Source: an uncultured Clostridia bacterium | GTDB taxonomy: Bacteria; Bacillota; Clostridia; Oscillospirales; Ruminococcaceae | DNA length: 64,000 bases | Direction: 5' to 3' | Assembly: GCA_947631575.1 (NCBI GenBank) | Contig: CANRLW010000002.1 | Coordinates: forward strand, 1 to 64,000 | Position numbers and translations under genes: made by a program | Shown here: positions 1-64,000 of the stretch, piece after piece | Layout: the number at the start of each line of letters is the position of its first letter | Position numbering within the stretch: the stretch's first letter is position 1 | Notes under the pieces: generated by a model | The model's database searches: none | What the model was told of the DNA's origin: nothing | What the model saw: only the letters and a program-made list of their open reading frames with translations

Positions 1-152
1 ACGGCAAACATTGCCGCAATATCGCCTACGCTGAATCCGACACACCACAATATTACAGCCACCAATGCCGCGACAATTAGGTACTCCATAAAATCAGCCC
101 CGTTTTATTGTATCACAGTTTTTGGGTTTTGTCAAGCGAAAGGCGTTTCACG

Positions 153-186
153 CAAAAAAAGCGGCAGACCCCGAAAGGACTGCCGC
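153..186 (-). terminator. Rho-independent terminator-like hairpin
   Basis: Minus strand GCGGCAG-TCCTTTCGGGGT-CTGCCGC followed by TTTTTTT; a second hairpin (GCACCCAAAC/GTTTGGGTGTGC) lies at about 221-247. Confidence 0.75.
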
Positions 187-288
187 CGAATGTTGTTTTT
201 GCGGATCTAGTCAGACAAGCCGCACACCCAAACGAAAGTTTGGGTGCGCCTGTGTTAAAGAAGGGTATTATGAAAACGTCTGAGATTA

Positions 289-1974
289 TCAGCGTTTCTT
301 TCTGGAAATAACAACTGCCGCACCTGCGAGGGCAATAACGCCGATAGTAAGTGAAAGTCCTGCTACGCCGGTGTCGGGGCTTGTAGTGCTGCCGCTTGAA
401 TTGCTGTCGGTAGATGTTTCGCTGTCAGAGCCGCTGTTGTCGGTAGTGCTGTCCGTGGTGCTATCTGTAGTACTGTCGGTAGTGCTGTCCGTGGTACTGT
501 CAGCGGGCTCTTCACCTTGCTTTTCGGTAGTAAGTACATACTCGCTGAAGTGGTCGGTCTTAAAGACCGCATAGCCGTCCTCAACAGTTGCGTTCATGTC
601 GGTATATGTGCCGTCGTCTTCTACGCGATAAACATAAACCGTCTTGTCCTTCATAGTTTCGGGAACGGGGAGCTTTACTGTTACTTCTCCGTCGGGCTGA
701 ATTTCCTTTTCGTTTTCGGTAATGGTAATTTCGTAAGTAGACTTTGTGCTGTCGGTTTTTTCGGCGATCGGCTTTACATTGAGCTTTACATCTTCGGGAA
801 GAACGCCGGCATCCGCGTCAAGAACTACATTTTCAGACGTAAGGGTCATGGCAAAATGTATTACAGCATTGCCAAACACATATTCCTTTGCGGTCTTGTT
901 GTCAAATCTTTCTTGCGGTCCACTTCCCATAAGATAGTCGTACCATGCACCTTCTTTTTCATCACTAGGGTGGAAACCTACAGATATGTTGTTCCAATCT
1001 TCTATACTACCGTTATAATAAACATCTTTCAGATTAGTACAGTTATAAAAAGTACTGTCTCCGATAAAGGAAATATTTTTCGACAGCGTTATGCTTGTAA
1101 GGCTTGTGCAATCCCAAAAAACATCTTGAATACTACCGCACGGAATAACTATGCTTGTAAGACTTGTGCACCCAATAAAAGTATCCTTTAATGGCCAGTT
1201 AATACTATCTGGAATATTTACTTCTTTAAGATTAGTACAACCGGAAAAAACTCCTGTTCCTAATTTTGTAACACTCTCGGGAATATTTATGCCAGTGATA
1301 CTTGTACAACCACTAAAGCCTCTACCACAAATCTCTGTTACGCCATCGGGAATAGTAATATTTCCCGAACACGCCGTTCCGTCAAACAGCATATCATTTA
1401 TAATAACAAGCGGATTTTCTTTCTTTTTATTTTCAAGCCACGGAGTTCCCGCAAAAACGTCACTTCCAATATATGTTACGCTTTTGGGGATATTCAAGCT
1501 TGTAAGGTTTGTACAATCTTTAAAAGCATGATCGTCTATCCCCGTCAAGCTTTCGGGAAGTGTAACACTTGTAAGGCTTGTACAACCACTGAAAGCAGAA
1601 TAACCGATAGATACTACGCTTTCAGGGATTTCCACACTTGTAAGGCTTGTACAACCGCGGAAAGTATTTTCCCAAATATATTTTACGCCTTCAGGTATAA
1701 TTACGCTTTTAAGATTTGTACAATCACGGAAAACAGAAATATTGATATATTCTACGCCTTCGGGAATAACTATCTCCGTTGCTGTTTCTCCCTGCTCCGT
1801 CAGTCCTCTTACCTCTGTTCCTCTTATAACAAGGTTTCCGCTCGGGTCTACAATGTTTCCGTTTTCGTCTGTTTCTACCGTCTGCGAGCTTTCAGCCATT
1901 GCCGCCGGCATAACGGCGGGGCTTGCCATAAGTGCGCCTGCGAGTAAAATTGCGCTTAGCTTTCTTAACTTCAT
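289..1974 (-). CDS. BspA-like leucine-rich-repeat cell-surface protein with C-terminal sorting-like signal
   Basis: Signal peptide; repeated 'F.GCTSLTSV.IPESV..IG' LRR_5 units; DSTT repeat linker; C-terminus SPDTG + hydrophobic span + RKKR. Confidence 0.88.
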   Translation of the reverse strand: MKLRKLSAILLAGALMASPAVMPAAMAESSQTVETDENGNIVDPSGNLVIRGTEVRGLTEQGETATEIVIPEGVEYINISVFRDCTNLKSVIIPEGVKYIWENTFRGCTSLTSVEIPESVVSIGYSAFSGCTSLTSVTLPESLTGIDDHAFKDCTNLTSLNIPKSVTYIGSDVFAGTPWLENKKKENPLVIINDMLFDGTACSGNITIPDGVTEICGRGFSGCTSITGINIPESVTKLGTGVFSGCTNLKEVNIPDSINWPLKDTFIGCTSLTSIVIPCGSIQDVFWDCTSLTSITLSKNISFIGDSTFYNCTNLKDVYYNGSIEDWNNISVGFHPSDEKEGAWYDYLMGSGPQERFDNKTAKEYVFGNAVIHFAMTLTSENVVLDADAGVLPEDVKLNVKPIAEKTDSTKSTYEITITENEKEIQPDGEVTVKLPVPETMKDKTVYVYRVEDDGTYTDMNATVEDGYAVFKTDHFSEYVLTTEKQGEEPADSTTDSTTDSTTDSTTDSTTDNSGSDSETSTDSNSSGSTTSPDTGVAGLSLTIGVIALAGAAVVISRKKR

Positions 1975-2029
1975 TTTAAATCCTCCTTATGATTGCGGTA
2001 TAACGTTATTTTCGCCGCGCAATTCCCCG

Positions 2030-2064
2030 CAAAATAAAAAAGTGCGCAGCTCAAAGCTACGCAC
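2030..2064 (-). terminator. Intrinsic terminator in the leader of the LRR protein gene
   Basis: Minus strand GTGCGTAGCT-TTG-AGCTGCGCAC then TTTTTTATTTT; between promoter and RBS of the 289-1974 gene. Confidence 0.85.
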
Positions 2065-2194
2065 GAAAAATGCATAGCTCACTTGCTGCTACACAACCGT
2101 GTTCCCGTCTATAAAGGATGCACGAATAGAGCCTGCACTTTTACCTAGAGGTATAGTGCAACCTTTACAGACAATTATTCGGTTGTGTAGCAAG
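2065..2194 (-). ncRNA. Structured 5' leader RNA, candidate riboswitch/attenuator of unknown class
   Basis: 13-bp closing stem (2087-2099 with 2180-2192), 11-bp inner stem (2107-2117 with 2162-2172), further hairpin (2134-2139 with 2155-2160) and an antiterminator-like stem (2055-2063 with 2071-2079) competing with the terminator. Confidence 0.7.
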
Positions 2195-2197
2195 TTT

Positions 2198-2226
2198 ATT
2201 ATATCACGACTTACAGCTTTTGTCAA
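2198..2226 (-). promoter_or_regulatory. Sigma-A-type promoter for the leader RNA/LRR gene
   Basis: Minus strand TTGACA (2226-2221), 17-bp spacer, TATAAT (2203-2198). Confidence 0.85.
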
Positions 2227-2269
2227 TATATTTTAAATTATTTTCGGAAGATGTAAAATTGACCGAAAG

Positions 2270-2306
2270 CAAAAATAAAAGAGCCGCAAATTTAAATGCG
2301 GCTCTT
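2270..2306 (-). terminator. Intrinsic terminator downstream of the DHH-family gene
   Basis: GAGCCGCA-TTTAAATT-TGCGGCTC followed by TTTTATTTTT on minus strand. Confidence 0.8.
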
Positions 2307-2320
2307 TGTTGCCAAAAAAA

Positions 2321-3247
2321 TTATTTATACAGTTTATCGTAATTTACAAGCTCGTTTAAAAGCTCGGGGACTTTTGTCGGCGCCTCTTCGTCCGTAAACT
2401 GACAAGTTCCAACCGCCATATGTCCGCCGCCGCCGTATTTGAGCATAAGACGTCCTACGTTTACATGAGAAGTTCTCGTCAATATCGAATATCCCACCGC
2501 GCACGAGCAGCCCTTTCCGCCCTTTCCGTCTACTATCCAGCAGCTTATGTTCTGGTCGGGATAGAGCGAATAGATGAGAAAACGGTTTCCCGTGTATATG
2601 GGGTCTACTCCGCGAAGATCGCTTATGATAACGTCGCCTTCTACTCTCGTATGCGCGTATACCATTTCTTTAAAAAGCTCCGTCTGCTCGTTGTAGAGCT
2701 TTATTCTCTCCTGAATATCGGGCATTGCGAGAATTTCCTCGGTCGTCATATACGAGCAGCATTTCAGGAGCTTTTCCATAAGCTGATAGTTGCTTATCGT
2801 AAAGTTTCTGAAACGTCCCAGACCTGTTCTCGGATCCATAAGAAAGCCTACAAGTATCCAGCCATGCGGGTCTAATATCTCATCTCTCGTAAGGTTTCCG
2901 CTGTCTACTTTATCTACGGCATCCATAAGGTCGTCGAAATTAGGAAAGCGCTCCTTGCCGCCGTAATATTCGTAAATAATACGCGCACAGCTCGGAGTTA
3001 TACGGCTCTCGCCTTTGTATTTGCCCTTATAACGGATACGCTCTTCTTCGCTCGAATGGTGGTCGAACCAAAGTCCGCAGCCCTCTACAAAAGGAACATT
3101 TGCAAGACAGTCGTTTTCGGTAACGGGAACAAGTCCGTCCTGAATATCCTTTGGGTGAGCAAAAGTCCAGCTATCAACAACTCCCGCGCTCAACAACAGC
3201 GCGCCGCAGGCAAGTCCGTCGAAATCAGAACGAGTTATCAGTCTCAT
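2321..3247 (-). CDS. DHH-family phosphoesterase-like protein (exopolyphosphatase/oligoribonuclease-related)
   Basis: N-terminal MRLITRSDFDGLACGALL; WFDHHSSEEE; C-terminal GGGGHMAVGTC typical of DHH/DHHA1 proteins. Confidence 0.8.
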   Translation of the reverse strand: MRLITRSDFDGLACGALLLSAGVVDSWTFAHPKDIQDGLVPVTENDCLANVPFVEGCGLWFDHHSSEEERIRYKGKYKGESRITPSCARIIYEYYGGKERFPNFDDLMDAVDKVDSGNLTRDEILDPHGWILVGFLMDPRTGLGRFRNFTISNYQLMEKLLKCCSYMTTEEILAMPDIQERIKLYNEQTELFKEMVYAHTRVEGDVIISDLRGVDPIYTGNRFLIYSLYPDQNISCWIVDGKGGKGCSCAVGYSILTRTSHVNVGRLMLKYGGGGHMAVGTCQFTDEEAPTKVPELLNELVNYDKLYK

Positions 3248-3425
3248 AACAACAGCCTCTTTCTATGTAAATTTTCACAAACGTTTTTGCTCGTCATTTT
3301 TCCGCGAGGAAACGTGATTTTTTATCATATTCCCTCAATTAAATTATAACACTGTTGACCTAGAAAATCAACACTTTTTTTAAAAAAGTGTACAAATTTA
3401 AATCAGCTTATTTTGTCGGCAATTT

Positions 3426-6029
3426 TTACTTTCTTTTATTCTCAGAATGATTATTACCTATTATTATCTTGCGGAGCTTTATACGCTCATAGAGCAAAAG
3501 CTGAGGGTCTGCGGCAGTGAAAAGGTCTTTGAGCAGGACGGCTGTTTCAGAAAGCTCATTGCCGCCGAATTTGCCCTTTGCAAACGCGACCTTTAAAAGC
3601 GTTCGGCTGTGCTCGGAAAGCTTTGTTTTAAAGTGCCTGTCGACACGGCTGAAAAATCTGTCGGGACGTTCGCCTGTACGCTGGGTAAATCCGCACAGTT
3701 TTAATATCTCCAGCATCTGAGCATAGAGCTGTTCACAGTCGCCGAAGTTGGCTGCTCTTTCGAGCGTCTCTTTTGCCTGTCTGTCAAGCTTTCGGAACAA
3801 ATGGACGCATACTGCGACAAGCGCCGTGACAATTGCCACTAACAACAGCGCAAGCACAAAAGGAAGAATATTTACGCTTTCAACATTTTCTCCCGTTATA
3901 TCGGAAGAAAGCGGATCGCTGTTGTCGCTGTCGCTGCTGTCTTCTGAGTCTGATGTTTCGATATCGCTTTCTTCGCTGTCGGCTGTCTCGCTTTCATCGG
4001 AGGTTTCGATATCGCTTTCTTCGTAGGAGTTTTCGGAGTCGGAGCTTTCGCTGTCATTGTACGAAGAATTATCATTGTTTCCGGCGAGTGAAACGCTTGT
4101 AGGGTCAAACATCACCCAGCCTACTTCTTCAAAATAGACCTCGCACCATGCATGAAGATCGTCGTTGTAAAGCGTTGTTTTATTTCCTAATCCCGTATGC
4201 GGAGCGATAAATCCCGTGCAATATCTCGCAGGAAGTCCCATCTGGCGCATCATAAGCGTCATTGCGCTCGCATAAAGCGCACAATGTCCGCTCTTTGTTT
4301 CGTTTAGAAAAGTCATAACGGGGTTTATATTGCCGTTATCCGTATCGAGTGAATACTTATAATTATTCTTAAAGTAGTCGGTTATATCGAGGCATTTTTC
4401 ATATTGCTTGTCAAAAGGCATATTCTTTAAGTCTCGGGTATATAAACCGTTTTCTATAAGAAAAGTATTTATATCGACCGCCATATTATTTGAAACATCA
4501 AGATACGTTTTGTTTACATAATTAAGATATTGTTCATAAGAACCGTCATCTCTCGTATTCTGATCAAAAACTTTAGAAAAAGAAAAATCCTGATCATTTA
4601 AAACATCGAGAACTTTTGCCATATTATTTTCTTTCTGGTATCTGTTTTTTCCCGTATAATTCAGAAAATAATCACCTGCGAAAAAGCTTGCGCTTTTTTG
4701 GGGTTCTTTACTTCTCAGAACAAAATCACCGTAGACATCATAATCTCCCGAATCGTAAAAGCCGGTATAATAATCAGCATATGTCGGCGCAAACGCAACA
4801 TTTGTCTGTATGAGATAATCCAGCTCCACCAAATATTCGCTTATAAAACCGTTCCTTCTTACACTATAATAACTTTGGGTATCCAACGTCCTCGCCTCAT
4901 ACGGGCGGTATGACTTCGGAAGGTTTGGGAGCTCGGAATAGACGGGAGACGTCCATTTTGTTCCGTCGAATTTAATTCCGATGTCGCCATGAAGATAGAT
5001 ATCTTCTCCCTCGTTTGAAACCCTGAGAACTTCGCGTTTATTTTGGTCCGGGGCGTTTATGCTTAAAGTTTTATCAAACCTGTCGGAAAAATTGCCCGAA
5101 CCTGAAAGCCCGTCGCCATCTTCAGTATTATTGACGGAAGTGGATAACTGCGTGAAAAAATCAATAACAGGAGTAAAATCTATGCCGCGTTTGTCGCTCA
5201 TAATTGCCGAGCCTAATATTCCAGTAGCCGTAAAGATCGCCGCCGCGCATATCGATGCGGAAAAATATTTTGAATAATGCACCGTACGCAGCTCCGTCGC
5301 CTTTGCGCGCGGAACATTTTTAAGGCTTGTGCCGAAAGAGCGTTCTTCATATTTCAGCGCTCTTTTACAGCCGCCGTAAACTCCTCCGCGCGTTATTATG
5401 CCGCTCGAAAATGCTTTTGACGCGGCAAAGCTGCCGACAATGAGCGCCACGGTCGGTATGAGCCAGAAATTAAAGCTAAGTTTTTGCGCGGCAAGCATCG
5501 GCACAAACAGCACGACAAACGTAGCAAGCGGAGCAACGCCGCTCGGCTTTTTAAACATGGACGCCGCGCAGATAAGTGACAAAATGCATATAACTCCTAC
5601 TAGCGTAAACAAAATTTGCTCTTCGGAGTTTGCATTCAGTTTCGGGTGCCACAAATAACGCTGCATGCTGAAAACATAGCCGTCAAGTGCCCTGAATACC
5701 GCATCTATAAAATATGTAAACTTTTTCCATATAGGCTCTCGAAAGATATAGACTATCATTATCCCAAGCCCTGCCATGCACGGAACAGCTATCCGCTTTT
5801 TAACAAAGCTGAACAAAACGCAGAAACCCGCCGTAAATAAAGTGCACCAAAAGAGAACAATTAACGGGTTTGCGGGGATTTTGTATATGCCGAGCAGGCA
5901 GAATAACATGCAAAACGTTTCAAGAAAGCAATAAACTGCCCTTATAAGCGCGGATCTGAAAGCATCCGGCTTTTTGGAAAAATATCTGTCGAATACAAGA
6001 ATAAAATCAGATTTTTTGTTTTTAGACAT
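3426..6029 (-). CDS. Membrane-anchored transglutaminase-like domain protein (TgpA/DUF3488-like)
   Basis: Multiple N-terminal TM segments; transglutaminase core 'SGHCALYASAMTLMMRQMGLPARYCTGF...DDLHAWCEVYFEEVGWVMFDPT'; Ser/Glu/Asp-rich linker; C-terminal TM and cytosolic tail. Confidence 0.85.
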   Translation of the reverse strand: MSKNKKSDFILVFDRYFSKKPDAFRSALIRAVYCFLETFCMLFCLLGIYKIPANPLIVLFWCTLFTAGFCVLFSFVKKRIAVPCMAGLGIMIVYIFREPIWKKFTYFIDAVFRALDGYVFSMQRYLWHPKLNANSEEQILFTLVGVICILSLICAASMFKKPSGVAPLATFVVLFVPMLAAQKLSFNFWLIPTVALIVGSFAASKAFSSGIITRGGVYGGCKRALKYEERSFGTSLKNVPRAKATELRTVHYSKYFSASICAAAIFTATGILGSAIMSDKRGIDFTPVIDFFTQLSTSVNNTEDGDGLSGSGNFSDRFDKTLSINAPDQNKREVLRVSNEGEDIYLHGDIGIKFDGTKWTSPVYSELPNLPKSYRPYEARTLDTQSYYSVRRNGFISEYLVELDYLIQTNVAFAPTYADYYTGFYDSGDYDVYGDFVLRSKEPQKSASFFAGDYFLNYTGKNRYQKENNMAKVLDVLNDQDFSFSKVFDQNTRDDGSYEQYLNYVNKTYLDVSNNMAVDINTFLIENGLYTRDLKNMPFDKQYEKCLDITDYFKNNYKYSLDTDNGNINPVMTFLNETKSGHCALYASAMTLMMRQMGLPARYCTGFIAPHTGLGNKTTLYNDDLHAWCEVYFEEVGWVMFDPTSVSLAGNNDNSSYNDSESSDSENSYEESDIETSDESETADSEESDIETSDSEDSSDSDNSDPLSSDITGENVESVNILPFVLALLLVAIVTALVAVCVHLFRKLDRQAKETLERAANFGDCEQLYAQMLEILKLCGFTQRTGERPDRFFSRVDRHFKTKLSEHSRTLLKVAFAKGKFGGNELSETAVLLKDLFTAADPQLLLYERIKLRKIIIGNNHSENKRK

Positions 6030-6046
6030 TTAGTTTGAAATTTACC

Positions 6047-8320
6047 TCAGAATATTTTGATACCTTGTTTTTTAAGTCCGTCGTTTACAAACGCATAGCG
6101 CATATTTTCCCACTGGTTATAATCTTTGAACTCCTCGAGCTTTACGCTGCTTTTTGTCTGGACGACGAAAACGGCGTTGAACATGGGCGAGCCGTTCCAG
6201 ATATAATTTGCGCCCTTATGCGATGCCTTTATTGGCGCGATATCGCCCTGTCTTACATTCTGCGGGCATATTGCGCGAGTGAGGGTCTCGCCTTTTGCGG
6301 GGGTAGTTATTTTCACCGAGTCGAAACAATACTGTATGGCGTTCATAAGCGACCTGTCAGAGCCAAAAAACTCGCAGAAATCATTGAAACCCATAAGCAG
6401 GAATCTTCCGAAACATTTTGCCGCGAGGTTCACTATCTCGCGCGGAAACGCTCTCGGGTCGTCAGCCGCCTCAAGACGCATTTTTTTGAACGCAACGTTT
6501 TTCGTTGTTTCGGGAATTCCATCCACAAGTTTATCAAGCTTTGCTTTCATCTCGGGCGAGCTTATGTCAAAAGCATCGCAAACGCAGCTTTCGTGCGGGT
6601 CGGTCTTAAGCTTTTCAAGGAATACCTCCGGCTCTGCTCCGAAAAATTCCGTAACGGGTTTCATCTTTTCATCTCTGAAAGCCGTGAGCCTGCTGCGAAT
6701 AGCCGTATAGAAACCAAGCATCGTATCTATTATCTTATGTGCCTTTAAGCACTCGGCATAGTCCATAAGCGTCTGGACATAGTATCTCTTTGCTGTTCCC
6801 GCCATAAAGGAGGGCGTTGTTTTAAGCTTGCGATAATCCGACGCTAGCATTTTTTCTCTGCGGACTACTGTTTCCTCGCTGTCCTCTTTTGTTTCCCTTG
6901 CCTTTTTTATTTCGCCGTCAAGATTTTTCAGGCATTTTCTCATTATCTCATCTGCGCAGAACGGACCTTTTTCAAAGTCGCTCATTGCGCTTATACAGGC
7001 ATTTTCTATCTCCGAGCAGATCTCTTCTACCGACATCTGCGCGCCCTTTTGCGTGAGATCTGCTATTTCGTCTATCCGCTCGGTCACATACCGCTTTGAG
7101 GCCTCCCCACCCTTTTTGAGGCTGCTCATGGTAAACAACGGATTGAGCGTTTCGTTGAACTCGAGCTTTGGTACTGCTCCTACTTTTGACGCAAGATAGG
7201 ACGGGTCAGGAGAAACCTTGTTCGCATAGATAGAAAGCTGAAGATCGCCGACAGACTGTGTTCTCAGGCGGTCGCAAAGCTTTAAGAAGATCCTTGTGGA
7301 AAGATAAGAAACGATCTCTCCGAGTGGAATTTCTACTCCCGAAATGTCATATGCAAGGCAGGTGAAGGAATGGTCGGAACTATTTCCGAGAAGATTCAGC
7401 GACATCGCTCTGTCGGCGTCATCGTCTTTTTTATAAATGAACTCTCCCGCGGAGATTATTTTTTCCGCAGCCTTGTTGAGCGTTTCTTCATAGGTATTTT
7501 TCGCGTCAGTTATAAAGCAGGCGTTAAATGCGGGCTTGTCGGACTTTATCTCAAAGCTCGTGGTGTATCTCTGGGAAAAAGAGGTTTTTTTAGACTGGAA
7601 CTTTTGTATATCGTTCTTTGTCATGACCGTATAGGCATAATAGTTTGCAAGGTTTCTGGCGTCGGTATCGAAAAGCTGGGCGGTATCTCCCGCGAACAAA
7701 AGTGCGTTTACCTTTACGGGATATCCTCCGACGCTCGAAAACATTGCATTAAGTATATACCCAAAGTCAATTATCGTACCCGTAAGAATAGGGTCGCCCA
7801 TATTTCCCGTAAGGATAATTTCAAGCGGAGCGTCCGAAACGGAAAAATCGTTTATGACCTCGGTGAGCTTTGATATTATCTCATCAAAATAATGGAACAG
7901 CGCGAGCCTTCCGCACTGGCGTTTCCAAAGCCCGTATACGGGAGGATCGGGAGAATAGTTTTTAAGCCGCATATCGAACCACTCTTTCGCATAAGGCGAG
8001 AGAAGTTCGGGGTCTTCGAGATACTTGTATATCGCCTCTTCTGGGACAATTGAAACACATTCTCTTTCCGAAAGCACAGAGCCATGATACTCCGCGCCGT
8101 CCGTGTCACAATTGTAGCCGAAAGCAAAATAGCGTATCCTGTCGGTGTCTGAGGAAAAGCGCTGTTCGGCTATGTCCTTTACTCGCAGAACGCAGTCCGT
8201 GCCGTTCTTTCCGACTCCGACAACAAAAAGCCTCGTCATTCCGAGCATATTTTTTTCTCCGTCATAGAGTTTCAATATGCGGTCGGGCTTAAGCCAGTCC
8301 ATTTGTTTTTCAATATCCAT
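6047..8320 (-). CDS. Divergent tubulin/FtsZ-like (Tubulin_2-type) protein, tentative
   Basis: N-terminal 'TRLFVVGVGKNGTDCVLRVKDIAEQRF', then 'LEIILTGNMGDPILTGTIIDFGYILNAMF' at the expected position of the glycine-rich T4 signature; 757 aa. Confidence 0.5.
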   Translation of the reverse strand: MDIEKQMDWLKPDRILKLYDGEKNMLGMTRLFVVGVGKNGTDCVLRVKDIAEQRFSSDTDRIRYFAFGYNCDTDGAEYHGSVLSERECVSIVPEEAIYKYLEDPELLSPYAKEWFDMRLKNYSPDPPVYGLWKRQCGRLALFHYFDEIISKLTEVINDFSVSDAPLEIILTGNMGDPILTGTIIDFGYILNAMFSSVGGYPVKVNALLFAGDTAQLFDTDARNLANYYAYTVMTKNDIQKFQSKKTSFSQRYTTSFEIKSDKPAFNACFITDAKNTYEETLNKAAEKIISAGEFIYKKDDDADRAMSLNLLGNSSDHSFTCLAYDISGVEIPLGEIVSYLSTRIFLKLCDRLRTQSVGDLQLSIYANKVSPDPSYLASKVGAVPKLEFNETLNPLFTMSSLKKGGEASKRYVTERIDEIADLTQKGAQMSVEEICSEIENACISAMSDFEKGPFCADEIMRKCLKNLDGEIKKARETKEDSEETVVRREKMLASDYRKLKTTPSFMAGTAKRYYVQTLMDYAECLKAHKIIDTMLGFYTAIRSRLTAFRDEKMKPVTEFFGAEPEVFLEKLKTDPHESCVCDAFDISSPEMKAKLDKLVDGIPETTKNVAFKKMRLEAADDPRAFPREIVNLAAKCFGRFLLMGFNDFCEFFGSDRSLMNAIQYCFDSVKITTPAKGETLTRAICPQNVRQGDIAPIKASHKGANYIWNGSPMFNAVFVVQTKSSVKLEEFKDYNQWENMRYAFVNDGLKKQGIKIF

Positions 8321-8643
8321 AAAAACACCTCTTATGTCGTGAAATGTTTATGTTTCATAAATCGTCAGTTTGTGAAAAACCATTCCGAAAAATCCGTTCA
8401 ACAGTATGATAAAACCTGCAAAACAGCTTTGCGAAAAGGTTTTGCGCCTGCCAAGGCAAAATCAATAAAGCAGGCAGAAAAAATATGACCATTATTATTG
8501 TATCACAAATTTCACTTTCAGTCAACCGCATTTTCGGGTAAAATTGTACAAAATTTCACATTGCCCGAAATGCCGCATAAGAACGGGAAAACAGACAAAC
8601 CGCGTTTGGTTCAAACTCTTACCTCTTATCTCTTACTTCTATA

Positions 8644-8672
8644 TTGACTTTTTTTACAAAGAGTATTATAAT
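8644..8672 (+). promoter_or_regulatory. Promoter of the ABC transporter gene
   Basis: TTGACT-17 bp-TATAAT. Confidence 0.75.
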
Positions 8673-8694
8673 TAAATTTAATGAAATGTGAGGA

Positions 8695-10437
8695 ATGATT
8701 ATTATGAAACAATCGCGGCTTATGAAAAGGTTTATGCCGTATTTTAAACCATACTGGAAAACTCTCGCGCTTGATCTTCTATGCGCGGCGCTTACTACGC
8801 TGTGTGAGATAGTTCTGCCTATGCTCGTGAGATATATAGCGCAAGTCGGAATTGACGATATTACAAAGCTGACTGTGGAGCTTATTCTAAAAGTCGCGGC
8901 AGTTTATCTTGTGCTTAGGATAATAGACGTTACGGCGCAGTATTTTATGTCAAACGTCGGTCATGTCATGGGCGCGAAAATTGAAACGGATATGCGTTCG
9001 GCTCTGTTCAGGCATATTGAAAAGCTGTCGTTCGGGTATTTTGCGGAAACAAAAGTAGGTCAGCTTATGGCGAGGATAACGAGCGACCTGTTTGACGTTA
9101 CGGAATTTGCTCACCACTGCCCCGAAGAATTTTTCATTGCGGGACTTAAAATAGTGGTTTCGTTTACTATACTCTGCACGATAAATGTTCCGCTCTCGCT
9201 GATTATTTTCGCAATAGTGCCGATAATGGCGATAGTCTGCGGAAAATTCAACCACAAGATGCGCGCTACATTTGCCAGGAACAGAAAGCAGGTAGGCGAA
9301 GTCAACGCTCAGGTCGAGGACAGCCTGCTTGGCATAAGGGTCGTAAAATCCTTTACGGGAGAACAGCGCGAGATAGAAAAGTTTGAGCGCGGAAACCGCG
9401 AATGGCTCGACATAAAGCGCGAGAACTACCGCTATATGGGAGCTTTCAACGCTACGACGAGAGCCTTTGACGGGCTTATGTACATTGCGGTCATTCTGGG
9501 CGGCGGGCTGTTTATGATGAACGGGCAGATAACGCCCGCGGATCTTATGGCGTACTTACTGTATGTTACTACGCTGCTTGCGACAATAAGAAGGATAGTT
9601 GAATTTACCGAGCAATTCCAGCGCGGAATGACGGGCATAGAGAGATTTTTTGAGGTAATGGACGTAGAGCCCGACATAAAAAATCCCGAAAACGCGAAAA
9701 AGCCCGAAAAGATAACGGGCAACATAACGTTTTCGGACGTCAGCTTTTCATACAAGGACGATCCCGATACGGCGATACTAAGCCACCTTGACCTTGACAT
9801 AAAGGCGGGGAGGTCGGTTGCGCTAGTAGGTCCATCGGGCGGCGGCAAGACTACTATCTGCAACCTTATCCCGCGGTTTTATGATGTGACGGCGGGGAGC
9901 GTGAAGATAGACGGGATAGATGTAAGAGAAATGGATCTTGACACCCTGCGCGGGAATATAGGGATAGTTCAGCAGGACGTTTATCTGTTTTCGGGGACGA
10001 TATTTGAGAACATCGCCTACGGACGACCAAACGCAACGGAAGAAGAAATAATTGAGGCGGCAAAAAAGGCGGGCGCGCATGAATTTATAATGTCAACTCC
10101 CAACGGCTATCAGACCTATGTCGGTGAGCGCGGAGTAAGGCTTTCGGGCGGGCAGAAACAAAGGCTGTCCATAGCGAGGGTATTTTTAAAAGACCCGCCG
10201 CTGCTTATTCTTGACGAGGCAACGAGCGCACTCGACAACCAGTCGGAGCATATCGTTCAGCAGTCGCTCGAAAGGCTCGCCGAGGGGAGAACGGTATTGA
10301 CCATAGCGCATAGGCTTACGACTATAAGAAATGCGGACAAGATAGTTGTTCTCACAGAAAACGGAATCTGCGAACAGGGAACGCATGAAGAGCTGCTCGA
10401 AAAGGGCGGGGTTTATGCGATGCTGTACAACATATAA
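8695..10437 (+). CDS. ABC transporter ATP-binding protein/permease (MsbA/MDR-like exporter)
   Basis: N-terminal TMD; Walker A GPSGGGKTT; signature LSGGQKQRLSIAR; Walker B LLILDEATSALD. Confidence 0.95.
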   Translation: MIIMKQSRLMKRFMPYFKPYWKTLALDLLCAALTTLCEIVLPMLVRYIAQVGIDDITKLTVELILKVAAVYLVLRIIDVTAQYFMSNVGHVMGAKIETDMRSALFRHIEKLSFGYFAETKVGQLMARITSDLFDVTEFAHHCPEEFFIAGLKIVVSFTILCTINVPLSLIIFAIVPIMAIVCGKFNHKMRATFARNRKQVGEVNAQVEDSLLGIRVVKSFTGEQREIEKFERGNREWLDIKRENYRYMGAFNATTRAFDGLMYIAVILGGGLFMMNGQITPADLMAYLLYVTTLLATIRRIVEFTEQFQRGMTGIERFFEVMDVEPDIKNPENAKKPEKITGNITFSDVSFSYKDDPDTAILSHLDLDIKAGRSVALVGPSGGGKTTICNLIPRFYDVTAGSVKIDGIDVREMDLDTLRGNIGIVQQDVYLFSGTIFENIAYGRPNATEEEIIEAAKKAGAHEFIMSTPNGYQTYVGERGVRLSGGQKQRLSIARVFLKDPPLLILDEATSALDNQSEHIVQQSLERLAEGRTVLTIAHRLTTIRNADKIVVLTENGICEQGTHEELLEKGGVYAMLYNI

Positions 10438-10460
10438 AAACGCAAAGCGAACTAAGTACG

Positions 10461-10530
10461 CAAGGGGGAAAACCTTTTGAAAAAGGTTTTCCCCCTTGAC
10501 CCTCTTTCCAAAACTTTTACGTGCCGCCGC
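10461..10530. repeat. Dispersed palindromic intergenic element, copy A
   Basis: CAAGGGGGAAAACCTTTT-GAA-AAAGGTTTTCCCCCTTG followed by ACCCTCTTTCCAAAACTTTTACGTGC; resembles 15549-15615. Confidence 0.6.
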
Positions 10531-10570
10531 TGACGCGGCGGAGCAATCGTTTTTTATCCTCCCAAACGCT

Positions 10571-10622
10571 CATACATAGATGATTTATACATTCCATTGT
10601 CGTTCTGCCAGATCCCTCTGAA
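10571..10622 (-). pseudogene. Decayed partial copy of the SUKH-3 gene C-terminus
   Basis: 10579-10620 is highly similar to 10769-10813 in the intact gene; minus strand encodes GRTTMECINHL in one frame, with RGI in another. Confidence 0.7.
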
Positions 10623-10677
10623 TGAGAGAGAATACTGCTAAATGTGTTTACAATTTTCGCAAGGGAGAGCATAAATT

Positions 10678-11565
10678 TTATATATCTGATTGTGTTTGGT
10701 CGTGTTTTATAGGATCATTATTAAATTCATCTATATCAAAAAGCCAACCATAAGAATTTTTAACCAAATGATTTATACATTCCATTGTAGTTCTTCCTAA
10801 AGGGATCCCTCTTGCTTTGAGGATACCGTTTGGATCAATATAACAGGGAAAATCCATTGTGTTGACAACTGTTAACGGATATTCGCTGTGGTTATGCGTA
10901 TCCATATCGGTTTTAAACTCCGAATTGTATATCGGCATATTCTCTAATATCTCATTAAGTGATAAGAAACGACACCTTTCAGAATACGGATTCACTGTTA
11001 TCCCGCTAAATTCCCTTATAAAATTCAGTTGTGCATTTGAAAGAACAATATTTCTCCTATACAGCTCGTTAGAAAATGCTGTAACATCAACACATCGTCC
11101 CTCATACCACCCGGCTTTCCTTAGAACTGTGTAAACGCTTTCTTTAATTATAGGATGAAAATCGAATTCTACCGAAAGCAAGAAATCAAAGAATTCTTCC
11201 TCGTTTCTTGCTATCAATTCATGTTTGTAATCGTAGAATTTTCCGTCTGATGACATATATATCGTTTTAATTATGCCGGCAAGCCCTGCTATATACCCGT
11301 TATAAAATACTGTTTTGTTAATATCCGTCCAAAATTCGGCTGAATCAAAACTCGGTCCCACCACAAATTCCAAAACGTCATCAGATTTGTTTTCAGGTCT
11401 TTTGAACACAGCATTGCCGATCCATTTTGAAAATTCAATTATTGCATTGATATCCGTGTCATTTTCATTGCATTTATCACTGATAACGCTTTCGACATTA
11501 TCGTCTCTTGATTTAAAAGACTGCAAATATTTTTGAGCTGACTTTAAAAAGTCTTGTCTTGTCAT
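10678..11565 (-). CDS. SUKH-3 domain (immunity-like) protein
   Basis: 'VLRKAGWYEGRCVDVTAFSNELYRRNIVLSNAQLNFIREFSGITVN' matches the SUKH-3 consensus (AGW..GR.VD...FL.EFGG..V). Confidence 0.65.
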   Translation of the reverse strand: MTRQDFLKSAQKYLQSFKSRDDNVESVISDKCNENDTDINAIIEFSKWIGNAVFKRPENKSDDVLEFVVGPSFDSAEFWTDINKTVFYNGYIAGLAGIIKTIYMSSDGKFYDYKHELIARNEEEFFDFLLSVEFDFHPIIKESVYTVLRKAGWYEGRCVDVTAFSNELYRRNIVLSNAQLNFIREFSGITVNPYSERCRFLSLNEILENMPIYNSEFKTDMDTHNHSEYPLTVVNTMDFPCYIDPNGILKARGIPLGRTTMECINHLVKNSYGWLFDIDEFNNDPIKHDQTQSDI

Positions 11566-11603
11566 GGTATTCTCCTAACTCAAAATTTGCTTTGATCAAT
11601 ACA

Positions 11604-11632
11604 ACAAAGACCGCAAATCTGCGGTCTTTGTT
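11604..11632 (-). terminator. Intrinsic terminator of the oxoacid oxidoreductase operon
   Basis: AAAGACCGCA-GATT-TGCGGTCTTTGTT on minus strand. Confidence 0.7.
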
Positions 11633-11639
11633 AGAATGA

Positions 11640-12170
11640 TCATTCGTTCATACCAAGCTCTATTGCTTTAAAATTGTTTTTTATGAGCTTTTCTTTTGTC
11701 GGCGGCACTACTTTTTCTATCGCCTTTTTCACGGTATCGAGCGTGAAAATTTTTGTTTCCTTTATTATCTTTCCGAGAAGTATCATGTTTGAACCGCCCT
11801 GAAGTCCGTTTTCGTTTGCCATTGAGGTTGACGGGAGATAGTAGCACGAAATGTCTTTTCTTTCGCATTTCGACTCGACGAGCGAGCTGTCAATAAACGC
11901 AAAGCCGTTCGGCTTTACGGCGTTTATGAACTTGTCAAACGAGGGCTGGTTCATTGCTACAAGTATATCGGGAGCAGTGACCAGCGGCGAGCCTATAGGC
12001 TCATCGGAAACGCAGACCGAACAGTTTGCCGTGCCGCCGCGCATTTCGGGTCCGTATGACGGGAGCCACGACAATTCTTTTCCGTCTGTCAGCGCGCAAT
12101 AAGCAAGGATCTTTCCTGCGAAAAGAACTCCCTGTCCGCCAAATCCCGCAAGCAGAATTTCAGTCGTCAT
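11640..12170 (-). CDS. 2-oxoacid:acceptor oxidoreductase gamma subunit
   Basis: 'EILLAGFGGQGVLFAGKILA...SWLPSYGPEMRGGTANC'; adjacent to beta subunit. Confidence 0.92.
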   Translation of the reverse strand: MTTEILLAGFGGQGVLFAGKILAYCALTDGKELSWLPSYGPEMRGGTANCSVCVSDEPIGSPLVTAPDILVAMNQPSFDKFINAVKPNGFAFIDSSLVESKCERKDISCYYLPSTSMANENGLQGGSNMILLGKIIKETKIFTLDTVKKAIEKVVPPTKEKLIKNNFKAIELGMNE

Positions 12171-12919
12171 TTCGTTTCCTCCCCCGTTATGTCCTTGTAT
12201 ACTCCGAGCGGATAGTACGGTATCATTTCGTCCTGCAACCGCTTTATTGCCTCAAGCGGCGTTAAACCCCAGTTTGTCGGGCAGGTCGAAAGCACCTCTA
12301 TTATTGAAAAGCCGCGCTTTTCCTTTTCATTTTCAAACGCTTTTCTTATCGCCTTTTTCGCCTCGCGGATATGCGGAACGCTGTCCACCGAAACCCTCTG
12401 CGCGAGAGCCACGCCGTCGAGCGTTGAAAGCATTTCGCACATTCTGACGGGATAGCCCGCTGTCTTTACGTCGCGCCCGTAGGGGGTTGTCTGCGTTATT
12501 TGTCCGGGAATTGTCGTGGGCGCCATCTGACCGCCTGTCATTCCGTAGATGGTATTGTTTATGAAAACAACGACGATGTTTTCGCCTCTTGCGGCGCTGT
12601 GTACGGTCTCGCACGTTCCTATAGCCGCAAGGTCGCCGTCGCCCTGATAGGTGAACACCGTCTTTTCGGGGTTTGCGCGCTTTACTCCCGTTGCAACTGC
12701 GGGAGCGCGTCCGTGCGGCGCCTCTATAACGTCGCAGCCGAAATAATCATACGCCATGACCGAACAACCGACGGGAACTACTCCCACGGTGTCGCCCTCT
12801 AAACCCATTTCGTCAATGACCTCGCAGATTATCCTGTGGACAATTCCATGTGTACAGCCGGGACAATAGTGCGTCGGAACATCAAGCAGCGATTTCGGAC
12901 GTTCAAATACGACTGCCAT
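12167..12919 (-). CDS. 2-oxoacid:ferredoxin oxidoreductase beta subunit (TPP-binding)
   Basis: 'HYCPGCTHGIVHRII...FTYQGDGDLAAIGTCE...NNTIYGMTGGQMAPTT'. Confidence 0.93.
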   Translation of the reverse strand: MAVVFERPKSLLDVPTHYCPGCTHGIVHRIICEVIDEMGLEGDTVGVVPVGCSVMAYDYFGCDVIEAPHGRAPAVATGVKRANPEKTVFTYQGDGDLAAIGTCETVHSAARGENIVVVFINNTIYGMTGGQMAPTTIPGQITQTTPYGRDVKTAGYPVRMCEMLSTLDGVALAQRVSVDSVPHIREAKKAIRKAFENEKEKRGFSIIEVLSTCPTNWGLTPLEAIKRLQDEMIPYYPLGVYKDITGEETK

Positions 12920-13995
12920 TACAGCTCACCTCCAAGCGTTTTTATCTTTTCAAGCACGTCTGCGGGGACAGGTATCGCGCCGCCTGTCCTGCCGTAGAAA
13001 TGTACGGGCTTTGAACAGTTTATCGCAAGCTTTACATCATCTATCATCTGCCCCATGGACATCTCCACATCGAGCAGGCACTTTGCCGTTTTTGCCGCCT
13101 CGTTCAACTCGTTTACGGGGAAAGGATAGAGCGTTTTCGGGCGGAACAGTCCTGCTTTTATGCCTATCTTTCTCGCCATATTTACGGCGGTCTTTGCCAC
13201 CCTTGCTGACGCTCCGTATGCGCACAGCAGAATGTCGCAGTCCTCCGTAAGATACAGCTCCGCGTCAGTTTCGTTTGCTTTTACGGTTTCATAGCGTTTA
13301 AAGCGCTCAACTACGAGCTTTTCAAGGTCGTCGGGCTGTAAGTAAAGTGAATTTATAATGTGATGAGGGCGCTTGAATTTATGTCCGTCAGCCGCCCAGC
13401 CGCTTTTGTCGCACTTGCTTTTTGACGGCTCGGGGAGCGAAACCGGCTCCATCATCTGCCCTAAAAGCCCGTCGGCTAGGAGCATTGCGGGCATACGGTA
13501 TTTCTCGGCGGTATCAAAAGCCTTTGGCACCATGTCCACCATTTCCTGGACAGACGCGGGCGCAAACACGAGAATATGAAAATCTCCGTGACCCATTGCC
13601 CTTGTAGCCTGCCAATAATCCGCCTGAGAGGGCTGTATTCCGCCAAGTCCCGGTCCGCCGCGCTGAACATTGACAATAAGCGCGGGTACGTCAGACGCGG
13701 CAAGGTATGAGATACCCTCGGACTTAAGCGAAATTCCGGGAGATGAAGAAGAGGTCATCGCTCTTACGCCCGTTGACGCCGCTCCCAGCACCATATTTAT
13801 CGCCGCTATCTCGCTCTCTGCCTGCAAGAAAACGCCGTTTACCTTTGGCATACGCTTTGCCATATATGCCGCAAGCTCGGTCTGAGGGGTTATGGGATAG
13901 CCGAAAAAGCACTTGCAGTCTGCGCGTATTGCCGATTCGGCAAGCGCCTCGTTCCCTTTCATAAGGTTTCTTTCAATTTTTTCCAACATCTCCAC
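12919..13995 (-). CDS. vorB: 2-oxoacid:ferredoxin oxidoreductase alpha subunit (VorB-like)
   Basis: 'FFGYPITPQTELAAYMAKRMP...MTSSSSPGISLKSEGISYLA'; operon context. Confidence 0.85.
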   Translation of the reverse strand: MEMLEKIERNLMKGNEALAESAIRADCKCFFGYPITPQTELAAYMAKRMPKVNGVFLQAESEIAAINMVLGAASTGVRAMTSSSSPGISLKSEGISYLAASDVPALIVNVQRGGPGLGGIQPSQADYWQATRAMGHGDFHILVFAPASVQEMVDMVPKAFDTAEKYRMPAMLLADGLLGQMMEPVSLPEPSKSKCDKSGWAADGHKFKRPHHIINSLYLQPDDLEKLVVERFKRYETVKANETDAELYLTEDCDILLCAYGASARVAKTAVNMARKIGIKAGLFRPKTLYPFPVNELNEAAKTAKCLLDVEMSMGQMIDDVKLAINCSKPVHFYGRTGGAIPVPADVLEKIKTLGGEL

Positions 13996-13996
13996 C

Positions 13997-14203
13997 TCAT
14001 TTCTCTACAACTACTGCACAATCGGGACACATTGTCGCGCACATTGCGCAGCCTATGCATTTTTCCTCGTCAGTACATACCGCGTAGAAATATCCCTTTT
14101 TGTTGCACTTTTCATTCTGAAGTGCCACAATGCCCTTGGGACAAGCCGCCGTACACAAGCCGCAGCCCTTGCAGCGCTCGGTTATTACCGTTATTTTTGC
14201 CAT
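13997..14203 (-). CDS. 4Fe-4S dicluster ferredoxin subunit
   Basis: Two CxxCxxCxxxCP motifs: CKGCGLCTAACP and CIGCAMCATMCP. Confidence 0.92.
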   Translation of the reverse strand: MAKITVITERCKGCGLCTAACPKGIVALQNEKCNKKGYFYAVCTDEEKCIGCAMCATMCPDCAVVVEK

Positions 14204-14228
14204 ACTGTTTCCTCCGCATTTTTCTTTT

Positions 14229-14903
14229 TTACTGCTCCCATACGGGTCTTACATAAACCTTTATCGGCAGCACATTTTCAATCTCTATCTTACCGCAAAG
14301 CTCTTCGGGGCAAGTTGTATACTTTATAGGCAGCCCCGCTTTTTCGGAAATTTCCCTTGCAAATTCCTGCGAATTTATGATAATATTGACTGTTGTTTCC
14401 GAGCCCAGATTTGTGTTGTTTACTATCGCGGTATGTTTCATACGAGAGGCGCTTTCTATTTCGTACATGAGCTTAATTGCCTCGTCGGGCGACTGTGTGA
14501 GGTATCTGCGCTCGTTTATCACATACAACATTTCAACATCACTTCGGGCGTTCAATTCTTCCGAGAATCTTCCGAGCGCGAATGCTCCCGCGTCATCGCC
14601 GCCGACGTCAACTATAAGGTACTCGTACTTATCCGCAAGCCTTGAAAGATCAAACTGCAACGACGGAACATCAAGATTTGAATTAGCGAAATCGGGAGCG
14701 ACAAGGGTTATTCCCGATTTTTCAAAAAGCTCTTTAAAGTCCGCCGCTCTGAAATAGGGGTTTACAATATCAAGGTCGGCTACCGCGCAATTCCCCCGCA
14801 TAATAGCTAAATTTACCGCGAGGTTTGTTTTTCCGCTGCCGTAATGTCCGGTAATAATTGTAATTTTCTTCAACGCCTCACCCCCGTTTTTCGTAAACTG
14901 CAT
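14229..14903 (-). CDS. P-loop ATP/GTP-binding protein (CobQ/MinD-like nucleotide-binding)
   Basis: 'ITIITGHYGSGKTNLAVNLA...NCAVADLDIVNPYFR'. Confidence 0.8.
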   Translation of the reverse strand: MQFTKNGGEALKKITIITGHYGSGKTNLAVNLAIMRGNCAVADLDIVNPYFRAADFKELFEKSGITLVAPDFANSNLDVPSLQFDLSRLADKYEYLIVDVGGDDAGAFALGRFSEELNARSDVEMLYVINERRYLTQSPDEAIKLMYEIESASRMKHTAIVNNTNLGSETTVNIIINSQEFAREISEKAGLPIKYTTCPEELCGKIEIENVLPIKVYVRPVWEQ

Positions 14904-14974
14904 AATAACATTTTACAACAATTGACCGAAGTTGTCAACAGCTATCTTACTTTTTTATCTGCTTTTCACAAAAC

Positions 14975-15003
14975 TTGACAAAGACGTTTTAATATGTTAA
15001 GAT
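14975..15003 (+). promoter_or_regulatory. Promoter for a small ORF
   Basis: TTGACA-17 bp-TAAGAT, followed by AGGAGG RBS at 15011. Confidence 0.65.
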
Positions 15004-15017
15004 TACAATAAGGAGGA

Positions 15018-15269
15018 ATGAGCATGAGTAAAAATTTAAAATTCGGTGAAATAAGAGAATACATTTCGCGCGTTGACGGCATTTCTATCTGCATAAAGGA
15101 AACGCTGAACTATGAGCTTTACAACTTCATATCCGAAGTTCCTGAAAAATACGACGGCTATTATCTTTACGGCATAGGGGCGCTTAACGAGCCGTTTGAA
15201 AACAGCGGCTATAAAACTCATCTCGCGCTCGAAATAATGCTTTCGGAAAAGCCGAGGGTTGAGGACTAA
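15018..15269 (+). CDS. Small hypothetical protein (start may be 15024)
   Basis: Promoter and AGGAGG RBS precede an 81-83 aa ORF not overlapping any other gene. Confidence 0.7.
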   Translation: MSMSKNLKFGEIREYISRVDGISICIKETLNYELYNFISEVPEKYDGYYLYGIGALNEPFENSGYKTHLALEIMLSEKPRVED

Positions 15270-15431
15270 ACGTAATAGCAAAGCTTTTTTATTTGTTGCT
15301 TTAGTTCAAACGCACACGCCCACAACAAGTTTCTCTCAATTATCACTTTTGGATAATCTTAACGAACTTCTTTCCCGCTCCATTGTAAATGCACATTAAA
15401 GGCTGTTCCACGCCCGAAACATCTCTATAAA

Positions 15432-15492
15432 ATTGCCGTTTTAAAGCACGGCTTTGAAACGGCAATGTGGGGAAAACTCTTGTTTTCCCCAC
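15432..15492. repeat. Two adjacent intergenic palindromes
   Basis: ATTGCCGTTTT...AAACGGCAAT (15432-15466) and GTGGGGAAAAC...GTTTTCCCCAC (15467-15492). Confidence 0.6.
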
Positions 15493-15548
15493 ATCCCCAG
15501 ATTCAATGCCGAAGGCATTTAATCTGATGCGCTTGCTTACGCGTTATT

Positions 15549-15615
15549 GAGGGAAAACTTTTTTGAAAAAAAGTTTTCCCTCAAACTCCCTTTTCAAAAA
15601 ACTTTCGTGCACCCG
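15549..15615. repeat. Dispersed palindromic intergenic element, copy B
   Basis: GAGGGAAAACTTTTTT-GAAAAAAAGTTTTCCCTC then AAACTCCCTTTTCAAAAAACTTTCGTGC; same layout as copy A. Confidence 0.6.
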
Positions 15616-15696
15616 TCCATATGGCGGTTTGAACGGAAAAGTGGTCCGCCGCTCAGAACAGTTTCCAGCCTCCAGCCTCTAATCTCTAGCCTCTAT

Positions 15697-16911
15697 TCAG
15701 GGCAGATAATCCACAATTTTAAGCTGTTCGTCAAATGTTGCCTTGGCGAAACTATATGAAAATCCCGGGCAGCCATGCTTTGCGGCAAGCTCTTCGGTAT
15801 AATCTTCCCAGCGGTATATTTTCAGGTTGCTGTTTGCCGCGTCATTGTCATAATGTGTAACTATCGGCAGCGCCTCGGGCTCGGAAAGCGTTATCTCTCC
15901 CGTTTCAAGATCCTTTGTTATAGTCAGCTCGCCTATCATTCCCAATACTCCAAGCGGAATGTCCATATGTGAAACAAAATTTCCAAGGCAATAGAACACA
16001 AACGCATTTCCACCGTCGGGCTTTGTGACCCATTCCATAGGCTGGAGCGTGTGTGCCTGGGTACCTATTATGATATCCGCGCCCCAATCAACAAGATCCT
16101 GTGTCATCTTTTTCTGCGTTTGCTGTACCTCGCCTGTTGTTTCCAGACCGTAATGCGGACTTACTACCACAACGTCCGCCAGCTCGTCCGCTTTATTCAC
16201 AAGCTTTTTCACACGCTCCGTCTGACCAAGATATGTTATGCTCATATCCGAGCCGCTCGGAAGTTCATGACCCTGGTTTATATACTCCATAAATCCCAGA
16301 AACGCAAACGTTATACCGTTTATCTCAACAACGGGAATTTCGTCCTCTTTTTCCCTTGTTGACGCACCGTATACAAGGCTTTCGGGGTGGTTTTCCGACC
16401 ACCATTTGAGAGTTGATTTAAGCCCCGCAGCGCCCTTATCAAGAACATGGTTATTGCTTATCGAAAATGCGTCAAAGCCTATATCTACCATTAGATCTCC
16501 GCATTCTCCCGGAGTGGCAAAATCGGGATAACCCGACGCGGGATAATCGTCGGTAATTATGGTTTCCTGATTTAACACCGCATAGTCCGCCGCCGCGACA
16601 ATGTCCTTTACATCCTCATACATATAGCTGAAATCATAGCCGCTTTTTCCTGCGTTCTGTGCATACTTCTTTGCTTGGTCATAAAGCGTAGTATGTATAA
16701 GATTGTCTCCCGCGCAAAGAAGTCTTACGCTGGGATTTTCAGGAAGTGGTGTGTTTTCCTCCGAAGAAGAGTTGATTTCTGAATCAGATGATACCCCACC
16801 GGCAGATGAATTCGAGCTCAAACTACTCTGAGACTGCGAATTGTCGGGTGTCTGAGTACACCCCGCAAGCAAGCATGCCGAAATTAAAACAGGCAGAAAT
16901 TTCTTTTTCAT
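15697..16911 (-). CDS. CapA-family lipoprotein (poly-gamma-glutamate synthesis-type metallophosphatase)
   Basis: Lipobox 'LISACLLAGC'; 'VRLLCAGDNLIH', 'VLNQETI', 'SNNHVLDKG', 'VVVSPHYGLE', 'GADIIIGTQAHTLQPME'. Confidence 0.88.
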   Translation of the reverse strand: MKKKFLPVLISACLLAGCTQTPDNSQSQSSLSSNSSAGGVSSDSEINSSSEENTPLPENPSVRLLCAGDNLIHTTLYDQAKKYAQNAGKSGYDFSYMYEDVKDIVAAADYAVLNQETIITDDYPASGYPDFATPGECGDLMVDIGFDAFSISNNHVLDKGAAGLKSTLKWWSENHPESLVYGASTREKEDEIPVVEINGITFAFLGFMEYINQGHELPSGSDMSITYLGQTERVKKLVNKADELADVVVVSPHYGLETTGEVQQTQKKMTQDLVDWGADIIIGTQAHTLQPMEWVTKPDGGNAFVFYCLGNFVSHMDIPLGVLGMIGELTITKDLETGEITLSEPEALPIVTHYDNDAANSNLKIYRWEDYTEELAAKHGCPGFSYSFAKATFDEQLKIVDYLP

Positions 16912-16947
16912 TGTTATGATCCTTTCTGATACTTAATGTTAAAAATA

Positions 16948-18177
16948 TTACGGCAGGTAGTCCACTACCTTTAATACCTTTTCAAATTGTTTTTCGGCAA
17001 AGCTATAGCTGAAATAAGGACAGCCGTGTTTTTTAGCCAGCTCCTCGGTGTAATTTTCAAAACGATATACCGTTATGTTTGAATAATTACTTCCATAGTG
17101 TGTTACTATAGGTGTTGCCTCGGGCTCGGAAAGAACTATCTTTCCCGTATCAAGCTCTTTTGTAACCGTCAGTCCGCCTATCATTCCCAGCATTCCAAGG
17201 GGCTGATCCATCGCCGAAACAAGGTTTCCGAGGCAGTAGAACACAAACGCCTCTCCGCCGTCGGGCTTTGTGACATATTCCATAGGCTGGGCGGTGTGGG
17301 GCTGGGTTCCAATGATTATATCCGCTCCCCAGTTTACGAGGTTTTGAGTTATCTGCTTTTGATCTTCGGTAACTTCGTTTGATACCTCAAGTCCGTAATG
17401 CGGACTTACTACCACTACATCGGCAAGCTTGTCCGCTTTTTCAACAAGCATTTTCACACGTTCTGTTTCTTTAAGATATGTTATGCTCATATCCGAGCCG
17501 CTCGGAAGTGAAAGCCCGTTTGTATGTTCCATAAATCCCAGAAACGCAAACGTTATGCCGTTTATCTCCGCAACGGGGATATCGTCCTCTTTTTCCTTTT
17601 CCGATGCGCCGTATAAAATAATTTCAGGATGCTTTTCCGACCAATATTTCAGTGTTGCCTTTAAGCCCGCCTCGCCCTTATCAAGAAGGTGGTTGTTGCT
17701 GACGGATACGGCGTCAAAGCCTATTTCTATCATCTGATCGCCGCAGGATTCGGGCGTACAGAACGAAGGATAATTTGACGGCTCAAACTCATCTGTTATT
17801 ATCGTTTCCTGATTAAGTACGGCAAGATCCGCCGAGGAAATTATTTCTCTTACATCTTCGTAAACAGGCAGAAAATCATAACCGCTGCCGCCTGTTCTTC
17901 TGCTTGCCTGCTTATAGATAGGGCTGTGTATCAGGTTATCGCCCGCGCACACTAACCTTACGGACGGATCGGGCAATTTCTCGGAAGGCTCGGAATTTTC
18001 CGGCTGTTCGGAAGAAGATGTAGAATTGTTTTCGGAATTATTCGGGACGATGTACAAACTACTGTTTGACGCGTCGGACGAATTTTCACCTGTCACCGCA
18101 CACCCTGCGAGCAAAACGGCAGAAATTATTATCGGAATAATTTTTTTCATTTTATAAAGACCTTTCCAAAGCTGCAA
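16948..18177 (-). CDS. CapA-family lipoprotein, tandem paralog
   Basis: Same motifs and extensive colinear similarity with 15697-16911; likely start at the internal MKKIIPIIISAVLLAGC. Confidence 0.88.
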   Translation of the reverse strand: MQLWKGLYKMKKIIPIIISAVLLAGCAVTGENSSDASNSSLYIVPNNSENNSTSSSEQPENSEPSEKLPDPSVRLVCAGDNLIHSPIYKQASRRTGGSGYDFLPVYEDVREIISSADLAVLNQETIITDEFEPSNYPSFCTPESCGDQMIEIGFDAVSVSNNHLLDKGEAGLKATLKYWSEKHPEIILYGASEKEKEDDIPVAEINGITFAFLGFMEHTNGLSLPSGSDMSITYLKETERVKMLVEKADKLADVVVVSPHYGLEVSNEVTEDQKQITQNLVNWGADIIIGTQPHTAQPMEYVTKPDGGEAFVFYCLGNLVSAMDQPLGMLGMIGGLTVTKELDTGKIVLSEPEATPIVTHYGSNYSNITVYRFENYTEELAKKHGCPYFSYSFAEKQFEKVLKVVDYLP

Positions 18178-18236
18178 CTTTTAATCGGACTTTCTCTACA
18201 GTTATAAGCCTGACTTTTATATATTCTGATTTGATG

Positions 18237-19325
18237 TTATTTTACTACAAATCCTGCGGGCAACTTCCACGAAGACTGGCTGTAATAGAACGTAACGCTG
18301 TTCTGTAAATATTCTCCGTTATAGTACATACAAGTAGAACTTCCGCCGTCAAGGTTCGCGGCGTTTACAGCGCCATAGCGCGTCATTATTTCAATAAGGT
18401 CTGCCGCCGATGCGCCGACATGCCCTTTATAACCACGTCCGTCCGTTACAAGAAGAAGTATCGAGCCGTCCGCTCTCTGTCCTATCGCCGTGCGGGGATT
18501 AAGACCACTACCCGCGCCGTTTACTTCACGCGGAACACCGTTTATGACAAGCTGTACAAAATGGTTGCTGTCAACGGTCGCCTTTTCCGGGAAACATACC
18601 GCATCGCGTATTCCCTTTTCCTCTATCATTTTCTTACATTCTGCCGAGCTCATCTTGCTTACATCAATGATCTGAAGAAGATTGTTGTTTGTAAGTCCAA
18701 TAAGTACAAGGCCGCCCCATTCCTGTGGTTGATTTCTGATAATGACCCCGTTTGAAACAAGAACGCCGTAGGCGCAGCCGCCGCAGTTGTTTGTAGAATT
18801 ATAGATGCCGCCGTTTATACCGCCTATCGCGCCCGCTCTCTCCACAAGATCCTTTAGCGGAACACCCGCGGTCGGCCATTGGTTATAGCCTGTCGCGACA
18901 GAAGTCACGCTCACTCTGGACGGATCGTGGATTATCATAAGTGTCGCTTTATATGTAAGCCCCGCTATATCGACGACTTCGATTTCCTGAAGGTCATTGT
19001 TTTCGGGATCGTCGTCGCCCAACTGAGGAAGGGTTATCATTCCCTCATTTATATTTGTATCGCCGACATCTTCGAGAGAGGTCTTGTCTACTATCTCCTG
19101 TATCTCGTCTTTTGACAGGACGAGCGACGCCAAAAACTTCATCTGACCGGATTCGAGAACGGTCGTTACAAACGTGTTTTTTGACGAACCGTAGGCGCAG
19201 ATTATTTTCAGCATAATAAACAGTGTCAGCGCAATAATGAGCACAAATACTCCAATAAATGCGAATACCCGACCTGTTATCTTCAGGACAGTCGCCGCGC
19301 GTTTATTATTTTGTTTAACAGTCAT
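18237..19325 (-). CDS. Phosphodiester glycosidase (NAGPA) family protein
   Basis: 'GGINGGIYNS...', 'PRTAIGQRADGSILLLVTDGRGY', 'GAVNAANLDGGSSTCMYYNG'; N-terminal TM. Confidence 0.85.
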   Translation of the reverse strand: MTVKQNNKRAATVLKITGRVFAFIGVFVLIIALTLFIMLKIICAYGSSKNTFVTTVLESGQMKFLASLVLSKDEIQEIVDKTSLEDVGDTNINEGMITLPQLGDDDPENNDLQEIEVVDIAGLTYKATLMIIHDPSRVSVTSVATGYNQWPTAGVPLKDLVERAGAIGGINGGIYNSTNNCGGCAYGVLVSNGVIIRNQPQEWGGLVLIGLTNNNLLQIIDVSKMSSAECKKMIEEKGIRDAVCFPEKATVDSNHFVQLVINGVPREVNGAGSGLNPRTAIGQRADGSILLLVTDGRGYKGHVGASAADLIEIMTRYGAVNAANLDGGSSTCMYYNGEYLQNSVTFYYSQSSWKLPAGFVVK

Positions 19326-19378
19326 AATTTATTTTACCTTTCGTTTAAATCTTCTTTATGATAAGTTTTTTACTATTT

Positions 19379-20908
19379 TCAGCCTTCATCGTTCTCGCTG
19401 CCTAGGTTTTCATGCATAACGGCAATTCTCCAACTTCCGTCGCTTATCTTTGTAAAGTAAACTACGCTGTTGAAAATATCTGTTTTATTGCCGACAAATG
19501 TTGCTCCTCTATACAGCGCCATGTCCTTTTCAAAATAAACACTGCACGAAAAACAAGTGTCTGAATATCTCATAAAGTTTTTGACAGACTCATTTTTAAA
19601 CCCAAGAATCACATGCTCGCTCGTAAAAGTAATATCAATTCCGTATGCCCACTGTCTTGCGTATTTATAATATTCGGAATCGGGGATAAGATATTTTGCG
19701 ATAACGCTCAATCCATTGTCATAACCGCCGATATCGTTGGTCATAAACTTGCTCCAGAGCTCCATTGTGTTTAAGACATTTATTTCTTTTGCAATGTCCT
19801 CGGGAATTGTTTCAAGCGTTTCGGGCGAAAGATACGAACTTCCGTGAGAGATGTCGAATGTTTTTGAGGCAGGGCCGTCGGAAACTGTTGCGTTTACGCT
19901 TTCGCTGAACAATGCGAACTCATAGTTCTTTTGCTTTGGCAGCGTAACGCCTGCATATTTCAAAAGATTTTCGGCATCGGGAGCGTCTACAATCTCGGGC
20001 TCGGAAAGAGTCAACCCCTCTACGGAGAATGTACAGCTTTCCGGAACGGATATATTGTAGCTGAACAGCGGTATTGTCTCTCCGTCTGCATATGTATATC
20101 CGACGCCAAAACCATCCTTTATAACGACACGGGGTTCTTCCATTTCACGGATATGATAAACAGTCTTGCCGCCGCTTTCTGTCCCCGAAAATTCCTTTTC
20201 ATTTACAAAGACCTTCAAGCCGTTCGGGAGTGTAATTCGATAATCAAACATTACCGGTTTTACGATATTGTCTTTAACAGTGTATGAGATATCATTTCCC
20301 TCGCTGTCGGTAAACTTAATCTCCGGATCATTCAACAATCCAGAAACAGAATAGAGAGGCGTTCCCGAAAGCGCCTCGCGCTCGTCCTCGGAAAGCTCAA
20401 CTCCGTTTATTTTCGCGGTTATTCCCTCGGGGCAATAAACATGGAGATCATAAACGGTGTCAACAATTGTCGGAGTAAATTCTCTAAGGCTCCAATCCGC
20501 GGAGGTGAAGAACATAAGTCTTGTTCTGGGATCTTTTCCCGTCAGAACTATCTTTCCGACATTCTCTTCTCCACTTCTCACGACATAGGTCTTCAAAAGC
20601 TCGCCGCTTTCGGACGTAACAAGCTTGTATGTAAGCTCTTTTCCAACGACCTTTTCAGAATATTCCTTTTTGAACTCTTCTGGATCGTTATTTTCATAAC
20701 GGTTTACGCACAGTTTGTTGAAATCTATCTCAGACAAAAGCGAACCGTTTTTCAGTCTATTTATCTGGTCTTCTACTATTCTCTCAGGCTGGACGCTGTC
20801 ATAATCGCTTACGGTGACATTTACATAAATAAGAAAAGCCCCGCAAAGCAAAATAAGCACACCCGCGAAAATGATAAGGGCAATAACAAATTTGTTTTTT
20901 AATTTCAT
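19379..20908 (-). CDS. Hypothetical membrane-anchored extracellular protein
   Basis: N-terminal TM (NKFVIALIIFAGVLILLCGAFLIYV), 509 aa, preceded by GGAGG on minus strand. Confidence 0.75.
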   Translation of the reverse strand: MKLKNKFVIALIIFAGVLILLCGAFLIYVNVTVSDYDSVQPERIVEDQINRLKNGSLLSEIDFNKLCVNRYENNDPEEFKKEYSEKVVGKELTYKLVTSESGELLKTYVVRSGEENVGKIVLTGKDPRTRLMFFTSADWSLREFTPTIVDTVYDLHVYCPEGITAKINGVELSEDEREALSGTPLYSVSGLLNDPEIKFTDSEGNDISYTVKDNIVKPVMFDYRITLPNGLKVFVNEKEFSGTESGGKTVYHIREMEEPRVVIKDGFGVGYTYADGETIPLFSYNISVPESCTFSVEGLTLSEPEIVDAPDAENLLKYAGVTLPKQKNYEFALFSESVNATVSDGPASKTFDISHGSSYLSPETLETIPEDIAKEINVLNTMELWSKFMTNDIGGYDNGLSVIAKYLIPDSEYYKYARQWAYGIDITFTSEHVILGFKNESVKNFMRYSDTCFSCSVYFEKDMALYRGATFVGNKTDIFNSVVYFTKISDGSWRIAVMHENLGSENDEG

Positions 20909-21352
20909 AATTTCCTCCGGAAGTTTCTGGTGAAGTACTGCAAAAGATATGCATAGTATAACAAGTCGCAGCCGGGCTGCGCTGTCACTTTTTATGATGC
21001 ATACTAAAAGCCCACCTTATAATTATAACATACAAATTTCGATTTTGCAATACATTTTTCGTTCTTTTAAACAAAAATAAGCGTAAAATTTTGCAAAATG
21101 CCACAAATTTCCGCAGGAAAAATCTTACCTATCAAATATATTTTAACATATCAAGAAAAAAATTTATTATGATATTATTACAAAAAGCTTACGATTTTCT
21201 TACACTGTTTATTTTTTTACATTATGCGCAATATTAGTGAGGCTGTATAATAATCAGGTGTCAATTTTCGGGCAATAATATAACATTGCTGCTCTGCAAA
21301 AACGCCCGACGGGGCGTTAATTCAACTTTTTTCAAATTTTTTTAAAAACCCC

Positions 21353-21381
21353 TTGACAAATTTTCTGCATTATGATATAAT
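21353..21381 (+). promoter_or_regulatory. tRNA promoter
   Basis: TTGACA-17 bp-TATAAT, 15 nt upstream of tRNA-Met. Confidence 0.85.
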
Positions 21382-21395
21382 AAATAAGTTGGTAC

Positions 21396-21472
21396 GGCGG
21401 CATAGCTCAGTTGGCTAGAGCACTTGGTTCATACCCAGGGTGTCACCGGTTCAAATCCAGTTGCCGCTACCA
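21396..21472 (+). tRNA. tRNA with CAT anticodon (tRNA-Met; tRNA-Ile2 not excluded)
   Basis: Cloverleaf: GGCGGCA/TGCCGCT acceptor, anticodon loop TTCATAC, T-loop TTCAAAT, encoded CCA. Confidence 0.88.
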
Positions 21473-21476
21473 TTTC

Positions 21477-21551
21477 GGCCCGTTGGTCAAGAGGTTAAGA
21501 CATCGCCCTTTCACGGCGGAATCATGGGTTCAATTCCCGTACGGGTCACCA
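21477..21551 (+). tRNA. tRNA-Glu (TTC)
   Basis: GGCCCGT/ACGGGTC acceptor, anticodon loop CTTTCAC, T-loop TTCAATT, encoded CCA. Confidence 0.92.
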
Positions 21552-21573
21552 TCTAGAGACTAGAGGTTAGAAG

Positions 21574-21612
21574 TTAGAGGCTAGAATTTGAGTTCTAGCC
21601 TCTAATTTCTTT
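21574..21612 (+). terminator. Perfect 13-bp inverted repeat downstream of tRNA-Glu
   Basis: TTAGAGGCTAGAA-TTTGAG-TTCTAGCCTCTAA followed by TTTCTTTT. Confidence 0.6.
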
Positions 21613-21666
21613 TATGCGTTTTATTAGGCGAAAACTTTTCTACTTGAATTCTTACCTATTACATCT

Positions 21667-21704
21667 AAAAGCGGCGACTTGTGGTTACAAATCGCCGCTT
21701 TTTC
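21667..21704. terminator. Bidirectional intrinsic terminator
   Basis: AAAAGCGGCGA...TCGCCGCTTTTT between convergent tRNAs and 21707-22171. Confidence 0.7.
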
Positions 21705-21706
21705 AT

Positions 21707-22171
21707 TTACAATATCCAAGCCTGAATGTCTATGCCCAGAAACTTTTTATTCCTGAATCCGATACAAATTCCTTGGTCGCCGTTTGCTTTACAGTCGCCG
21801 TAAAATCCTATTTCGGGATAATAAAAACCGTCCTTTGAATGAGTTATCTTGCTGATATTAACAGCAATGGCGTGGATCTTAATTTCCTTTTCAACTTGGT
21901 CTTCGGAAACGTGTTTTTTCCTGCCAACATTGCCGTATGCATCATTGCAATATTCCGCAATTTCTTTTCGATAATCCTCGATTTTCACGTTTTCTATAAA
22001 CCAGTTAAGGCAGGCAATTTCCTTTTCGGACAATGCGAAATTGCGAGGTTTATAATGTCCTGTCTCGTCAAACTTGTTGTCGCCCGTTGAAAAAACTTCA
22101 ACCTTTTTCCGCTTTCCGAAAAGTTCAATGTAAATAGAGTCCTCATTGTTCAGTTTTTCAATAGGTTTCAT
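21707..22171 (-). CDS. Hypothetical protein, DUF6985/immunity-like (tentative)
   Basis: C-terminal 'YPEIGFYGDCKANGDQGICIGFRNKKFLGI' resembles DUF6985-type proteins; 154 aa. Confidence 0.5.
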   Translation of the reverse strand: MKPIEKLNNEDSIYIELFGKRKKVEVFSTGDNKFDETGHYKPRNFALSEKEIACLNWFIENVKIEDYRKEIAEYCNDAYGNVGRKKHVSEDQVEKEIKIHAIAVNISKITHSKDGFYYPEIGFYGDCKANGDQGICIGFRNKKFLGIDIQAWIL

Positions 22172-22189
22172 TTATTTCACCTCTGTAAA

Positions 22190-25100
22190 TCACTTGATGT
22201 CCGCATGATGTGCCTGCAAGGACTTCACCCCGAAATGCGTGTTTTCCTTTATTGCGCGTATGCCCTCGGCGCTTGCCTTTGCAGCAGCCATTGTGGTTAT
22301 ATAAGGCACACGGTGTTTTATCGCGGCTTTGCGTATATAGCTGTCGTCGTGGGCGCTGGTCTTTCCTGCGGGGGTGTTGATGATAAGCTGGATTTGCCCG
22401 TTTGAAATTTCATCTGCAATGTTCGGTCTGCCTTCGTAGATCTTGAATATCTTTTCAACGGGAATGCCCGCGTTCTTTATCATGCTGTATGAATTGCCCG
22501 TGGCAACTATCTTAAATCCAAGGTCACTGAATGCCTTTGCTATTTCAACAAGCTCGGGCTTATCGCGGTCGCAGACGCTGAGGAGAACCGTTCCCTCGTT
22601 CGGAAGTCTGGTCTGTGTAGCCTCCTGCGCCTTATAATAAGCCTCGCCGAAGGTCGGAGCAATTCCGAGAACTTCGCCCGTTGAGCGCATTTCCGGACCT
22701 AACAGCGGGTCTACTTCGGGGAACATATTGAACGGGAACACCGCCTCTTTTACGCCATAGTGACCAATAACGCGGTCGTGAAGTTCCGGCACGGGAGATT
22801 TTCTTCCCGTAATAGGAGAGGTTATGATGTCCGTCGCTATTCTCACCATATTTATATCGCACACCTTTGAAACGAGAGGCACTGTACGCGATGCGCGGGG
22901 ATTTGCCTCAAGCACGAACACCGTATCGCCCTCTATGGCATACTGCATGTTCATAAGTCCCTTTACGCCCATTTCAACGGCAATTTTCCTCGTATAATCC
23001 TTTATCGTTTCAATATGTTTCTGCGAAAGATTTTTCGCGGGAAGGATACAAGCCGAATCGCCCGAATGTATTCCCGCAAGCTCTATATGCTCCATAACGG
23101 CAGGCACAAAACAGTTTTCGCCGTCGGAGATCGCGTCAGCCTCGCACTCTGTCGCGTGATTTAAGAAACGGTCGATAAGTATCGGACGGTCGGGCGTTAC
23201 GCCTACTGCCGCGGACATATAAACTCTCATCATCTCATCGTCATGGACAACTTCCATTCCGCGTCCGCCGAGAACATAAGACGGACGAACCATAACGGGG
23301 TAGCCTATCTTATTCGCTATTTCAAGCGCCTCGTCAACATTTACCGCCATTCCGCTTTCGGGCATGGGAATGCCGAGCTTTTCCATCATAGCGCGGAACA
23401 GATCTCTGTCCTCCGCCTCGTCAATGGTTTCGGGAGATGTTCCCAAAATATTCACGCCGTATTTTTTCAGATCGCTTGCGAGATTAAGCGGCGTCTGTCC
23501 GCCAAACTGAGCGATAACTCCGACGGGTTTTTCCTTTTCGTGGATAGAAAGCACGTCTTCGAGCGTAAGTGGCTCGAAATAGAGCTTGTCGGAAGTGTCA
23601 TAGTCGGTAGAAACGGTCTCAGGGTTGCAGTTTACTATTATTGACTCAAAGCCGAGTTTTTTCAGCGCAAGCGCCGCATGAACGCAGCAATAGTCGAACT
23701 CTATGCCCTGTCCTATTCTGTTGGGACCGCCGCCAAGTATCATTATTTTCGGCTTGTCGGTATTTACGGGGCTTTTATCTTCGGAGAGATTGTATGTTGA
23801 ATAGTAGTAAGCGCTGTCCTGAGTGCCGCTTACATGAACGCCTTCCCATGCCTCGCATATTCCCGCTTTAAGGCGCGCGTTTCTTATCTCCTCTTCGGAA
23901 ACGGCGAGGAGCTGACTTAAATAGCGGTCGGAGAAACCGTCCTGCTTTGCCTTTTTCAGAACGTCTGCGGCAGGAATCGTGCCTTTTAATTTTGCAAGCT
24001 CGTTTTCTTCTTCAACAAGCTCTTTCATCTGCTGTAAAAACCAGTGCTTTATTTTCGTGAGCTGATATATCTCCTCAACCTCAGCACCCTTGCGGAGCGC
24101 CTCGTAGATGATGAACTGACGCTCGCTCGAAATCGTGCGGAGTTTATCCAAAAGCTCGTCCTTTGAAAGCTCGTTGAAGTTCTTTGCATATCCCAGACCG
24201 TATCTTCCTGTTTCAAGGCTGCGTATGGCTTTCTGGAAAGCCTCTTTATAGGTCTTTCCTATGCTCATGACTTCGCCGACAGCCTTCATCTGCGTTCCTA
24301 TCTTATCTTCGGCTTTCTTGAATTTTTCAAATGCCCACCTTGCGAATTTAATTACGACATAATCGCCGTCGGGAACATACTTATCGAGCGTTCCGTATTT
24401 GCCGCAGGGGATCTCTGCGAGCGTCAGCCCGCAGGCAAGCATTGCGGAAACAAGCGCGATAGGAAAGCCCGTTGCCTTTGAAGCGAGCGCGGAAGAACGC
24501 GATGTTCTAGGATTTATTTCGATAACGACAACTCTGCCCGTTTCAGGGTCGCGCGCGAACTGACAGTTACAGCCGCCGATAACTTGAATAGCCTCGACTA
24601 TCTTATATGCCTGGCGCTGAAGATCAAGCTGAACGTCCTCGGGGATAGTGAGCATAGGCGCGGAACAGAACGAATCTCCCGTATGAACGCCCACGGGGTC
24701 AATGTTTTCTATAAAGCATACCGTGATTATATTGTTATCCGCGTCGCGGACTACCTCAAGTTCAAGCTCTTCCCAGCCGCTTATACATTCTTCCACAAGC
24801 ACCTGACCGACAAGGCTCGCCTGTAATCCTCTCTCGCACACAACTTTCAGCTCGTCTACGTTATATACCATTCCGCCGCCTGCGCCGCCCATGGTATATG
24901 CGGGACGAAGAACAACGGGATAGCGCAGTTTTTCCGCTATCTTTACAGCCTCGTCAACGGTATAAGCTACCTCGCTCCTCGCCATTTCAATGCCGAGCTT
25001 TTCCATGGTATGCTTAAACTCTATTCTGTCCTCGCCGCGCTGTATAGCGTCTATCTGAACTCCGATAACTTTAACGCCGTACTTATCCAGAACGCCTGCC

Positions 25101-25411
25101 GTTCCGAGCTCGGAACAGAGGTTTAGTCCCGACTGACCGCCAAGGTTCGGCAAAAGAGCGTCGGGGCGTTCTTTTTCGATTATCTGCGTCAGCCTGTCGA
25201 CATTCAGCGGCTCGATATAGGTTATATCCGCTACGTCGGGGTCTGTCATGATAGTCGCGGGATTTGAATTTACGAGAACTATCTCATATCCGAGCTTTTT
25301 CAATGCTTTACAAGCCTGTGTTCCCGAATAGTCAAACTCGCAAGCCTGTCCTATGATTATAGGACCCGATCCGATAATAAGGATCTTGTTGATATCTTGT
25401 CTTTTTGGCAT
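22190..25411 (-). CDS. carB: Carbamoyl-phosphate synthase large subunit
   Basis: 'MPKRQDINKILIIGSGPIIIGQACEFDYSGTQACKAL...'; duplicated ATP-grasp halves; ORF track extends to 25447 but MPKR is the conserved start. Confidence 0.97.
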   Translation of the reverse strand: MPKRQDINKILIIGSGPIIIGQACEFDYSGTQACKALKKLGYEIVLVNSNPATIMTDPDVADITYIEPLNVDRLTQIIEKERPDALLPNLGGQSGLNLCSELGTAGVLDKYGVKVIGVQIDAIQRGEDRIEFKHTMEKLGIEMARSEVAYTVDEAVKIAEKLRYPVVLRPAYTMGGAGGGMVYNVDELKVVCERGLQASLVGQVLVEECISGWEELELEVVRDADNNIITVCFIENIDPVGVHTGDSFCSAPMLTIPEDVQLDLQRQAYKIVEAIQVIGGCNCQFARDPETGRVVVIEINPRTSRSSALASKATGFPIALVSAMLACGLTLAEIPCGKYGTLDKYVPDGDYVVIKFARWAFEKFKKAEDKIGTQMKAVGEVMSIGKTYKEAFQKAIRSLETGRYGLGYAKNFNELSKDELLDKLRTISSERQFIIYEALRKGAEVEEIYQLTKIKHWFLQQMKELVEEENELAKLKGTIPAADVLKKAKQDGFSDRYLSQLLAVSEEEIRNARLKAGICEAWEGVHVSGTQDSAYYYSTYNLSEDKSPVNTDKPKIMILGGGPNRIGQGIEFDYCCVHAALALKKLGFESIIVNCNPETVSTDYDTSDKLYFEPLTLEDVLSIHEKEKPVGVIAQFGGQTPLNLASDLKKYGVNILGTSPETIDEAEDRDLFRAMMEKLGIPMPESGMAVNVDEALEIANKIGYPVMVRPSYVLGGRGMEVVHDDEMMRVYMSAAVGVTPDRPILIDRFLNHATECEADAISDGENCFVPAVMEHIELAGIHSGDSACILPAKNLSQKHIETIKDYTRKIAVEMGVKGLMNMQYAIEGDTVFVLEANPRASRTVPLVSKVCDINMVRIATDIITSPITGRKSPVPELHDRVIGHYGVKEAVFPFNMFPEVDPLLGPEMRSTGEVLGIAPTFGEAYYKAQEATQTRLPNEGTVLLSVCDRDKPELVEIAKAFSDLGFKIVATGNSYSMIKNAGIPVEKIFKIYEGRPNIADEISNGQIQLIINTPAGKTSAHDDSYIRKAAIKHRVPYITTMAAAKASAEGIRAIKENTHFGVKSLQAHHADIK

Positions 25412-25644
25412 CAATAACTCCGTTCCCGCACCGCTATAGGTACGCAAAAAAAATTAAATATAATATTGCAGGCAATACTACTGTATAAATTTACGCTATT
25501 TATTATCATACCATAAATTGAAAAAAATTTCAATAGCAATTCAACAAAAATCCCGACTTTTAAAAAATTTTGTAAAATAGTTTACCACTATTCAAAAAAA
25601 TATGATACAATAGAAATGTTGAATATTAACACGGAGGAACAATA

Positions 25645-26547
25645 ATGAGAAAAAAACTTTTGCTCGTATACAATCCAGTTTCGGGTACAGGCGGTATAAT
25701 ATCTTCTCTCGCCGACGTCATTTCGGCATTTACTGCGGCGGGATATGACGTTACTGCTCACCCGACCTCTCAACAGGGCGACGGAAAACAGTTTATAGAA
25801 CAATATGCCGACAACTTCGACCTCGTTTGCTCCTGCGGCGGGGACGGAATGCTCCATGAGCTTTTCTGCGGAATGAAGGGTCACAATGGGAAATGCGGCT
25901 ATATCCCCTCGGGCACGGTAAACGATTTCGCCTCTTCTATGCGGATACCGAAAAACATTCCCGAGGCCGTGAAAATGATAATCGAAGAAAACTACAGAAA
26001 TATCGACGCAGGCGAAATGAACGGAAACAGGTTCGCCTATATAGCAGCGTTTGGAGTATTTACGGAAGTAAGCTATTCTACCAGCCACAATCTTAAAAGC
26101 GTTCTTGGTTCTTTTGCTTATTTCCTAGAGGGAGTAAAAAGGTTCGACCCGTTTTATTTCAGCGAAAAATCGGCAAATCTGAAAATAACCTGCGATGACT
26201 ATATTTACGAGGGAGAGTTTTCTTTCGGAATGGCGGGAAACACGCTTTCCGTGGCAGGCTCGACGCTTGCCGTTCCGTCCGACGCGTCTATGGAAGACGG
26301 ACTTCTGGACTTTTTATTTATCAGAACGCCGAAAACTCTCGCGGATTATGACAAGATACGCATAGCGCTTACAAACGAGGATAAGCCCTGCGACAGCGTT
26401 ATACGCCTTAAAGCAAGTTCACTCAAGCTCGAATCGGAAAAGCCTGTCGACTGGGATCTTGACGGAGAATTTGGCGGGAGCTTTTTAACTGCGGAATTTT
26501 CAGTCGATAAGCAAGCGATAACTATTGCAGCGCCGGAAAAGGTTTGA
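25645..26547 (+). CDS. Diacylglycerol kinase family lipid kinase (YegS/BmrU-like)
   Basis: 'LLVYNPVSGTGG', 'VCSCGGDGMLHE', 'GYIPSGTVNDFASSM'. Confidence 0.92.
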   Translation: MRKKLLLVYNPVSGTGGIISSLADVISAFTAAGYDVTAHPTSQQGDGKQFIEQYADNFDLVCSCGGDGMLHELFCGMKGHNGKCGYIPSGTVNDFASSMRIPKNIPEAVKMIIEENYRNIDAGEMNGNRFAYIAAFGVFTEVSYSTSHNLKSVLGSFAYFLEGVKRFDPFYFSEKSANLKITCDDYIYEGEFSFGMAGNTLSVAGSTLAVPSDASMEDGLLDFLFIRTPKTLADYDKIRIALTNEDKPCDSVIRLKASSLKLESEKPVDWDLDGEFGGSFLTAEFSVDKQAITIAAPEKV

Positions 26548-26599
26548 AATCGGGCTTTCAATTATCCTGAACTTTCGTAATTGAGAGATAAAATAACAA

Positions 26600-26648
26600 C
26601 AAAACACCGCTTTGCGGGGAAATGATATTCCCAAAGCAAAGCGGTGAT
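26600..26648 (-). terminator. Intrinsic terminator between convergent genes
   Basis: CACCGCTTTGC...GCAAAGCGGTG followed by TTTTGTTGTTATTTT on minus strand. Confidence 0.75.
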
Positions 26649-26652
26649 CTTA

Positions 26653-27231
26653 TTATGAACTTTTTTTCTTCGACCTTGCGAATACAAAGAGCTTGCTGAA
26701 AATGTAATTCAAGACTATTACCACAACGTTTGTAAAAATCTTTGCCAAAAGCTCGTACCACCCCGCGTGAAATCCCGTAAGATCCACCAGCAAGAACATA
26801 AGTATCACGTCTACCAAAAGCGTCGAAATTCTCGACGCGTAAAATCTGAGCGCCTCGAGAAGAACTTTGCCAAAGGTTTTGTTTTCACTTCTGAACACGA
26901 AAAGCCTGTTTGTTATAAACGCAAACGTACTCGCAAGTATCCACGAAAGTATGTTTGGAAAGACGGTGTTGCTTTCTATGCCGAAACGGGAGGTAAGCGT
27001 AAAGATCCACGAGAGCTGCTCAGTAACGCTCTGCGCGTTCGGGAAAACCGCCCTGAAAACAATGTAGCCGACTATTGACACGACTGTAGTAAGTACGCCG
27101 AAAATAAGGTACATTATTATTTCACGGTACTTTTTAAAAAGCTCTTTTCTGCCTTCGCTTGTTTTTATAAGAGATATTATTTCGGAAACTTTCCCTTTTT
27201 GCATTTTTTCACTTCCTGTGGTAAAACTCAT
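26653..27231 (-). CDS. GtrA family membrane protein
   Basis: Four TM segments; 'REIIMYLIFGVLTTVVSIVGYIVFR', 'FITNRLFVF', 'LNYIFSKLFVF'. Confidence 0.88.
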   Translation of the reverse strand: MSFTTGSEKMQKGKVSEIISLIKTSEGRKELFKKYREIIMYLIFGVLTTVVSIVGYIVFRAVFPNAQSVTEQLSWIFTLTSRFGIESNTVFPNILSWILASTFAFITNRLFVFRSENKTFGKVLLEALRFYASRISTLLVDVILMFLLVDLTGFHAGWYELLAKIFTNVVVIVLNYIFSKLFVFARSKKKSS

Positions 27232-27337
27232 TCTGTTACATTTATTATTCTAAAAGTAACTATATTCTACCACATAAACAAAAAAAAATCAACTGTTTTT
27301 TTAAAACCGTTTTGAGCGTAAAAATTTGTCAAAGCTA

Positions 27338-27366
27338 TTGACATGATAGACGATTTGAGTTATAAT
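27338..27366 (+). promoter_or_regulatory. Perfect-consensus promoter of the Ter-like operon
   Basis: TTGACA-17 bp-TATAAT about 120 nt upstream of the vWA gene. Confidence 0.9.
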
Positions 27367-27488
27367 ATATTTGTATGCCGATATGGTGGAATTATGGAAA
27401 ATGTTTATTTTTGGTGTTATTGCACAAGATGATTGTTTAAAGGATCGGTGTATTTATACCGAGAGGTATCTTAAACGGAGGATTTTCT

Positions 27489-28130
27489 ATGTCGGATTAT
27501 CTCAGAAGACTTCCCGTATATCTGCTGCTCGACTGTAGCGGGTCTATGACGGGTGAACCCATAGAGGCGGTAAAACAAGGGCTTAAAACGCTTTTGTCGG
27601 AACTTAAAAGCGATCCTCAGGCTCTCGAAACTGCTTATCTGTCAATTATAACCTTCGACAGCACAGCGAGGCAAATTTGCCCACTGACAGAGCTTTTTTC
27701 CTTTAAAGAACCGCAGATAAGCGCGGGCGGAGCTACGGCTCTTGGCGGCGCGCTGAAGGTACTGGCTGAATGTATAAAGAATGAAGTGCGCATTTCTACG
27801 AAGGAACAGAAAGGCGACTGGAAACCGCTGGTATTTATCATGACAGACGGCGCTCCGACAGATGATATTGACGAGGGGATAAATGCCTTAAAACAAGTCT
27901 CCGCGGGAAACATCATTGCTTGTGCGGCGGGTGCAAACGCAAACACCGAGCCTTTGAAGAAAATTACGAACAACGTACTTATGATGAACAACCTTACAAC
28001 GGGAGATATGGCGCAGTTTTTCGCGTGGGTATCAAGCTCGGTAAAGCTTTCATCTAAGAGCGTTGACGCAAAGCCCGGCGAGGCTGTTGTTCTTCCTCCG
28101 CCTCCTCAGGGATTTGTGATAGTGCCTTAA
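27489..28130 (+). CDS. TerY-like vWA domain protein
   Basis: MIDAS motif 'YLLLDCSGSMTGEPIEAVKQGL'; 'FIMTDGAPTDD'; about 213 aa; operon context. Confidence 0.85.
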   Translation: MSDYLRRLPVYLLLDCSGSMTGEPIEAVKQGLKTLLSELKSDPQALETAYLSIITFDSTARQICPLTELFSFKEPQISAGGATALGGALKVLAECIKNEVRISTKEQKGDWKPLVFIMTDGAPTDDIDEGINALKQVSAGNIIACAAGANANTEPLKKITNNVLMMNNLTTGDMAQFFAWVSSSVKLSSKSVDAKPGEAVVLPPPPQGFVIVP

Positions 28131-28148
28131 TTGTTTCGGGGGTAATTT

Positions 28149-29441
28149 ATGAACGAGTATTCCGAAACGAATGGCGAACAGCAGGAAAACAATGAACAAT
28201 TGCCGAAAGCAATCGAGGAGAGCGAAAAGAAAGCGGACGAAAACAAGCCTCTGTCGGACAGAGAAGTTATGGAGCATACCGCTAATATCTGGCAGTATAC
28301 CGAAATAATTGACGACGGAACGGAAATGCACAACGAATTTCACGAAAAGTTTTCAAAGACCGCTTTCGGAAATATCATAGGCGCAAGAGTGCGCGGAAAA
28401 GCCCATAAGCACAATGGGACAAACTGCGACGATTATTTTGAAACGGCTTTTACGGAGGATTTCGCGGCGGCTGTCGTATGTGACGGCGCGGGCTCGCAGA
28501 GGCTTTCGCGAATCGGCTCTAGGGTGAGCGCCGAGAGCGCGGCGAATTATCTTAAAGATAATCTTTCGGAGCTGTTTTCAAAAGACATTTCTATAAAAGA
28601 CAGGCTTTGCGCGGATATTAGTTCCGAAGAATTTATGAGCGCGTGCGGAAGTATCGCATTGCTTGTGCAAAATTCCGCAAGAGAAGCGCTGAAAGCACAG
28701 AATGATGAGCTTTCAAGGCTTGAAAATGACGAGAGATATTTAAACGTTCTTGGAAGAAAGCCCGTTATCTCGGACATGTCGACTACATTTCTCGCGGCGG
28801 TAGTTGTGCCGCTGGGCGACGGGAAAGAGCGGTTCATCGCTTGCGTTCAGATAGGCGACGGCTGTATATGCGCGCTGGATACAAAGGAAAACGGCGAACG
28901 CTCCGTAAAGCTCATGGGCGAGGCTGACAGCGGAAAGTTTTCAAGCGAAACGGTCTTTCTCTCACAGAATACCGTAAGCGACGCGGCAATTGCCTCTAAA
29001 ACGCGCGTCAGCAGAGGAAACTCGGATATTATAATGCTTATGACGGACGGAGTTGCGGACGATTATTTCCCTGCCGCTCCGATGATGCAGAGGCTGTATA
29101 TTGACCTTTGTTTAAACGGAATCCTTCCTATGAGCGGCGGCGAGGAAACGCCGAAAGCTCCCGCTCCGATAAGCTATCCAGCGGTCTCAGCAGAAAGGCA
29201 GAGCGTTTCTCTTCAATATGCGAAACAACTCGCAGAGGACGCATCTACGGAAAGCATGAAAGCGCTGTGGGAAAAGCGTGATATGCTCGGGGCGTATTCG
29301 CTCGGAGCTTACGGCATAAGTCTCGGAGAAAAGCCCGAAGAACGCCTCAGAGTTTGGCTCGACAACTACAACGAGCGCACGAGCTTTGACGACAGGACGC
29401 TTGTTATAATAGATTTGAAAGATAGAAATAAGGACGTGTAA
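28149..29441 (+). CDS. PP2C-family Ser/Thr phosphatase (TerY-associated type)
   Basis: 'AAVVCDGAGSQRLSRIGSRVSAE', 'QIGDGCICAL', 'MLMTDGVADDYF'. Confidence 0.87.
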   Translation: MNEYSETNGEQQENNEQLPKAIEESEKKADENKPLSDREVMEHTANIWQYTEIIDDGTEMHNEFHEKFSKTAFGNIIGARVRGKAHKHNGTNCDDYFETAFTEDFAAAVVCDGAGSQRLSRIGSRVSAESAANYLKDNLSELFSKDISIKDRLCADISSEEFMSACGSIALLVQNSAREALKAQNDELSRLENDERYLNVLGRKPVISDMSTTFLAAVVVPLGDGKERFIACVQIGDGCICALDTKENGERSVKLMGEADSGKFSSETVFLSQNTVSDAAIASKTRVSRGNSDIIMLMTDGVADDYFPAAPMMQRLYIDLCLNGILPMSGGEETPKAPAPISYPAVSAERQSVSLQYAKQLAEDASTESMKALWEKRDMLGAYSLGAYGISLGEKPEERLRVWLDNYNERTSFDDRTLVIIDLKDRNKDV

Positions 29442-29445
29442 AGTT

Positions 29446-30930
29446 ATGCAAAGCGGCGAAGTTATCCGCGCCGTATTTGAAAGCGGAGAAACGATTGAAT
29501 TTGTATTTGACGCAAACGCTCCGCGCGGCGGAATGAAACACACGTTTTTTACTCCCGACAAGAAATATGCGGTGCAGTTTTTCAATGACCCTAAGGACGC
29601 GGCAAACCCGCTCATACAGGATCGCATAAGGACAATTACGGGGATATACAATCCCACCGTATCCGAAGAAAACGGCGGCGCGGCGGGAAACACCGAAAAG
29701 ACCGCGGCATATTTCAGACAGCGGTTCTGCTGGCCGGTCGGGATACTGAAATATCCTGTTTTCGGCATTGTGTGTCCGACTTATCCGAAGAACTTTTTCT
29801 TTGGCGCGGACGCGTCTGCTGTGCTGAATTTAAAGGGCAAGGACAAGAAATCCAACTGGTTTACCGGGAAAAACAGAAAATACCTCGCTCCCGCAGAACG
29901 CGGAGATTTTCGGACAATGCTCGGCGTGGCAATAAGTCTTTGCCGCTCAATAAGAAGACTCCATGTAGCGGGGCTTGCACACTCGGATCTGTCATGCAAT
30001 AATGTCCTTATTGACCCGAAAACAGGCTCGGCGGTCGTTATTGATATAGACAGCCTTGTTGTGCCGAACAAATATGCTCCCGAAGTTGTGGGAACAAGAG
30101 GATATATTGCGCCCGAAGTGCTTTCGACATTGATGCTTGACTTCGGGGATCCAAAGAGAAAGCTGCCGTGCGTTCAGACAGATCTTCATGCGCTGCCAGT
30201 GCTTATATATGAATATCTGTTCTGCCGTCACCCGCTGATAGGTCCGAAGATCTACAGCAGCGCTAATGCAGAAGAAGATGATTTCCTTTGTCTCGGTCCG
30301 AGAGCGACATTTATAGAAGACCCAAAGGACACCTCGAACAGACCGCCCGATCTTAAGTTTACAATAAGCTCTCTTTCGGACGGACTTGAAAGGCTGTTTT
30401 TAAAGGCGTTTTCAGACGGACTTCACGAGCCTTCGGAAAGACCGACGGCTATGGAATGGGAGCGCGAGCTGCTAAGGGCATGGGATAAGCTCGTATGCTG
30501 CGACAATCCCTCCTGTGAGAAAAAATGGTTTATACTGAGGGATAAGAACATACCCGTCTGCCCTTTCTGCGGAAAAAGAAAAACCAAGGAAATAGTGCTC
30601 TTAGAGCTGAAAAGTGAAATGTACGGCAGAAAAGGCATCTACCGCGACAAGAATGAGATAGCGGTTTTTGACAGAATGCCTATTTATGACTGGCACATTT
30701 TTTCAAACGTCAGAAACGACGAGAAAGCCGACACGCAGATGAGAGCATATATTGCGCTGCATAACGGGCGGTGGCTTTTAGTAAACAGCGGCGCGGAGGG
30801 AATGTTGTCGCCGAGCGGAAGGCTCGTTCCGAAAGGAAACGCTTTTGAGCTTAAGGACGGAGATTTTTTCAGGATATCGGCAAAAGAAAACGGGCTTTTA
30901 TGTAAAGTGACCGTGTGCAACAAAAGTTAA
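29446..30930 (+). CDS. Ser/Thr protein kinase with Zn ribbon and FHA-like C-terminus
   Basis: 'AHSDLSCNNVLIDPKTGSAVVIDIDSL', 'GTRGYIAPEVL'; 'CCDNPSCEKKWFILRDKNIPVCPFCGKRK'; C-terminal 'GNAFELKDGDFFRIS'. Confidence 0.85.
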   Translation: MQSGEVIRAVFESGETIEFVFDANAPRGGMKHTFFTPDKKYAVQFFNDPKDAANPLIQDRIRTITGIYNPTVSEENGGAAGNTEKTAAYFRQRFCWPVGILKYPVFGIVCPTYPKNFFFGADASAVLNLKGKDKKSNWFTGKNRKYLAPAERGDFRTMLGVAISLCRSIRRLHVAGLAHSDLSCNNVLIDPKTGSAVVIDIDSLVVPNKYAPEVVGTRGYIAPEVLSTLMLDFGDPKRKLPCVQTDLHALPVLIYEYLFCRHPLIGPKIYSSANAEEDDFLCLGPRATFIEDPKDTSNRPPDLKFTISSLSDGLERLFLKAFSDGLHEPSERPTAMEWERELLRAWDKLVCCDNPSCEKKWFILRDKNIPVCPFCGKRKTKEIVLLELKSEMYGRKGIYRDKNEIAVFDRMPIYDWHIFSNVRNDEKADTQMRAYIALHNGRWLLVNSGAEGMLSPSGRLVPKGNAFELKDGDFFRISAKENGLLCKVTVCNKS

Positions 30931-30981
30931 ACAGCGGCAATACCGCATTATATATCAAAACAATCAGAGAAAGGAAAACCT

Positions 30982-33735
30982 ATGGAGAAATTTGGACTGA
31001 CAGACGCCGAAGTCGCAGAAAGCAAGGCGAAATACGGCGACAACTCTATGACAGAGCAGGCTCACGAGAGTTTCTGGGATAAGCTGAAAGACAATCTCGG
31101 CGACCCGATGATAAAAATTCTTATCGTCGCGCTGCTGATAAACGTTGTGCTGGCTGTTCTCGGAATAACGGGAGTTATAAAAGAGGGCGCGCCCGAATGG
31201 TATGAGCCGCTCGGAATTTTCATAGCGATATGTCTTGCAACGCTCGTTTCGACATTCTCCGAATACAGAAACGAAAACGCTTTCCAGAAACTTCAGGAAG
31301 AGGCGTCGAGAATTATGGTAAAGACCTACCGCAATGGCGTTATCGCGGAAGTTGCGATAAACGACATTGTAGTAGGCGACGCTATTCTACTTCAGTCGGG
31401 AGATAAAATTCCCGCGGACGGTATCATAATTGACGGCGACATTAAAGTTGACCAGTCAGTGTTAAACGGCGAGAGCCGCGAGGCAAAGAAAAAGGCTATA
31501 CCCGATGGTTGGACGGATACCGACGAGAACACTAACTTTGACAATGAATACAAAGTATTCAGAGGCGCGGTCGTTTGCTCGGGAAACGCCGTTATGCAGG
31601 TAACCGTTGTCGGCGACAAGTCGGTTTACGGTAAGATCGCAAGCGAGCTCCAGACAGACGACGACAGAGAAACTCCTCTGAAATTAAAGCTCGGAAACCT
31701 CGCAAACGGCATTTCAAAGTTCGGCTATATAGGCGGTATAGCTATTGCTGTTGCAATGCTTGCTAAGACCATTTTGTTCGATACGGGTTTTGACCCGTCG
31801 GCGTTTTTCTTTGCGGCAGACGGCGCTTTCCAGTGGATGGCGGTTGTTGAGGCGGTAATTCAGGCGGTTATGCTTGCTGTTATCATCATAGTTATGGCAG
31901 TACCCGAGGGTTTGCCGCTTATGATAGCGATAGTTTCCGCGCAGAATATGGGCAAGATGCTCAAAGACAACGTTCTTGTCCGCAAGGTAGCGGGAATTGA
32001 AACGGCGGGTTCGCTCAACATTCTCTTCTCGGATAAAACCGGAACAATAACCAAAGGCAAGCTCGAGGCGATAAACTTTATTGACGGCGCGGTAAATGAG
32101 CGCAAGACAATGAACGAAATAAACGGAAAGCTCAAAGAACTTCTGTCATTGTCTATCCACAAAAACACGCTCTCTATGATAAGCGGCGAGGGCAAAGACC
32201 GCAGAGTTCTCGGCGGAAACGCCACAGAGCGCGCTATACTCGGCTACGGCATAGACAATATTTCAAATGCAAATGTAAAGGCTGTAAAGAACATTCCTTT
32301 CAACTCTACAAATAAGTACTCTGCTACGCAGGTAGAGGGAGAATACAACTTGACACTTATTAAAGGCGCTCCCGAAAAGATACTCCAGAGATGTTCGCAC
32401 TATTATGACGAAAACGGAAACAAACAGCCGTTTGATATGGCAAAGCTCAATGCAAAGATAGACGAGCTTGCAAACCGCGCGATACGCGTTCTGGCGCTTG
32501 CAACAAGCGAAGACGCGCTCGGCGAGGACGCTCTTCCCGAAGGGAACAACTGGACGCTTATAGGGTGTCTCGGAATACGCGACGAGGTTCGTCCCGAATC
32601 CGTTACGGCAATCAAGGAAGTTAAGGGCGCGGGCGTTCAGGTCGTTATGATAACGGGCGACCGCCGCGAGACTGCCGTTGCTATTGCTAAAGAGGCGGGG
32701 CTGATCGACGACGAAAAGACAAACCTTATGCTCACTTCAGACGAGCTTTCAAAGATGTCCGATGACGAAATTAAGGCAAAGCTCAAGGACATCAGAGTTA
32801 TTGCAAGAGCGCTGCCTACGGACAAGAGCCGCCTTGTAAGGCTCGCACAGGAACTCGACCTCGTTGCGGGTATGACGGGCGACGGCGTAAACGACTCCCC
32901 TGCCCTGAAAAAAGCCGACGTCGGCTTTGCAATGGGCGGCGGTACGGAAGTTGCAAAAGAGGCATCGGATATTGTTATCCTTGACGACAACTTCAACTCT
33001 ATCGACCGCGCTATACTTTACGGACGCACGATCTTCAATTCGATAAGAAAGTTTATAGTATTCCAGCTTACGATAAACGTTGCGGCGGTGCTTATCTCGT
33101 TTATCTGCCCGCTTATAGGTCTGGCAAATCCGCTTGACGTTATTCAGATACTCTGGGTAAACCTCGTTATGGATACCCTCGCGGCACTTGCATTCGGCGG
33201 AGAGCCCGCGCTCACCCGCTTTATGCACGAAAAGCCCAAGCGCAGAACAGAACCGATCATCAGCAAGAACATGATGTCGGAAATAATCGTAGGCGCAGGC
33301 TGGACGTTCGCTTTGTCGCTCGTTATGCTTATTCTCGGCAACTACTCGCCTTTTGGAAACGACACGAGCTATCTCGAAAACTGGGGCTTTATAAGAGAGG
33401 CTACCGGCGATGCAGCGAAACTTGACGGCGCACACGCGATACTCCACACGGCATATTTCGCGTTCTTTATCTTCATTGCCGTATTCAATGCATTTAACGC
33501 ACGCACCGAAAAGATGAACCTCTTTGACAACATCAACAAAAACAAGGGATTCCTTACGGTATTCGGCATTATCGCGATCGTACAGATAGTTATGACCTAT
33601 GTCGGCGGAGATATCCTGAACGGCTGGGGACTGAACGTTACGGAATGGCTGGTTGTTCTGGTACTCGGAATTTCGATAATTCCTATAGACCTTATAAGAA
33701 AAGCAATTGCGAACAGTGTTTCAAAGAAAAATTAA
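30982..33735 (+). CDS. P-type calcium-transporting ATPase
   Basis: 'FSDKTGTITKG', 'MTGDGVNDSPALKKADVGFAMG', 'MAVPEGLPLMIAIV'; C-terminal cation ATPase TM domain. Confidence 0.95.
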   Translation: MEKFGLTDAEVAESKAKYGDNSMTEQAHESFWDKLKDNLGDPMIKILIVALLINVVLAVLGITGVIKEGAPEWYEPLGIFIAICLATLVSTFSEYRNENAFQKLQEEASRIMVKTYRNGVIAEVAINDIVVGDAILLQSGDKIPADGIIIDGDIKVDQSVLNGESREAKKKAIPDGWTDTDENTNFDNEYKVFRGAVVCSGNAVMQVTVVGDKSVYGKIASELQTDDDRETPLKLKLGNLANGISKFGYIGGIAIAVAMLAKTILFDTGFDPSAFFFAADGAFQWMAVVEAVIQAVMLAVIIIVMAVPEGLPLMIAIVSAQNMGKMLKDNVLVRKVAGIETAGSLNILFSDKTGTITKGKLEAINFIDGAVNERKTMNEINGKLKELLSLSIHKNTLSMISGEGKDRRVLGGNATERAILGYGIDNISNANVKAVKNIPFNSTNKYSATQVEGEYNLTLIKGAPEKILQRCSHYYDENGNKQPFDMAKLNAKIDELANRAIRVLALATSEDALGEDALPEGNNWTLIGCLGIRDEVRPESVTAIKEVKGAGVQVVMITGDRRETAVAIAKEAGLIDDEKTNLMLTSDELSKMSDDEIKAKLKDIRVIARALPTDKSRLVRLAQELDLVAGMTGDGVNDSPALKKADVGFAMGGGTEVAKEASDIVILDDNFNSIDRAILYGRTIFNSIRKFIVFQLTINVAAVLISFICPLIGLANPLDVIQILWVNLVMDTLAALAFGGEPALTRFMHEKPKRRTEPIISKNMMSEIIVGAGWTFALSLVMLILGNYSPFGNDTSYLENWGFIREATGDAAKLDGAHAILHTAYFAFFIFIAVFNAFNARTEKMNLFDNINKNKGFLTVFGIIAIVQIVMTYVGGDILNGWGLNVTEWLVVLVLGISIIPIDLIRKAIANSVSKKN

Positions 33736-33774
33736 AAGAACGTTTATTTAAAATAATTTAGCGGGGGATTTGCT

Positions 33775-34998
33775 TTGGCTGACAATAATGATAACATCAA
33801 AAGCTTAGAGCTTTTAATAGCCAAGGCAAGCCCCGACAGCAAAATATTGCTCCCGAAAGGCGAATTTGAAGGACCTCTCACTATTTCAAAACCGCTGAAA
33901 ATAATTGGCGAAAACACCACCGTCTGGACTGATAAAGCTCCCGCAGTAGTTATAAAATCAACTGGAGTAAGCCTTAGCGCCATGCGTATCGAGGTGACGG
34001 ACGACAGACTCGAAAATGCGGCTTTGTGTTCGATTTTTCCGTGTGAAGTAAATGATGTGGAAATAAGCGGCGCTGTGAGCGGGTTTGGGAGTGAGGACGG
34101 TTTTTTCAGCGTTCCGAGGACAATAGAGCTTGGAGATTTTCAAGCCGAAGAAGAAAACACTTTTCTGATGACGGTCGTTGTTCCCGAAAGAACGGAGATA
34201 AAAGCGGAAAACATTTTGTTTGAGCCAAGCGTTCTTTCAAAGGGCAAAAACGAGCTGCTGATAAAAGTAAGCGGAATACCGCATGAGACCTGTCTTTATT
34301 CCGAAGTCATATTCAGAACTAAGTTTATAAGGAGAGCATATATTTGCGGAAAGGCGCTTTCTAATGCGGAAAAAGCCGACCGCAAAAGGATATGCGAAGA
34401 TAACGAAAACTATAACGCGGTAAATATCGTAAACAGCGCAGAGCTTTCTTTGCCCCCTGAAAATTCAACGCGCGAGGCGCTTGTTCTAACACGGGGAATG
34501 AGAGTTCCGCTCGCAAAATATTCGGACATGAAATTCTCGGCTTTCTTTAGCTGTAAGGATATGCCCGATAATCTTGATATTGACCCTTATGTTTTTCTTT
34601 TGGGGGAGAACGGAAAAGCGCTTTCGGATAAAAGCCTTATATTCTTTGGAAATGAGCGCTCCGAAAACGGAGAAGTCGTTTATTTCCCGAAGGACGGTCA
34701 TGTTGAATTTGACTTGTCAAAAGCGAATGCGAAAATCAAAAAAGTTGTTCTGGTCTATTCCGTATACGCGGGAAACAACGCCCGAAACTTTTCAAAGGTT
34801 AGAGATCCGCGGGTTAGCCTATGGACGGATCGCGAACGGGTTTCGTTTGTTTTGAATGATGTTCGTGATGTTACGTCGGCTGTTGCGCTTGAATTTTACA
34901 TCTACAAGGACGAATGGAAAATTTCCGCCGTAGGCGCTGGTTTTAAAGAGGGCATGGCGCGGTTTTGCAGGGAATTGGGAATACAAGTGGACGAATAA
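33775..34998 (+). CDS. TerD-like domain protein with long N-terminal extension (TTG start)
   Basis: C-terminal 'LDIDPYVFLLGENGKALSDKSLIFFGN...FDLSKANAKIKKVVLVYSVY...NFSKVRDPRVSLW...EWKISAVGAGFKEGMARFCRELGIQV' matches the TerD fold; GGGGGA RBS and TTG start. Confidence 0.75.
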   Translation: MADNNDNIKSLELLIAKASPDSKILLPKGEFEGPLTISKPLKIIGENTTVWTDKAPAVVIKSTGVSLSAMRIEVTDDRLENAALCSIFPCEVNDVEISGAVSGFGSEDGFFSVPRTIELGDFQAEEENTFLMTVVVPERTEIKAENILFEPSVLSKGKNELLIKVSGIPHETCLYSEVIFRTKFIRRAYICGKALSNAEKADRKRICEDNENYNAVNIVNSAELSLPPENSTREALVLTRGMRVPLAKYSDMKFSAFFSCKDMPDNLDIDPYVFLLGENGKALSDKSLIFFGNERSENGEVVYFPKDGHVEFDLSKANAKIKKVVLVYSVYAGNNARNFSKVRDPRVSLWTDRERVSFVLNDVRDVTSAVALEFYIYKDEWKISAVGAGFKEGMARFCRELGIQVDE

Positions 34999-35037
34999 TT
35001 AAATTAACTTCTATTTACAAAAGGATGGTCGTTTTAT

Positions 35038-37212
35038 ATGCAGGAATTTACGAGATATGTGGGATATGACGATCCCGACAGTTTCAGAGGTCTGCTTATC
35101 GAAAAATTCGTAGATGTACAGAAAAACGGTCTGTTCTTCAAAGGAAAGCTCCCTTCGGCGTCGGTCGAAGAAATAACAAATGCCTCGGGCTATACCGCGG
35201 CAAGTTTTGACAGTGCCGACGACATAAAGAAAAGTCTGGATATGTGGCTGCATGACGTGAATATTCCATGCGACAGCGCGGCAGTCGCGGAGGTCATGAC
35301 AAAGGCAGTAGCAGAATGCGGAGTAAACAAGAAAAACAACTTCTTCGTTTTCTTATGCTGGATAATAAAATATCTCGCAAGCAGACCGACAGAGCTTGTG
35401 TATATAGGCGGGGCTACTCAAAAGGAACTTTATTTTCTGCTGATGATGCAGGCTGCGGGAGTAAAGATAACGCTCGTCAGCTACGGTCTTGACAAGGATT
35501 ATGTAAAGCTGTCATATAAAGATAGGATAACGGTAAAAAGCGGCAGGCTAAACGCTCCCATACAGATAGATTTTACGAAGATCGACCTTTCAAAAGAGGC
35601 AGCTCTGGCGAGCATGAGAGCCGAGGGCGAGCGCGTAAGCGGTCTTGTAAAAAAACTTTCCACGAGCGCGGCGGGTATGTTTGAAGACTTTATCACGAGC
35701 CGACAAACGCGCGTTGTGAAAAACGGCGGCGTTTATACACAAGACGGAGATATACCCGTTTACTGTGCGGCGCTGCTCGGATATGACAGCGAGGACGTTT
35801 ATACAAATATGCTCGTTAAATTCAAGGAGAGCTTTGCGGGACTTAAAAAACAGCTTATCTTTATAGAAAAGCCGCTTTCAAATCCCGACGCGGACGAGAT
35901 AAAAGCCATAGGCTCGGTTACGAGAACAAGCACCGCGGGAATGATCGACGAAATGGCTATGCAGATAAATCTTCAGGGCGACAAGAACAGAACTGCTCTT
36001 GCGAGAAAAGCTCTCAAAGATCTGCTTTCGGGTCTGGGTACGGCAAATCAGACGGTCGTTTTCAACTATGCCATGAAGATAGTTACATGGCTTTACAGAT
36101 GCACGCAAGCGAGAAAATATTCCGTAGCATACGAGGATATACCCGTTGTATTGTATTATGGCGACATATCACAGTCGGAGGTCTATTTTCTGCTGTTTAT
36201 GTCAATGTGCGGATTTGACGTTATATATATTTCGCCTAACCTCAACAACCAGAAAACTGTTGTAGATAAGAACATTGACGGAAGACTTCAGGTATTCTCA
36301 CTTCCTCAGTCAAAGGAAAGCGGAGAATATCCCAAAAAAGCCGTAAAGATGAAAGTGTCTACCGTCGCATACAATGCCGAGCGAGACCTCGACACTATGC
36401 TCTACAACGGCGATACGGGAATATTCAGGAGCTTTCAGTTTCCAAACAGTCAGAGCGTTACACTCAAAACGACCTATGAGGAAATAGCAATTCTCTGGAA
36501 ACAAGAGGCGCGTTTCAGACCGGGATTTGCGACAGCGGGAAATCTTGTTTCCGTACCGAATATCTTCGCAAAGATAAGCGGCGTTCAGGACGGCGACACG
36601 GGAAAATACTGGGACGGTGTAAGGGATAAGCTTACTCCCGAAACAATACTCATAATAAAACAGCCGAACAAGACAGAAACGAGCGCGACAGACCTTTCCG
36701 TATACAGACAGTTTTACAGAAACGGAGAAATTGACACAGAAAAGCTCAAAAGCAGTATGCTCAATAAATACAGCTATCTCCCCGACAGAATACAGGATAT
36801 GCTGTTCTATAAGCTACAGGAAACTTGTTCGAGCAGATTTCTGAAACTTGAGGGCGACGAGCTTATGTGCTCCGTTCTGCACTACGGAATGAATTTAAGT
36901 CGGGAATTTTTGCAGATGGTACAGCAGTTTGACTTTACAAAAAAGATCCCGAAACTTATTTACATTGACACAATAGAAGATACGTTTACGCTCGAAGAAT
37001 GTATACAGACAGTTTTATGCAGCCTTATCGGATTTGACGTATTGATCTATACGCCGTCGGGCTATAAAAACCTCGAAACCTATGTAAAGAACGACGCTTT
37101 CGAGGAGCATATAATGAACCAGTTTTTGTACAAAACGGAGATTCCGAAATTTAAGATACCCTCCGAGGATAAGAACAGCGGTTTTTTCGGAAAGCTGTTC
37201 GGAAAACACTAA
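35038..37212 (+). CDS. YceG-like Ter-associated protein with repeated domain units
   Basis: Repeated pattern 'ELVYIGGATQKELYFLLMMQAAGVKITLVSY', 'PVVLYYGDISQSEVYFLLFMSMCGFDVIYISP', 'PKLIYIDTIEDTFTLEECIQTVLCSLIGFDVLIYTP'; adjacent to telA. Confidence 0.7.
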   Translation: MQEFTRYVGYDDPDSFRGLLIEKFVDVQKNGLFFKGKLPSASVEEITNASGYTAASFDSADDIKKSLDMWLHDVNIPCDSAAVAEVMTKAVAECGVNKKNNFFVFLCWIIKYLASRPTELVYIGGATQKELYFLLMMQAAGVKITLVSYGLDKDYVKLSYKDRITVKSGRLNAPIQIDFTKIDLSKEAALASMRAEGERVSGLVKKLSTSAAGMFEDFITSRQTRVVKNGGVYTQDGDIPVYCAALLGYDSEDVYTNMLVKFKESFAGLKKQLIFIEKPLSNPDADEIKAIGSVTRTSTAGMIDEMAMQINLQGDKNRTALARKALKDLLSGLGTANQTVVFNYAMKIVTWLYRCTQARKYSVAYEDIPVVLYYGDISQSEVYFLLFMSMCGFDVIYISPNLNNQKTVVDKNIDGRLQVFSLPQSKESGEYPKKAVKMKVSTVAYNAERDLDTMLYNGDTGIFRSFQFPNSQSVTLKTTYEEIAILWKQEARFRPGFATAGNLVSVPNIFAKISGVQDGDTGKYWDGVRDKLTPETILIIKQPNKTETSATDLSVYRQFYRNGEIDTEKLKSSMLNKYSYLPDRIQDMLFYKLQETCSSRFLKLEGDELMCSVLHYGMNLSREFLQMVQQFDFTKKIPKLIYIDTIEDTFTLEECIQTVLCSLIGFDVLIYTPSGYKNLETYVKNDAFEEHIMNQFLYKTEIPKFKIPSEDKNSGFFGKLFGKH

Positions 37213-37231
37213 ACCGAAAGGATAAAACATT

Positions 37232-38407
37232 ATGGGACTTCAATTTACCCCCTCCTCAGCACAGCCGCAGGCACAGGCTCAGCAGGCAGAGATAGCTGCT
37301 ACGGGAACGGTCGTTACTGCGCCCGCAGACGCTGTTCTTGACGCAAAGATCGAAGAGGCAAAGAACTTCAATATTGCGGTAAAGACCGATGAGATCAAAC
37401 AGCAGCTCGCTACGAGCGATGAGATCGACAAGCTCGTTTCGACTATCAACGTAAACGACAGCCAGACCATCGTTAAGTTTGGAGCTGAAGCCGCAGATGA
37501 GATATCGAGAGCCTCAGACCAGGTTTTAAACTCCATGAGCATTGACCAGATAAACGACACGGGCACAATGCTTAAAAATCTCGCGGCAATTATGGATCAG
37601 TTCGATATCAAGGAAATCCAGGACGACAAGCCAGGTTTCTTCGGCAGCCTCAAGAAAAAGATTGAAAAGATCCTTAGCAAATACGACACAATGGGCAAAG
37701 AGATCGACAAGATCTATGTTCAACTGAAACAGTATGAAAGCGAGATAGAGCAGGCAAACCAGAAACTCGACTCGATGTATGACGCTAACATCGGATATTA
37801 TCAGCAGCTCGTAAAGTATATTATGGCGGGCGAACAGGGCGTTAAAGAGCTCGATGCGTTTATCGAGGAATACAAGAAGAAAGTTGAGGCAGCTCCCGAC
37901 GACGGAACTATTCGTATGGATCTTTCAAATTTACAGCAGATGCGTGAAATTCTCGACCAGAGAGTTATGGATCTGAAGATCGCTGAAAACGTTGCGCTCC
38001 AGACAGTGCCTATGCTGAAAACTATGGAATATTCAAACTTAAATCTTGTACGCAAGATAAACTCCGCATTTATCATCACCATGCCTGTATTCAAGCAGGC
38101 TCTCGCTCAGGCCATCATGCTCAAGCGCCAGAAGATACAGGCTGAAAGCCTTGCTGCTCTCGACGAAAAGACGAATGAGATGCTGATAAAGAACGCACAG
38201 AACACTGTCGAGCAGTCAAAGATGGTTGCATCTATGTCGGCTACTTCTTCTATAAAGGTTGAGACTCTCCAGCAGACATGGCAGACCATTGTAACAGGTA
38301 TAGACGAAGTTCAGGCTATCCAGGATCAGGCTCGCGAAAAGCGCAAGGCTGACGCTGTAGCGCTTGAACAGATAAAGGCTGACTACAAGAAAAAAATGAA
38401 AGCATAA
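37232..38407 (+). CDS. telA: Toxic anion resistance protein, TelA family
   Basis: 'GFFGSLKKKIEKILSKYDTMGKEIDKIYVQLKQYE...LKIAENVALQTVPMLKTMEYSNLNLVRKINSAFIITMPVFKQALAQAIMLKRQKIQAESLAALDEKTNEML'. Confidence 0.92.
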   Translation: MGLQFTPSSAQPQAQAQQAEIAATGTVVTAPADAVLDAKIEEAKNFNIAVKTDEIKQQLATSDEIDKLVSTINVNDSQTIVKFGAEAADEISRASDQVLNSMSIDQINDTGTMLKNLAAIMDQFDIKEIQDDKPGFFGSLKKKIEKILSKYDTMGKEIDKIYVQLKQYESEIEQANQKLDSMYDANIGYYQQLVKYIMAGEQGVKELDAFIEEYKKKVEAAPDDGTIRMDLSNLQQMREILDQRVMDLKIAENVALQTVPMLKTMEYSNLNLVRKINSAFIITMPVFKQALAQAIMLKRQKIQAESLAALDEKTNEMLIKNAQNTVEQSKMVASMSATSSIKVETLQQTWQTIVTGIDEVQAIQDQAREKRKADAVALEQIKADYKKKMKA

Positions 38408-38439
38408 AATTTGTAAAGCTGTAAACAAGCTTTAATAAA

Positions 38440-38485
38440 AACCGCTTTGTAAGGGGATCTCCCGAACAAAGCGGTTCTTTTTTTG
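38440..38485 (+). terminator. Intrinsic terminator at the end of the Ter-like operon
   Basis: AACCGCTTTGT-AAGGGGATCTCCCGA-ACAAAGCGGTT then CTTTTTTTG. Confidence 0.88.
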
Positions 38486-38848
38486 TTTAACAAAACGGGC
38501 GGCTGTAGCATAAAATATCTTGCGTGGGTTGATGGAACAAAGCAAACTGCCCGAACGGAAAACTCGGCATTTTTGTACGACCGACGCGGGGTAAAAACCA
38601 CAGCCGCGCCGATGGTGGCAGAGCTTGTGCAATGCCCGCGAATAGCCAAAGGCTTTCAACGGCTGTTTAAAATACCCAAATGGCAGAGTCGACAGTGTAC
38701 TTGTATATTGTCAACCGCCAACAAGGAGAGCGAGGGGATCTCAACAGGGGTTCCCCCGCAATCTTTTATAATAGTGCAAAAACAAATACCGCCCTCTATA
38801 TCGTCAGTGTGTCAACTGAAAATACAAAAGGGCGGCCGTTTTGGGAAA

Positions 38849-38980
38849 TTACTGCCTGATATAAATTCCCTGCTCTTCGATATAATCTTCAAGCTCCTGT
38901 TTCATATCGCGAATTTTTTCCTCGTCTTTTGTGACTTGGTCGTTCGTTTTCTGTTCGGTGTTTTTCTCTTTATCGTCCAT
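38849..38980 (-). CDS. Small acidic hypothetical protein (43 aa)
   Basis: TTTTTGGAGGTGAACACTATC-ATG gives a well-spaced RBS for MDDKEKNTEQKTNDQ...; ORF track start (39040) is upstream of this RBS. Confidence 0.55.
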   Translation of the reverse strand: MDDKEKNTEQKTNDQVTKDEEKIRDMKQELEDYIEEQGIYIRQ

Positions 38981-39083
38981 GATAGTGTTCACCTCCAAAA
39001 AGCTCCCTGTATATACAAGTGTGCGGCAAACTGTCTGCACACTTTTTTTAATTGATAGTTTTCGCAGAATATCCGGTGCGCTG

Positions 39084-41234
39084 TTATCTCGGCTTTTTTA
39101 CTTTTCTTATCTTTACTCTTATTGCGCCGGTATCGGGCTGTTCGGTTGCACTGTTTGCAGTATTCGCACTGTTTTGTTCATTTATGCTGTTTGCGGCGTT
39201 ATATGCCTGTTCGTAAAAATAGATCTGAGAGTTAAGAGCGGGCGCGCCGTTTTGCTGTACACGGCGATATTGTCCGTCAGACATAAGCTCGCGGGCTTTT
39301 ACATTGTCCTTCATACAAATGCTGAAAATATCGCACACCCTGTCAGCAAGCGCTTTATCAAGAACAGGCGCGGCAACTTCTACCCTGCGCTCGGTGTTTC
39401 TCGTCATAAAGTCCGCGCTCGAAATATAAACCCTGCGGCGCTCGTCCTTTCCGAAAATATAGATACGGCTGTGTTCGAGAAAACGCCCGACGATAGAAAT
39501 AACCCGGATATTTTCGGTTTCTCCGGGAACTCCCGGAATAAGGCAGCATATCCCCCTCACTACAAGCTCTATCTTTACTCCCGCGCGTGACGCCTCGGCG
39601 AGCTTTTCAATAAGATCCTTGTCCGTAAGCGAGTTTATTTTTATCGCTATATAGCCGTCCGAGCCGTAGGTTATCTCGTTGTCGATAAGCTCGACAATGC
39701 GGCTTTTTAGTCCTTTAGGAGCGACAAGCAGCTTATTTGTGCTTTCAACGGTGCTTTCCTCCGTGAGAGCGTTGAACACCACGGACGCGTCTGCGCCTAT
39801 CTCCTTGTTTGCGGTCATAAGCGTAAGGTCGGTGTAGAGCTTTGAAGTTCTTTCGTTGTAATTTCCCGTGCCGACCTGGGTAATGTAGCTTACGTCCGTT
39901 CCGTCACGAAGGGTTATGAGCAGGAGCTTTGAATGGACTTTCAGTTCTTCAAGCCCGTAAATAACGTTTACTCCCGCGTCTTCAAGCTGTTTTGACCAGC
40001 CGATGTTGTTTTCCTCGTCAAACCTTGCTCTGAGTTCCACAAGCGCCAGAACGTCCTTTCCGTTTTCTGCGGCTTTGTTAAGGGCGTTTATTATCTTACT
40101 GTCGCGCGCAACACGATAAAGGGTTATCTTTATTGACGAGACATTCGGATTTTCTGCCGCCTCGTCGAGCAGTCTTATAAACTGATTTATGTTTTCATAA
40201 GGGTAATTCAGCAGAATATCCTTATGCTGTATCTGCTCTATAAGCGAAACATTTCGGGATATAGAAGAAGGCTGCTGGGGAGTGAGCGGTTCAAAGAACA
40301 GGCTCTTTTCCTTTTCAAGCCGCTTTTCAAGCAGGTTCATAAAGCTTAGTGAAAGCGGAGAGCGCTGTTTGAAAACAAACGAATGTTTTACATCGAGCAC
40401 CTTTTCTAAAAGCTCTACGCTCTCGCTGTCGGGATTTCCCCAGAACTCAATGCGGACGGGCTGGAGCTTTTTGCGCTTTTTTATGAGCTTTGACATAATG
40501 TCCCTGAAATCAACATCATGGTCAAAAAGTGCCTCGTCTATGGAAATATCGGCGTTTCTTGTAACTCTGAAAATACAGCGCGACTCGATGATAAAGTTTG
40601 AAAAAACCTGTTTTGCGCAGTGGCTTATTATCTCCTCAATGAGCAGGAATTTTCCGCTTTTGGGGAGGAATACCGCTTTCGGAAGATTTTCGGGAACGGG
40701 CAGTATTCCGAATGTGCAGCGCGTTTCGGTCTTTTTTCTTATCTTGCAGCCGACATAAACTTCTCCGTTTTTGAAAAACGGAACGGGGTGTTTCTTGTCC
40801 ACAAGCCCCGTAAACAACAGCGGCAGCACCTCGCGCATGAAGTACGCCTTGAAAAATGCCTCGTCCTGCGGAGTGAGGCTGTTTATCGGAAGATGTTCAA
40901 TACCGTATTCCGAAAGCCCTTTCATTATTTTTTCATAGGCTTTGTCTTTCGGAGAAATGAGCTTTCTTACGCTCGAGGATATCTCCGAAAGCTGTTCTTT
41001 CGCGGTCATATTTGTTTTATTGTCGCGGTCTTTCGGATCGTAATTCATCTTGTCAAAAAGACTTCCGACCCTTATCATAAAGAACTCGTCAAGATTTGAG
41101 CAAAAAATGCTCACAAATCTAAGACGCTCAAAAAGCGGCGTGTTCTCATCAAAGGCCTCTTCAAGGACACGTTCGTTGAATTTAAGCCACGAAAGCTCGC
41201 GGTTTTCATAAAAGCCCAATTTTTGTCCCTCCAA
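39084..41234 (-). CDS. ppk1: Polyphosphate kinase 1
   Basis: 'YENRELSWLKFNERVLEEA', 'SNLDEFFMIRVG', 'VHSKLLLI', 'GTGNYNERTSKLYTDLTL'. Confidence 0.95.
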   Translation of the reverse strand: MEGQKLGFYENRELSWLKFNERVLEEAFDENTPLFERLRFVSIFCSNLDEFFMIRVGSLFDKMNYDPKDRDNKTNMTAKEQLSEISSSVRKLISPKDKAYEKIMKGLSEYGIEHLPINSLTPQDEAFFKAYFMREVLPLLFTGLVDKKHPVPFFKNGEVYVGCKIRKKTETRCTFGILPVPENLPKAVFLPKSGKFLLIEEIISHCAKQVFSNFIIESRCIFRVTRNADISIDEALFDHDVDFRDIMSKLIKKRKKLQPVRIEFWGNPDSESVELLEKVLDVKHSFVFKQRSPLSLSFMNLLEKRLEKEKSLFFEPLTPQQPSSISRNVSLIEQIQHKDILLNYPYENINQFIRLLDEAAENPNVSSIKITLYRVARDSKIINALNKAAENGKDVLALVELRARFDEENNIGWSKQLEDAGVNVIYGLEELKVHSKLLLITLRDGTDVSYITQVGTGNYNERTSKLYTDLTLMTANKEIGADASVVFNALTEESTVESTNKLLVAPKGLKSRIVELIDNEITYGSDGYIAIKINSLTDKDLIEKLAEASRAGVKIELVVRGICCLIPGVPGETENIRVISIVGRFLEHSRIYIFGKDERRRVYISSADFMTRNTERRVEVAAPVLDKALADRVCDIFSICMKDNVKARELMSDGQYRRVQQNGAPALNSQIYFYEQAYNAANSINEQNSANTANSATEQPDTGAIRVKIRKVKKPR

Positions 41235-41276
41235 TGATTACTTAAAACTGTAAATTAAAATCAACTACAGTCCGAA

Positions 41277-42383
41277 TTACTTCTGACTTTGCATTTTGAG
41301 GTATGCGTTTATAAATCCGTCAAGATCACCGTCCATAACGGCGTTTATGTTGCCGCTCTCAAAATTTGTGCGGTGGTCTTTGGCGAGAGTATACGGCATA
41401 AATACATACGAGCGAATCTGACTTCCCCACTCGATCTTTAATTGTTCACCCTTTATGTCGCTTATCTTTTCGAGGTGTTCCTGCTCTTTTATCTGAATGA
41501 GCTTACTCATCAGCATTTTCATCGCAAACTCGCGATTCTGCACCTGAGAACGCTGGGTCTGGCAGGCTGTGACAATGCCCGTAGGCTTGTGGATAAGTCT
41601 TACTGCCGAGCTTGTTTTGTTGATATGCTGACCGCCCGCGCCGCTTGAACGGAAAACTTCCATTATGAGATCTTCGGGGCGTATCTCTACAGAAATGTCC
41701 TTTTCGATTTCAGGCATAACTTCGACAGACGCAAAGCTCGTATGTCTTCTGCCCGCGGCGTCAAAGGGAGACACTCTGACAAGCCTGTGAACGCCATGTT
41801 CGCTCTTTAAAAAGCCGTATGCATTAAAGCCCTCTATATGGATAGACGCGCTTTTTATTCCCGCCTCGTCTCCGTCGAGAATGTCGAGTATCTCTGTTTT
41901 AAAGCCGTGGGAATCAGCCCATTTAGTGTACATTCTCACAAGCATTGATACCCAGTCCTGCGCCTCTGTTCCGCCTGCGCCGGCATGGAATGAAAGAATT
42001 GCGTTTGAGCTGTCGTATTCGCCCGTGAGGAGCGTAGAGAGCTTTTGTTCTTCGAGAGAGGTCTTTACCTTTTGTGCAAGCTCCTTTACCTCGCCTAACA
42101 TGCTTTCGTCATTTTCTTCTTCCGCAAGCTCTATCATCGTCAGGACATCATCGCGGTTTGAACAAAGCTTATTGTATTCCTCAATTGTCTGCTTATAATG
42201 TCCGATCTGCTGGAGTATAGCGCTCGATTTTTCCGCATCGTCCCAGAAATTCGGCTCTGTCGTTTTCATTTCAAGTTCATCGAGCTTTATCTTTACCGCG
42301 TCAAGATTTAAAGCGGAGCGAAGGTCTTCCAGCTCGGGCTTTAAATTTTCCATTTCAAGGCGCGTTTCATCATATTGTATCAT
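41277..42383 (-). CDS. prfB: Peptide chain release factor 2
   Basis: 'GAGGTEAQDW', 'SSGAGGQHINKTSSAVRLIHKPTGIV', SPF tripeptide 'RVSPFDAAGRRHTSFASV'. Confidence 0.95.
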   Translation of the reverse strand: MIQYDETRLEMENLKPELEDLRSALNLDAVKIKLDELEMKTTEPNFWDDAEKSSAILQQIGHYKQTIEEYNKLCSNRDDVLTMIELAEEENDESMLGEVKELAQKVKTSLEEQKLSTLLTGEYDSSNAILSFHAGAGGTEAQDWVSMLVRMYTKWADSHGFKTEILDILDGDEAGIKSASIHIEGFNAYGFLKSEHGVHRLVRVSPFDAAGRRHTSFASVEVMPEIEKDISVEIRPEDLIMEVFRSSGAGGQHINKTSSAVRLIHKPTGIVTACQTQRSQVQNREFAMKMLMSKLIQIKEQEHLEKISDIKGEQLKIEWGSQIRSYVFMPYTLAKDHRTNFESGNINAVMDGDLDGFINAYLKMQSQK

Positions 42384-42605
42384 ATAAAAAATTCCTTTCG
42401 TTACTTTAGGTTTGTGTTTTCAATTAAAAGCCATAAAACCAAGCCCGTCAGTAACGCTTTTCATCAGAAAAAATATGCATGGGTTATCTGCCTTTCGATT
42501 ATTTTACAATGTTCCGTTATTAAGAACAATTCGCTTTCTCTGAATTATTATACATCATTATTTAAAAAATGTCAAGCGCGGAAAACCGCCAGCTTATGAT
42601 AACAC

Positions 42606-44369
42606 TTAGATCGGCTCTGTCGCTTTTCTCAGCCACTCTTTTTCTTCTTCGTTCATAAGCGGAGAGAGCTTTTCAAAAACGAGAGCGTGATAATCGTTCA
42701 GAGTTTCAATTTGCCGCGAAGTAAGATACTTCTTTTCAATTCCCTCGCGGTCGAAAGGAACTAGCGTAAGCGGCGAAAATTTTAGAAATCCCGTTTCTTC
42801 GTCTGCCTCGCACAACAACAGGCTCTCATGCCTTATACCGAACTTTCCAGCGACATAAAGCCCCGGCTCGTCGGAGGTTATCATTCCTTCTTGAAACGGC
42901 ACTTCCTCAACCGCGCGGCAGCTTATGCGCTGGGGTCCCTCGTGGACGTTCAGCACAAAGCCTACTCCGTGACCCGTGCCGTGCCTGTAGTCAAGACCGT
43001 TCTGCCAAAGCGGTTCGCGCGCGGCATAATCGAGGGTGCTACCTTTCATGCCTTTGGGAAACTTTGCCGCAAGAAGATTTAAATGCCCCGCAAGCACAAG
43101 CGTAAACGCACGTTTTTCTTCTTCGGAAATTTCTCCGAGCACATAAGTTCGGGTTATGTCAGTTGTTCCGTCGAGATAATGCCCGCCCGTATCTGAAAGC
43201 AACATTCCGCGCGGCTTTATCTCCGCGTTTGTTTCCTCCGTCGCCGAATAATGCACTATAGCTCCGTGTTCTCCATATGCCATTATAGGCGCAAAGCTTT
43301 GCCCGAGGTAGTTTTCTCCAAGCTTTCTAAGCTCTTCGAGCTTTTCTGCCGCGGAAATTTCGGTCACTTTTTCAAAGCCTACAGATTCCTTCAACCATTT
43401 CATAAAGCGCGTTACGGCAAGTCCGTCGCGGATATGAGCTTTCTTTTCGCAAGATATCTCCACATCGTCCTTTATTGCTTTAATAAGCTCTATGGGACTT
43501 GGAGCATGTTTATCAATTGATTTCGACTTCTTTGAAAAAACAAGCGCGTAATTAGCGGTTTTTACGTCAAACCAAATGGACTTGTCATATGCTGCTATTT
43601 CGCTGTAGATATCGTTGTAATCGAGAATTTCGATATTGTCGGATTTAAGTTTTTCAATTATCTCTTCGCTGAATATCGTTTTATTCGCAAACAGCTTTGA
43701 GGGAGAGTTGTCCGTAAATATCATCATAAAAGCCAAAAACAGCGGACAGTATTCTATATCCCCGCCGCGCAGATTTAAAGTCCACGCTATCTCGTCAAGC
43801 GCGGAAATGACAAGGCAGTCTACTTCTTTCTCTTTCAGTTTCTCGCGGATAAGAGCTATCTTTTCCGCTCTCGTCCTGCCGCAATTTTTTTCTGGCAGCA
43901 TAAAAACAGGTTCTGCCGAAAGCGGCGGGCGATTTTTCCACACAAGCTCTCCAAAATCAATATCGGAGAGAAACGAAACTTTATTTCTGAGATTACGCTC
44001 AAGAATAAATTCATACATTTGTGAAACCGTTCTCCCGTCAAAACCCAAAACGGAATTTTCGGGCATTTCATTCTTCAGGAAATCTTCTATAGTCGGCGTT
44101 TCGCTTTCTCCCATTTTCATAAGGGTAATGCCGCTGTCTGAAAGCTCGCGTTCAGCCTGCAAAAAATAGCGTCCGTCCGTCCAGAGAGCCGCCTTGTCGA
44201 GCGTTACGACAAGCGTTCCCGCAGAGCCGGTAAAGCCGCTCAGATACTCGCGGAGCTTGAAATGTTCTCCGATGTATTCCGAGCCGTGAAAGTCACTGGT
44301 GGGGATAAAAGCCGCGTATATTCCCTTGTTTCTCATAACCTCCCAAAGTATTTCAATTTCTTTTTTCAA
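42606..44369 (-). CDS. Aminopeptidase P family (Xaa-Pro) peptidase
   Basis: 'DTGGHYLDGTTDITRTYVLG', 'HGTGHGVGFVLNVHEGPQ', 'TSDEPGLYV'. Confidence 0.95.
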   Translation of the reverse strand: MKKEIEILWEVMRNKGIYAAFIPTSDFHGSEYIGEHFKLREYLSGFTGSAGTLVVTLDKAALWTDGRYFLQAERELSDSGITLMKMGESETPTIEDFLKNEMPENSVLGFDGRTVSQMYEFILERNLRNKVSFLSDIDFGELVWKNRPPLSAEPVFMLPEKNCGRTRAEKIALIREKLKEKEVDCLVISALDEIAWTLNLRGGDIEYCPLFLAFMMIFTDNSPSKLFANKTIFSEEIIEKLKSDNIEILDYNDIYSEIAAYDKSIWFDVKTANYALVFSKKSKSIDKHAPSPIELIKAIKDDVEISCEKKAHIRDGLAVTRFMKWLKESVGFEKVTEISAAEKLEELRKLGENYLGQSFAPIMAYGEHGAIVHYSATEETNAEIKPRGMLLSDTGGHYLDGTTDITRTYVLGEISEEEKRAFTLVLAGHLNLLAAKFPKGMKGSTLDYAAREPLWQNGLDYRHGTGHGVGFVLNVHEGPQRISCRAVEEVPFQEGMITSDEPGLYVAGKFGIRHESLLLCEADEETGFLKFSPLTLVPFDREGIEKKYLTSRQIETLNDYHALVFEKLSPLMNEEEKEWLRKATEPI

Positions 44370-46149
44370 CAGTTTTACACCTCGCGATAAGAACGCTATG
44401 TTTCCCGCAGGACAGCCCCTTTTTCAGATACAGCGGGCTGTCCGAAACGGAATTTTCATCAGCGTAAATTTCATATTCATTGTTTTTATCAATTACAAGT
44501 TTTTTGTTTGTAGGATTTATTATCATAACAAACGTTTCGTTTTTCATGATAATGCAGCCGTTTGTTTCAGAAAATGTCCAGCCGCCTAACTCATTCAAAA
44601 ACCGCTTTCTGAAAGCTAAAAGCCCTCGGTAATACTCGCAGAGAGCGCGGTTTTCAGAAAGCATATCCCACTTTATGGAGTTTATGCTGTCGGGGAGGTC
44701 ATAGCTGTTTGAACTGCCGTTTTTGGTTCGGAGAAACTCCTGACCCGCGTGCAGAAATAAAATGCCCTTTGAAACTGCCAGAAGTGCGGCGGCTGTTTTT
44801 TCGAGAGGAATAATTCTGCGTTTGTCATGTGTTTTAAGCGAAATGCACAGTCTGTCAAAAAGCGTGTGATTATCGTGACATTCGGCGTAATTTATCGTCT
44901 GCGAAATGCTGCAAATACCGCGTTTTCCTAAAACGGCGTTTTTTATCGGCTCAAAGCGCTCCATATTTCCGCACAAAAATCCCTTGTCGTTTACGTCAAA
45001 AACATTCCCGCGCAGCGCGTCGCGGAGGCTGTCGCTGAAAAAAGCAATACCCGAAAGCCTGTCTGCGTTTTTAAGTACGGCGCGGCGGTTTTCTGAAAGC
45101 GCACTTTCACCGCCTGTCCAGCCTTCTCCGTAAATGAGAATGTCGGGGTTTATTTCCTTGAGTTTATTTCGGATAAGCCGCATTGTTTCAATATCCAAAA
45201 GCCCCATAAGGTCAAAGCGAAAGCCGTCAAGATGATATTCCCCGGCAAGAAATGTCACGCTGTCAATAATAAACTTCCGCGCCATTTTTCTCTCGCTCGC
45301 AAACTCGTTTCCACAGCCCGAACCGTTTGAAAATCCGTTCTCTCCCCTGAAAAAATATCCCGGCATCTGCCGCTCAAAAACGGACTTTTTCGCGTCATAA
45401 ACGTGATTATAAACAACGTCCGCTATAACTCCCATTCCCGCGTTATGGACAGCCATAACAAGCTTTCTGAGTTCAATTATCGCATTATCAACGGCATAAT
45501 ATCCGCAGGGAGCGTTGAAAAAACGCGGATTATAACCCCAGTTATAGGCGCTCCCATCGCTGTCAAAATCGAAAACTGGCATAAGCTGTATATACGTTAC
45601 GCCGAGGCTTTTTATATATTCAAGTCCACAGACGTCACCATAGTTGTTCTTTACGTTCTTTTCGCAAAACGCAAGAAATTTTCCGCGGTTTGAAAAATCC
45701 GCGCTTTCGTCCATAGAAAAATCGCGGACGGAAAGCTCGTATATTATCGGGTCTTTAATTGCAACAGGCTTGTCGTTTTCCCAGCCGAGCGGCGCGTTTT
45801 TGTCCATATCCGTTATGATACCGCGAGTTCCGTCTTTATTTACAAGACATGAGTAGCTGTCGGCAAACTCTCTTTCCTTTCCGTTTTGAATAACAGAAAA
45901 GTCATACTCTTTTCCCGAAAGATCGCCTTTTACTTCAAGCTCGAAAACGCTTTTGTTTCTTTTCATCTCGGCTTTAAAAATACGCTTGTTGTCCGAGTCG
46001 TAAAGCCTTAGAAAAGCCTTTTCGGCAAAAGGCTGCCATAATCTGAAAAGCGTTTTCTCAGGAGAATAAATTGCTCCCAACTTGCCGCGAAAGCCGCTCT
46101 TTTCGGCTTTTTTAAGCTCACTTTTTGTCATCATCTTCAAACCTGTCAA
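44353..46149 (-). CDS. pulA: Type I pullulanase
   Basis: 'YELSVRDFS', 'VIADVVYNHVYD', 'DGFRFDLMGLLD', 'YAECHDNHTLFDRL', 'FLHAGQEFLRTKNGSSNSYDLPDSIN'. Start may be 46134/46131. Confidence 0.92.
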   Translation of the reverse strand: MTGLKMMTKSELKKAEKSGFRGKLGAIYSPEKTLFRLWQPFAEKAFLRLYDSDNKRIFKAEMKRNKSVFELEVKGDLSGKEYDFSVIQNGKEREFADSYSCLVNKDGTRGIITDMDKNAPLGWENDKPVAIKDPIIYELSVRDFSMDESADFSNRGKFLAFCEKNVKNNYGDVCGLEYIKSLGVTYIQLMPVFDFDSDGSAYNWGYNPRFFNAPCGYYAVDNAIIELRKLVMAVHNAGMGVIADVVYNHVYDAKKSVFERQMPGYFFRGENGFSNGSGCGNEFASERKMARKFIIDSVTFLAGEYHLDGFRFDLMGLLDIETMRLIRNKLKEINPDILIYGEGWTGGESALSENRRAVLKNADRLSGIAFFSDSLRDALRGNVFDVNDKGFLCGNMERFEPIKNAVLGKRGICSISQTINYAECHDNHTLFDRLCISLKTHDKRRIIPLEKTAAALLAVSKGILFLHAGQEFLRTKNGSSNSYDLPDSINSIKWDMLSENRALCEYYRGLLAFRKRFLNELGGWTFSETNGCIIMKNETFVMIINPTNKKLVIDKNNEYEIYADENSVSDSPLYLKKGLSCGKHSVLIARCKTVEKRN

Positions 46150-46930
46150 GAAAGCTGTGTATTCCGTCGCTGTCCTTGTATGAGATTATCCTGTCAAGGC
46201 GGACGTTATGCACACTACGGAAAATGTTCATCGCTACCTGTGAATTTTCCTCGCAAAGCTCTGCGATAAGCCGCTTTATCGCCGCACGCTCCGAGCCGTT
46301 TTCGCGGTCTTTAAGCGCGCAGTCGCAGCCCGCCCTTTCTATTCTGCACCTGTCCGCCCACTCGATTATGTCCTTTTCCCGAACAAAATACAAAGGGCGT
46401 ATAAGCTCCATTCCTTCAAAGTTCTGAGCCTTTACGCGCGGGAGCATTGTCTGAGCCTGCCCGCCATAGAGCATACCCATAAGTATGCTTTCTATTGCGT
46501 CGTCGAAATGATGACCGAGAGCAATTTTGCCGCAGCCAAGCTCCTTTGCTTTTTTGTACAGCAATCCCCTGCGCATTTTTGAACACAGAAAGCAGGGGTT
46601 TTTCTCCTTTTCCACGAGCCTGAAAACATCGGTCTTAAAAATCGTAAGGTCAATGTCGAGGCGCTCTGCATTTGATCTTATAATGTCAAGCGTCTGCCCG
46701 GAAAAGCCCGCGTCCATTGTGAGATATTTTACGGATATGGGGGTTTTCCCGTATAGCTCATATCTGCGGAAAAGCGCCGCCAAGAGGAGTGAATCCTTCC
46801 CTCCCGAAACGCAGACGCATATACTGTCGCCGCTTTTAAAGAGTCTGTATTCTTCTATTGCCTTATAAAACGGCTTTGTAATGCCGTGGGCAAAATCTTT
46901 GCTGAGGCTGTCAAGAATTATGTCTTTCAT
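46118..46930 (-). CDS. ttcA: tRNA 2-thiocytidine biosynthesis protein TtcA-like
   Basis: PP-loop 'CVSGGKDSLLLAAL', 'CFLCSKMRRGLLY', 'IALGHHFDDAIESILM'; start MKDIILDSL overlaps the malQ stop by ATGA. Confidence 0.88.
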   Translation of the reverse strand: MKDIILDSLSKDFAHGITKPFYKAIEEYRLFKSGDSICVCVSGGKDSLLLAALFRRYELYGKTPISVKYLTMDAGFSGQTLDIIRSNAERLDIDLTIFKTDVFRLVEKEKNPCFLCSKMRRGLLYKKAKELGCGKIALGHHFDDAIESILMGMLYGGQAQTMLPRVKAQNFEGMELIRPLYFVREKDIIEWADRCRIERAGCDCALKDRENGSERAAIKRLIAELCEENSQVAMNIFRSVHNVRLDRIISYKDSDGIHSFLDRFEDDDKK

Positions 46931-48405
46931 AGGCGCATATATATATCGGCAAATTCTTTGAGCATTTTCGCGTGTTTGTTTTTCAGGGCGTTTTTGCCTA
47001 TTCTCCAGCTCCAGTTTCCGCCGAGAGTGGACGGAACGTTCATTCTTCCCTTTTTGCCGAGCCCAAGTATATCCTGCGCGGGAATTATCGTAAGGTTTGC
47101 GGGAGACGCGTATGCCGCGCGTATAGCGCATTTGTTGAGTTTCATGGAAAACAGCTTTCCGAGATATTTTCTGCACATCGCCTTGGTTTTAAGATCCGAT
47201 TCGGAATACCACTGCGCAAATGTCGCGTTGTCGTGAGTTCCCGTATAACAAACGCAGTTCTTCGGATAATTATGCGGGAGATGATCGTTGTCGGAGTTTT
47301 CAGGATTGAACCCAAACTGCAACACTCTCATTCCCGGAAAACCGCTTTCGGCAAGCAACTGTTTTACACTGTCAAAAATATCTCCGAGATCTTCGGCGAT
47401 TATATCCGCATTCGGTACTTCTTTTGCGATAATGTTAAACAAATTCATGCCGGGACCTTTTTCCCAGTTTCCGTGTTCTGCCGTTTTTTCTCCGAACGGA
47501 ATTGCATAATAGGTGTCAAATGCGCGGAAATGGTCAATTCTCAGCATATCGAAAAGCTCGGCGGATCTCTTTACGCGCGCCACCCACCACGCATAATCGT
47601 TCATCTTCATAGCCGCCCAGTCGTAGAGCGGATTTCCCCAAAGCTGACCCGTCTTTGAAAAATAATCGGGCGGTACTCCCGCGACTCGCCTCGGATTAAG
47701 CCTTTCGTCAAGCTCGAAAAGATTAGGCTCAGCCCAGACGTCCGAGCTGTCGGGAGAAACATAGATCGGTATATCGCCTATTATCTTGATTCCCTTTTGC
47801 GAACAGGTATTATGAAAACGCGTCCACTGACGGAAAAAGATATACTGGCAGAATTTGTAGTAGCGAATTTCTTCCGAAAGATCTTCGGAATATTTTTTTA
47901 TCGCGTCCGCGCGTCGGAATTTTATATCGTCGTCCCACTGTGTCCAGGGTCTCCCGCCGAACTTGCTTTTTACCGCCATAAACAGCGCGTAATCATCGAG
48001 CCAGCTTTTCTGTTCAAGTACAAAGCCCGTAAACCCGACGTCGTCCGTGAAATTTGCCAAAGCCTTATGCAAAAGCTCCGAGCGCGTTTTCGACACCTTT
48101 TCATAATCGACCACAAGCGGGTCTGCGCCATAATCGGCGTTTTCACATTCCGCTTTTGACAAAAGCCCCTGCTCGCAAAGCTCGTCAAGGTCTATCATAA
48201 GCGGATTTCCCGCGAACGACGAGAACGGCTGATAGGGAGAATCTCCATATCCGGTAGGTCCTATCGGAAGTACCTGCCAGTATGTCTGACCCGCGCTTTT
48301 GAGCCAGTCTGCAAATTTCTCGGCATCTTCTCCGAGAGTTCCTATTCCGTATTTTGACGGAAGTGAAGTTATGTGCATCAGGACTCCGCAACTTCTTTTA
48401 TCCAT
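46927..48405 (-). CDS. malQ: 4-alpha-glucanotransferase
   Basis: 'RSCGVLMHITSLPSKYGIGTLG', 'WQVLPIGPTGYGDSPYQPFSSFAGNP', 'LRIDHFRAFDTYYAIP'. Confidence 0.95.
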   Translation of the reverse strand: MDKRSCGVLMHITSLPSKYGIGTLGEDAEKFADWLKSAGQTYWQVLPIGPTGYGDSPYQPFSSFAGNPLMIDLDELCEQGLLSKAECENADYGADPLVVDYEKVSKTRSELLHKALANFTDDVGFTGFVLEQKSWLDDYALFMAVKSKFGGRPWTQWDDDIKFRRADAIKKYSEDLSEEIRYYKFCQYIFFRQWTRFHNTCSQKGIKIIGDIPIYVSPDSSDVWAEPNLFELDERLNPRRVAGVPPDYFSKTGQLWGNPLYDWAAMKMNDYAWWVARVKRSAELFDMLRIDHFRAFDTYYAIPFGEKTAEHGNWEKGPGMNLFNIIAKEVPNADIIAEDLGDIFDSVKQLLAESGFPGMRVLQFGFNPENSDNDHLPHNYPKNCVCYTGTHDNATFAQWYSESDLKTKAMCRKYLGKLFSMKLNKCAIRAAYASPANLTIIPAQDILGLGKKGRMNVPSTLGGNWSWRIGKNALKNKHAKMLKEFADIYMRL

Positions 48406-48445
48406 AAGAACACTCCTTTAAATGCATTTACCGCATATTTTCGGC

Positions 48446-49972
48446 TTATCTGTTCCAGTATTTTCTGTCAAGACTTCTAAAGCCTATCGCCTGTGAAATG
48501 CAGGCTCTGTCTATATCCTTCAGTCCCGAAAGATCTGCGCACGTCCTCGCGACCTTTAGTATCCTGTCATATGCGCGGGCGGAAAGTCCGAGCCTGTCAA
48601 ACGCCGCTTTGAGCATATCGCTTGCATCGGGCGTCAGTCGGCAGACCTCGCCGATTATATCTGATGTTATGCGACTGTTTGACTTTATATTCGTGCCTTT
48701 AAAACGCTGTGCCTGTATATCGCGGGCGCGCTGTACCCTCTCGGCTATCTGAGCGGAAGTTTCCTGCGCTTTCCTTTCGGAAAGGTCTTCATACTCGACG
48801 GGCTTTACTTCTATTTGTATATCTATCCTGTCGAGAACGGGCTGTGAAATTTTATTGAGGTACATTGTGACCATTTTTTCAGAGCAGGTACATTTTTTCT
48901 TCGGGTTTCCGAAATTGCCGCAAGGACAAGGATTCATTGCCGCGACAAGCATAACGTCGCACGGATAGCTAACCGAGCCGCTTGCTCTGGAAATTACTAT
49001 CTCACAGTTTTCAATAGGCTGTCTTAAAGTTTCAAGAGTTCTCCTGTCAAACTCGGGGAGCTCGTCTAAAAACAAAACTCCGTTATGCGCGAGAGATATT
49101 TCTCCCGGACGCGGAACAGTGCCTCCTCCTACTAACCCCGCGCCGCTTATGGTATGGCTTACGGGGCGGAAAGGACGATTTGTAACGAGCGGATCTTTCG
49201 GGTCTATTATGCCTGCTATTGAATGTATCTGCGTCGTTTCAATGCTTTCCTCAAAAGTTATTTTCGGAAGAATGGACGGAATGCGCTTTGCGAGCATAGA
49301 TTTTCCCGAGCCGGGAGGACCGAGCATAAGGATATTATGCGAGCCTGCGGCGGCAACCTCAATGGCTTTCTTTGCCGCAGTCTGACCCATGACATCGGCG
49401 AAATCCTCGCGGTATACAAGTTTTTCCGCACTCGGTATGTAACGGGGTTCGGGCGTAAGCCCCGTTCCCGTCCGCAAAAAATCGACTATCTGCGTTATAT
49501 GTTCCACGCCGTATACCTCTATGCCGTCGGCGACAGATGCCTCTTTGGCGTTTGACTTCGGGAGGAACAACCGCTTTATTCCGTTTTTAGAGGCGGTTAT
49601 GGTCATACTGAGAGCGCCGTTTATATGGGAGATCCTTCCGTCAAGCGACAGTTCTCCTATAAAAGCAGTGTCTGAAAGGTCACAGTCGATAACGCCGCCA
49701 AGGACCATTATAGCGACTGTTATAGGCAAGTCGAACATCGAGCCTATTTTCTTTACGCTTGCGGGAGCTAAATTTACCGTGACGCGCCCGTTTAAAAGTT
49801 TCAGGTTGAGTTGCCCTAATACCGCGCGTATTCGGGCTTTGCTCTCCTGTACGGCAATATCGGGAAGACCAACAACGTCAAAAATAGGCTGTCCCGGAGA
49901 AATGCTAGCCTCGACATCTACCGGAAAAGCATTCAGTCCGAAAAGACCTACACTGTTTATTTTACTGAACAT
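48446..49972 (-). CDS. YifB/ComM-family Mg chelatase-like AAA+ ATPase
   Basis: 'GLPDIAVQESKARIRAVL', 'MLGPPGSGKSMLAKRIPSILP', 'LFLDELPEFDRRTLETLRQPIE'. Confidence 0.95.
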   Translation of the reverse strand: MFSKINSVGLFGLNAFPVDVEASISPGQPIFDVVGLPDIAVQESKARIRAVLGQLNLKLLNGRVTVNLAPASVKKIGSMFDLPITVAIMVLGGVIDCDLSDTAFIGELSLDGRISHINGALSMTITASKNGIKRLFLPKSNAKEASVADGIEVYGVEHITQIVDFLRTGTGLTPEPRYIPSAEKLVYREDFADVMGQTAAKKAIEVAAAGSHNILMLGPPGSGKSMLAKRIPSILPKITFEESIETTQIHSIAGIIDPKDPLVTNRPFRPVSHTISGAGLVGGGTVPRPGEISLAHNGVLFLDELPEFDRRTLETLRQPIENCEIVISRASGSVSYPCDVMLVAAMNPCPCGNFGNPKKKCTCSEKMVTMYLNKISQPVLDRIDIQIEVKPVEYEDLSERKAQETSAQIAERVQRARDIQAQRFKGTNIKSNSRITSDIIGEVCRLTPDASDMLKAAFDRLGLSARAYDRILKVARTCADLSGLKDIDRACISQAIGFRSLDRKYWNR

Positions 49973-50168
49973 AACTGAACCTCACAATTGTGCTGTAAAA
50001 AATTTATTATCAATATATATTCTACCACATCTGTAAATAAATTGCAACGGTTATAATTATTTTTTGCGAAAATTTATCAGCATATTGTGTTTTTGTTATT
50101 GAAAAATTTTTTTATTTGTGCTATAATGAATAATGTATTGTTATAGCTTGCTTAATCAGAGGAAAAAT

Positions 50169-50903
50169 ATGGAAAATAATTCTGAAAATCAGATCATCTT
50201 CGGGCGAAACGCCGTTATGGAAGTACTTCGTTCGGACAAGACTGTAGACACGGTCTTTATACAAAAGGACCTAAAGATCGAGGGGATAGCTGCTCTTGCA
50301 AAAGAGCGCGGCGCCGTAGTAAAAATCGTAGGTGCGGAAAAGATAGTTTCTCTTTCGGGCACGCAGAAAAACGGCGGCGTTTGCGCGGAAGTGTCTGCGG
50401 CAGAATATGCGGAGCTTTCGGATATCCTTGAGGTATCGAAGATAAAGGGAAAGCCTCCTTTTATAGTTATCGCGGACGAGATCGCCGACCCTCATAATCT
50501 CGGAGCAATTATACGAACGGCTGAGGCAGCGGGAGCCGACGGCGTTATTATCCCGAAAAGACGGAGCGTCGGTCTTAATGCGACGGTGTTTAAGACGTCG
50601 GCAGGCGCGGCGGCGTGGATAAAGGTCGCAAGGGTCACAAACCTTGTAGAAACGATAAAGACGCTGAAGAAAAACAATATATGGGTATACGGTATGGAGG
50701 CCGACGGAGAACCTTATGAAAAGGTTGATTTTTCGGGAGGAGCGGCAATTGTCGTAGGTTCGGAAGGCGCGGGGCTTTCAAGACTCGTGAGGGAAAACTG
50801 CGACAGGACGGTTTCACTGCCGATGAACGGGAAAGTAAATTCTCTGAATGCCTCCGTTTCGGCGGGGATACTTATGTACGAAATAATCAAATACAGGAAA
50901 TAA
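50169..50903 (+). CDS. rlmB: 23S rRNA (guanosine-2'-O-)-methyltransferase RlmB
   Basis: SpoU domain: 'DEIADPHNLGAIIRTAEAAGADGVIIPK', 'VVGSEGAGLSRLVRENCD...LNASVSAGILMYE'; AGAGG RBS upstream of ATG at 50169. Confidence 0.93.
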   Translation: MENNSENQIIFGRNAVMEVLRSDKTVDTVFIQKDLKIEGIAALAKERGAVVKIVGAEKIVSLSGTQKNGGVCAEVSAAEYAELSDILEVSKIKGKPPFIVIADEIADPHNLGAIIRTAEAAGADGVIIPKRRSVGLNATVFKTSAGAAAWIKVARVTNLVETIKTLKKNNIWVYGMEADGEPYEKVDFSGGAAIVVGSEGAGLSRLVRENCDRTVSLPMNGKVNSLNASVSAGILMYEIIKYRK

Positions 50904-50922
50904 TCCAAAGGGAAGTGTTTTT

Positions 50923-53727
50923 ATGGCAAAAAAGAATTATGACATCGACAATATTCTGAAAGAAGTTGACAATCTGCGGCTTGACGAGTCTGACGAAAAT
51001 TCGGACAAAGACAAAAAAAGCCTTGCGGGATCACAGAAGAAATCGGGAAGTAAGGCTGATAAAAAGCCGGATTTCAGCGTTACGCAGGTTATAGATCAAT
51101 ATTCCGACAAGAAAAAAGGCGCTGCCGCAAAGCAGTTATCGGATAGCTCTAAAGAAATAACCGAGGAAGAGGAAAGCGAAAAAAGAAAACGCCTTTTTGA
51201 CGACGATCCGCGCGGAAAGAAAAAAACCGATGATAAGATGTTTCTGAACGGCGACAGCAAAAAGACTTCAGGCAAAGAATTAAAACAAGTGTCAGAAAGC
51301 GATGAATTTGTTTTCCATACAAAAGAAGAACTCGCTACTGACGAAATGAAAAAACGCAAGCAGCAGCGTATTGACGAAATAAACGAGGCACTTCTGAAGG
51401 CTGACATTGAGGCACAAAGCGACGATGAGATGCTGGATCTTATGAACCCTGCCGAAAAGCGCGAAAAAGTTGCGGATATGCTGAGAGCGGGCGACGGAAA
51501 AAATGAAAAGAGCGACAAGAGCGATAAAAGTGACAAAGCTGACACTCTTGCAATCTCCGAAAAAGACCTCAAAAACGTTGCAAAAGAAGAATATGTGATC
51601 GAATATAAGCCGCATGTAAAAGGAACCGATACTCCCGACGAGATACTGGGCGCATCGGCAAAACAGCAGCCGAGCCGCGGAGAAATGCACATAGGCGAAT
51701 CCATAACCGATGCGCTTGACAAAAAGATAGCTGTTGAAATCGAACAGGAGCAGGCGAACGCCGATGCCGGTGATGAAGAAGATATTTCGGAAGACAGCGA
51801 AGATGTAGAAAACATGCGCGAGGCAAATGAACTTGCACAAAAGCGCAAACGCAGGATAGCAAACTTTATCCTCGAAGATCCAGGCGAGGAAGAGGACGAA
51901 TTTAAACCAACAAATGATGTTCACGAAGAAAGCGAAGAGGAAGAGGACGATGAACCCATTGACCTCGATGATGAAAACGTTATACGCGAACGTCTGAACC
52001 GTTCGTCAAAGGGGCTGTTCTGGCGGCTCATCATAACGGGCATTCTGTTTGTTGTGACACTTTTCATAGGTATAGTAAATACTGCTAACGTTCAGGACCT
52101 CGGAGTGCTTGGAGGCGTTATAAGTCTGCGTTCGGCGACCGAAAACTATCTTTATTGTATGCTGACGATCGGCGTTTTGTCGTTCGGCTCGTGTTCTTCG
52201 GTCATTGCAAACGGATTTTCAAAGCTCTTTAAAAAGCGTCCCGACGGCGATACATTGTGCGCGGTAGCGCATACGGCGGCGATCGTCGCAATGATACCTT
52301 ATCTTTTCAGGATAGATTATACTCAGCTTTCAAGATCTCATGTTTATCTTGTAGTATCGCTTGCTTTGCTCTGCTTTAACACGCTTTCAAAGCTGATAAC
52401 GGTAAAGACAGCGCAGAAGAATTTTGAAATTGTTTCTGCTGACGGAGCGAAGTATTTCGCGGACTTCTGTGAAAAAGGCAGCGCCGAACAACTCGCAAAA
52501 GGCGCAGTTCCGGGCGTTCCGATAACTGCGGCTGTAAGAAAGACCGAAATGCTGAAGGATTTCATTGTTTCAACATACTGCGAGGACGCCTCGGACAAGA
52601 TCGCGGGAAAAGCGTCTATAGTTACCGTTGCGGCGGCTGTAATTGCGGCTGTGATAGCGTTTTTCACAAACGGAGATATAGACTGGGAGAACAACCTCTC
52701 ATGGAGCTTTACGGTGCTTTCGGCGGTATGCTGCCTGGGAGCGTCGCTGTCATGCTCGATGACTGTTACAGTTCCGCTTTTGCTAGCGTCGATAAAGGGG
52801 ACAAAGGATAAGTTCGCCATACTCGGCTATAATGCCGTAGAAAATTACAGCGAAACAAACTCGGTACTTGTAGAGGCGTCCGACCTCTTCCCTCCCGCAA
52901 GCGTAGTAATAAACAACATATGCGGCTATGACAAGCCCTCCGCACGCGGCGAAGGAAAAGTAAATATAGACGAGGCAATTATTCTGGGAGCAAGTCTGGC
53001 TTATGCCTCGGGCAGCGTTCTTTCGGACGCGCTGTTCAATATGCTTGACTATAAGAAGGAGCTTTTAAAGCCCGTCAGCGGCACAGTCTATGAAAACAAC
53101 CTCGGAGTTATGGGCTGGATAGACAGAAGAAGAGTCCTTCTCGGAACGCGCGAACATATGATAGCTCACGAAATTTCTGTTCCGAGCATAAAGAAAGAGT
53201 CAGCCGCAAACACCAAAAATGACAATGTAATCTATCTTGCCGTCGGAGGAGAAGTCTGCCTGCTCTTCTTCGTTTCGGTAAAAGCCGACCAAGGCATACA
53301 GGAAAAGGTAAACAAGCTTTCGGAAGAAGGCGTTACGCTACTGGTAAAGTCGGTGGACGGAATGATAACCGCTAATTTTGTGGAAGGCATGTTTGGACTC
53401 TATGAGGGTTCAGTAAAGGTCATACCGTTTGACTGTCACGAAGTATTCAACAACTGCACGAAATTTGTATCAAGCGGAAGTGCGGCGCTTTCTGTTGATG
53501 GAACGTTCTCCTCTTTTGCCGAAGGGATCTCGGCGGCAAAAAGACTGCGCTCGAAAATTTCATTGGGCTCAATTATACAGATATTCACGGCGGGGCTCGG
53601 TATACTGCTTGCAGTAATATTTATGTTCGCAAAGAAATATGATATGTTCAACGGACTTTGGATATTGCTGTATGGAGTGATAAGTGCGGCGATAACGGTC
53701 GGTGTTCCGTTTATAAAGCGGTTATGA
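50923..53727 (+). CDS. Large membrane protein with acidic N-terminus and a degenerate P-type-ATPase-like core
   Basis: N-terminal about 350 aa Lys/Glu/Asp-rich; TM segments; 'NNLGVMGWIDRRRVLLGTREHMIAHEI' resembles a P1B ATPase N-domain; 'VIYLAVGGEVCLLFFVSVKADQGIQEKVNKLSEEGVTLLVKS' resembles a P-domain; no DKTGT, no TGDxxxxA. Confidence 0.6.
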   Translation: MAKKNYDIDNILKEVDNLRLDESDENSDKDKKSLAGSQKKSGSKADKKPDFSVTQVIDQYSDKKKGAAAKQLSDSSKEITEEEESEKRKRLFDDDPRGKKKTDDKMFLNGDSKKTSGKELKQVSESDEFVFHTKEELATDEMKKRKQQRIDEINEALLKADIEAQSDDEMLDLMNPAEKREKVADMLRAGDGKNEKSDKSDKSDKADTLAISEKDLKNVAKEEYVIEYKPHVKGTDTPDEILGASAKQQPSRGEMHIGESITDALDKKIAVEIEQEQANADAGDEEDISEDSEDVENMREANELAQKRKRRIANFILEDPGEEEDEFKPTNDVHEESEEEEDDEPIDLDDENVIRERLNRSSKGLFWRLIITGILFVVTLFIGIVNTANVQDLGVLGGVISLRSATENYLYCMLTIGVLSFGSCSSVIANGFSKLFKKRPDGDTLCAVAHTAAIVAMIPYLFRIDYTQLSRSHVYLVVSLALLCFNTLSKLITVKTAQKNFEIVSADGAKYFADFCEKGSAEQLAKGAVPGVPITAAVRKTEMLKDFIVSTYCEDASDKIAGKASIVTVAAAVIAAVIAFFTNGDIDWENNLSWSFTVLSAVCCLGASLSCSMTVTVPLLLASIKGTKDKFAILGYNAVENYSETNSVLVEASDLFPPASVVINNICGYDKPSARGEGKVNIDEAIILGASLAYASGSVLSDALFNMLDYKKELLKPVSGTVYENNLGVMGWIDRRRVLLGTREHMIAHEISVPSIKKESAANTKNDNVIYLAVGGEVCLLFFVSVKADQGIQEKVNKLSEEGVTLLVKSVDGMITANFVEGMFGLYEGSVKVIPFDCHEVFNNCTKFVSSGSAALSVDGTFSSFAEGISAAKRLRSKISLGSIIQIFTAGLGILLAVIFMFAKKYDMFNGLWILLYGVISAAITVGVPFIKRL

Positions 53728-54182
53728 TACTGACTGACGAGGAATATATGGAAAAGGCTCTTGCACTGGCAAAAAAGGCTTTTGAAATGGGAGAGATACC
53801 CGTAGGTGCAATAGTCGTAAACAAAGACGGAGAAATAATTGCCGAAGCCTATAACGAGCGCGAAACGCTTATTTCTCCCACGGCTCATGCGGAGATACTC
53901 GCAATTGAGCGCGCCGCCAAAGCGCTTAAAAGCAGAAGGCTTTCGGACTGTACTCTTTACGTTACGCTCGAACCATGTCCAATGTGCGCGGGGGCGGTAA
54001 TAAACGCCTGTATAAAGCGCCTTGTTTACGGGGCATTTGACGAAAAGAACGGCGCTTGTGTTTCGGTGGCTGCATTGTTTGACGAAAAATTTACACACAT
54101 TCCGCGTGTAAGGAGCAGAGTTCTCGAAGAAAAATGCGGGAAAATCCTATCGGATTTTTTCGGGAAATTGCGCGGGCAATAG
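53724..54182 (+). CDS. tadA: tRNA-specific adenosine deaminase
   Basis: 'PTAHAEILAIERAAKAL', 'LYVTLEPCPMCAGAVINACIKRLVYGAFDEKNGA'; ATGA overlap with the upstream stop. Confidence 0.93.
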   Translation: MILTDEEYMEKALALAKKAFEMGEIPVGAIVVNKDGEIIAEAYNERETLISPTAHAEILAIERAAKALKSRRLSDCTLYVTLEPCPMCAGAVINACIKRLVYGAFDEKNGACVSVAALFDEKFTHIPRVRSRVLEEKCGKILSDFFGKLRGQ

Positions 54183-54250
54183 AAAACAGGTCATTCGGAA
54201 AGACGCATGTTTTTCCGATATTCTAAAATCAGATCGGGGAAAACATCAGA

Positions 54251-55699
54251 ATGGGAGAAAAGCCTAATTCACAGAACAGATACCGTACTCTCGCGGGAAA
54301 TATCATAATATTGGGCATTGGGCAGTTCAGTTCCAAGCTCCTTGTGTATGTAATGCTGAAGTTCTACACAAGTATGCTCGGAACGGCGGGCTATGGCGAT
54401 ATGACAAACCTCATAAACGCCGGTGCCCTGCTCATATCTGTTTTCTCGCTGTCTATTGCAGAAGGCGTATTGCGTTTCGGGCTTGAAAAAAACAACAACG
54501 GCGGTATGGTGTTTTCTATCGGGATTAATGTTGCGGTATGCGGGTGCGTTGTATTTGCCGCGTTTGTGCCGCTGGTAGGACTTATCCCGATGCTGAAAGG
54601 CTATGAGTGGATGCTGTTTCTCTACGTCCTGGCGGGCGCGGTCAAAGAAGTGTGCGGCATATATGTGAGAGCAAGGGTCTCCGTAAAGCTGTTTGCGGTA
54701 GACGGCATACTGACTACTGTTTCAATGATAGTATTCAACCTTGTTCTGCTCGGAATTTTCGGGCTAGGAATAAACGGTTATATCTGGTCGGTCGTTCTGA
54801 GCAATCTGTCTTCGGTCATTTTCCTGAACATAACGGCAAAGCTCTACAAGCGCTATAGACCTATAGGAAACGACAAAACGCTTTATGTCTCAATGCTCAG
54901 GTACAGCATACCGCTTATGCCGACGACGATAATGTGGTGGATCATAAATATGTCGGACGGATTTATGGTCACTTCTTTTATCGGGAGCGACGCAAACGGT
55001 ATTTACGGGTTTGCCTATAAATTTCCGAACCTTGCGGCAGTTGTAGTCGGGATATTTGCACAGGCGTGGCATATGTCCGCCATAACCGAAAGAAACTCGC
55101 GCACCGTTTCAAATTTCTACTCGAATATTTTCAGCATGATGCAGACGGTCGTTTTTATCGCCTGTGCGGGAATAATGCTGATATTAAGACCTGTCATTAT
55201 GCCGTTTTTCGGAACAGAGGATTTTGCTCCGGCGTATTTTTATGTTCCGACGCTGCTGGGCGCGGTAATTTTCCAGTGTTTCAACAACTTTCTCTCGAGC
55301 ATTTACGAGGCATCGAGAAAGACTACTCATGCGCTCATTTCTTCTGCGATCGGCGCGGGAGCTAATATAATTTTAAATCTCCTGCTCATTCCGGTTATGG
55401 GCATAATGGGAGCGGCTGTCGCAACATTTATGAGCTACCTTATCGTATTTATCTACAGGGTAATTGATACGAAAAAGCTGCTTTATATGACGATATACTG
55501 GCTGAAGGTCATTGTAAATATCCTGCTTTTGACAGGCATGGCGTGTTCGATAATGTTTTTAGAGTTTGGTCTGTTGCAGAATGTCATTAACGCAATTGTT
55601 TTCATTATTATAGTCGCACTGAACTTCAAGACCTGCATTCAAGCAGTCAAGTTGGTTTTAAACAAGAAAAAGGAAAAGAAAGATGAAACAGTTTCTTGA
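54251..55699 (+). CDS. Oligosaccharide flippase family (MATE-like) membrane protein
   Basis: 12+ TM segments; N-terminal 'TLAGNIIILGIGQFSSKLLVYVMLKFYTSMLGTAGYGDMTNL'. Confidence 0.88.
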   Translation: MGEKPNSQNRYRTLAGNIIILGIGQFSSKLLVYVMLKFYTSMLGTAGYGDMTNLINAGALLISVFSLSIAEGVLRFGLEKNNNGGMVFSIGINVAVCGCVVFAAFVPLVGLIPMLKGYEWMLFLYVLAGAVKEVCGIYVRARVSVKLFAVDGILTTVSMIVFNLVLLGIFGLGINGYIWSVVLSNLSSVIFLNITAKLYKRYRPIGNDKTLYVSMLRYSIPLMPTTIMWWIINMSDGFMVTSFIGSDANGIYGFAYKFPNLAAVVVGIFAQAWHMSAITERNSRTVSNFYSNIFSMMQTVVFIACAGIMLILRPVIMPFFGTEDFAPAYFYVPTLLGAVIFQCFNNFLSSIYEASRKTTHALISSAIGAGANIILNLLLIPVMGIMGAAVATFMSYLIVFIYRVIDTKKLLYMTIYWLKVIVNILLLTGMACSIMFLEFGLLQNVINAIVFIIIVALNFKTCIQAVKLVLNKKKEKKDETVS

Positions 55700-56192
55700 A
55701 ATTGCAAAAATAGTTGCCGCTCACGGTATCCGCGGAGAAGTCAGGTGTCAGTATTACTGCGATTCTCCCGAAATTCTCTGCGAGTTTGAAACACTTTATC
55801 TGAACAAAGGAAAAGTTCCCGTAAAGATAACGCGCGCTTATGTTCATAAAAATGTAGTGATAATAAAGATCGAAGGCGTTGACACCATAGAAGAAACTCA
55901 AAAGTATATCGGGAAAATGCTTTATATGGACAGAAACGACGTGGAACTTCCCGAAGACGTTTATTTCATACAGGATATCATAGGGCTTACGGTGAAAAAC
56001 GCTGAAACGGGCGAGGTCTACGGGAAAATAACGGACGTTTATCAAAACGGTGCGACAGATGTTTATTCGATAAAGAAAGAAAACGGAAAGGAACTTATGT
56101 TTCCGTATATAGACGACGTTGTGAAAAAAATTGACATTGAGGCGGGAGAAATGCTGATAATTCCGCTTGAGGGGCTGTTTGATGAGGATTGA
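55683..56192 (+). CDS. rimM: Ribosome maturation factor RimM
   Basis: 'LEIAKIVAAHGIRGEVRC', 'ELMFPYIDDVVKKIDIEAGEMLI'; upstream of trmD. Confidence 0.92.
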   Translation: MKQFLEIAKIVAAHGIRGEVRCQYYCDSPEILCEFETLYLNKGKVPVKITRAYVHKNVVIIKIEGVDTIEETQKYIGKMLYMDRNDVELPEDVYFIQDIIGLTVKNAETGEVYGKITDVYQNGATDVYSIKKENGKELMFPYIDDVVKKIDIEAGEMLIIPLEGLFDED

Positions 56193-57144
56193 TATAGCGA
56201 CGCTGTTTCCCGAAATGTGCGAAAGAGTGTTCGGCGAGAGCATTGTTGGGCGCGGCATTAAAAACGGGTATCTCGAAGTTTATGCACACAATATCAGGGA
56301 TTACACGAACGACAAGCACAAAAACGTTGACGACAAGCCCTTTGGCGGCGGCACGGGAATGGTCATGCAGGCTCAGCCCGTTTATGACTGCGTAAATGCA
56401 ATTGCGGCGCTGCACAAGACACCTCCCCGCGTTATTTATCTCTCGCCGCAGGGAAAGACGCTGACGCAGGCTAAAATATGCGAGCTTGCAAAGGAAAGCG
56501 GACTTATACTTCTTTGCGGGCACTATGAGGGAATAGACGAGAGGGTTATAGAAGAGCTGAATGCCGAGGAAATTTCGATAGGCGATTATGTGCTGACGGG
56601 CGGAGAATTGCCAGCGCTGGTGCTTACTGACGCAATTGCGCGGTTACAGCCGGGGGTACTTCCTAATGAGGACGCCTACAGCATAGAGAGCCACTATGAC
56701 GGACTTCTTGAATATCCCCAATATTCGCGGCCCGAAATATGGAACGAACGGAAAGTTCCCGAAATATTGCTTTCGGGAGATCATAAACAGGTCGTTGAAT
56801 GGCAAAGGAAAATGTCGCTTGAAAACACCAGAAAAAAGCGCCCCGATCTATACGAGGCGTATATAAAAAAAGCCTTTGAGAGTTTTATTTGCGATATGAA
56901 AGCTGCGTGTGACATTCCCGATGACATAACATTTTCAAGCGTTTCCCTGCCCGAAGAAATGTTAAAACAGGTAAAGCGCGGAAAACTCAGAGCGCTTGAG
57001 ATTGACAAGAAAAAGGGAGAATACGTTATACTGACGGACGAGCAGGGCTTGCCGAAATTTACGGTGATCATAACCGAAAAGCTTTTGAGCGGCGTAAAAT
57101 TCAGGCTCTTATATAAACCGAAAAAGGAAGAAACAAATGACTAA
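56182..57144 (+). CDS. trmD: tRNA (guanosine(37)-N1)-methyltransferase TrmD with C-terminal extension
   Basis: 'MRIDIATLFPEMCERVFGESIVGRG', 'FGGGTGMVMQAQPVYD', 'LCGHYEGIDERVIE', 'SIGDYVLTGGELPALVLTDAIARL'. Confidence 0.95.
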   Translation: MRIDIATLFPEMCERVFGESIVGRGIKNGYLEVYAHNIRDYTNDKHKNVDDKPFGGGTGMVMQAQPVYDCVNAIAALHKTPPRVIYLSPQGKTLTQAKICELAKESGLILLCGHYEGIDERVIEELNAEEISIGDYVLTGGELPALVLTDAIARLQPGVLPNEDAYSIESHYDGLLEYPQYSRPEIWNERKVPEILLSGDHKQVVEWQRKMSLENTRKKRPDLYEAYIKKAFESFICDMKAACDIPDDITFSSVSLPEEMLKQVKRGKLRALEIDKKKGEYVILTDEQGLPKFTVIITEKLLSGVKFRLLYKPKKEETND

Positions 57145-58039
57145 AAACGTTTTTATAGCAATAACAGGCAGACCGAACGCGGGAAAAAGTTCGCTTACAA
57201 ATCTGCTTGTGGGAGAAAAGATATCCATAGTGAGCGAAAAGCCGCAGACAACGCGAAACCGCATAAACGGCGTGCTTACAAAGGGCGACACGCAGTATGT
57301 GTTTATTGATACTCCGGGATTTTTAAAGCCGCGGACAAAGCTGGCTGAACATATGGTAAAATCAGTCAGGACAAGCGTTGATGATGTCGACGTTGCAATT
57401 CTTATGGCGGACGCTACTAAAAAACTTTCCGCAGTAGAACAGGAGCTCGCGCGGTCGTTTACTTCTCATAATACAAAGGTCATACTTCTTCTGAACAAGG
57501 TAGACCTTATAAAATCAAAAGAAGAACTTCTGCCGCTCCTCGACGAATACAGCAAGCTCTACAGCTTTGAGGAGATCATTCCGATAAGCGTTAAAAAGAG
57601 GATAAACACGGAGCTTATTATGCCCCTGCTCGAAAGATACGCTGTTGAAGGAGAACATTTCTTTCCCGACGACATCGCCACAGACCGCACGGAAAGATTT
57701 TTATGCAGCGAGCTTATACGCGAAAAGCTTTTATGGACAATGCAGCAGGAGATCCCCCACGGAACGGCTGTAGACATAGAGAGCTTTTCTTCACGCACAA
57801 ATAAAAACAACGCCGAAGTCATAGATATCGGCGCGGTAATAATATGCGAAAAACAATCCCACAAGGGAATGATAATCGGAAAAGGCGGAGAGCGTCTGAA
57901 ACAGATAGGTTCTCTCGCGAGAAAAGATATCGAAGAAATGCTGGACGCGAAAGTTAATCTTCAGATCTTTGTAAAAGTAAAGGAAAACTGGCGCGACAAC
58001 GAGCGCTTTATAACCGACAACAAGATAGCCGACGACTAG
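57137..58039 (+). CDS. era: GTPase Era
   Basis: 'GRPNAGKSSLTNLLVGEKISIVSEKPQTTRNRI', 'DTPGFLKPRTKL', KH domain 'GMIIGKGGERLKQIGSLARKDIE'. Confidence 0.97.
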   Translation: MTKNVFIAITGRPNAGKSSLTNLLVGEKISIVSEKPQTTRNRINGVLTKGDTQYVFIDTPGFLKPRTKLAEHMVKSVRTSVDDVDVAILMADATKKLSAVEQELARSFTSHNTKVILLLNKVDLIKSKEELLPLLDEYSKLYSFEEIIPISVKKRINTELIMPLLERYAVEGEHFFPDDIATDRTERFLCSELIREKLLWTMQQEIPHGTAVDIESFSSRTNKNNAEVIDIGAVIICEKQSHKGMIIGKGGERLKQIGSLARKDIEEMLDAKVNLQIFVKVKENWRDNERFITDNKIADD

Positions 58040-58698
58040 AGCTTTTTAAGCTCCTTTTCAACATTTGTAACGACAGAAAACAGCGCGGTGCTTTGCTTTG
58101 GATATTCGCGCTCTATGCGGGAGTTTGTTATTTTTTCATCGGCTGTTCCCTCTTTTTCGGCGGTCTTTGCCGCAACGTCCTCGAGGCTAAGCTCTGCAAG
58201 TGTTATACCCGAAAGGCTCTCACGCGGAACGGAAAACAAGTTTTCATCGTTTTCCCCGCCCGCGCTGTAGACCATTCTGAATGCGCGATAGACCGCCGTC
58301 AGCATATAGTTTCCGACCGACCTTGCGAGTTTTTGGTTATTGGTTTTTATAAGCAGCGAAAACACGACCTCAAGAGCGTTTGTAATAAGCTTTTTTCTGA
58401 GCATGATACCCGCCGAAGAAGTGTTTACAACGGCGTTTTCATTTACAGCACTTTCTTCAAGCTCGGTCTCTTTAACGACCGCGCCGTTTCGCGAATTGCT
58501 CCTTCCAAGCAGGTAATCTACCGAAACGTTATAAAAATCTGCCGCCTGTATCAGAAAATCAAGACCACATTCGCGCTTTCCGTTTTCATAATGCGACAAA
58601 AGCGCCTGGGCAACGCCCAATTGGTCTGCTGCCTCTTTTTGTCTTAATCCGCGTTCTTTTCTAAGCAGCTTTAAAATTCTCGGAAAATCTTTGTTCAT
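58036..58698 (-). CDS. XRE-family HTH transcriptional regulator
   Basis: 'LRKERGLRQKEAADQLGVAQALLSHYENGKRECGLDFLIQAADFYNVSVDYLLGR'; GGAGAG RBS for ATG at 58698. Confidence 0.93.
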   Translation of the reverse strand: MNKDFPRILKLLRKERGLRQKEAADQLGVAQALLSHYENGKRECGLDFLIQAADFYNVSVDYLLGRSNSRNGAVVKETELEESAVNENAVVNTSSAGIMLRKKLITNALEVVFSLLIKTNNQKLARSVGNYMLTAVYRAFRMVYSAGGENDENLFSVPRESLSGITLAELSLEDVAAKTAEKEGTADEKITNSRIEREYPKQSTALFSVVTNVEKELKKL

Positions 58699-58844
58699 CT
58701 TTTTATCTCTCCAAATTCCCCACAAATATTCACAAAGTATATTATATTACATTTGACACCGGAAGTAAAGCGGCATATTTAACAAAATTTCGACATTTGC
58801 ATAGGATATAATTCCTAATCATACAATATATAGGAGTGTAGAAA

Positions 58845-59474
58845 ATGAGAAACTACTATCTGTACCTTATCCGTCACGGCATCACACAAGGAAATCTCGA
58901 CGGGAGATACATCGGTCAAACCGACCTTTCGCTATGTCCCGAAGGTAAAAAAATGATCGAAAATTTCTGTGCATGCGAGCTATATCCCGAAGTTGAAAAG
59001 GTATATTCCTCGCCGCTCGCAAGGTGTCTGGAAACTGCCGAGATAATTTACCCCGACCAGAAACTTATGATAATTGACGAGCTGTGTGAGATGAATTTCG
59101 GGAATTTTGAGGGAAAGACCTCCGAACAGCTTTCCGACCTGCGCGAATATAAAGACTGGCTCAAGGGAGGAGTGGATTCCGCGCCGCCGAATGGGGAGAA
59201 ATACAGCGATTTTATACTTCGCTGTATAAGCGGTCTTGACAGCGTTTTCAGCGACATGATGAAGAACGACCTGCAATATGGCGCGGTAGTTACTCATGCG
59301 GGAGTTATCACAAATCTTCTTTGCGGCTACGGACTACCGAAAGGACAGCCTGCGGACTATATGTGCGCGCCGGGAGAGGGCTTTGAAATATCGCTCACGC
59401 CGTTTTTATGGCAGAAAGGTCCTACGTTTGAGATAACGAATAAGCTGACATTGACGGGAAATATAAATCCGTAA
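58845..59474 (+). CDS. Histidine phosphatase (phosphoglycerate mutase-like) family protein
   Basis: 'LIRHGITQGNLDGRYIGQTDLSL', 'VYSSPLARCLETAEII', 'VVTHAGVITNLL'. Confidence 0.93.
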   Translation: MRNYYLYLIRHGITQGNLDGRYIGQTDLSLCPEGKKMIENFCACELYPEVEKVYSSPLARCLETAEIIYPDQKLMIIDELCEMNFGNFEGKTSEQLSDLREYKDWLKGGVDSAPPNGEKYSDFILRCISGLDSVFSDMMKNDLQYGAVVTHAGVITNLLCGYGLPKGQPADYMCAPGEGFEISLTPFLWQKGPTFEITNKLTLTGNINP

Positions 59475-59488
59475 AACTGCCGAGAAAG

Positions 59489-59525
59489 CCCCGTGTGCAT
59501 TTGCATACGGGGATTTTTGTTTTCT
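59489..59525 (+). terminator. Intrinsic terminator
   Basis: CCCCGTGTGCA-TT-TGCATACGGGG then ATTTTTGTTTT. Confidence 0.8.
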
Positions 59526-61591
59526 CAAAAATTGAATATGACCGAGCAGGCGTTTATTAGAAAACACAATACGCAGCCTATCACAAGAGGTATCAGAAAG
59601 CCGAGAGCTGCCCATTTCCAGCCGCCTGTTTCTTTTTTTATCGTAAGGAGCGTTGTTGAACACGGGAAATGAAACAGCGTGAATACTATAACGCACGCCG
59701 CCGTTATCGCAGTCCAGCCGTTCGCGGAAAATATCCCGAAAAGCTGTTCGGTAGATATCTCCGATATAACGCCGCTCTGCTCGTAGATCATAACTATAAG
59801 CGGGATCACAATTTCATTTGCCGGAATGCCGAGCAAAAACGCCGTTATTATAGCGCCGTCCATTCCCAAAAGCTGACCGAAAGGCTCAAAAAAGTTTGTG
59901 ATGTATGAGAGCAATGTTCCGCCGCCTATGCTCACATTTGCCAAAAGCCATATGACCGCGCCCGCAGGAGCGGCAATTGCCGCGGCTCTGCCAAGCACAA
60001 ATACCGTTCTGTCAAGACACGAGCGGATAAGTATCTTTGTAAGCTGTGGTTTTCTGAAAGGCGGAAGTTCCAGAGTAAACGACGAGGGTTCTCCGCGAAG
60101 TAGCGTTTTTGCAAGAATTTTAGACGCGGCAAACGTCATAAAAATGCCGAGCAAAATTGTAAAAGTGAATATCAGAGCGGACAGAAGGCTTGATAAAATG
60201 TTTTTGTTTTCCGTGCTGTTTACGAAAAAAGCCGAGATGAGCGCCAATATCATCGGGAAACGTCCGTTGCAGGGGACGAGCGAGTTTGTAAGTATAGCAA
60301 TAAGGCGCTCTCGGCGGCTGTCTATTATTCTTGCGCCCGTAACTCCCGCGGCATTACAGCCAAAGCCCATGCACATACAAAGCGCTTGTTTTCCGCAGGC
60401 GCTGCATTTATGAAACGGCTTGTCGAGGTTATACGCTATGCGCGGCAGATATCCGAGGTCTTCGAGCAAAGTGAACAGCGGAAAAAATATCGCCATAGGC
60501 GGGAGCATTACAGATACCACCCACGCAAGCACCCTGTATGCCCCGTCTACAATTATTCCCGAAAGCCATTCGGGAGCGTTAAGCGCCGCGAAAAGCTCGC
60601 CGAGCCTGTCGCCGAGAAAGAACAGCGCCTTTCCGAGATATTCGGACGGATAATTTGCGCCGATCATGGTTATCCAGAAAACCAGAACAAGCAGAAGAAT
60701 CATTATAGGAAAGCCGAGCGCTCTGCTTGTAAGTATCCTGTCGAGCTTAGATATTTCGCGTTCGGGCATTTTTACGGCGTCCTTGCAAATATCGCTTGCA
60801 TTCTTAAAAATGCAGCCGACTATTTTGTCCTGTAGTATATCTGCGTTTATGCCGTCTTTTGAAAGACGCGCTCTCGACTGTTCAACTGCCTGACAGACAT
60901 CGGCGTTTTTAAAAATGTCGCTGTTTATATCGGGAGTCAGCGTTCCGTCAACAAGCCTTAATGCCGTCCATTTTGCGGGAACGCCGAGCGACAGACCCTG
61001 CTGTTCAATTACCTTTGCGGTAATATCGGCGGCGTCATCTATAGGCTTTATATAATCAAGTTTTCGGACATTTTCGGGAGCGGGAGAAGAACAAAGCTCG
61101 TCGAGCCTGTCGGTCAGAAGTTTAAGCGTCCGCTTTTTATGTGCGGTTATTCCCACAACGGGAACTCCCAGCCTCTTTTCGAGCAGCTCTATATCTATTT
61201 TAATTCCCGCACGTTTCGCCTCGTCGAGCATATTTATACATACAAGCGTTTTCGGGCATATCTCCGTTATCTGCAAAACAAGATTAAGCCCGCGCTCAAG
61301 ACAAGTTGCGTCGCATACAACTACCGCCGCGTCCGCGCCGCCGAAACATAAAAAATCACGCGCGGTTTCTTCTTCGGCGGAATGTGCAATAAGAGAATAA
61401 GTGCCGGGAATATCCACAAGTTTATATCTGAAAGCCTCGGTCTTAAAAAAGCCGCTCGCTGTTTCAACAGTCTTTCCCGCCCAGTTTCCCGTGTGCTGGT
61501 GTAAACCCGTGAGGGCATTAAAGACAGTGCTTTTACCGACATTCGGATTTCCCGCGAGAGCTACGGTCTTGTCAAAAGAACTGTTGTTCAA
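59525..61591 (-). CDS. feoB: Ferrous iron transporter B
   Basis: 'VALAGNPNVGKSTVFNALTG', 'GNWAGKTVE', 'YKLVDIPGTYSL', 'CMCMGFGCNAAGVTGARII'. Confidence 0.96.
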   Translation of the reverse strand: MNNSSFDKTVALAGNPNVGKSTVFNALTGLHQHTGNWAGKTVETASGFFKTEAFRYKLVDIPGTYSLIAHSAEEETARDFLCFGGADAAVVVCDATCLERGLNLVLQITEICPKTLVCINMLDEAKRAGIKIDIELLEKRLGVPVVGITAHKKRTLKLLTDRLDELCSSPAPENVRKLDYIKPIDDAADITAKVIEQQGLSLGVPAKWTALRLVDGTLTPDINSDIFKNADVCQAVEQSRARLSKDGINADILQDKIVGCIFKNASDICKDAVKMPEREISKLDRILTSRALGFPIMILLLVLVFWITMIGANYPSEYLGKALFFLGDRLGELFAALNAPEWLSGIIVDGAYRVLAWVVSVMLPPMAIFFPLFTLLEDLGYLPRIAYNLDKPFHKCSACGKQALCMCMGFGCNAAGVTGARIIDSRRERLIAILTNSLVPCNGRFPMILALISAFFVNSTENKNILSSLLSALIFTFTILLGIFMTFAASKILAKTLLRGEPSSFTLELPPFRKPQLTKILIRSCLDRTVFVLGRAAAIAAPAGAVIWLLANVSIGGGTLLSYITNFFEPFGQLLGMDGAIITAFLLGIPANEIVIPLIVMIYEQSGVISEISTEQLFGIFSANGWTAITAACVIVFTLFHFPCSTTLLTIKKETGGWKWAALGFLIPLVIGCVLCFLINACSVIFNF

Positions 61592-61604
61592 TTTATACCA
61601 CCCC

Positions 61605-61838
61605 CTATATTTCAGTTACGATTATTCCGCCGCTGTCGCAGTTTCTTATAGCTATAACTGCGCCGCAGATAATATATGCGCTCGGGTCGCCGAGGGGACT
61701 TCTGCCTATGCATTTTATGACCGCTCCCTCTACTACCCCTATATCCGAAAGCCGCCGCCTTAGCGCTCCGTGCGACATCAGCTTTTTTACAACGGCGCTC
61801 TTCCCTACTTTTAGACAACTGAGCGGAATTTCCAACAT
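61605..61838 (-). CDS. feoA: Ferrous iron transport protein A
   Basis: SH3-like FeoA sequence 'LSCLKVGKSAVVKKLMSHGALRRRLSDIGVVEGAVIKCIGRSPLGDPSAYIICGAVIAIR'; directly upstream of feoB. Confidence 0.92.
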   Translation of the reverse strand: MLEIPLSCLKVGKSAVVKKLMSHGALRRRLSDIGVVEGAVIKCIGRSPLGDPSAYIICGAVIAIRNCDSGGIIVTEI

Positions 61839-62081
61839 AAGATCACCCTTTTCACATTTTGTATTACATAATATGCTTTATGGAAAATAACGTGAGGAGA
61901 GTTTAAACAGTTATACAATAAATTATTTTTGAAAGTTAAAAATCAAAATCCTGCAAAAATTTAATGTTTTTTGAAATAATTTGCCATATTAAGAATTTTT
62001 CAGAAAATTAAAATTCATATTTTTTGTGGAAAAGTGACAATAAAAAAAACATATGTTATCTTTATTTGTTTGAAATTGCTG

Positions 62082-62110
62082 TAGACAAACGAAAGCAAAA
62101 GAGTTATAAT
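62082..62110 (+). promoter_or_regulatory. Promoter of the glutamine synthetase gene
   Basis: TAGACA-17 bp-TATAAT. Confidence 0.75.
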
Positions 62111-62130
62111 AATAGCGTAACAAAGAAACG

Positions 62131-62176
62131 ACGGCGTTTCGAGAGCGGGTTTTCCGCGTCTTGGCGCCGTTTTTTC
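62131..62176 (+). terminator. Terminator-like hairpin inside the glutamine synthetase leader
   Basis: ACGGCG...CGCCGT followed by TTTTT between promoter and RBS (CAGGAGGAAC). Confidence 0.6.
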
Positions 62177-62210
62177 GTATTTAAAAGTAATTATCAGGAG
62201 GAACGGGACT

Positions 62211-64000
62211 ATGGAAAATTTTAATGTAGTAGAGCAATTCGGCATTGATGTGTTCAATGAAGAAACAATGCGCCAGCGCCTGCCGAAAAATGTTTTCAAG
62301 ACGCTGAAGAAAACAATTGCAGAAGGAAAAGAGCTTGACAGCTCTATAGCGGACATTGTCGCAAACGCTATGAAAGACTGGGCTATAGAAAAAGGTGCAA
62401 CGCACTATACGCACTGGTTTCAGCCTATGACGGGCATTACAGCCGAAAAGCACGACAGCTTTATTTCGCCCACAAACGAAGGCACGGTAATAATGGAGTT
62501 TTCGGGCAAAGAGCTTATAAAGGGCGAGCCGGACGCCTCGAGTTTCCCTTCGGGCGGTATAAGAGCGACATTTGAGGCGCGCGGCTATACGGCTTGGGAT
62601 CCGACTTCTTATGCATTTGTAAAAGGCGGCTCGCTTTACATTCCGACCGCGTTCTATTCATATTCGGGCGAGGCGCTCGACAAGAAAACTCCTCTGCTGC
62701 GCTCGATGGACGTTGTTTCGGACGCGGCGCTGAGAATACTTAAACTCTTCGGAAATACCACCACAAAGCGCGTTGTTGCAACAGTCGGCGCCGAGCAGGA
62801 ATATTTCCTTATTGACAAAAAGAATTACGACAAGCGCAAGGACCTTATTTTTACGGGCAGAACGCTTTTCGGCGCTCCCGCTCCAAAGGGTCAGGAGCTT
62901 GACGATCACTATTTCGGAGTTATCAAAGATCGCGTTGCGGACTATATGAAAGACCTTGACGAGCGTCTTTGGAAACTCGGTATTACATCAAAGACAAAGC
63001 ACAACGAGGTTGCTCCCGCACAGCACGAAAACGCGCCGATTTTTGCCCCCGCAAACCTTGCTACGGATCAGAACCAGCTCACAATGGAGCTTATGAAAAA
63101 GGTCGCTCTTGAACACGGACTTGTGTGCCTGCTACATGAAAAGCCTTTTGCGGGCATAAACGGCTCGGGCAAGCACGACAACTGGAGCTTGTCTACAGAC
63201 GACGGGCAGAACCTTCTCGATCCCGGAAATTCGCCCATGGAAAACGCTCAGTTTTTGACGTTCCTGGCGGCTATTATAAAGGCAGTTGACGAATATTCCG
63301 ACCTCCTCAGAATGTCGGTAGCCTCTCCCGGAAACGACCACAGACTTGGCGCAAACGAGGCGCCCCCCGCTATCATCTCGATATTCCTCGGCGAGGAACT
63401 TCAGGGCGTTGTAGACGCGCTCGTTGAGGGTAAGGAGTATACTTCTAACGGAAAGCAGATGTTCAATGTCGGCGTTTCCTCGCTCCCCGACTTCCCGAAA
63501 GACAGCACCGACAGAAACAGAACTTCTCCTTTTGCATTTACGGGCAACAAGTTTGAATTCAGAATGGTTGGTTCTAACCTTAATATTGCAGGTCCTAACA
63601 CTATCCTCAATACTATCGTTGCAAACTCTCTGACAGAATTTGCAGATGTGCTTGAGGGCGCGGAGAACTTCAACGAGGCTCTTCACGATCTGCTTGTAAA
63701 GACAATAAGCGAACATAAGAGAGTTATCTTCAACGGAAACGGCTATGGAAACGAATGGCCTGTCGAGGCTGAAAAGCGCGGACTTCCTAACCTTAAATCA
63801 ACGGTAGACGCGGTAGCATGTGTAACCGCTCCGAAGAACATAGCTTTGTTCAAGAAATTCGGCGTATACAGTGAAGTTGAGCTTTATTCAAGACAGGAGA
63901 TACTTTTTGAGAACTATTCGAAGGTAATAAACATTGAGGCTCTAACCGCAGCAGATATGGCAAAGACGGAGATTCTCCCCGCAGTAATGAAATTTGCTAA
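62211..64000 (+). CDS. glnN: Type III glutamine synthetase (3' end outside window)
   Basis: Open frame to the window end (absent from the ORF track because no stop): '[13 protein letters not shown]', '[11 protein letters not shown]', '[10 protein letters not shown]', '[20 protein letters not shown]'. Confidence 0.95.

Follow-up and report, generated by a model that had tools for sequence, protein, structure and literature searches.

In the ZTP (pfl) and fluoride (crcB) riboswitches, strand displacement decides between formation of the terminator and read-through (PMC10085676; PMC11077080). Cotranscriptional strand exchange between an aptamer helix and the expression platform has also been described for the purine riboswitch of the B. 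subtilis yxjA gene (PMC9756952). Moreover, c-di-GMP-I riboswitches occur in many copies per genome before genes for surface and adhesion proteins. For instance, a c-di-GMP-I riboswitch precedes the gene of a collagen-binding surface protein in Bacillus thuringiensis (PMC7423583). The antitermination leaders of LoaP-type systems are clostridial RNAs with a conserved hairpin upstream of terminators. Finally, Fremin and Bhatt have computed 3161 structured-RNA candidates from gut metagenomes (PMC8040213).

The leader described here is located on the minus strand of a 64,000-nt stretch of DNA from an uncultured Clostridia bacterium of the Ruminococcaceae (GCA_947631575.1, contig CANRLW010000002.1, positions 1 to 64,000), which as a whole is called the window. 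Like the ZTP and fluoride riboswitches, it is a 5' leader with a pseudoknot-like pairing and, as proposed below, strand displacement. However, it has no sequence or structure match in Rfam, and, its tail being also the antiterminator strand, the long-range pairing would favour termination. As in yxjA and other strand-exchange attenuators, one strand would be exchanged between an aptamer helix and the platform, whereas the architecture is different and no purine aptamer is matched. Unlike the c-di-GMP-I riboswitches, the leader has no Rfam match and its relatives are present in genomes without detectable GGDEF domains. In contrast to LoaP systems, an extra NusG paralogue is lacking in nearly all family-bearing genomes examined. 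A fragment of the family may possibly be among the candidates of Fremin and Bhatt; nothing recognisable of it was found in the main text of that study, the supplementary tables being outside the scope of our search (PMC8040213). We conclude that the leader represents a real and widespread RNA family of the class Clostridia that is unlisted in Rfam, and that it is a candidate attenuator or orphan riboswitch whose sensing function is unproven.

Between positions 2226 and 2031, the promoter is followed by a leader with the helices P1, P2 and P3, an antiterminator and an intrinsic terminator (Table 1). The end of the element lies 56 nt before the ATG of a gene encoding a BspA-type LRR protein, and its position ahead of a gene is shown by sequence and comparison. 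The promoter hexamers (TTGACA, 2226-2221; TATAAT, 2203-2198; 17 nt apart) match the consensus at 12 of 12 positions, a TGn precedes the -10 hexamer, and transcription is predicted from the sequence to start about 7 nt past it, at the base of P1. The LRR protein carries a C-terminal sortase-type signal that was read by eye and consists of SPDTG, a hydrophobic stretch and RKKR. A terminator at 2307-2278 belongs to the preceding gene (2321-3247), and therefore the LRR gene forms a separate transcription unit. Elsewhere in the window, two adjacent and ordinary tRNA genes are located at 21396-21548 on the plus strand.

Table 1. Elements of the leader locus, with positions counted from the first base of the window
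Feature	Position	Strand	Basis or remark
Sigma-70-type promoter, TTGACA-17-TATAAT, extended -10 (TGa)	2198..2226	-	sequence and relatives
Whole leader RNA, attenuator / orphan riboswitch candidate	2031..2192	-	cmsearch
P1, 5' strand	2181..2192	-	predicted transcription start (about 2191) at its base
J1/2 internal loop, conserved (A)AUA	2175..2180	-	GAAUAA in the window
P2, 5' strand	2156..2174	-	
P3, 5' strand	2150..2155	-	
P3, 3' strand, GGUAAAAGUGC	2135..2145	-	alternative partner of the tail
J3/2 linker	2124..2134	-	with GCUC (2132-2129), putative toehold of the tail
P2, 3' strand	2105..2123	-	
P1, 3' strand	2087..2098	-	
Tail (switch strand), GAGCUAUGCAUUUUU	2066..2080	-	partner of P3-3'/J3-2 or of the terminator 5' strand
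Terminator 5' strand, also antiterminator 3' strand	2055..2064	-	
Terminator 3' strand	2042..2051	-	
U-tract of the intrinsic terminator	2031..2041	-	
Shine-Dalgarno AAGGAGG	1982..1988	-	
Regulated gene, exported BspA-type LRR_5 protein	289..1974	-	ATG at 1974

The RNA 2192-2031 folds more stably than its dinucleotide shuffles (z = -6.3; 0 of 200 shuffles as good). An earlier, sequence-only reading of the locus had proposed the perfect promoter with a start at about 2191 at the base of a stem, as well as an inner stem with a nested hairpin, and these claims held, the latter as P2 and P3. The 13-bp outer stem that it described held in part, the core of P1 conserved in the family having 12 bp. 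Its pairings AGCTATGCA/TGCGTAGCT and GTGCGTAGCT/AGCTGCGCAC, which share TGCGTAGCT and are followed by TTTTTT, were confirmed exactly, and the mutual exclusivity of terminator and antiterminator that it had deduced is supported, as both pairings covary. By contrast, the idea that GTGCAT (2123-2118) serves as an alternative pairing strand failed, this being the ordinary 3' strand of P2, and the switch strand at 2080-2066 had been overlooked.

The existence of the family is shown by sequence and comparative evidence. BLASTN uncovered six further whole or partial copies in the same genome and a covariance model brought the total to nine; the first seven copies examined all have a consensus promoter and a downstream gene for an exported LRR protein. 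Two models were used, R1 being derived from seven own-genome copies and R2 from 93 sequences. On the window, cmsearch with R2 matched 2197-2030 with 120 bits (E 1e-22), and R1 also matched. With R1, the leader was found in 27 of 43 sampled genomes of the genus and in 29 of 249 genomes of the taxonomic family (22 of 126 genera), and with R2 in 102 of 295 genomes of the order (61 of 148 genera) and 88 of 341 genomes of the class (56 of 203 genera). In a phylum-wide draw of 300 genomes there was no match outside the class, the own genome being the only match. A fuller search of single genomes revealed up to 30 copies (genome G827). All these prevalences and copy numbers have to be read as "at least" because the draws were sampled, the filters in the large draws were strict and many genomes are drafts. 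Moreover, an exact 19-mer from the junction of the P1 3' strand and the tail occurs in more than 119 stretches of a species-level genome collection, whose titles name gut, rumen and faecal Clostridia (Oscillospiraceae, Ruminococcus, Ruminiclostridium, Monoglobus) or unspecified Clostridia and Bacillota MAGs.

Rfam 15 (4227 models) returned only tRNA and 5S rRNA at the gathering threshold for the window and 20 relative loci, and under relaxed settings there was nothing credible over the element at E<=10 or over eight relatives at E<=1. The ncRNA surveys PMC11109978 and PMC7266159 contain nothing recognisable of the family. The exact sequence is also absent from the open-access literature that was searched (5.39 million papers); bioRxiv preprints and most subscription papers were outside the scope, so a description that we have not seen is possible. 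Thus, the suggestion of the sequence-only reading that the element is unclassified held, and so did its check on conservation of the stems, which covary massively among the relatives. The proposed control of an LRR surface protein fits the locus, but the scope had been underestimated, as the family is class-wide, multi-copy and extends beyond LRR genes.

Sequence and comparison show all the helices. When RNAalifold was applied to an initial MAFFT alignment, P2 was placed wrongly because the arm lengths differ, and a covariance model with a hand-set structure resolved the placement. In the alignment used for counting pairs (A4, 111 distinct sequences), 94.8% of the cells of P1, P2, P3 and the terminator are paired, and two-sided changes are present at 36 of 38 pairs. 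The covariation of these helices reaches 0.534 as compared to 0.194 in shuffled alignments and at most 0.110 with slid partners. The 12 bp of P1 are paired in 99.3% of cells, and 11 of them show two-sided changes; such changes were also found at 10 of 10 modelled pairs of P2, 5 of 6 pairs of P3 (92% paired) and 10 of 10 pairs of the terminator (97% paired). Apart from two positions, the sequence of P1 is itself kept (UGC-ACACAA, 86-99% per position). Unpaired conserved positions are few, fewer than in most metabolite aptamers, and mainly belong to the AAUA of J1/2, in which A, U and A are each present at 95-97% (111 sequences). The linker between P1 and the tail measures 6 nt in 99 of 111 sequences and J3/2 measures 15 nt in 66 of 111, while P2 has about 17 bp.

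The tail is the proposed switch strand. Its consensus, GGAGC-N3-UGCRUUUUU (also given as GGAGC-N3-UGCAUUUUU), is complementary to that of the P3 3' strand and J3/2, GUAAAAAYGC-AU-GCUCU, and the tail in effect mimics the 5' strand of P3. In the window, the tail 2080-2066 (GAGCTATGCATTTTT) is complementary to 2142-2129 (AAAAGTGC-AG-GCTC). This long-range pairing is formed in 95.5% of the cells of A4, with 98.8% for the P3-3' half and 89-91% for the J3/2 half. It shows 63 two-sided cells against 22 in shuffled alignments (0 of 500 shuffles) and a covariation of 0.255 as compared to at most 0.124 with slid partners; examples are UA, UG and CG at columns 196-306 and GC and AU at columns 197-305. 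The antiterminator, in which the tail pairs with the terminator 5' strand, is paired in about 92% of cells (A4). Shuffling leaves the relatedness of the sequences in, and for that reason the slid, negative-control and low-identity tests matter. A matched-versus-permuted test, which leans only lightly on the alignment, compared the duplex energies of true and permuted partners in 86 sequences and gave z = -10.5 for the tail with P3-3'/J3-2 (-8.8 for the P3-3' half alone, -5.1 for the J3/2 half alone) and z = -5.0 for the tail with the terminator 5' strand. P3 itself, the positive control, scored -12.6, and three negative controls were null (-0.4, -0.7 and +2.1). In a set of at most 65% identity (n = 24), the values were -7.6 for the long-range pairing, -5.8 for the antiterminator and -7.0 for P3, with controls at -1.0, -1.2 and +0.7; one row with an empty segment offsets the means by a constant under the two most permissive identity limits, but the set quoted here is clean.

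Neither alternative pairing was part of R1 or R2, and therefore the alignments were not fitted to favour them. Both pairings are thus shown by sequence and comparative evidence, and because both covary, selection has kept one strand pairing in two exclusive ways, of which one releases and the other blocks the terminator. For an attenuating leader, an antiterminator that is conserved and exclusive with the terminator is required, and comparative evidence shows that this criterion is met. Energetically, the window behaves as expected of a switch: the tail-blocked fold, which contains the terminator, and the unconstrained fold are at most 2 kcal/mol apart, and the duplex of tail and P3 3' strand amounts to -16.4 kcal/mol.

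The coupling of the promoter to the structure is likewise shown by sequence and comparison. Of 155 unique relatives, 153 have a -10-like hexamer no more than 16 nt from the start of the model, and in 117 of 155 it has exactly one spacing, ending five bases upstream of the UGC that is conserved in P1, which random placement yields in 27%. A -35-like hexamer at 16-18 nt was detected in 111 of 155 relatives (control, 4%). As the promoter spacing is locked to P1, the transcript is inferred to begin practically with the opening base pair of P1. A promoter and a start upstream of the structure, the second hallmark of an attenuating leader, can thus be inferred from the sequence, the start being unmapped. 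The third, an intrinsic terminator ahead of the start codon, is shown by sequence and comparison; a run of at least five U follows the terminator in 154 of 155 relatives.

Where an ORF was found, the next one with a ribosome-binding site begins a median of 17 nt after the end of the model. A hydrophobic N-terminus was assigned to 80 of 124 downstream products by a heuristic without a background rate, and Pfam identified LRR_5 in 26 of 115. The remaining Pfam matches are scattered (double zinc ribbon, SHOCT, SLH, AMP-binding, CAP) and many products have no match. The downstream genes point to no single pathway, and no ligand can be named from so diverse a regulon. Among them, an uncharacterised protein of about 77 amino acids (MNIKxELLKxYISDF...) follows the leader in L231, L232, L223 and L234 and may be a core member of the regulon. 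Moreover, some copies stand before small AbrB/MazE-like proteins that end in a C-terminal zinc ribbon (L259:1246-1485, minus strand; L251:1696-1935; L147:1781-2017); these may be regulators that the leader controls as well.

Some genes are preceded by tandem copies, for example three in L263 and two each in L209, L146 and L242. Tandem riboswitches share one transcript start, whereas each leader unit here has its own promoter. Two or three such promoter-plus-attenuator units stand before one gene at L263:1501-2071, L209:1501-1992, L146:4370-4861, L242:1501-1892 and L241:1231-1682. Divergent subtypes were observed at L263:1700-2071, L255:1041-1204, L098:1764-1945 and L071:1501-1713; in L263 the tail reads GAGGGAAUACACUUUUU and both partners are altered accordingly, as if this were a separate subfamily. 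A weak and apparently decayed copy with a promoter and with remnants of tail and terminator (L019:1290-1442; G000:C29:7995-8147) is located just upstream of an intact one.

Taken together, the leader is likely to be a cis-acting transcription attenuator that operates by strand exchange. In this model, transcription would start at the base of P1, and the RNA would begin within its own P1 stem. P1, P2 and P3 would form first, and the emerging tail would then face two partners. In the ON state, the tail would pair with the 5' strand of the terminator as it emerges, and the resulting antiterminator would allow the gene to be read. In the OFF state, the tail would use the GCUC of J3/2 as a toehold and displace the 5' strand of P3, which would leave the terminator free to stop transcription. 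The choice would most likely be set by a signal acting on the P1-P2-P3 domain, and the analogy with riboswitches that use pseudoknots or strand exchange makes a small molecule or ion the likeliest candidate. Conditional termination in cells, the state favoured by the signal and the nature of the signal are inferred in the absence of expression, termination or binding data, and the ligand- or factor-controlled termination suggested by the sequence-only reading is still an inference.

The model has to accommodate a problem of geometry. The tail is attached by its 6-nt linker to the base of P1, and J3/2 is located at the far end of P2 (12 plus about 17 bp away). Therefore, the OFF pairing would need either a sharp bend at J1/2 that lays P2 back along P1 or a partial opening of P2. 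Because of this bend, the conserved AAUA may be a hinge, or possibly a sensor or ligand site, which is a hypothesis without support from binding data. Riboswitches are characterised in part by a conserved aptamer-like domain that is joined to an expression platform, and the leader has this arrangement with a modest content of conserved loop positions; ligand binding itself is inferred. A bolder reading, for and against which we see equally good odds, is that the family is a new orphan riboswitch class that is restricted to Clostridia and, counted per genome, belongs to the most abundant; it would respond to an unidentified and widely relevant signal, control exported LRR proteins, lipoproteins and small accessory proteins of gut bacteria, and trade its tail between aptamer and terminator.

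The main rival, which remains possible, is that a protein (an antiterminator or RNA-binding attenuator) or a trans-acting RNA sets the switch at P1/J1-2 or J3/2. In favour of a protein, P1 is conserved also in sequence, which is unusual for a plain stem and hints at sequence-specific recognition, and conserved unpaired bases are few. However, compensatory swaps have been accepted in 11 of the 12 pairs of P1, and no candidate protein was found, only NusG having been examined. A single NusG-domain protein is present in 24 of 25 family-bearing genomes and two in the remaining one, and thus a LoaP-like factor is unlikely.

It is unlikely that the leader lacks a dedicated ligand and that temperature, Mg2+, transcription speed or stochastic folding causes fixed or noisy read-through into accessory surface genes. 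The diversity of the accessory genes downstream, the near-isoenergetic folds in the window and the tandem copies with a promoter each would fit this view. However, a precise tertiary structure is suggested by the conserved AAUA loop, by the linker of constant length (6 nt in 99/111) and by the mostly fixed J3/2 (15 nt in 66/111). Leader-peptide attenuation was rejected, as the arm lengths of P2 span all residues modulo 3 and no conserved AUG or stop was seen by eye; no dedicated test was made.

Very little speaks for a c-di-GMP riboswitch of new architecture that controls adhesins. The surface and LRR genes, the many copies per genome and the 8 GGDEF domains of the own genome are compatible with it, but none of the c-di-GMP families of Rfam is matched, and GGDEF was undetected (E<=1e-5) in 7 of 25 family-bearing genomes, including G827 with its 30 copies. 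These seven genomes are drafts that are 92-97% complete.

A repeat or mobile element (a MITE-like inverted repeat) or ordinary intergenic terminators are all but excluded, since despite the multiple copies, inverted-repeat ends of P1 and tandem duplications, the P2 sequences of different copies are unrelated yet paired, the order of promoter, RNA and gene is fixed, and covariation links the tail to both P3-3' and the terminator. A plasmid collection contained no match to the leader family and the exact 19-mer was absent from viral contigs; a degenerate pattern occurred in 35 viral contigs, probably by chance. Human faeces also yielded two records entitled "Bacteriophage sp." that lack annotation and contain the leader, MT835845.1:2072-2237 (L309:2001-2166) and MT837627.1:2227-2345. 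The former is flagged UNVERIFIED, and these phage records may be mis-binned bacterial contigs.

A strand-exchanging attenuator thus remains the preferred reading, and as both folds are defined base by base, its mechanism is directly testable. The family is a regulatory RNA that is present in about a quarter to a third of the sampled Clostridia genomes, in up to 30 copies, and absent from the standard RNA catalogue. It provides a route to a co-regulated set of surface proteins in gut bacteria that have hardly been studied. If the trigger is a small molecule, the leader would point to a so far undescribed signal that feeds into colonisation of the gut or remodelling of the cell surface.
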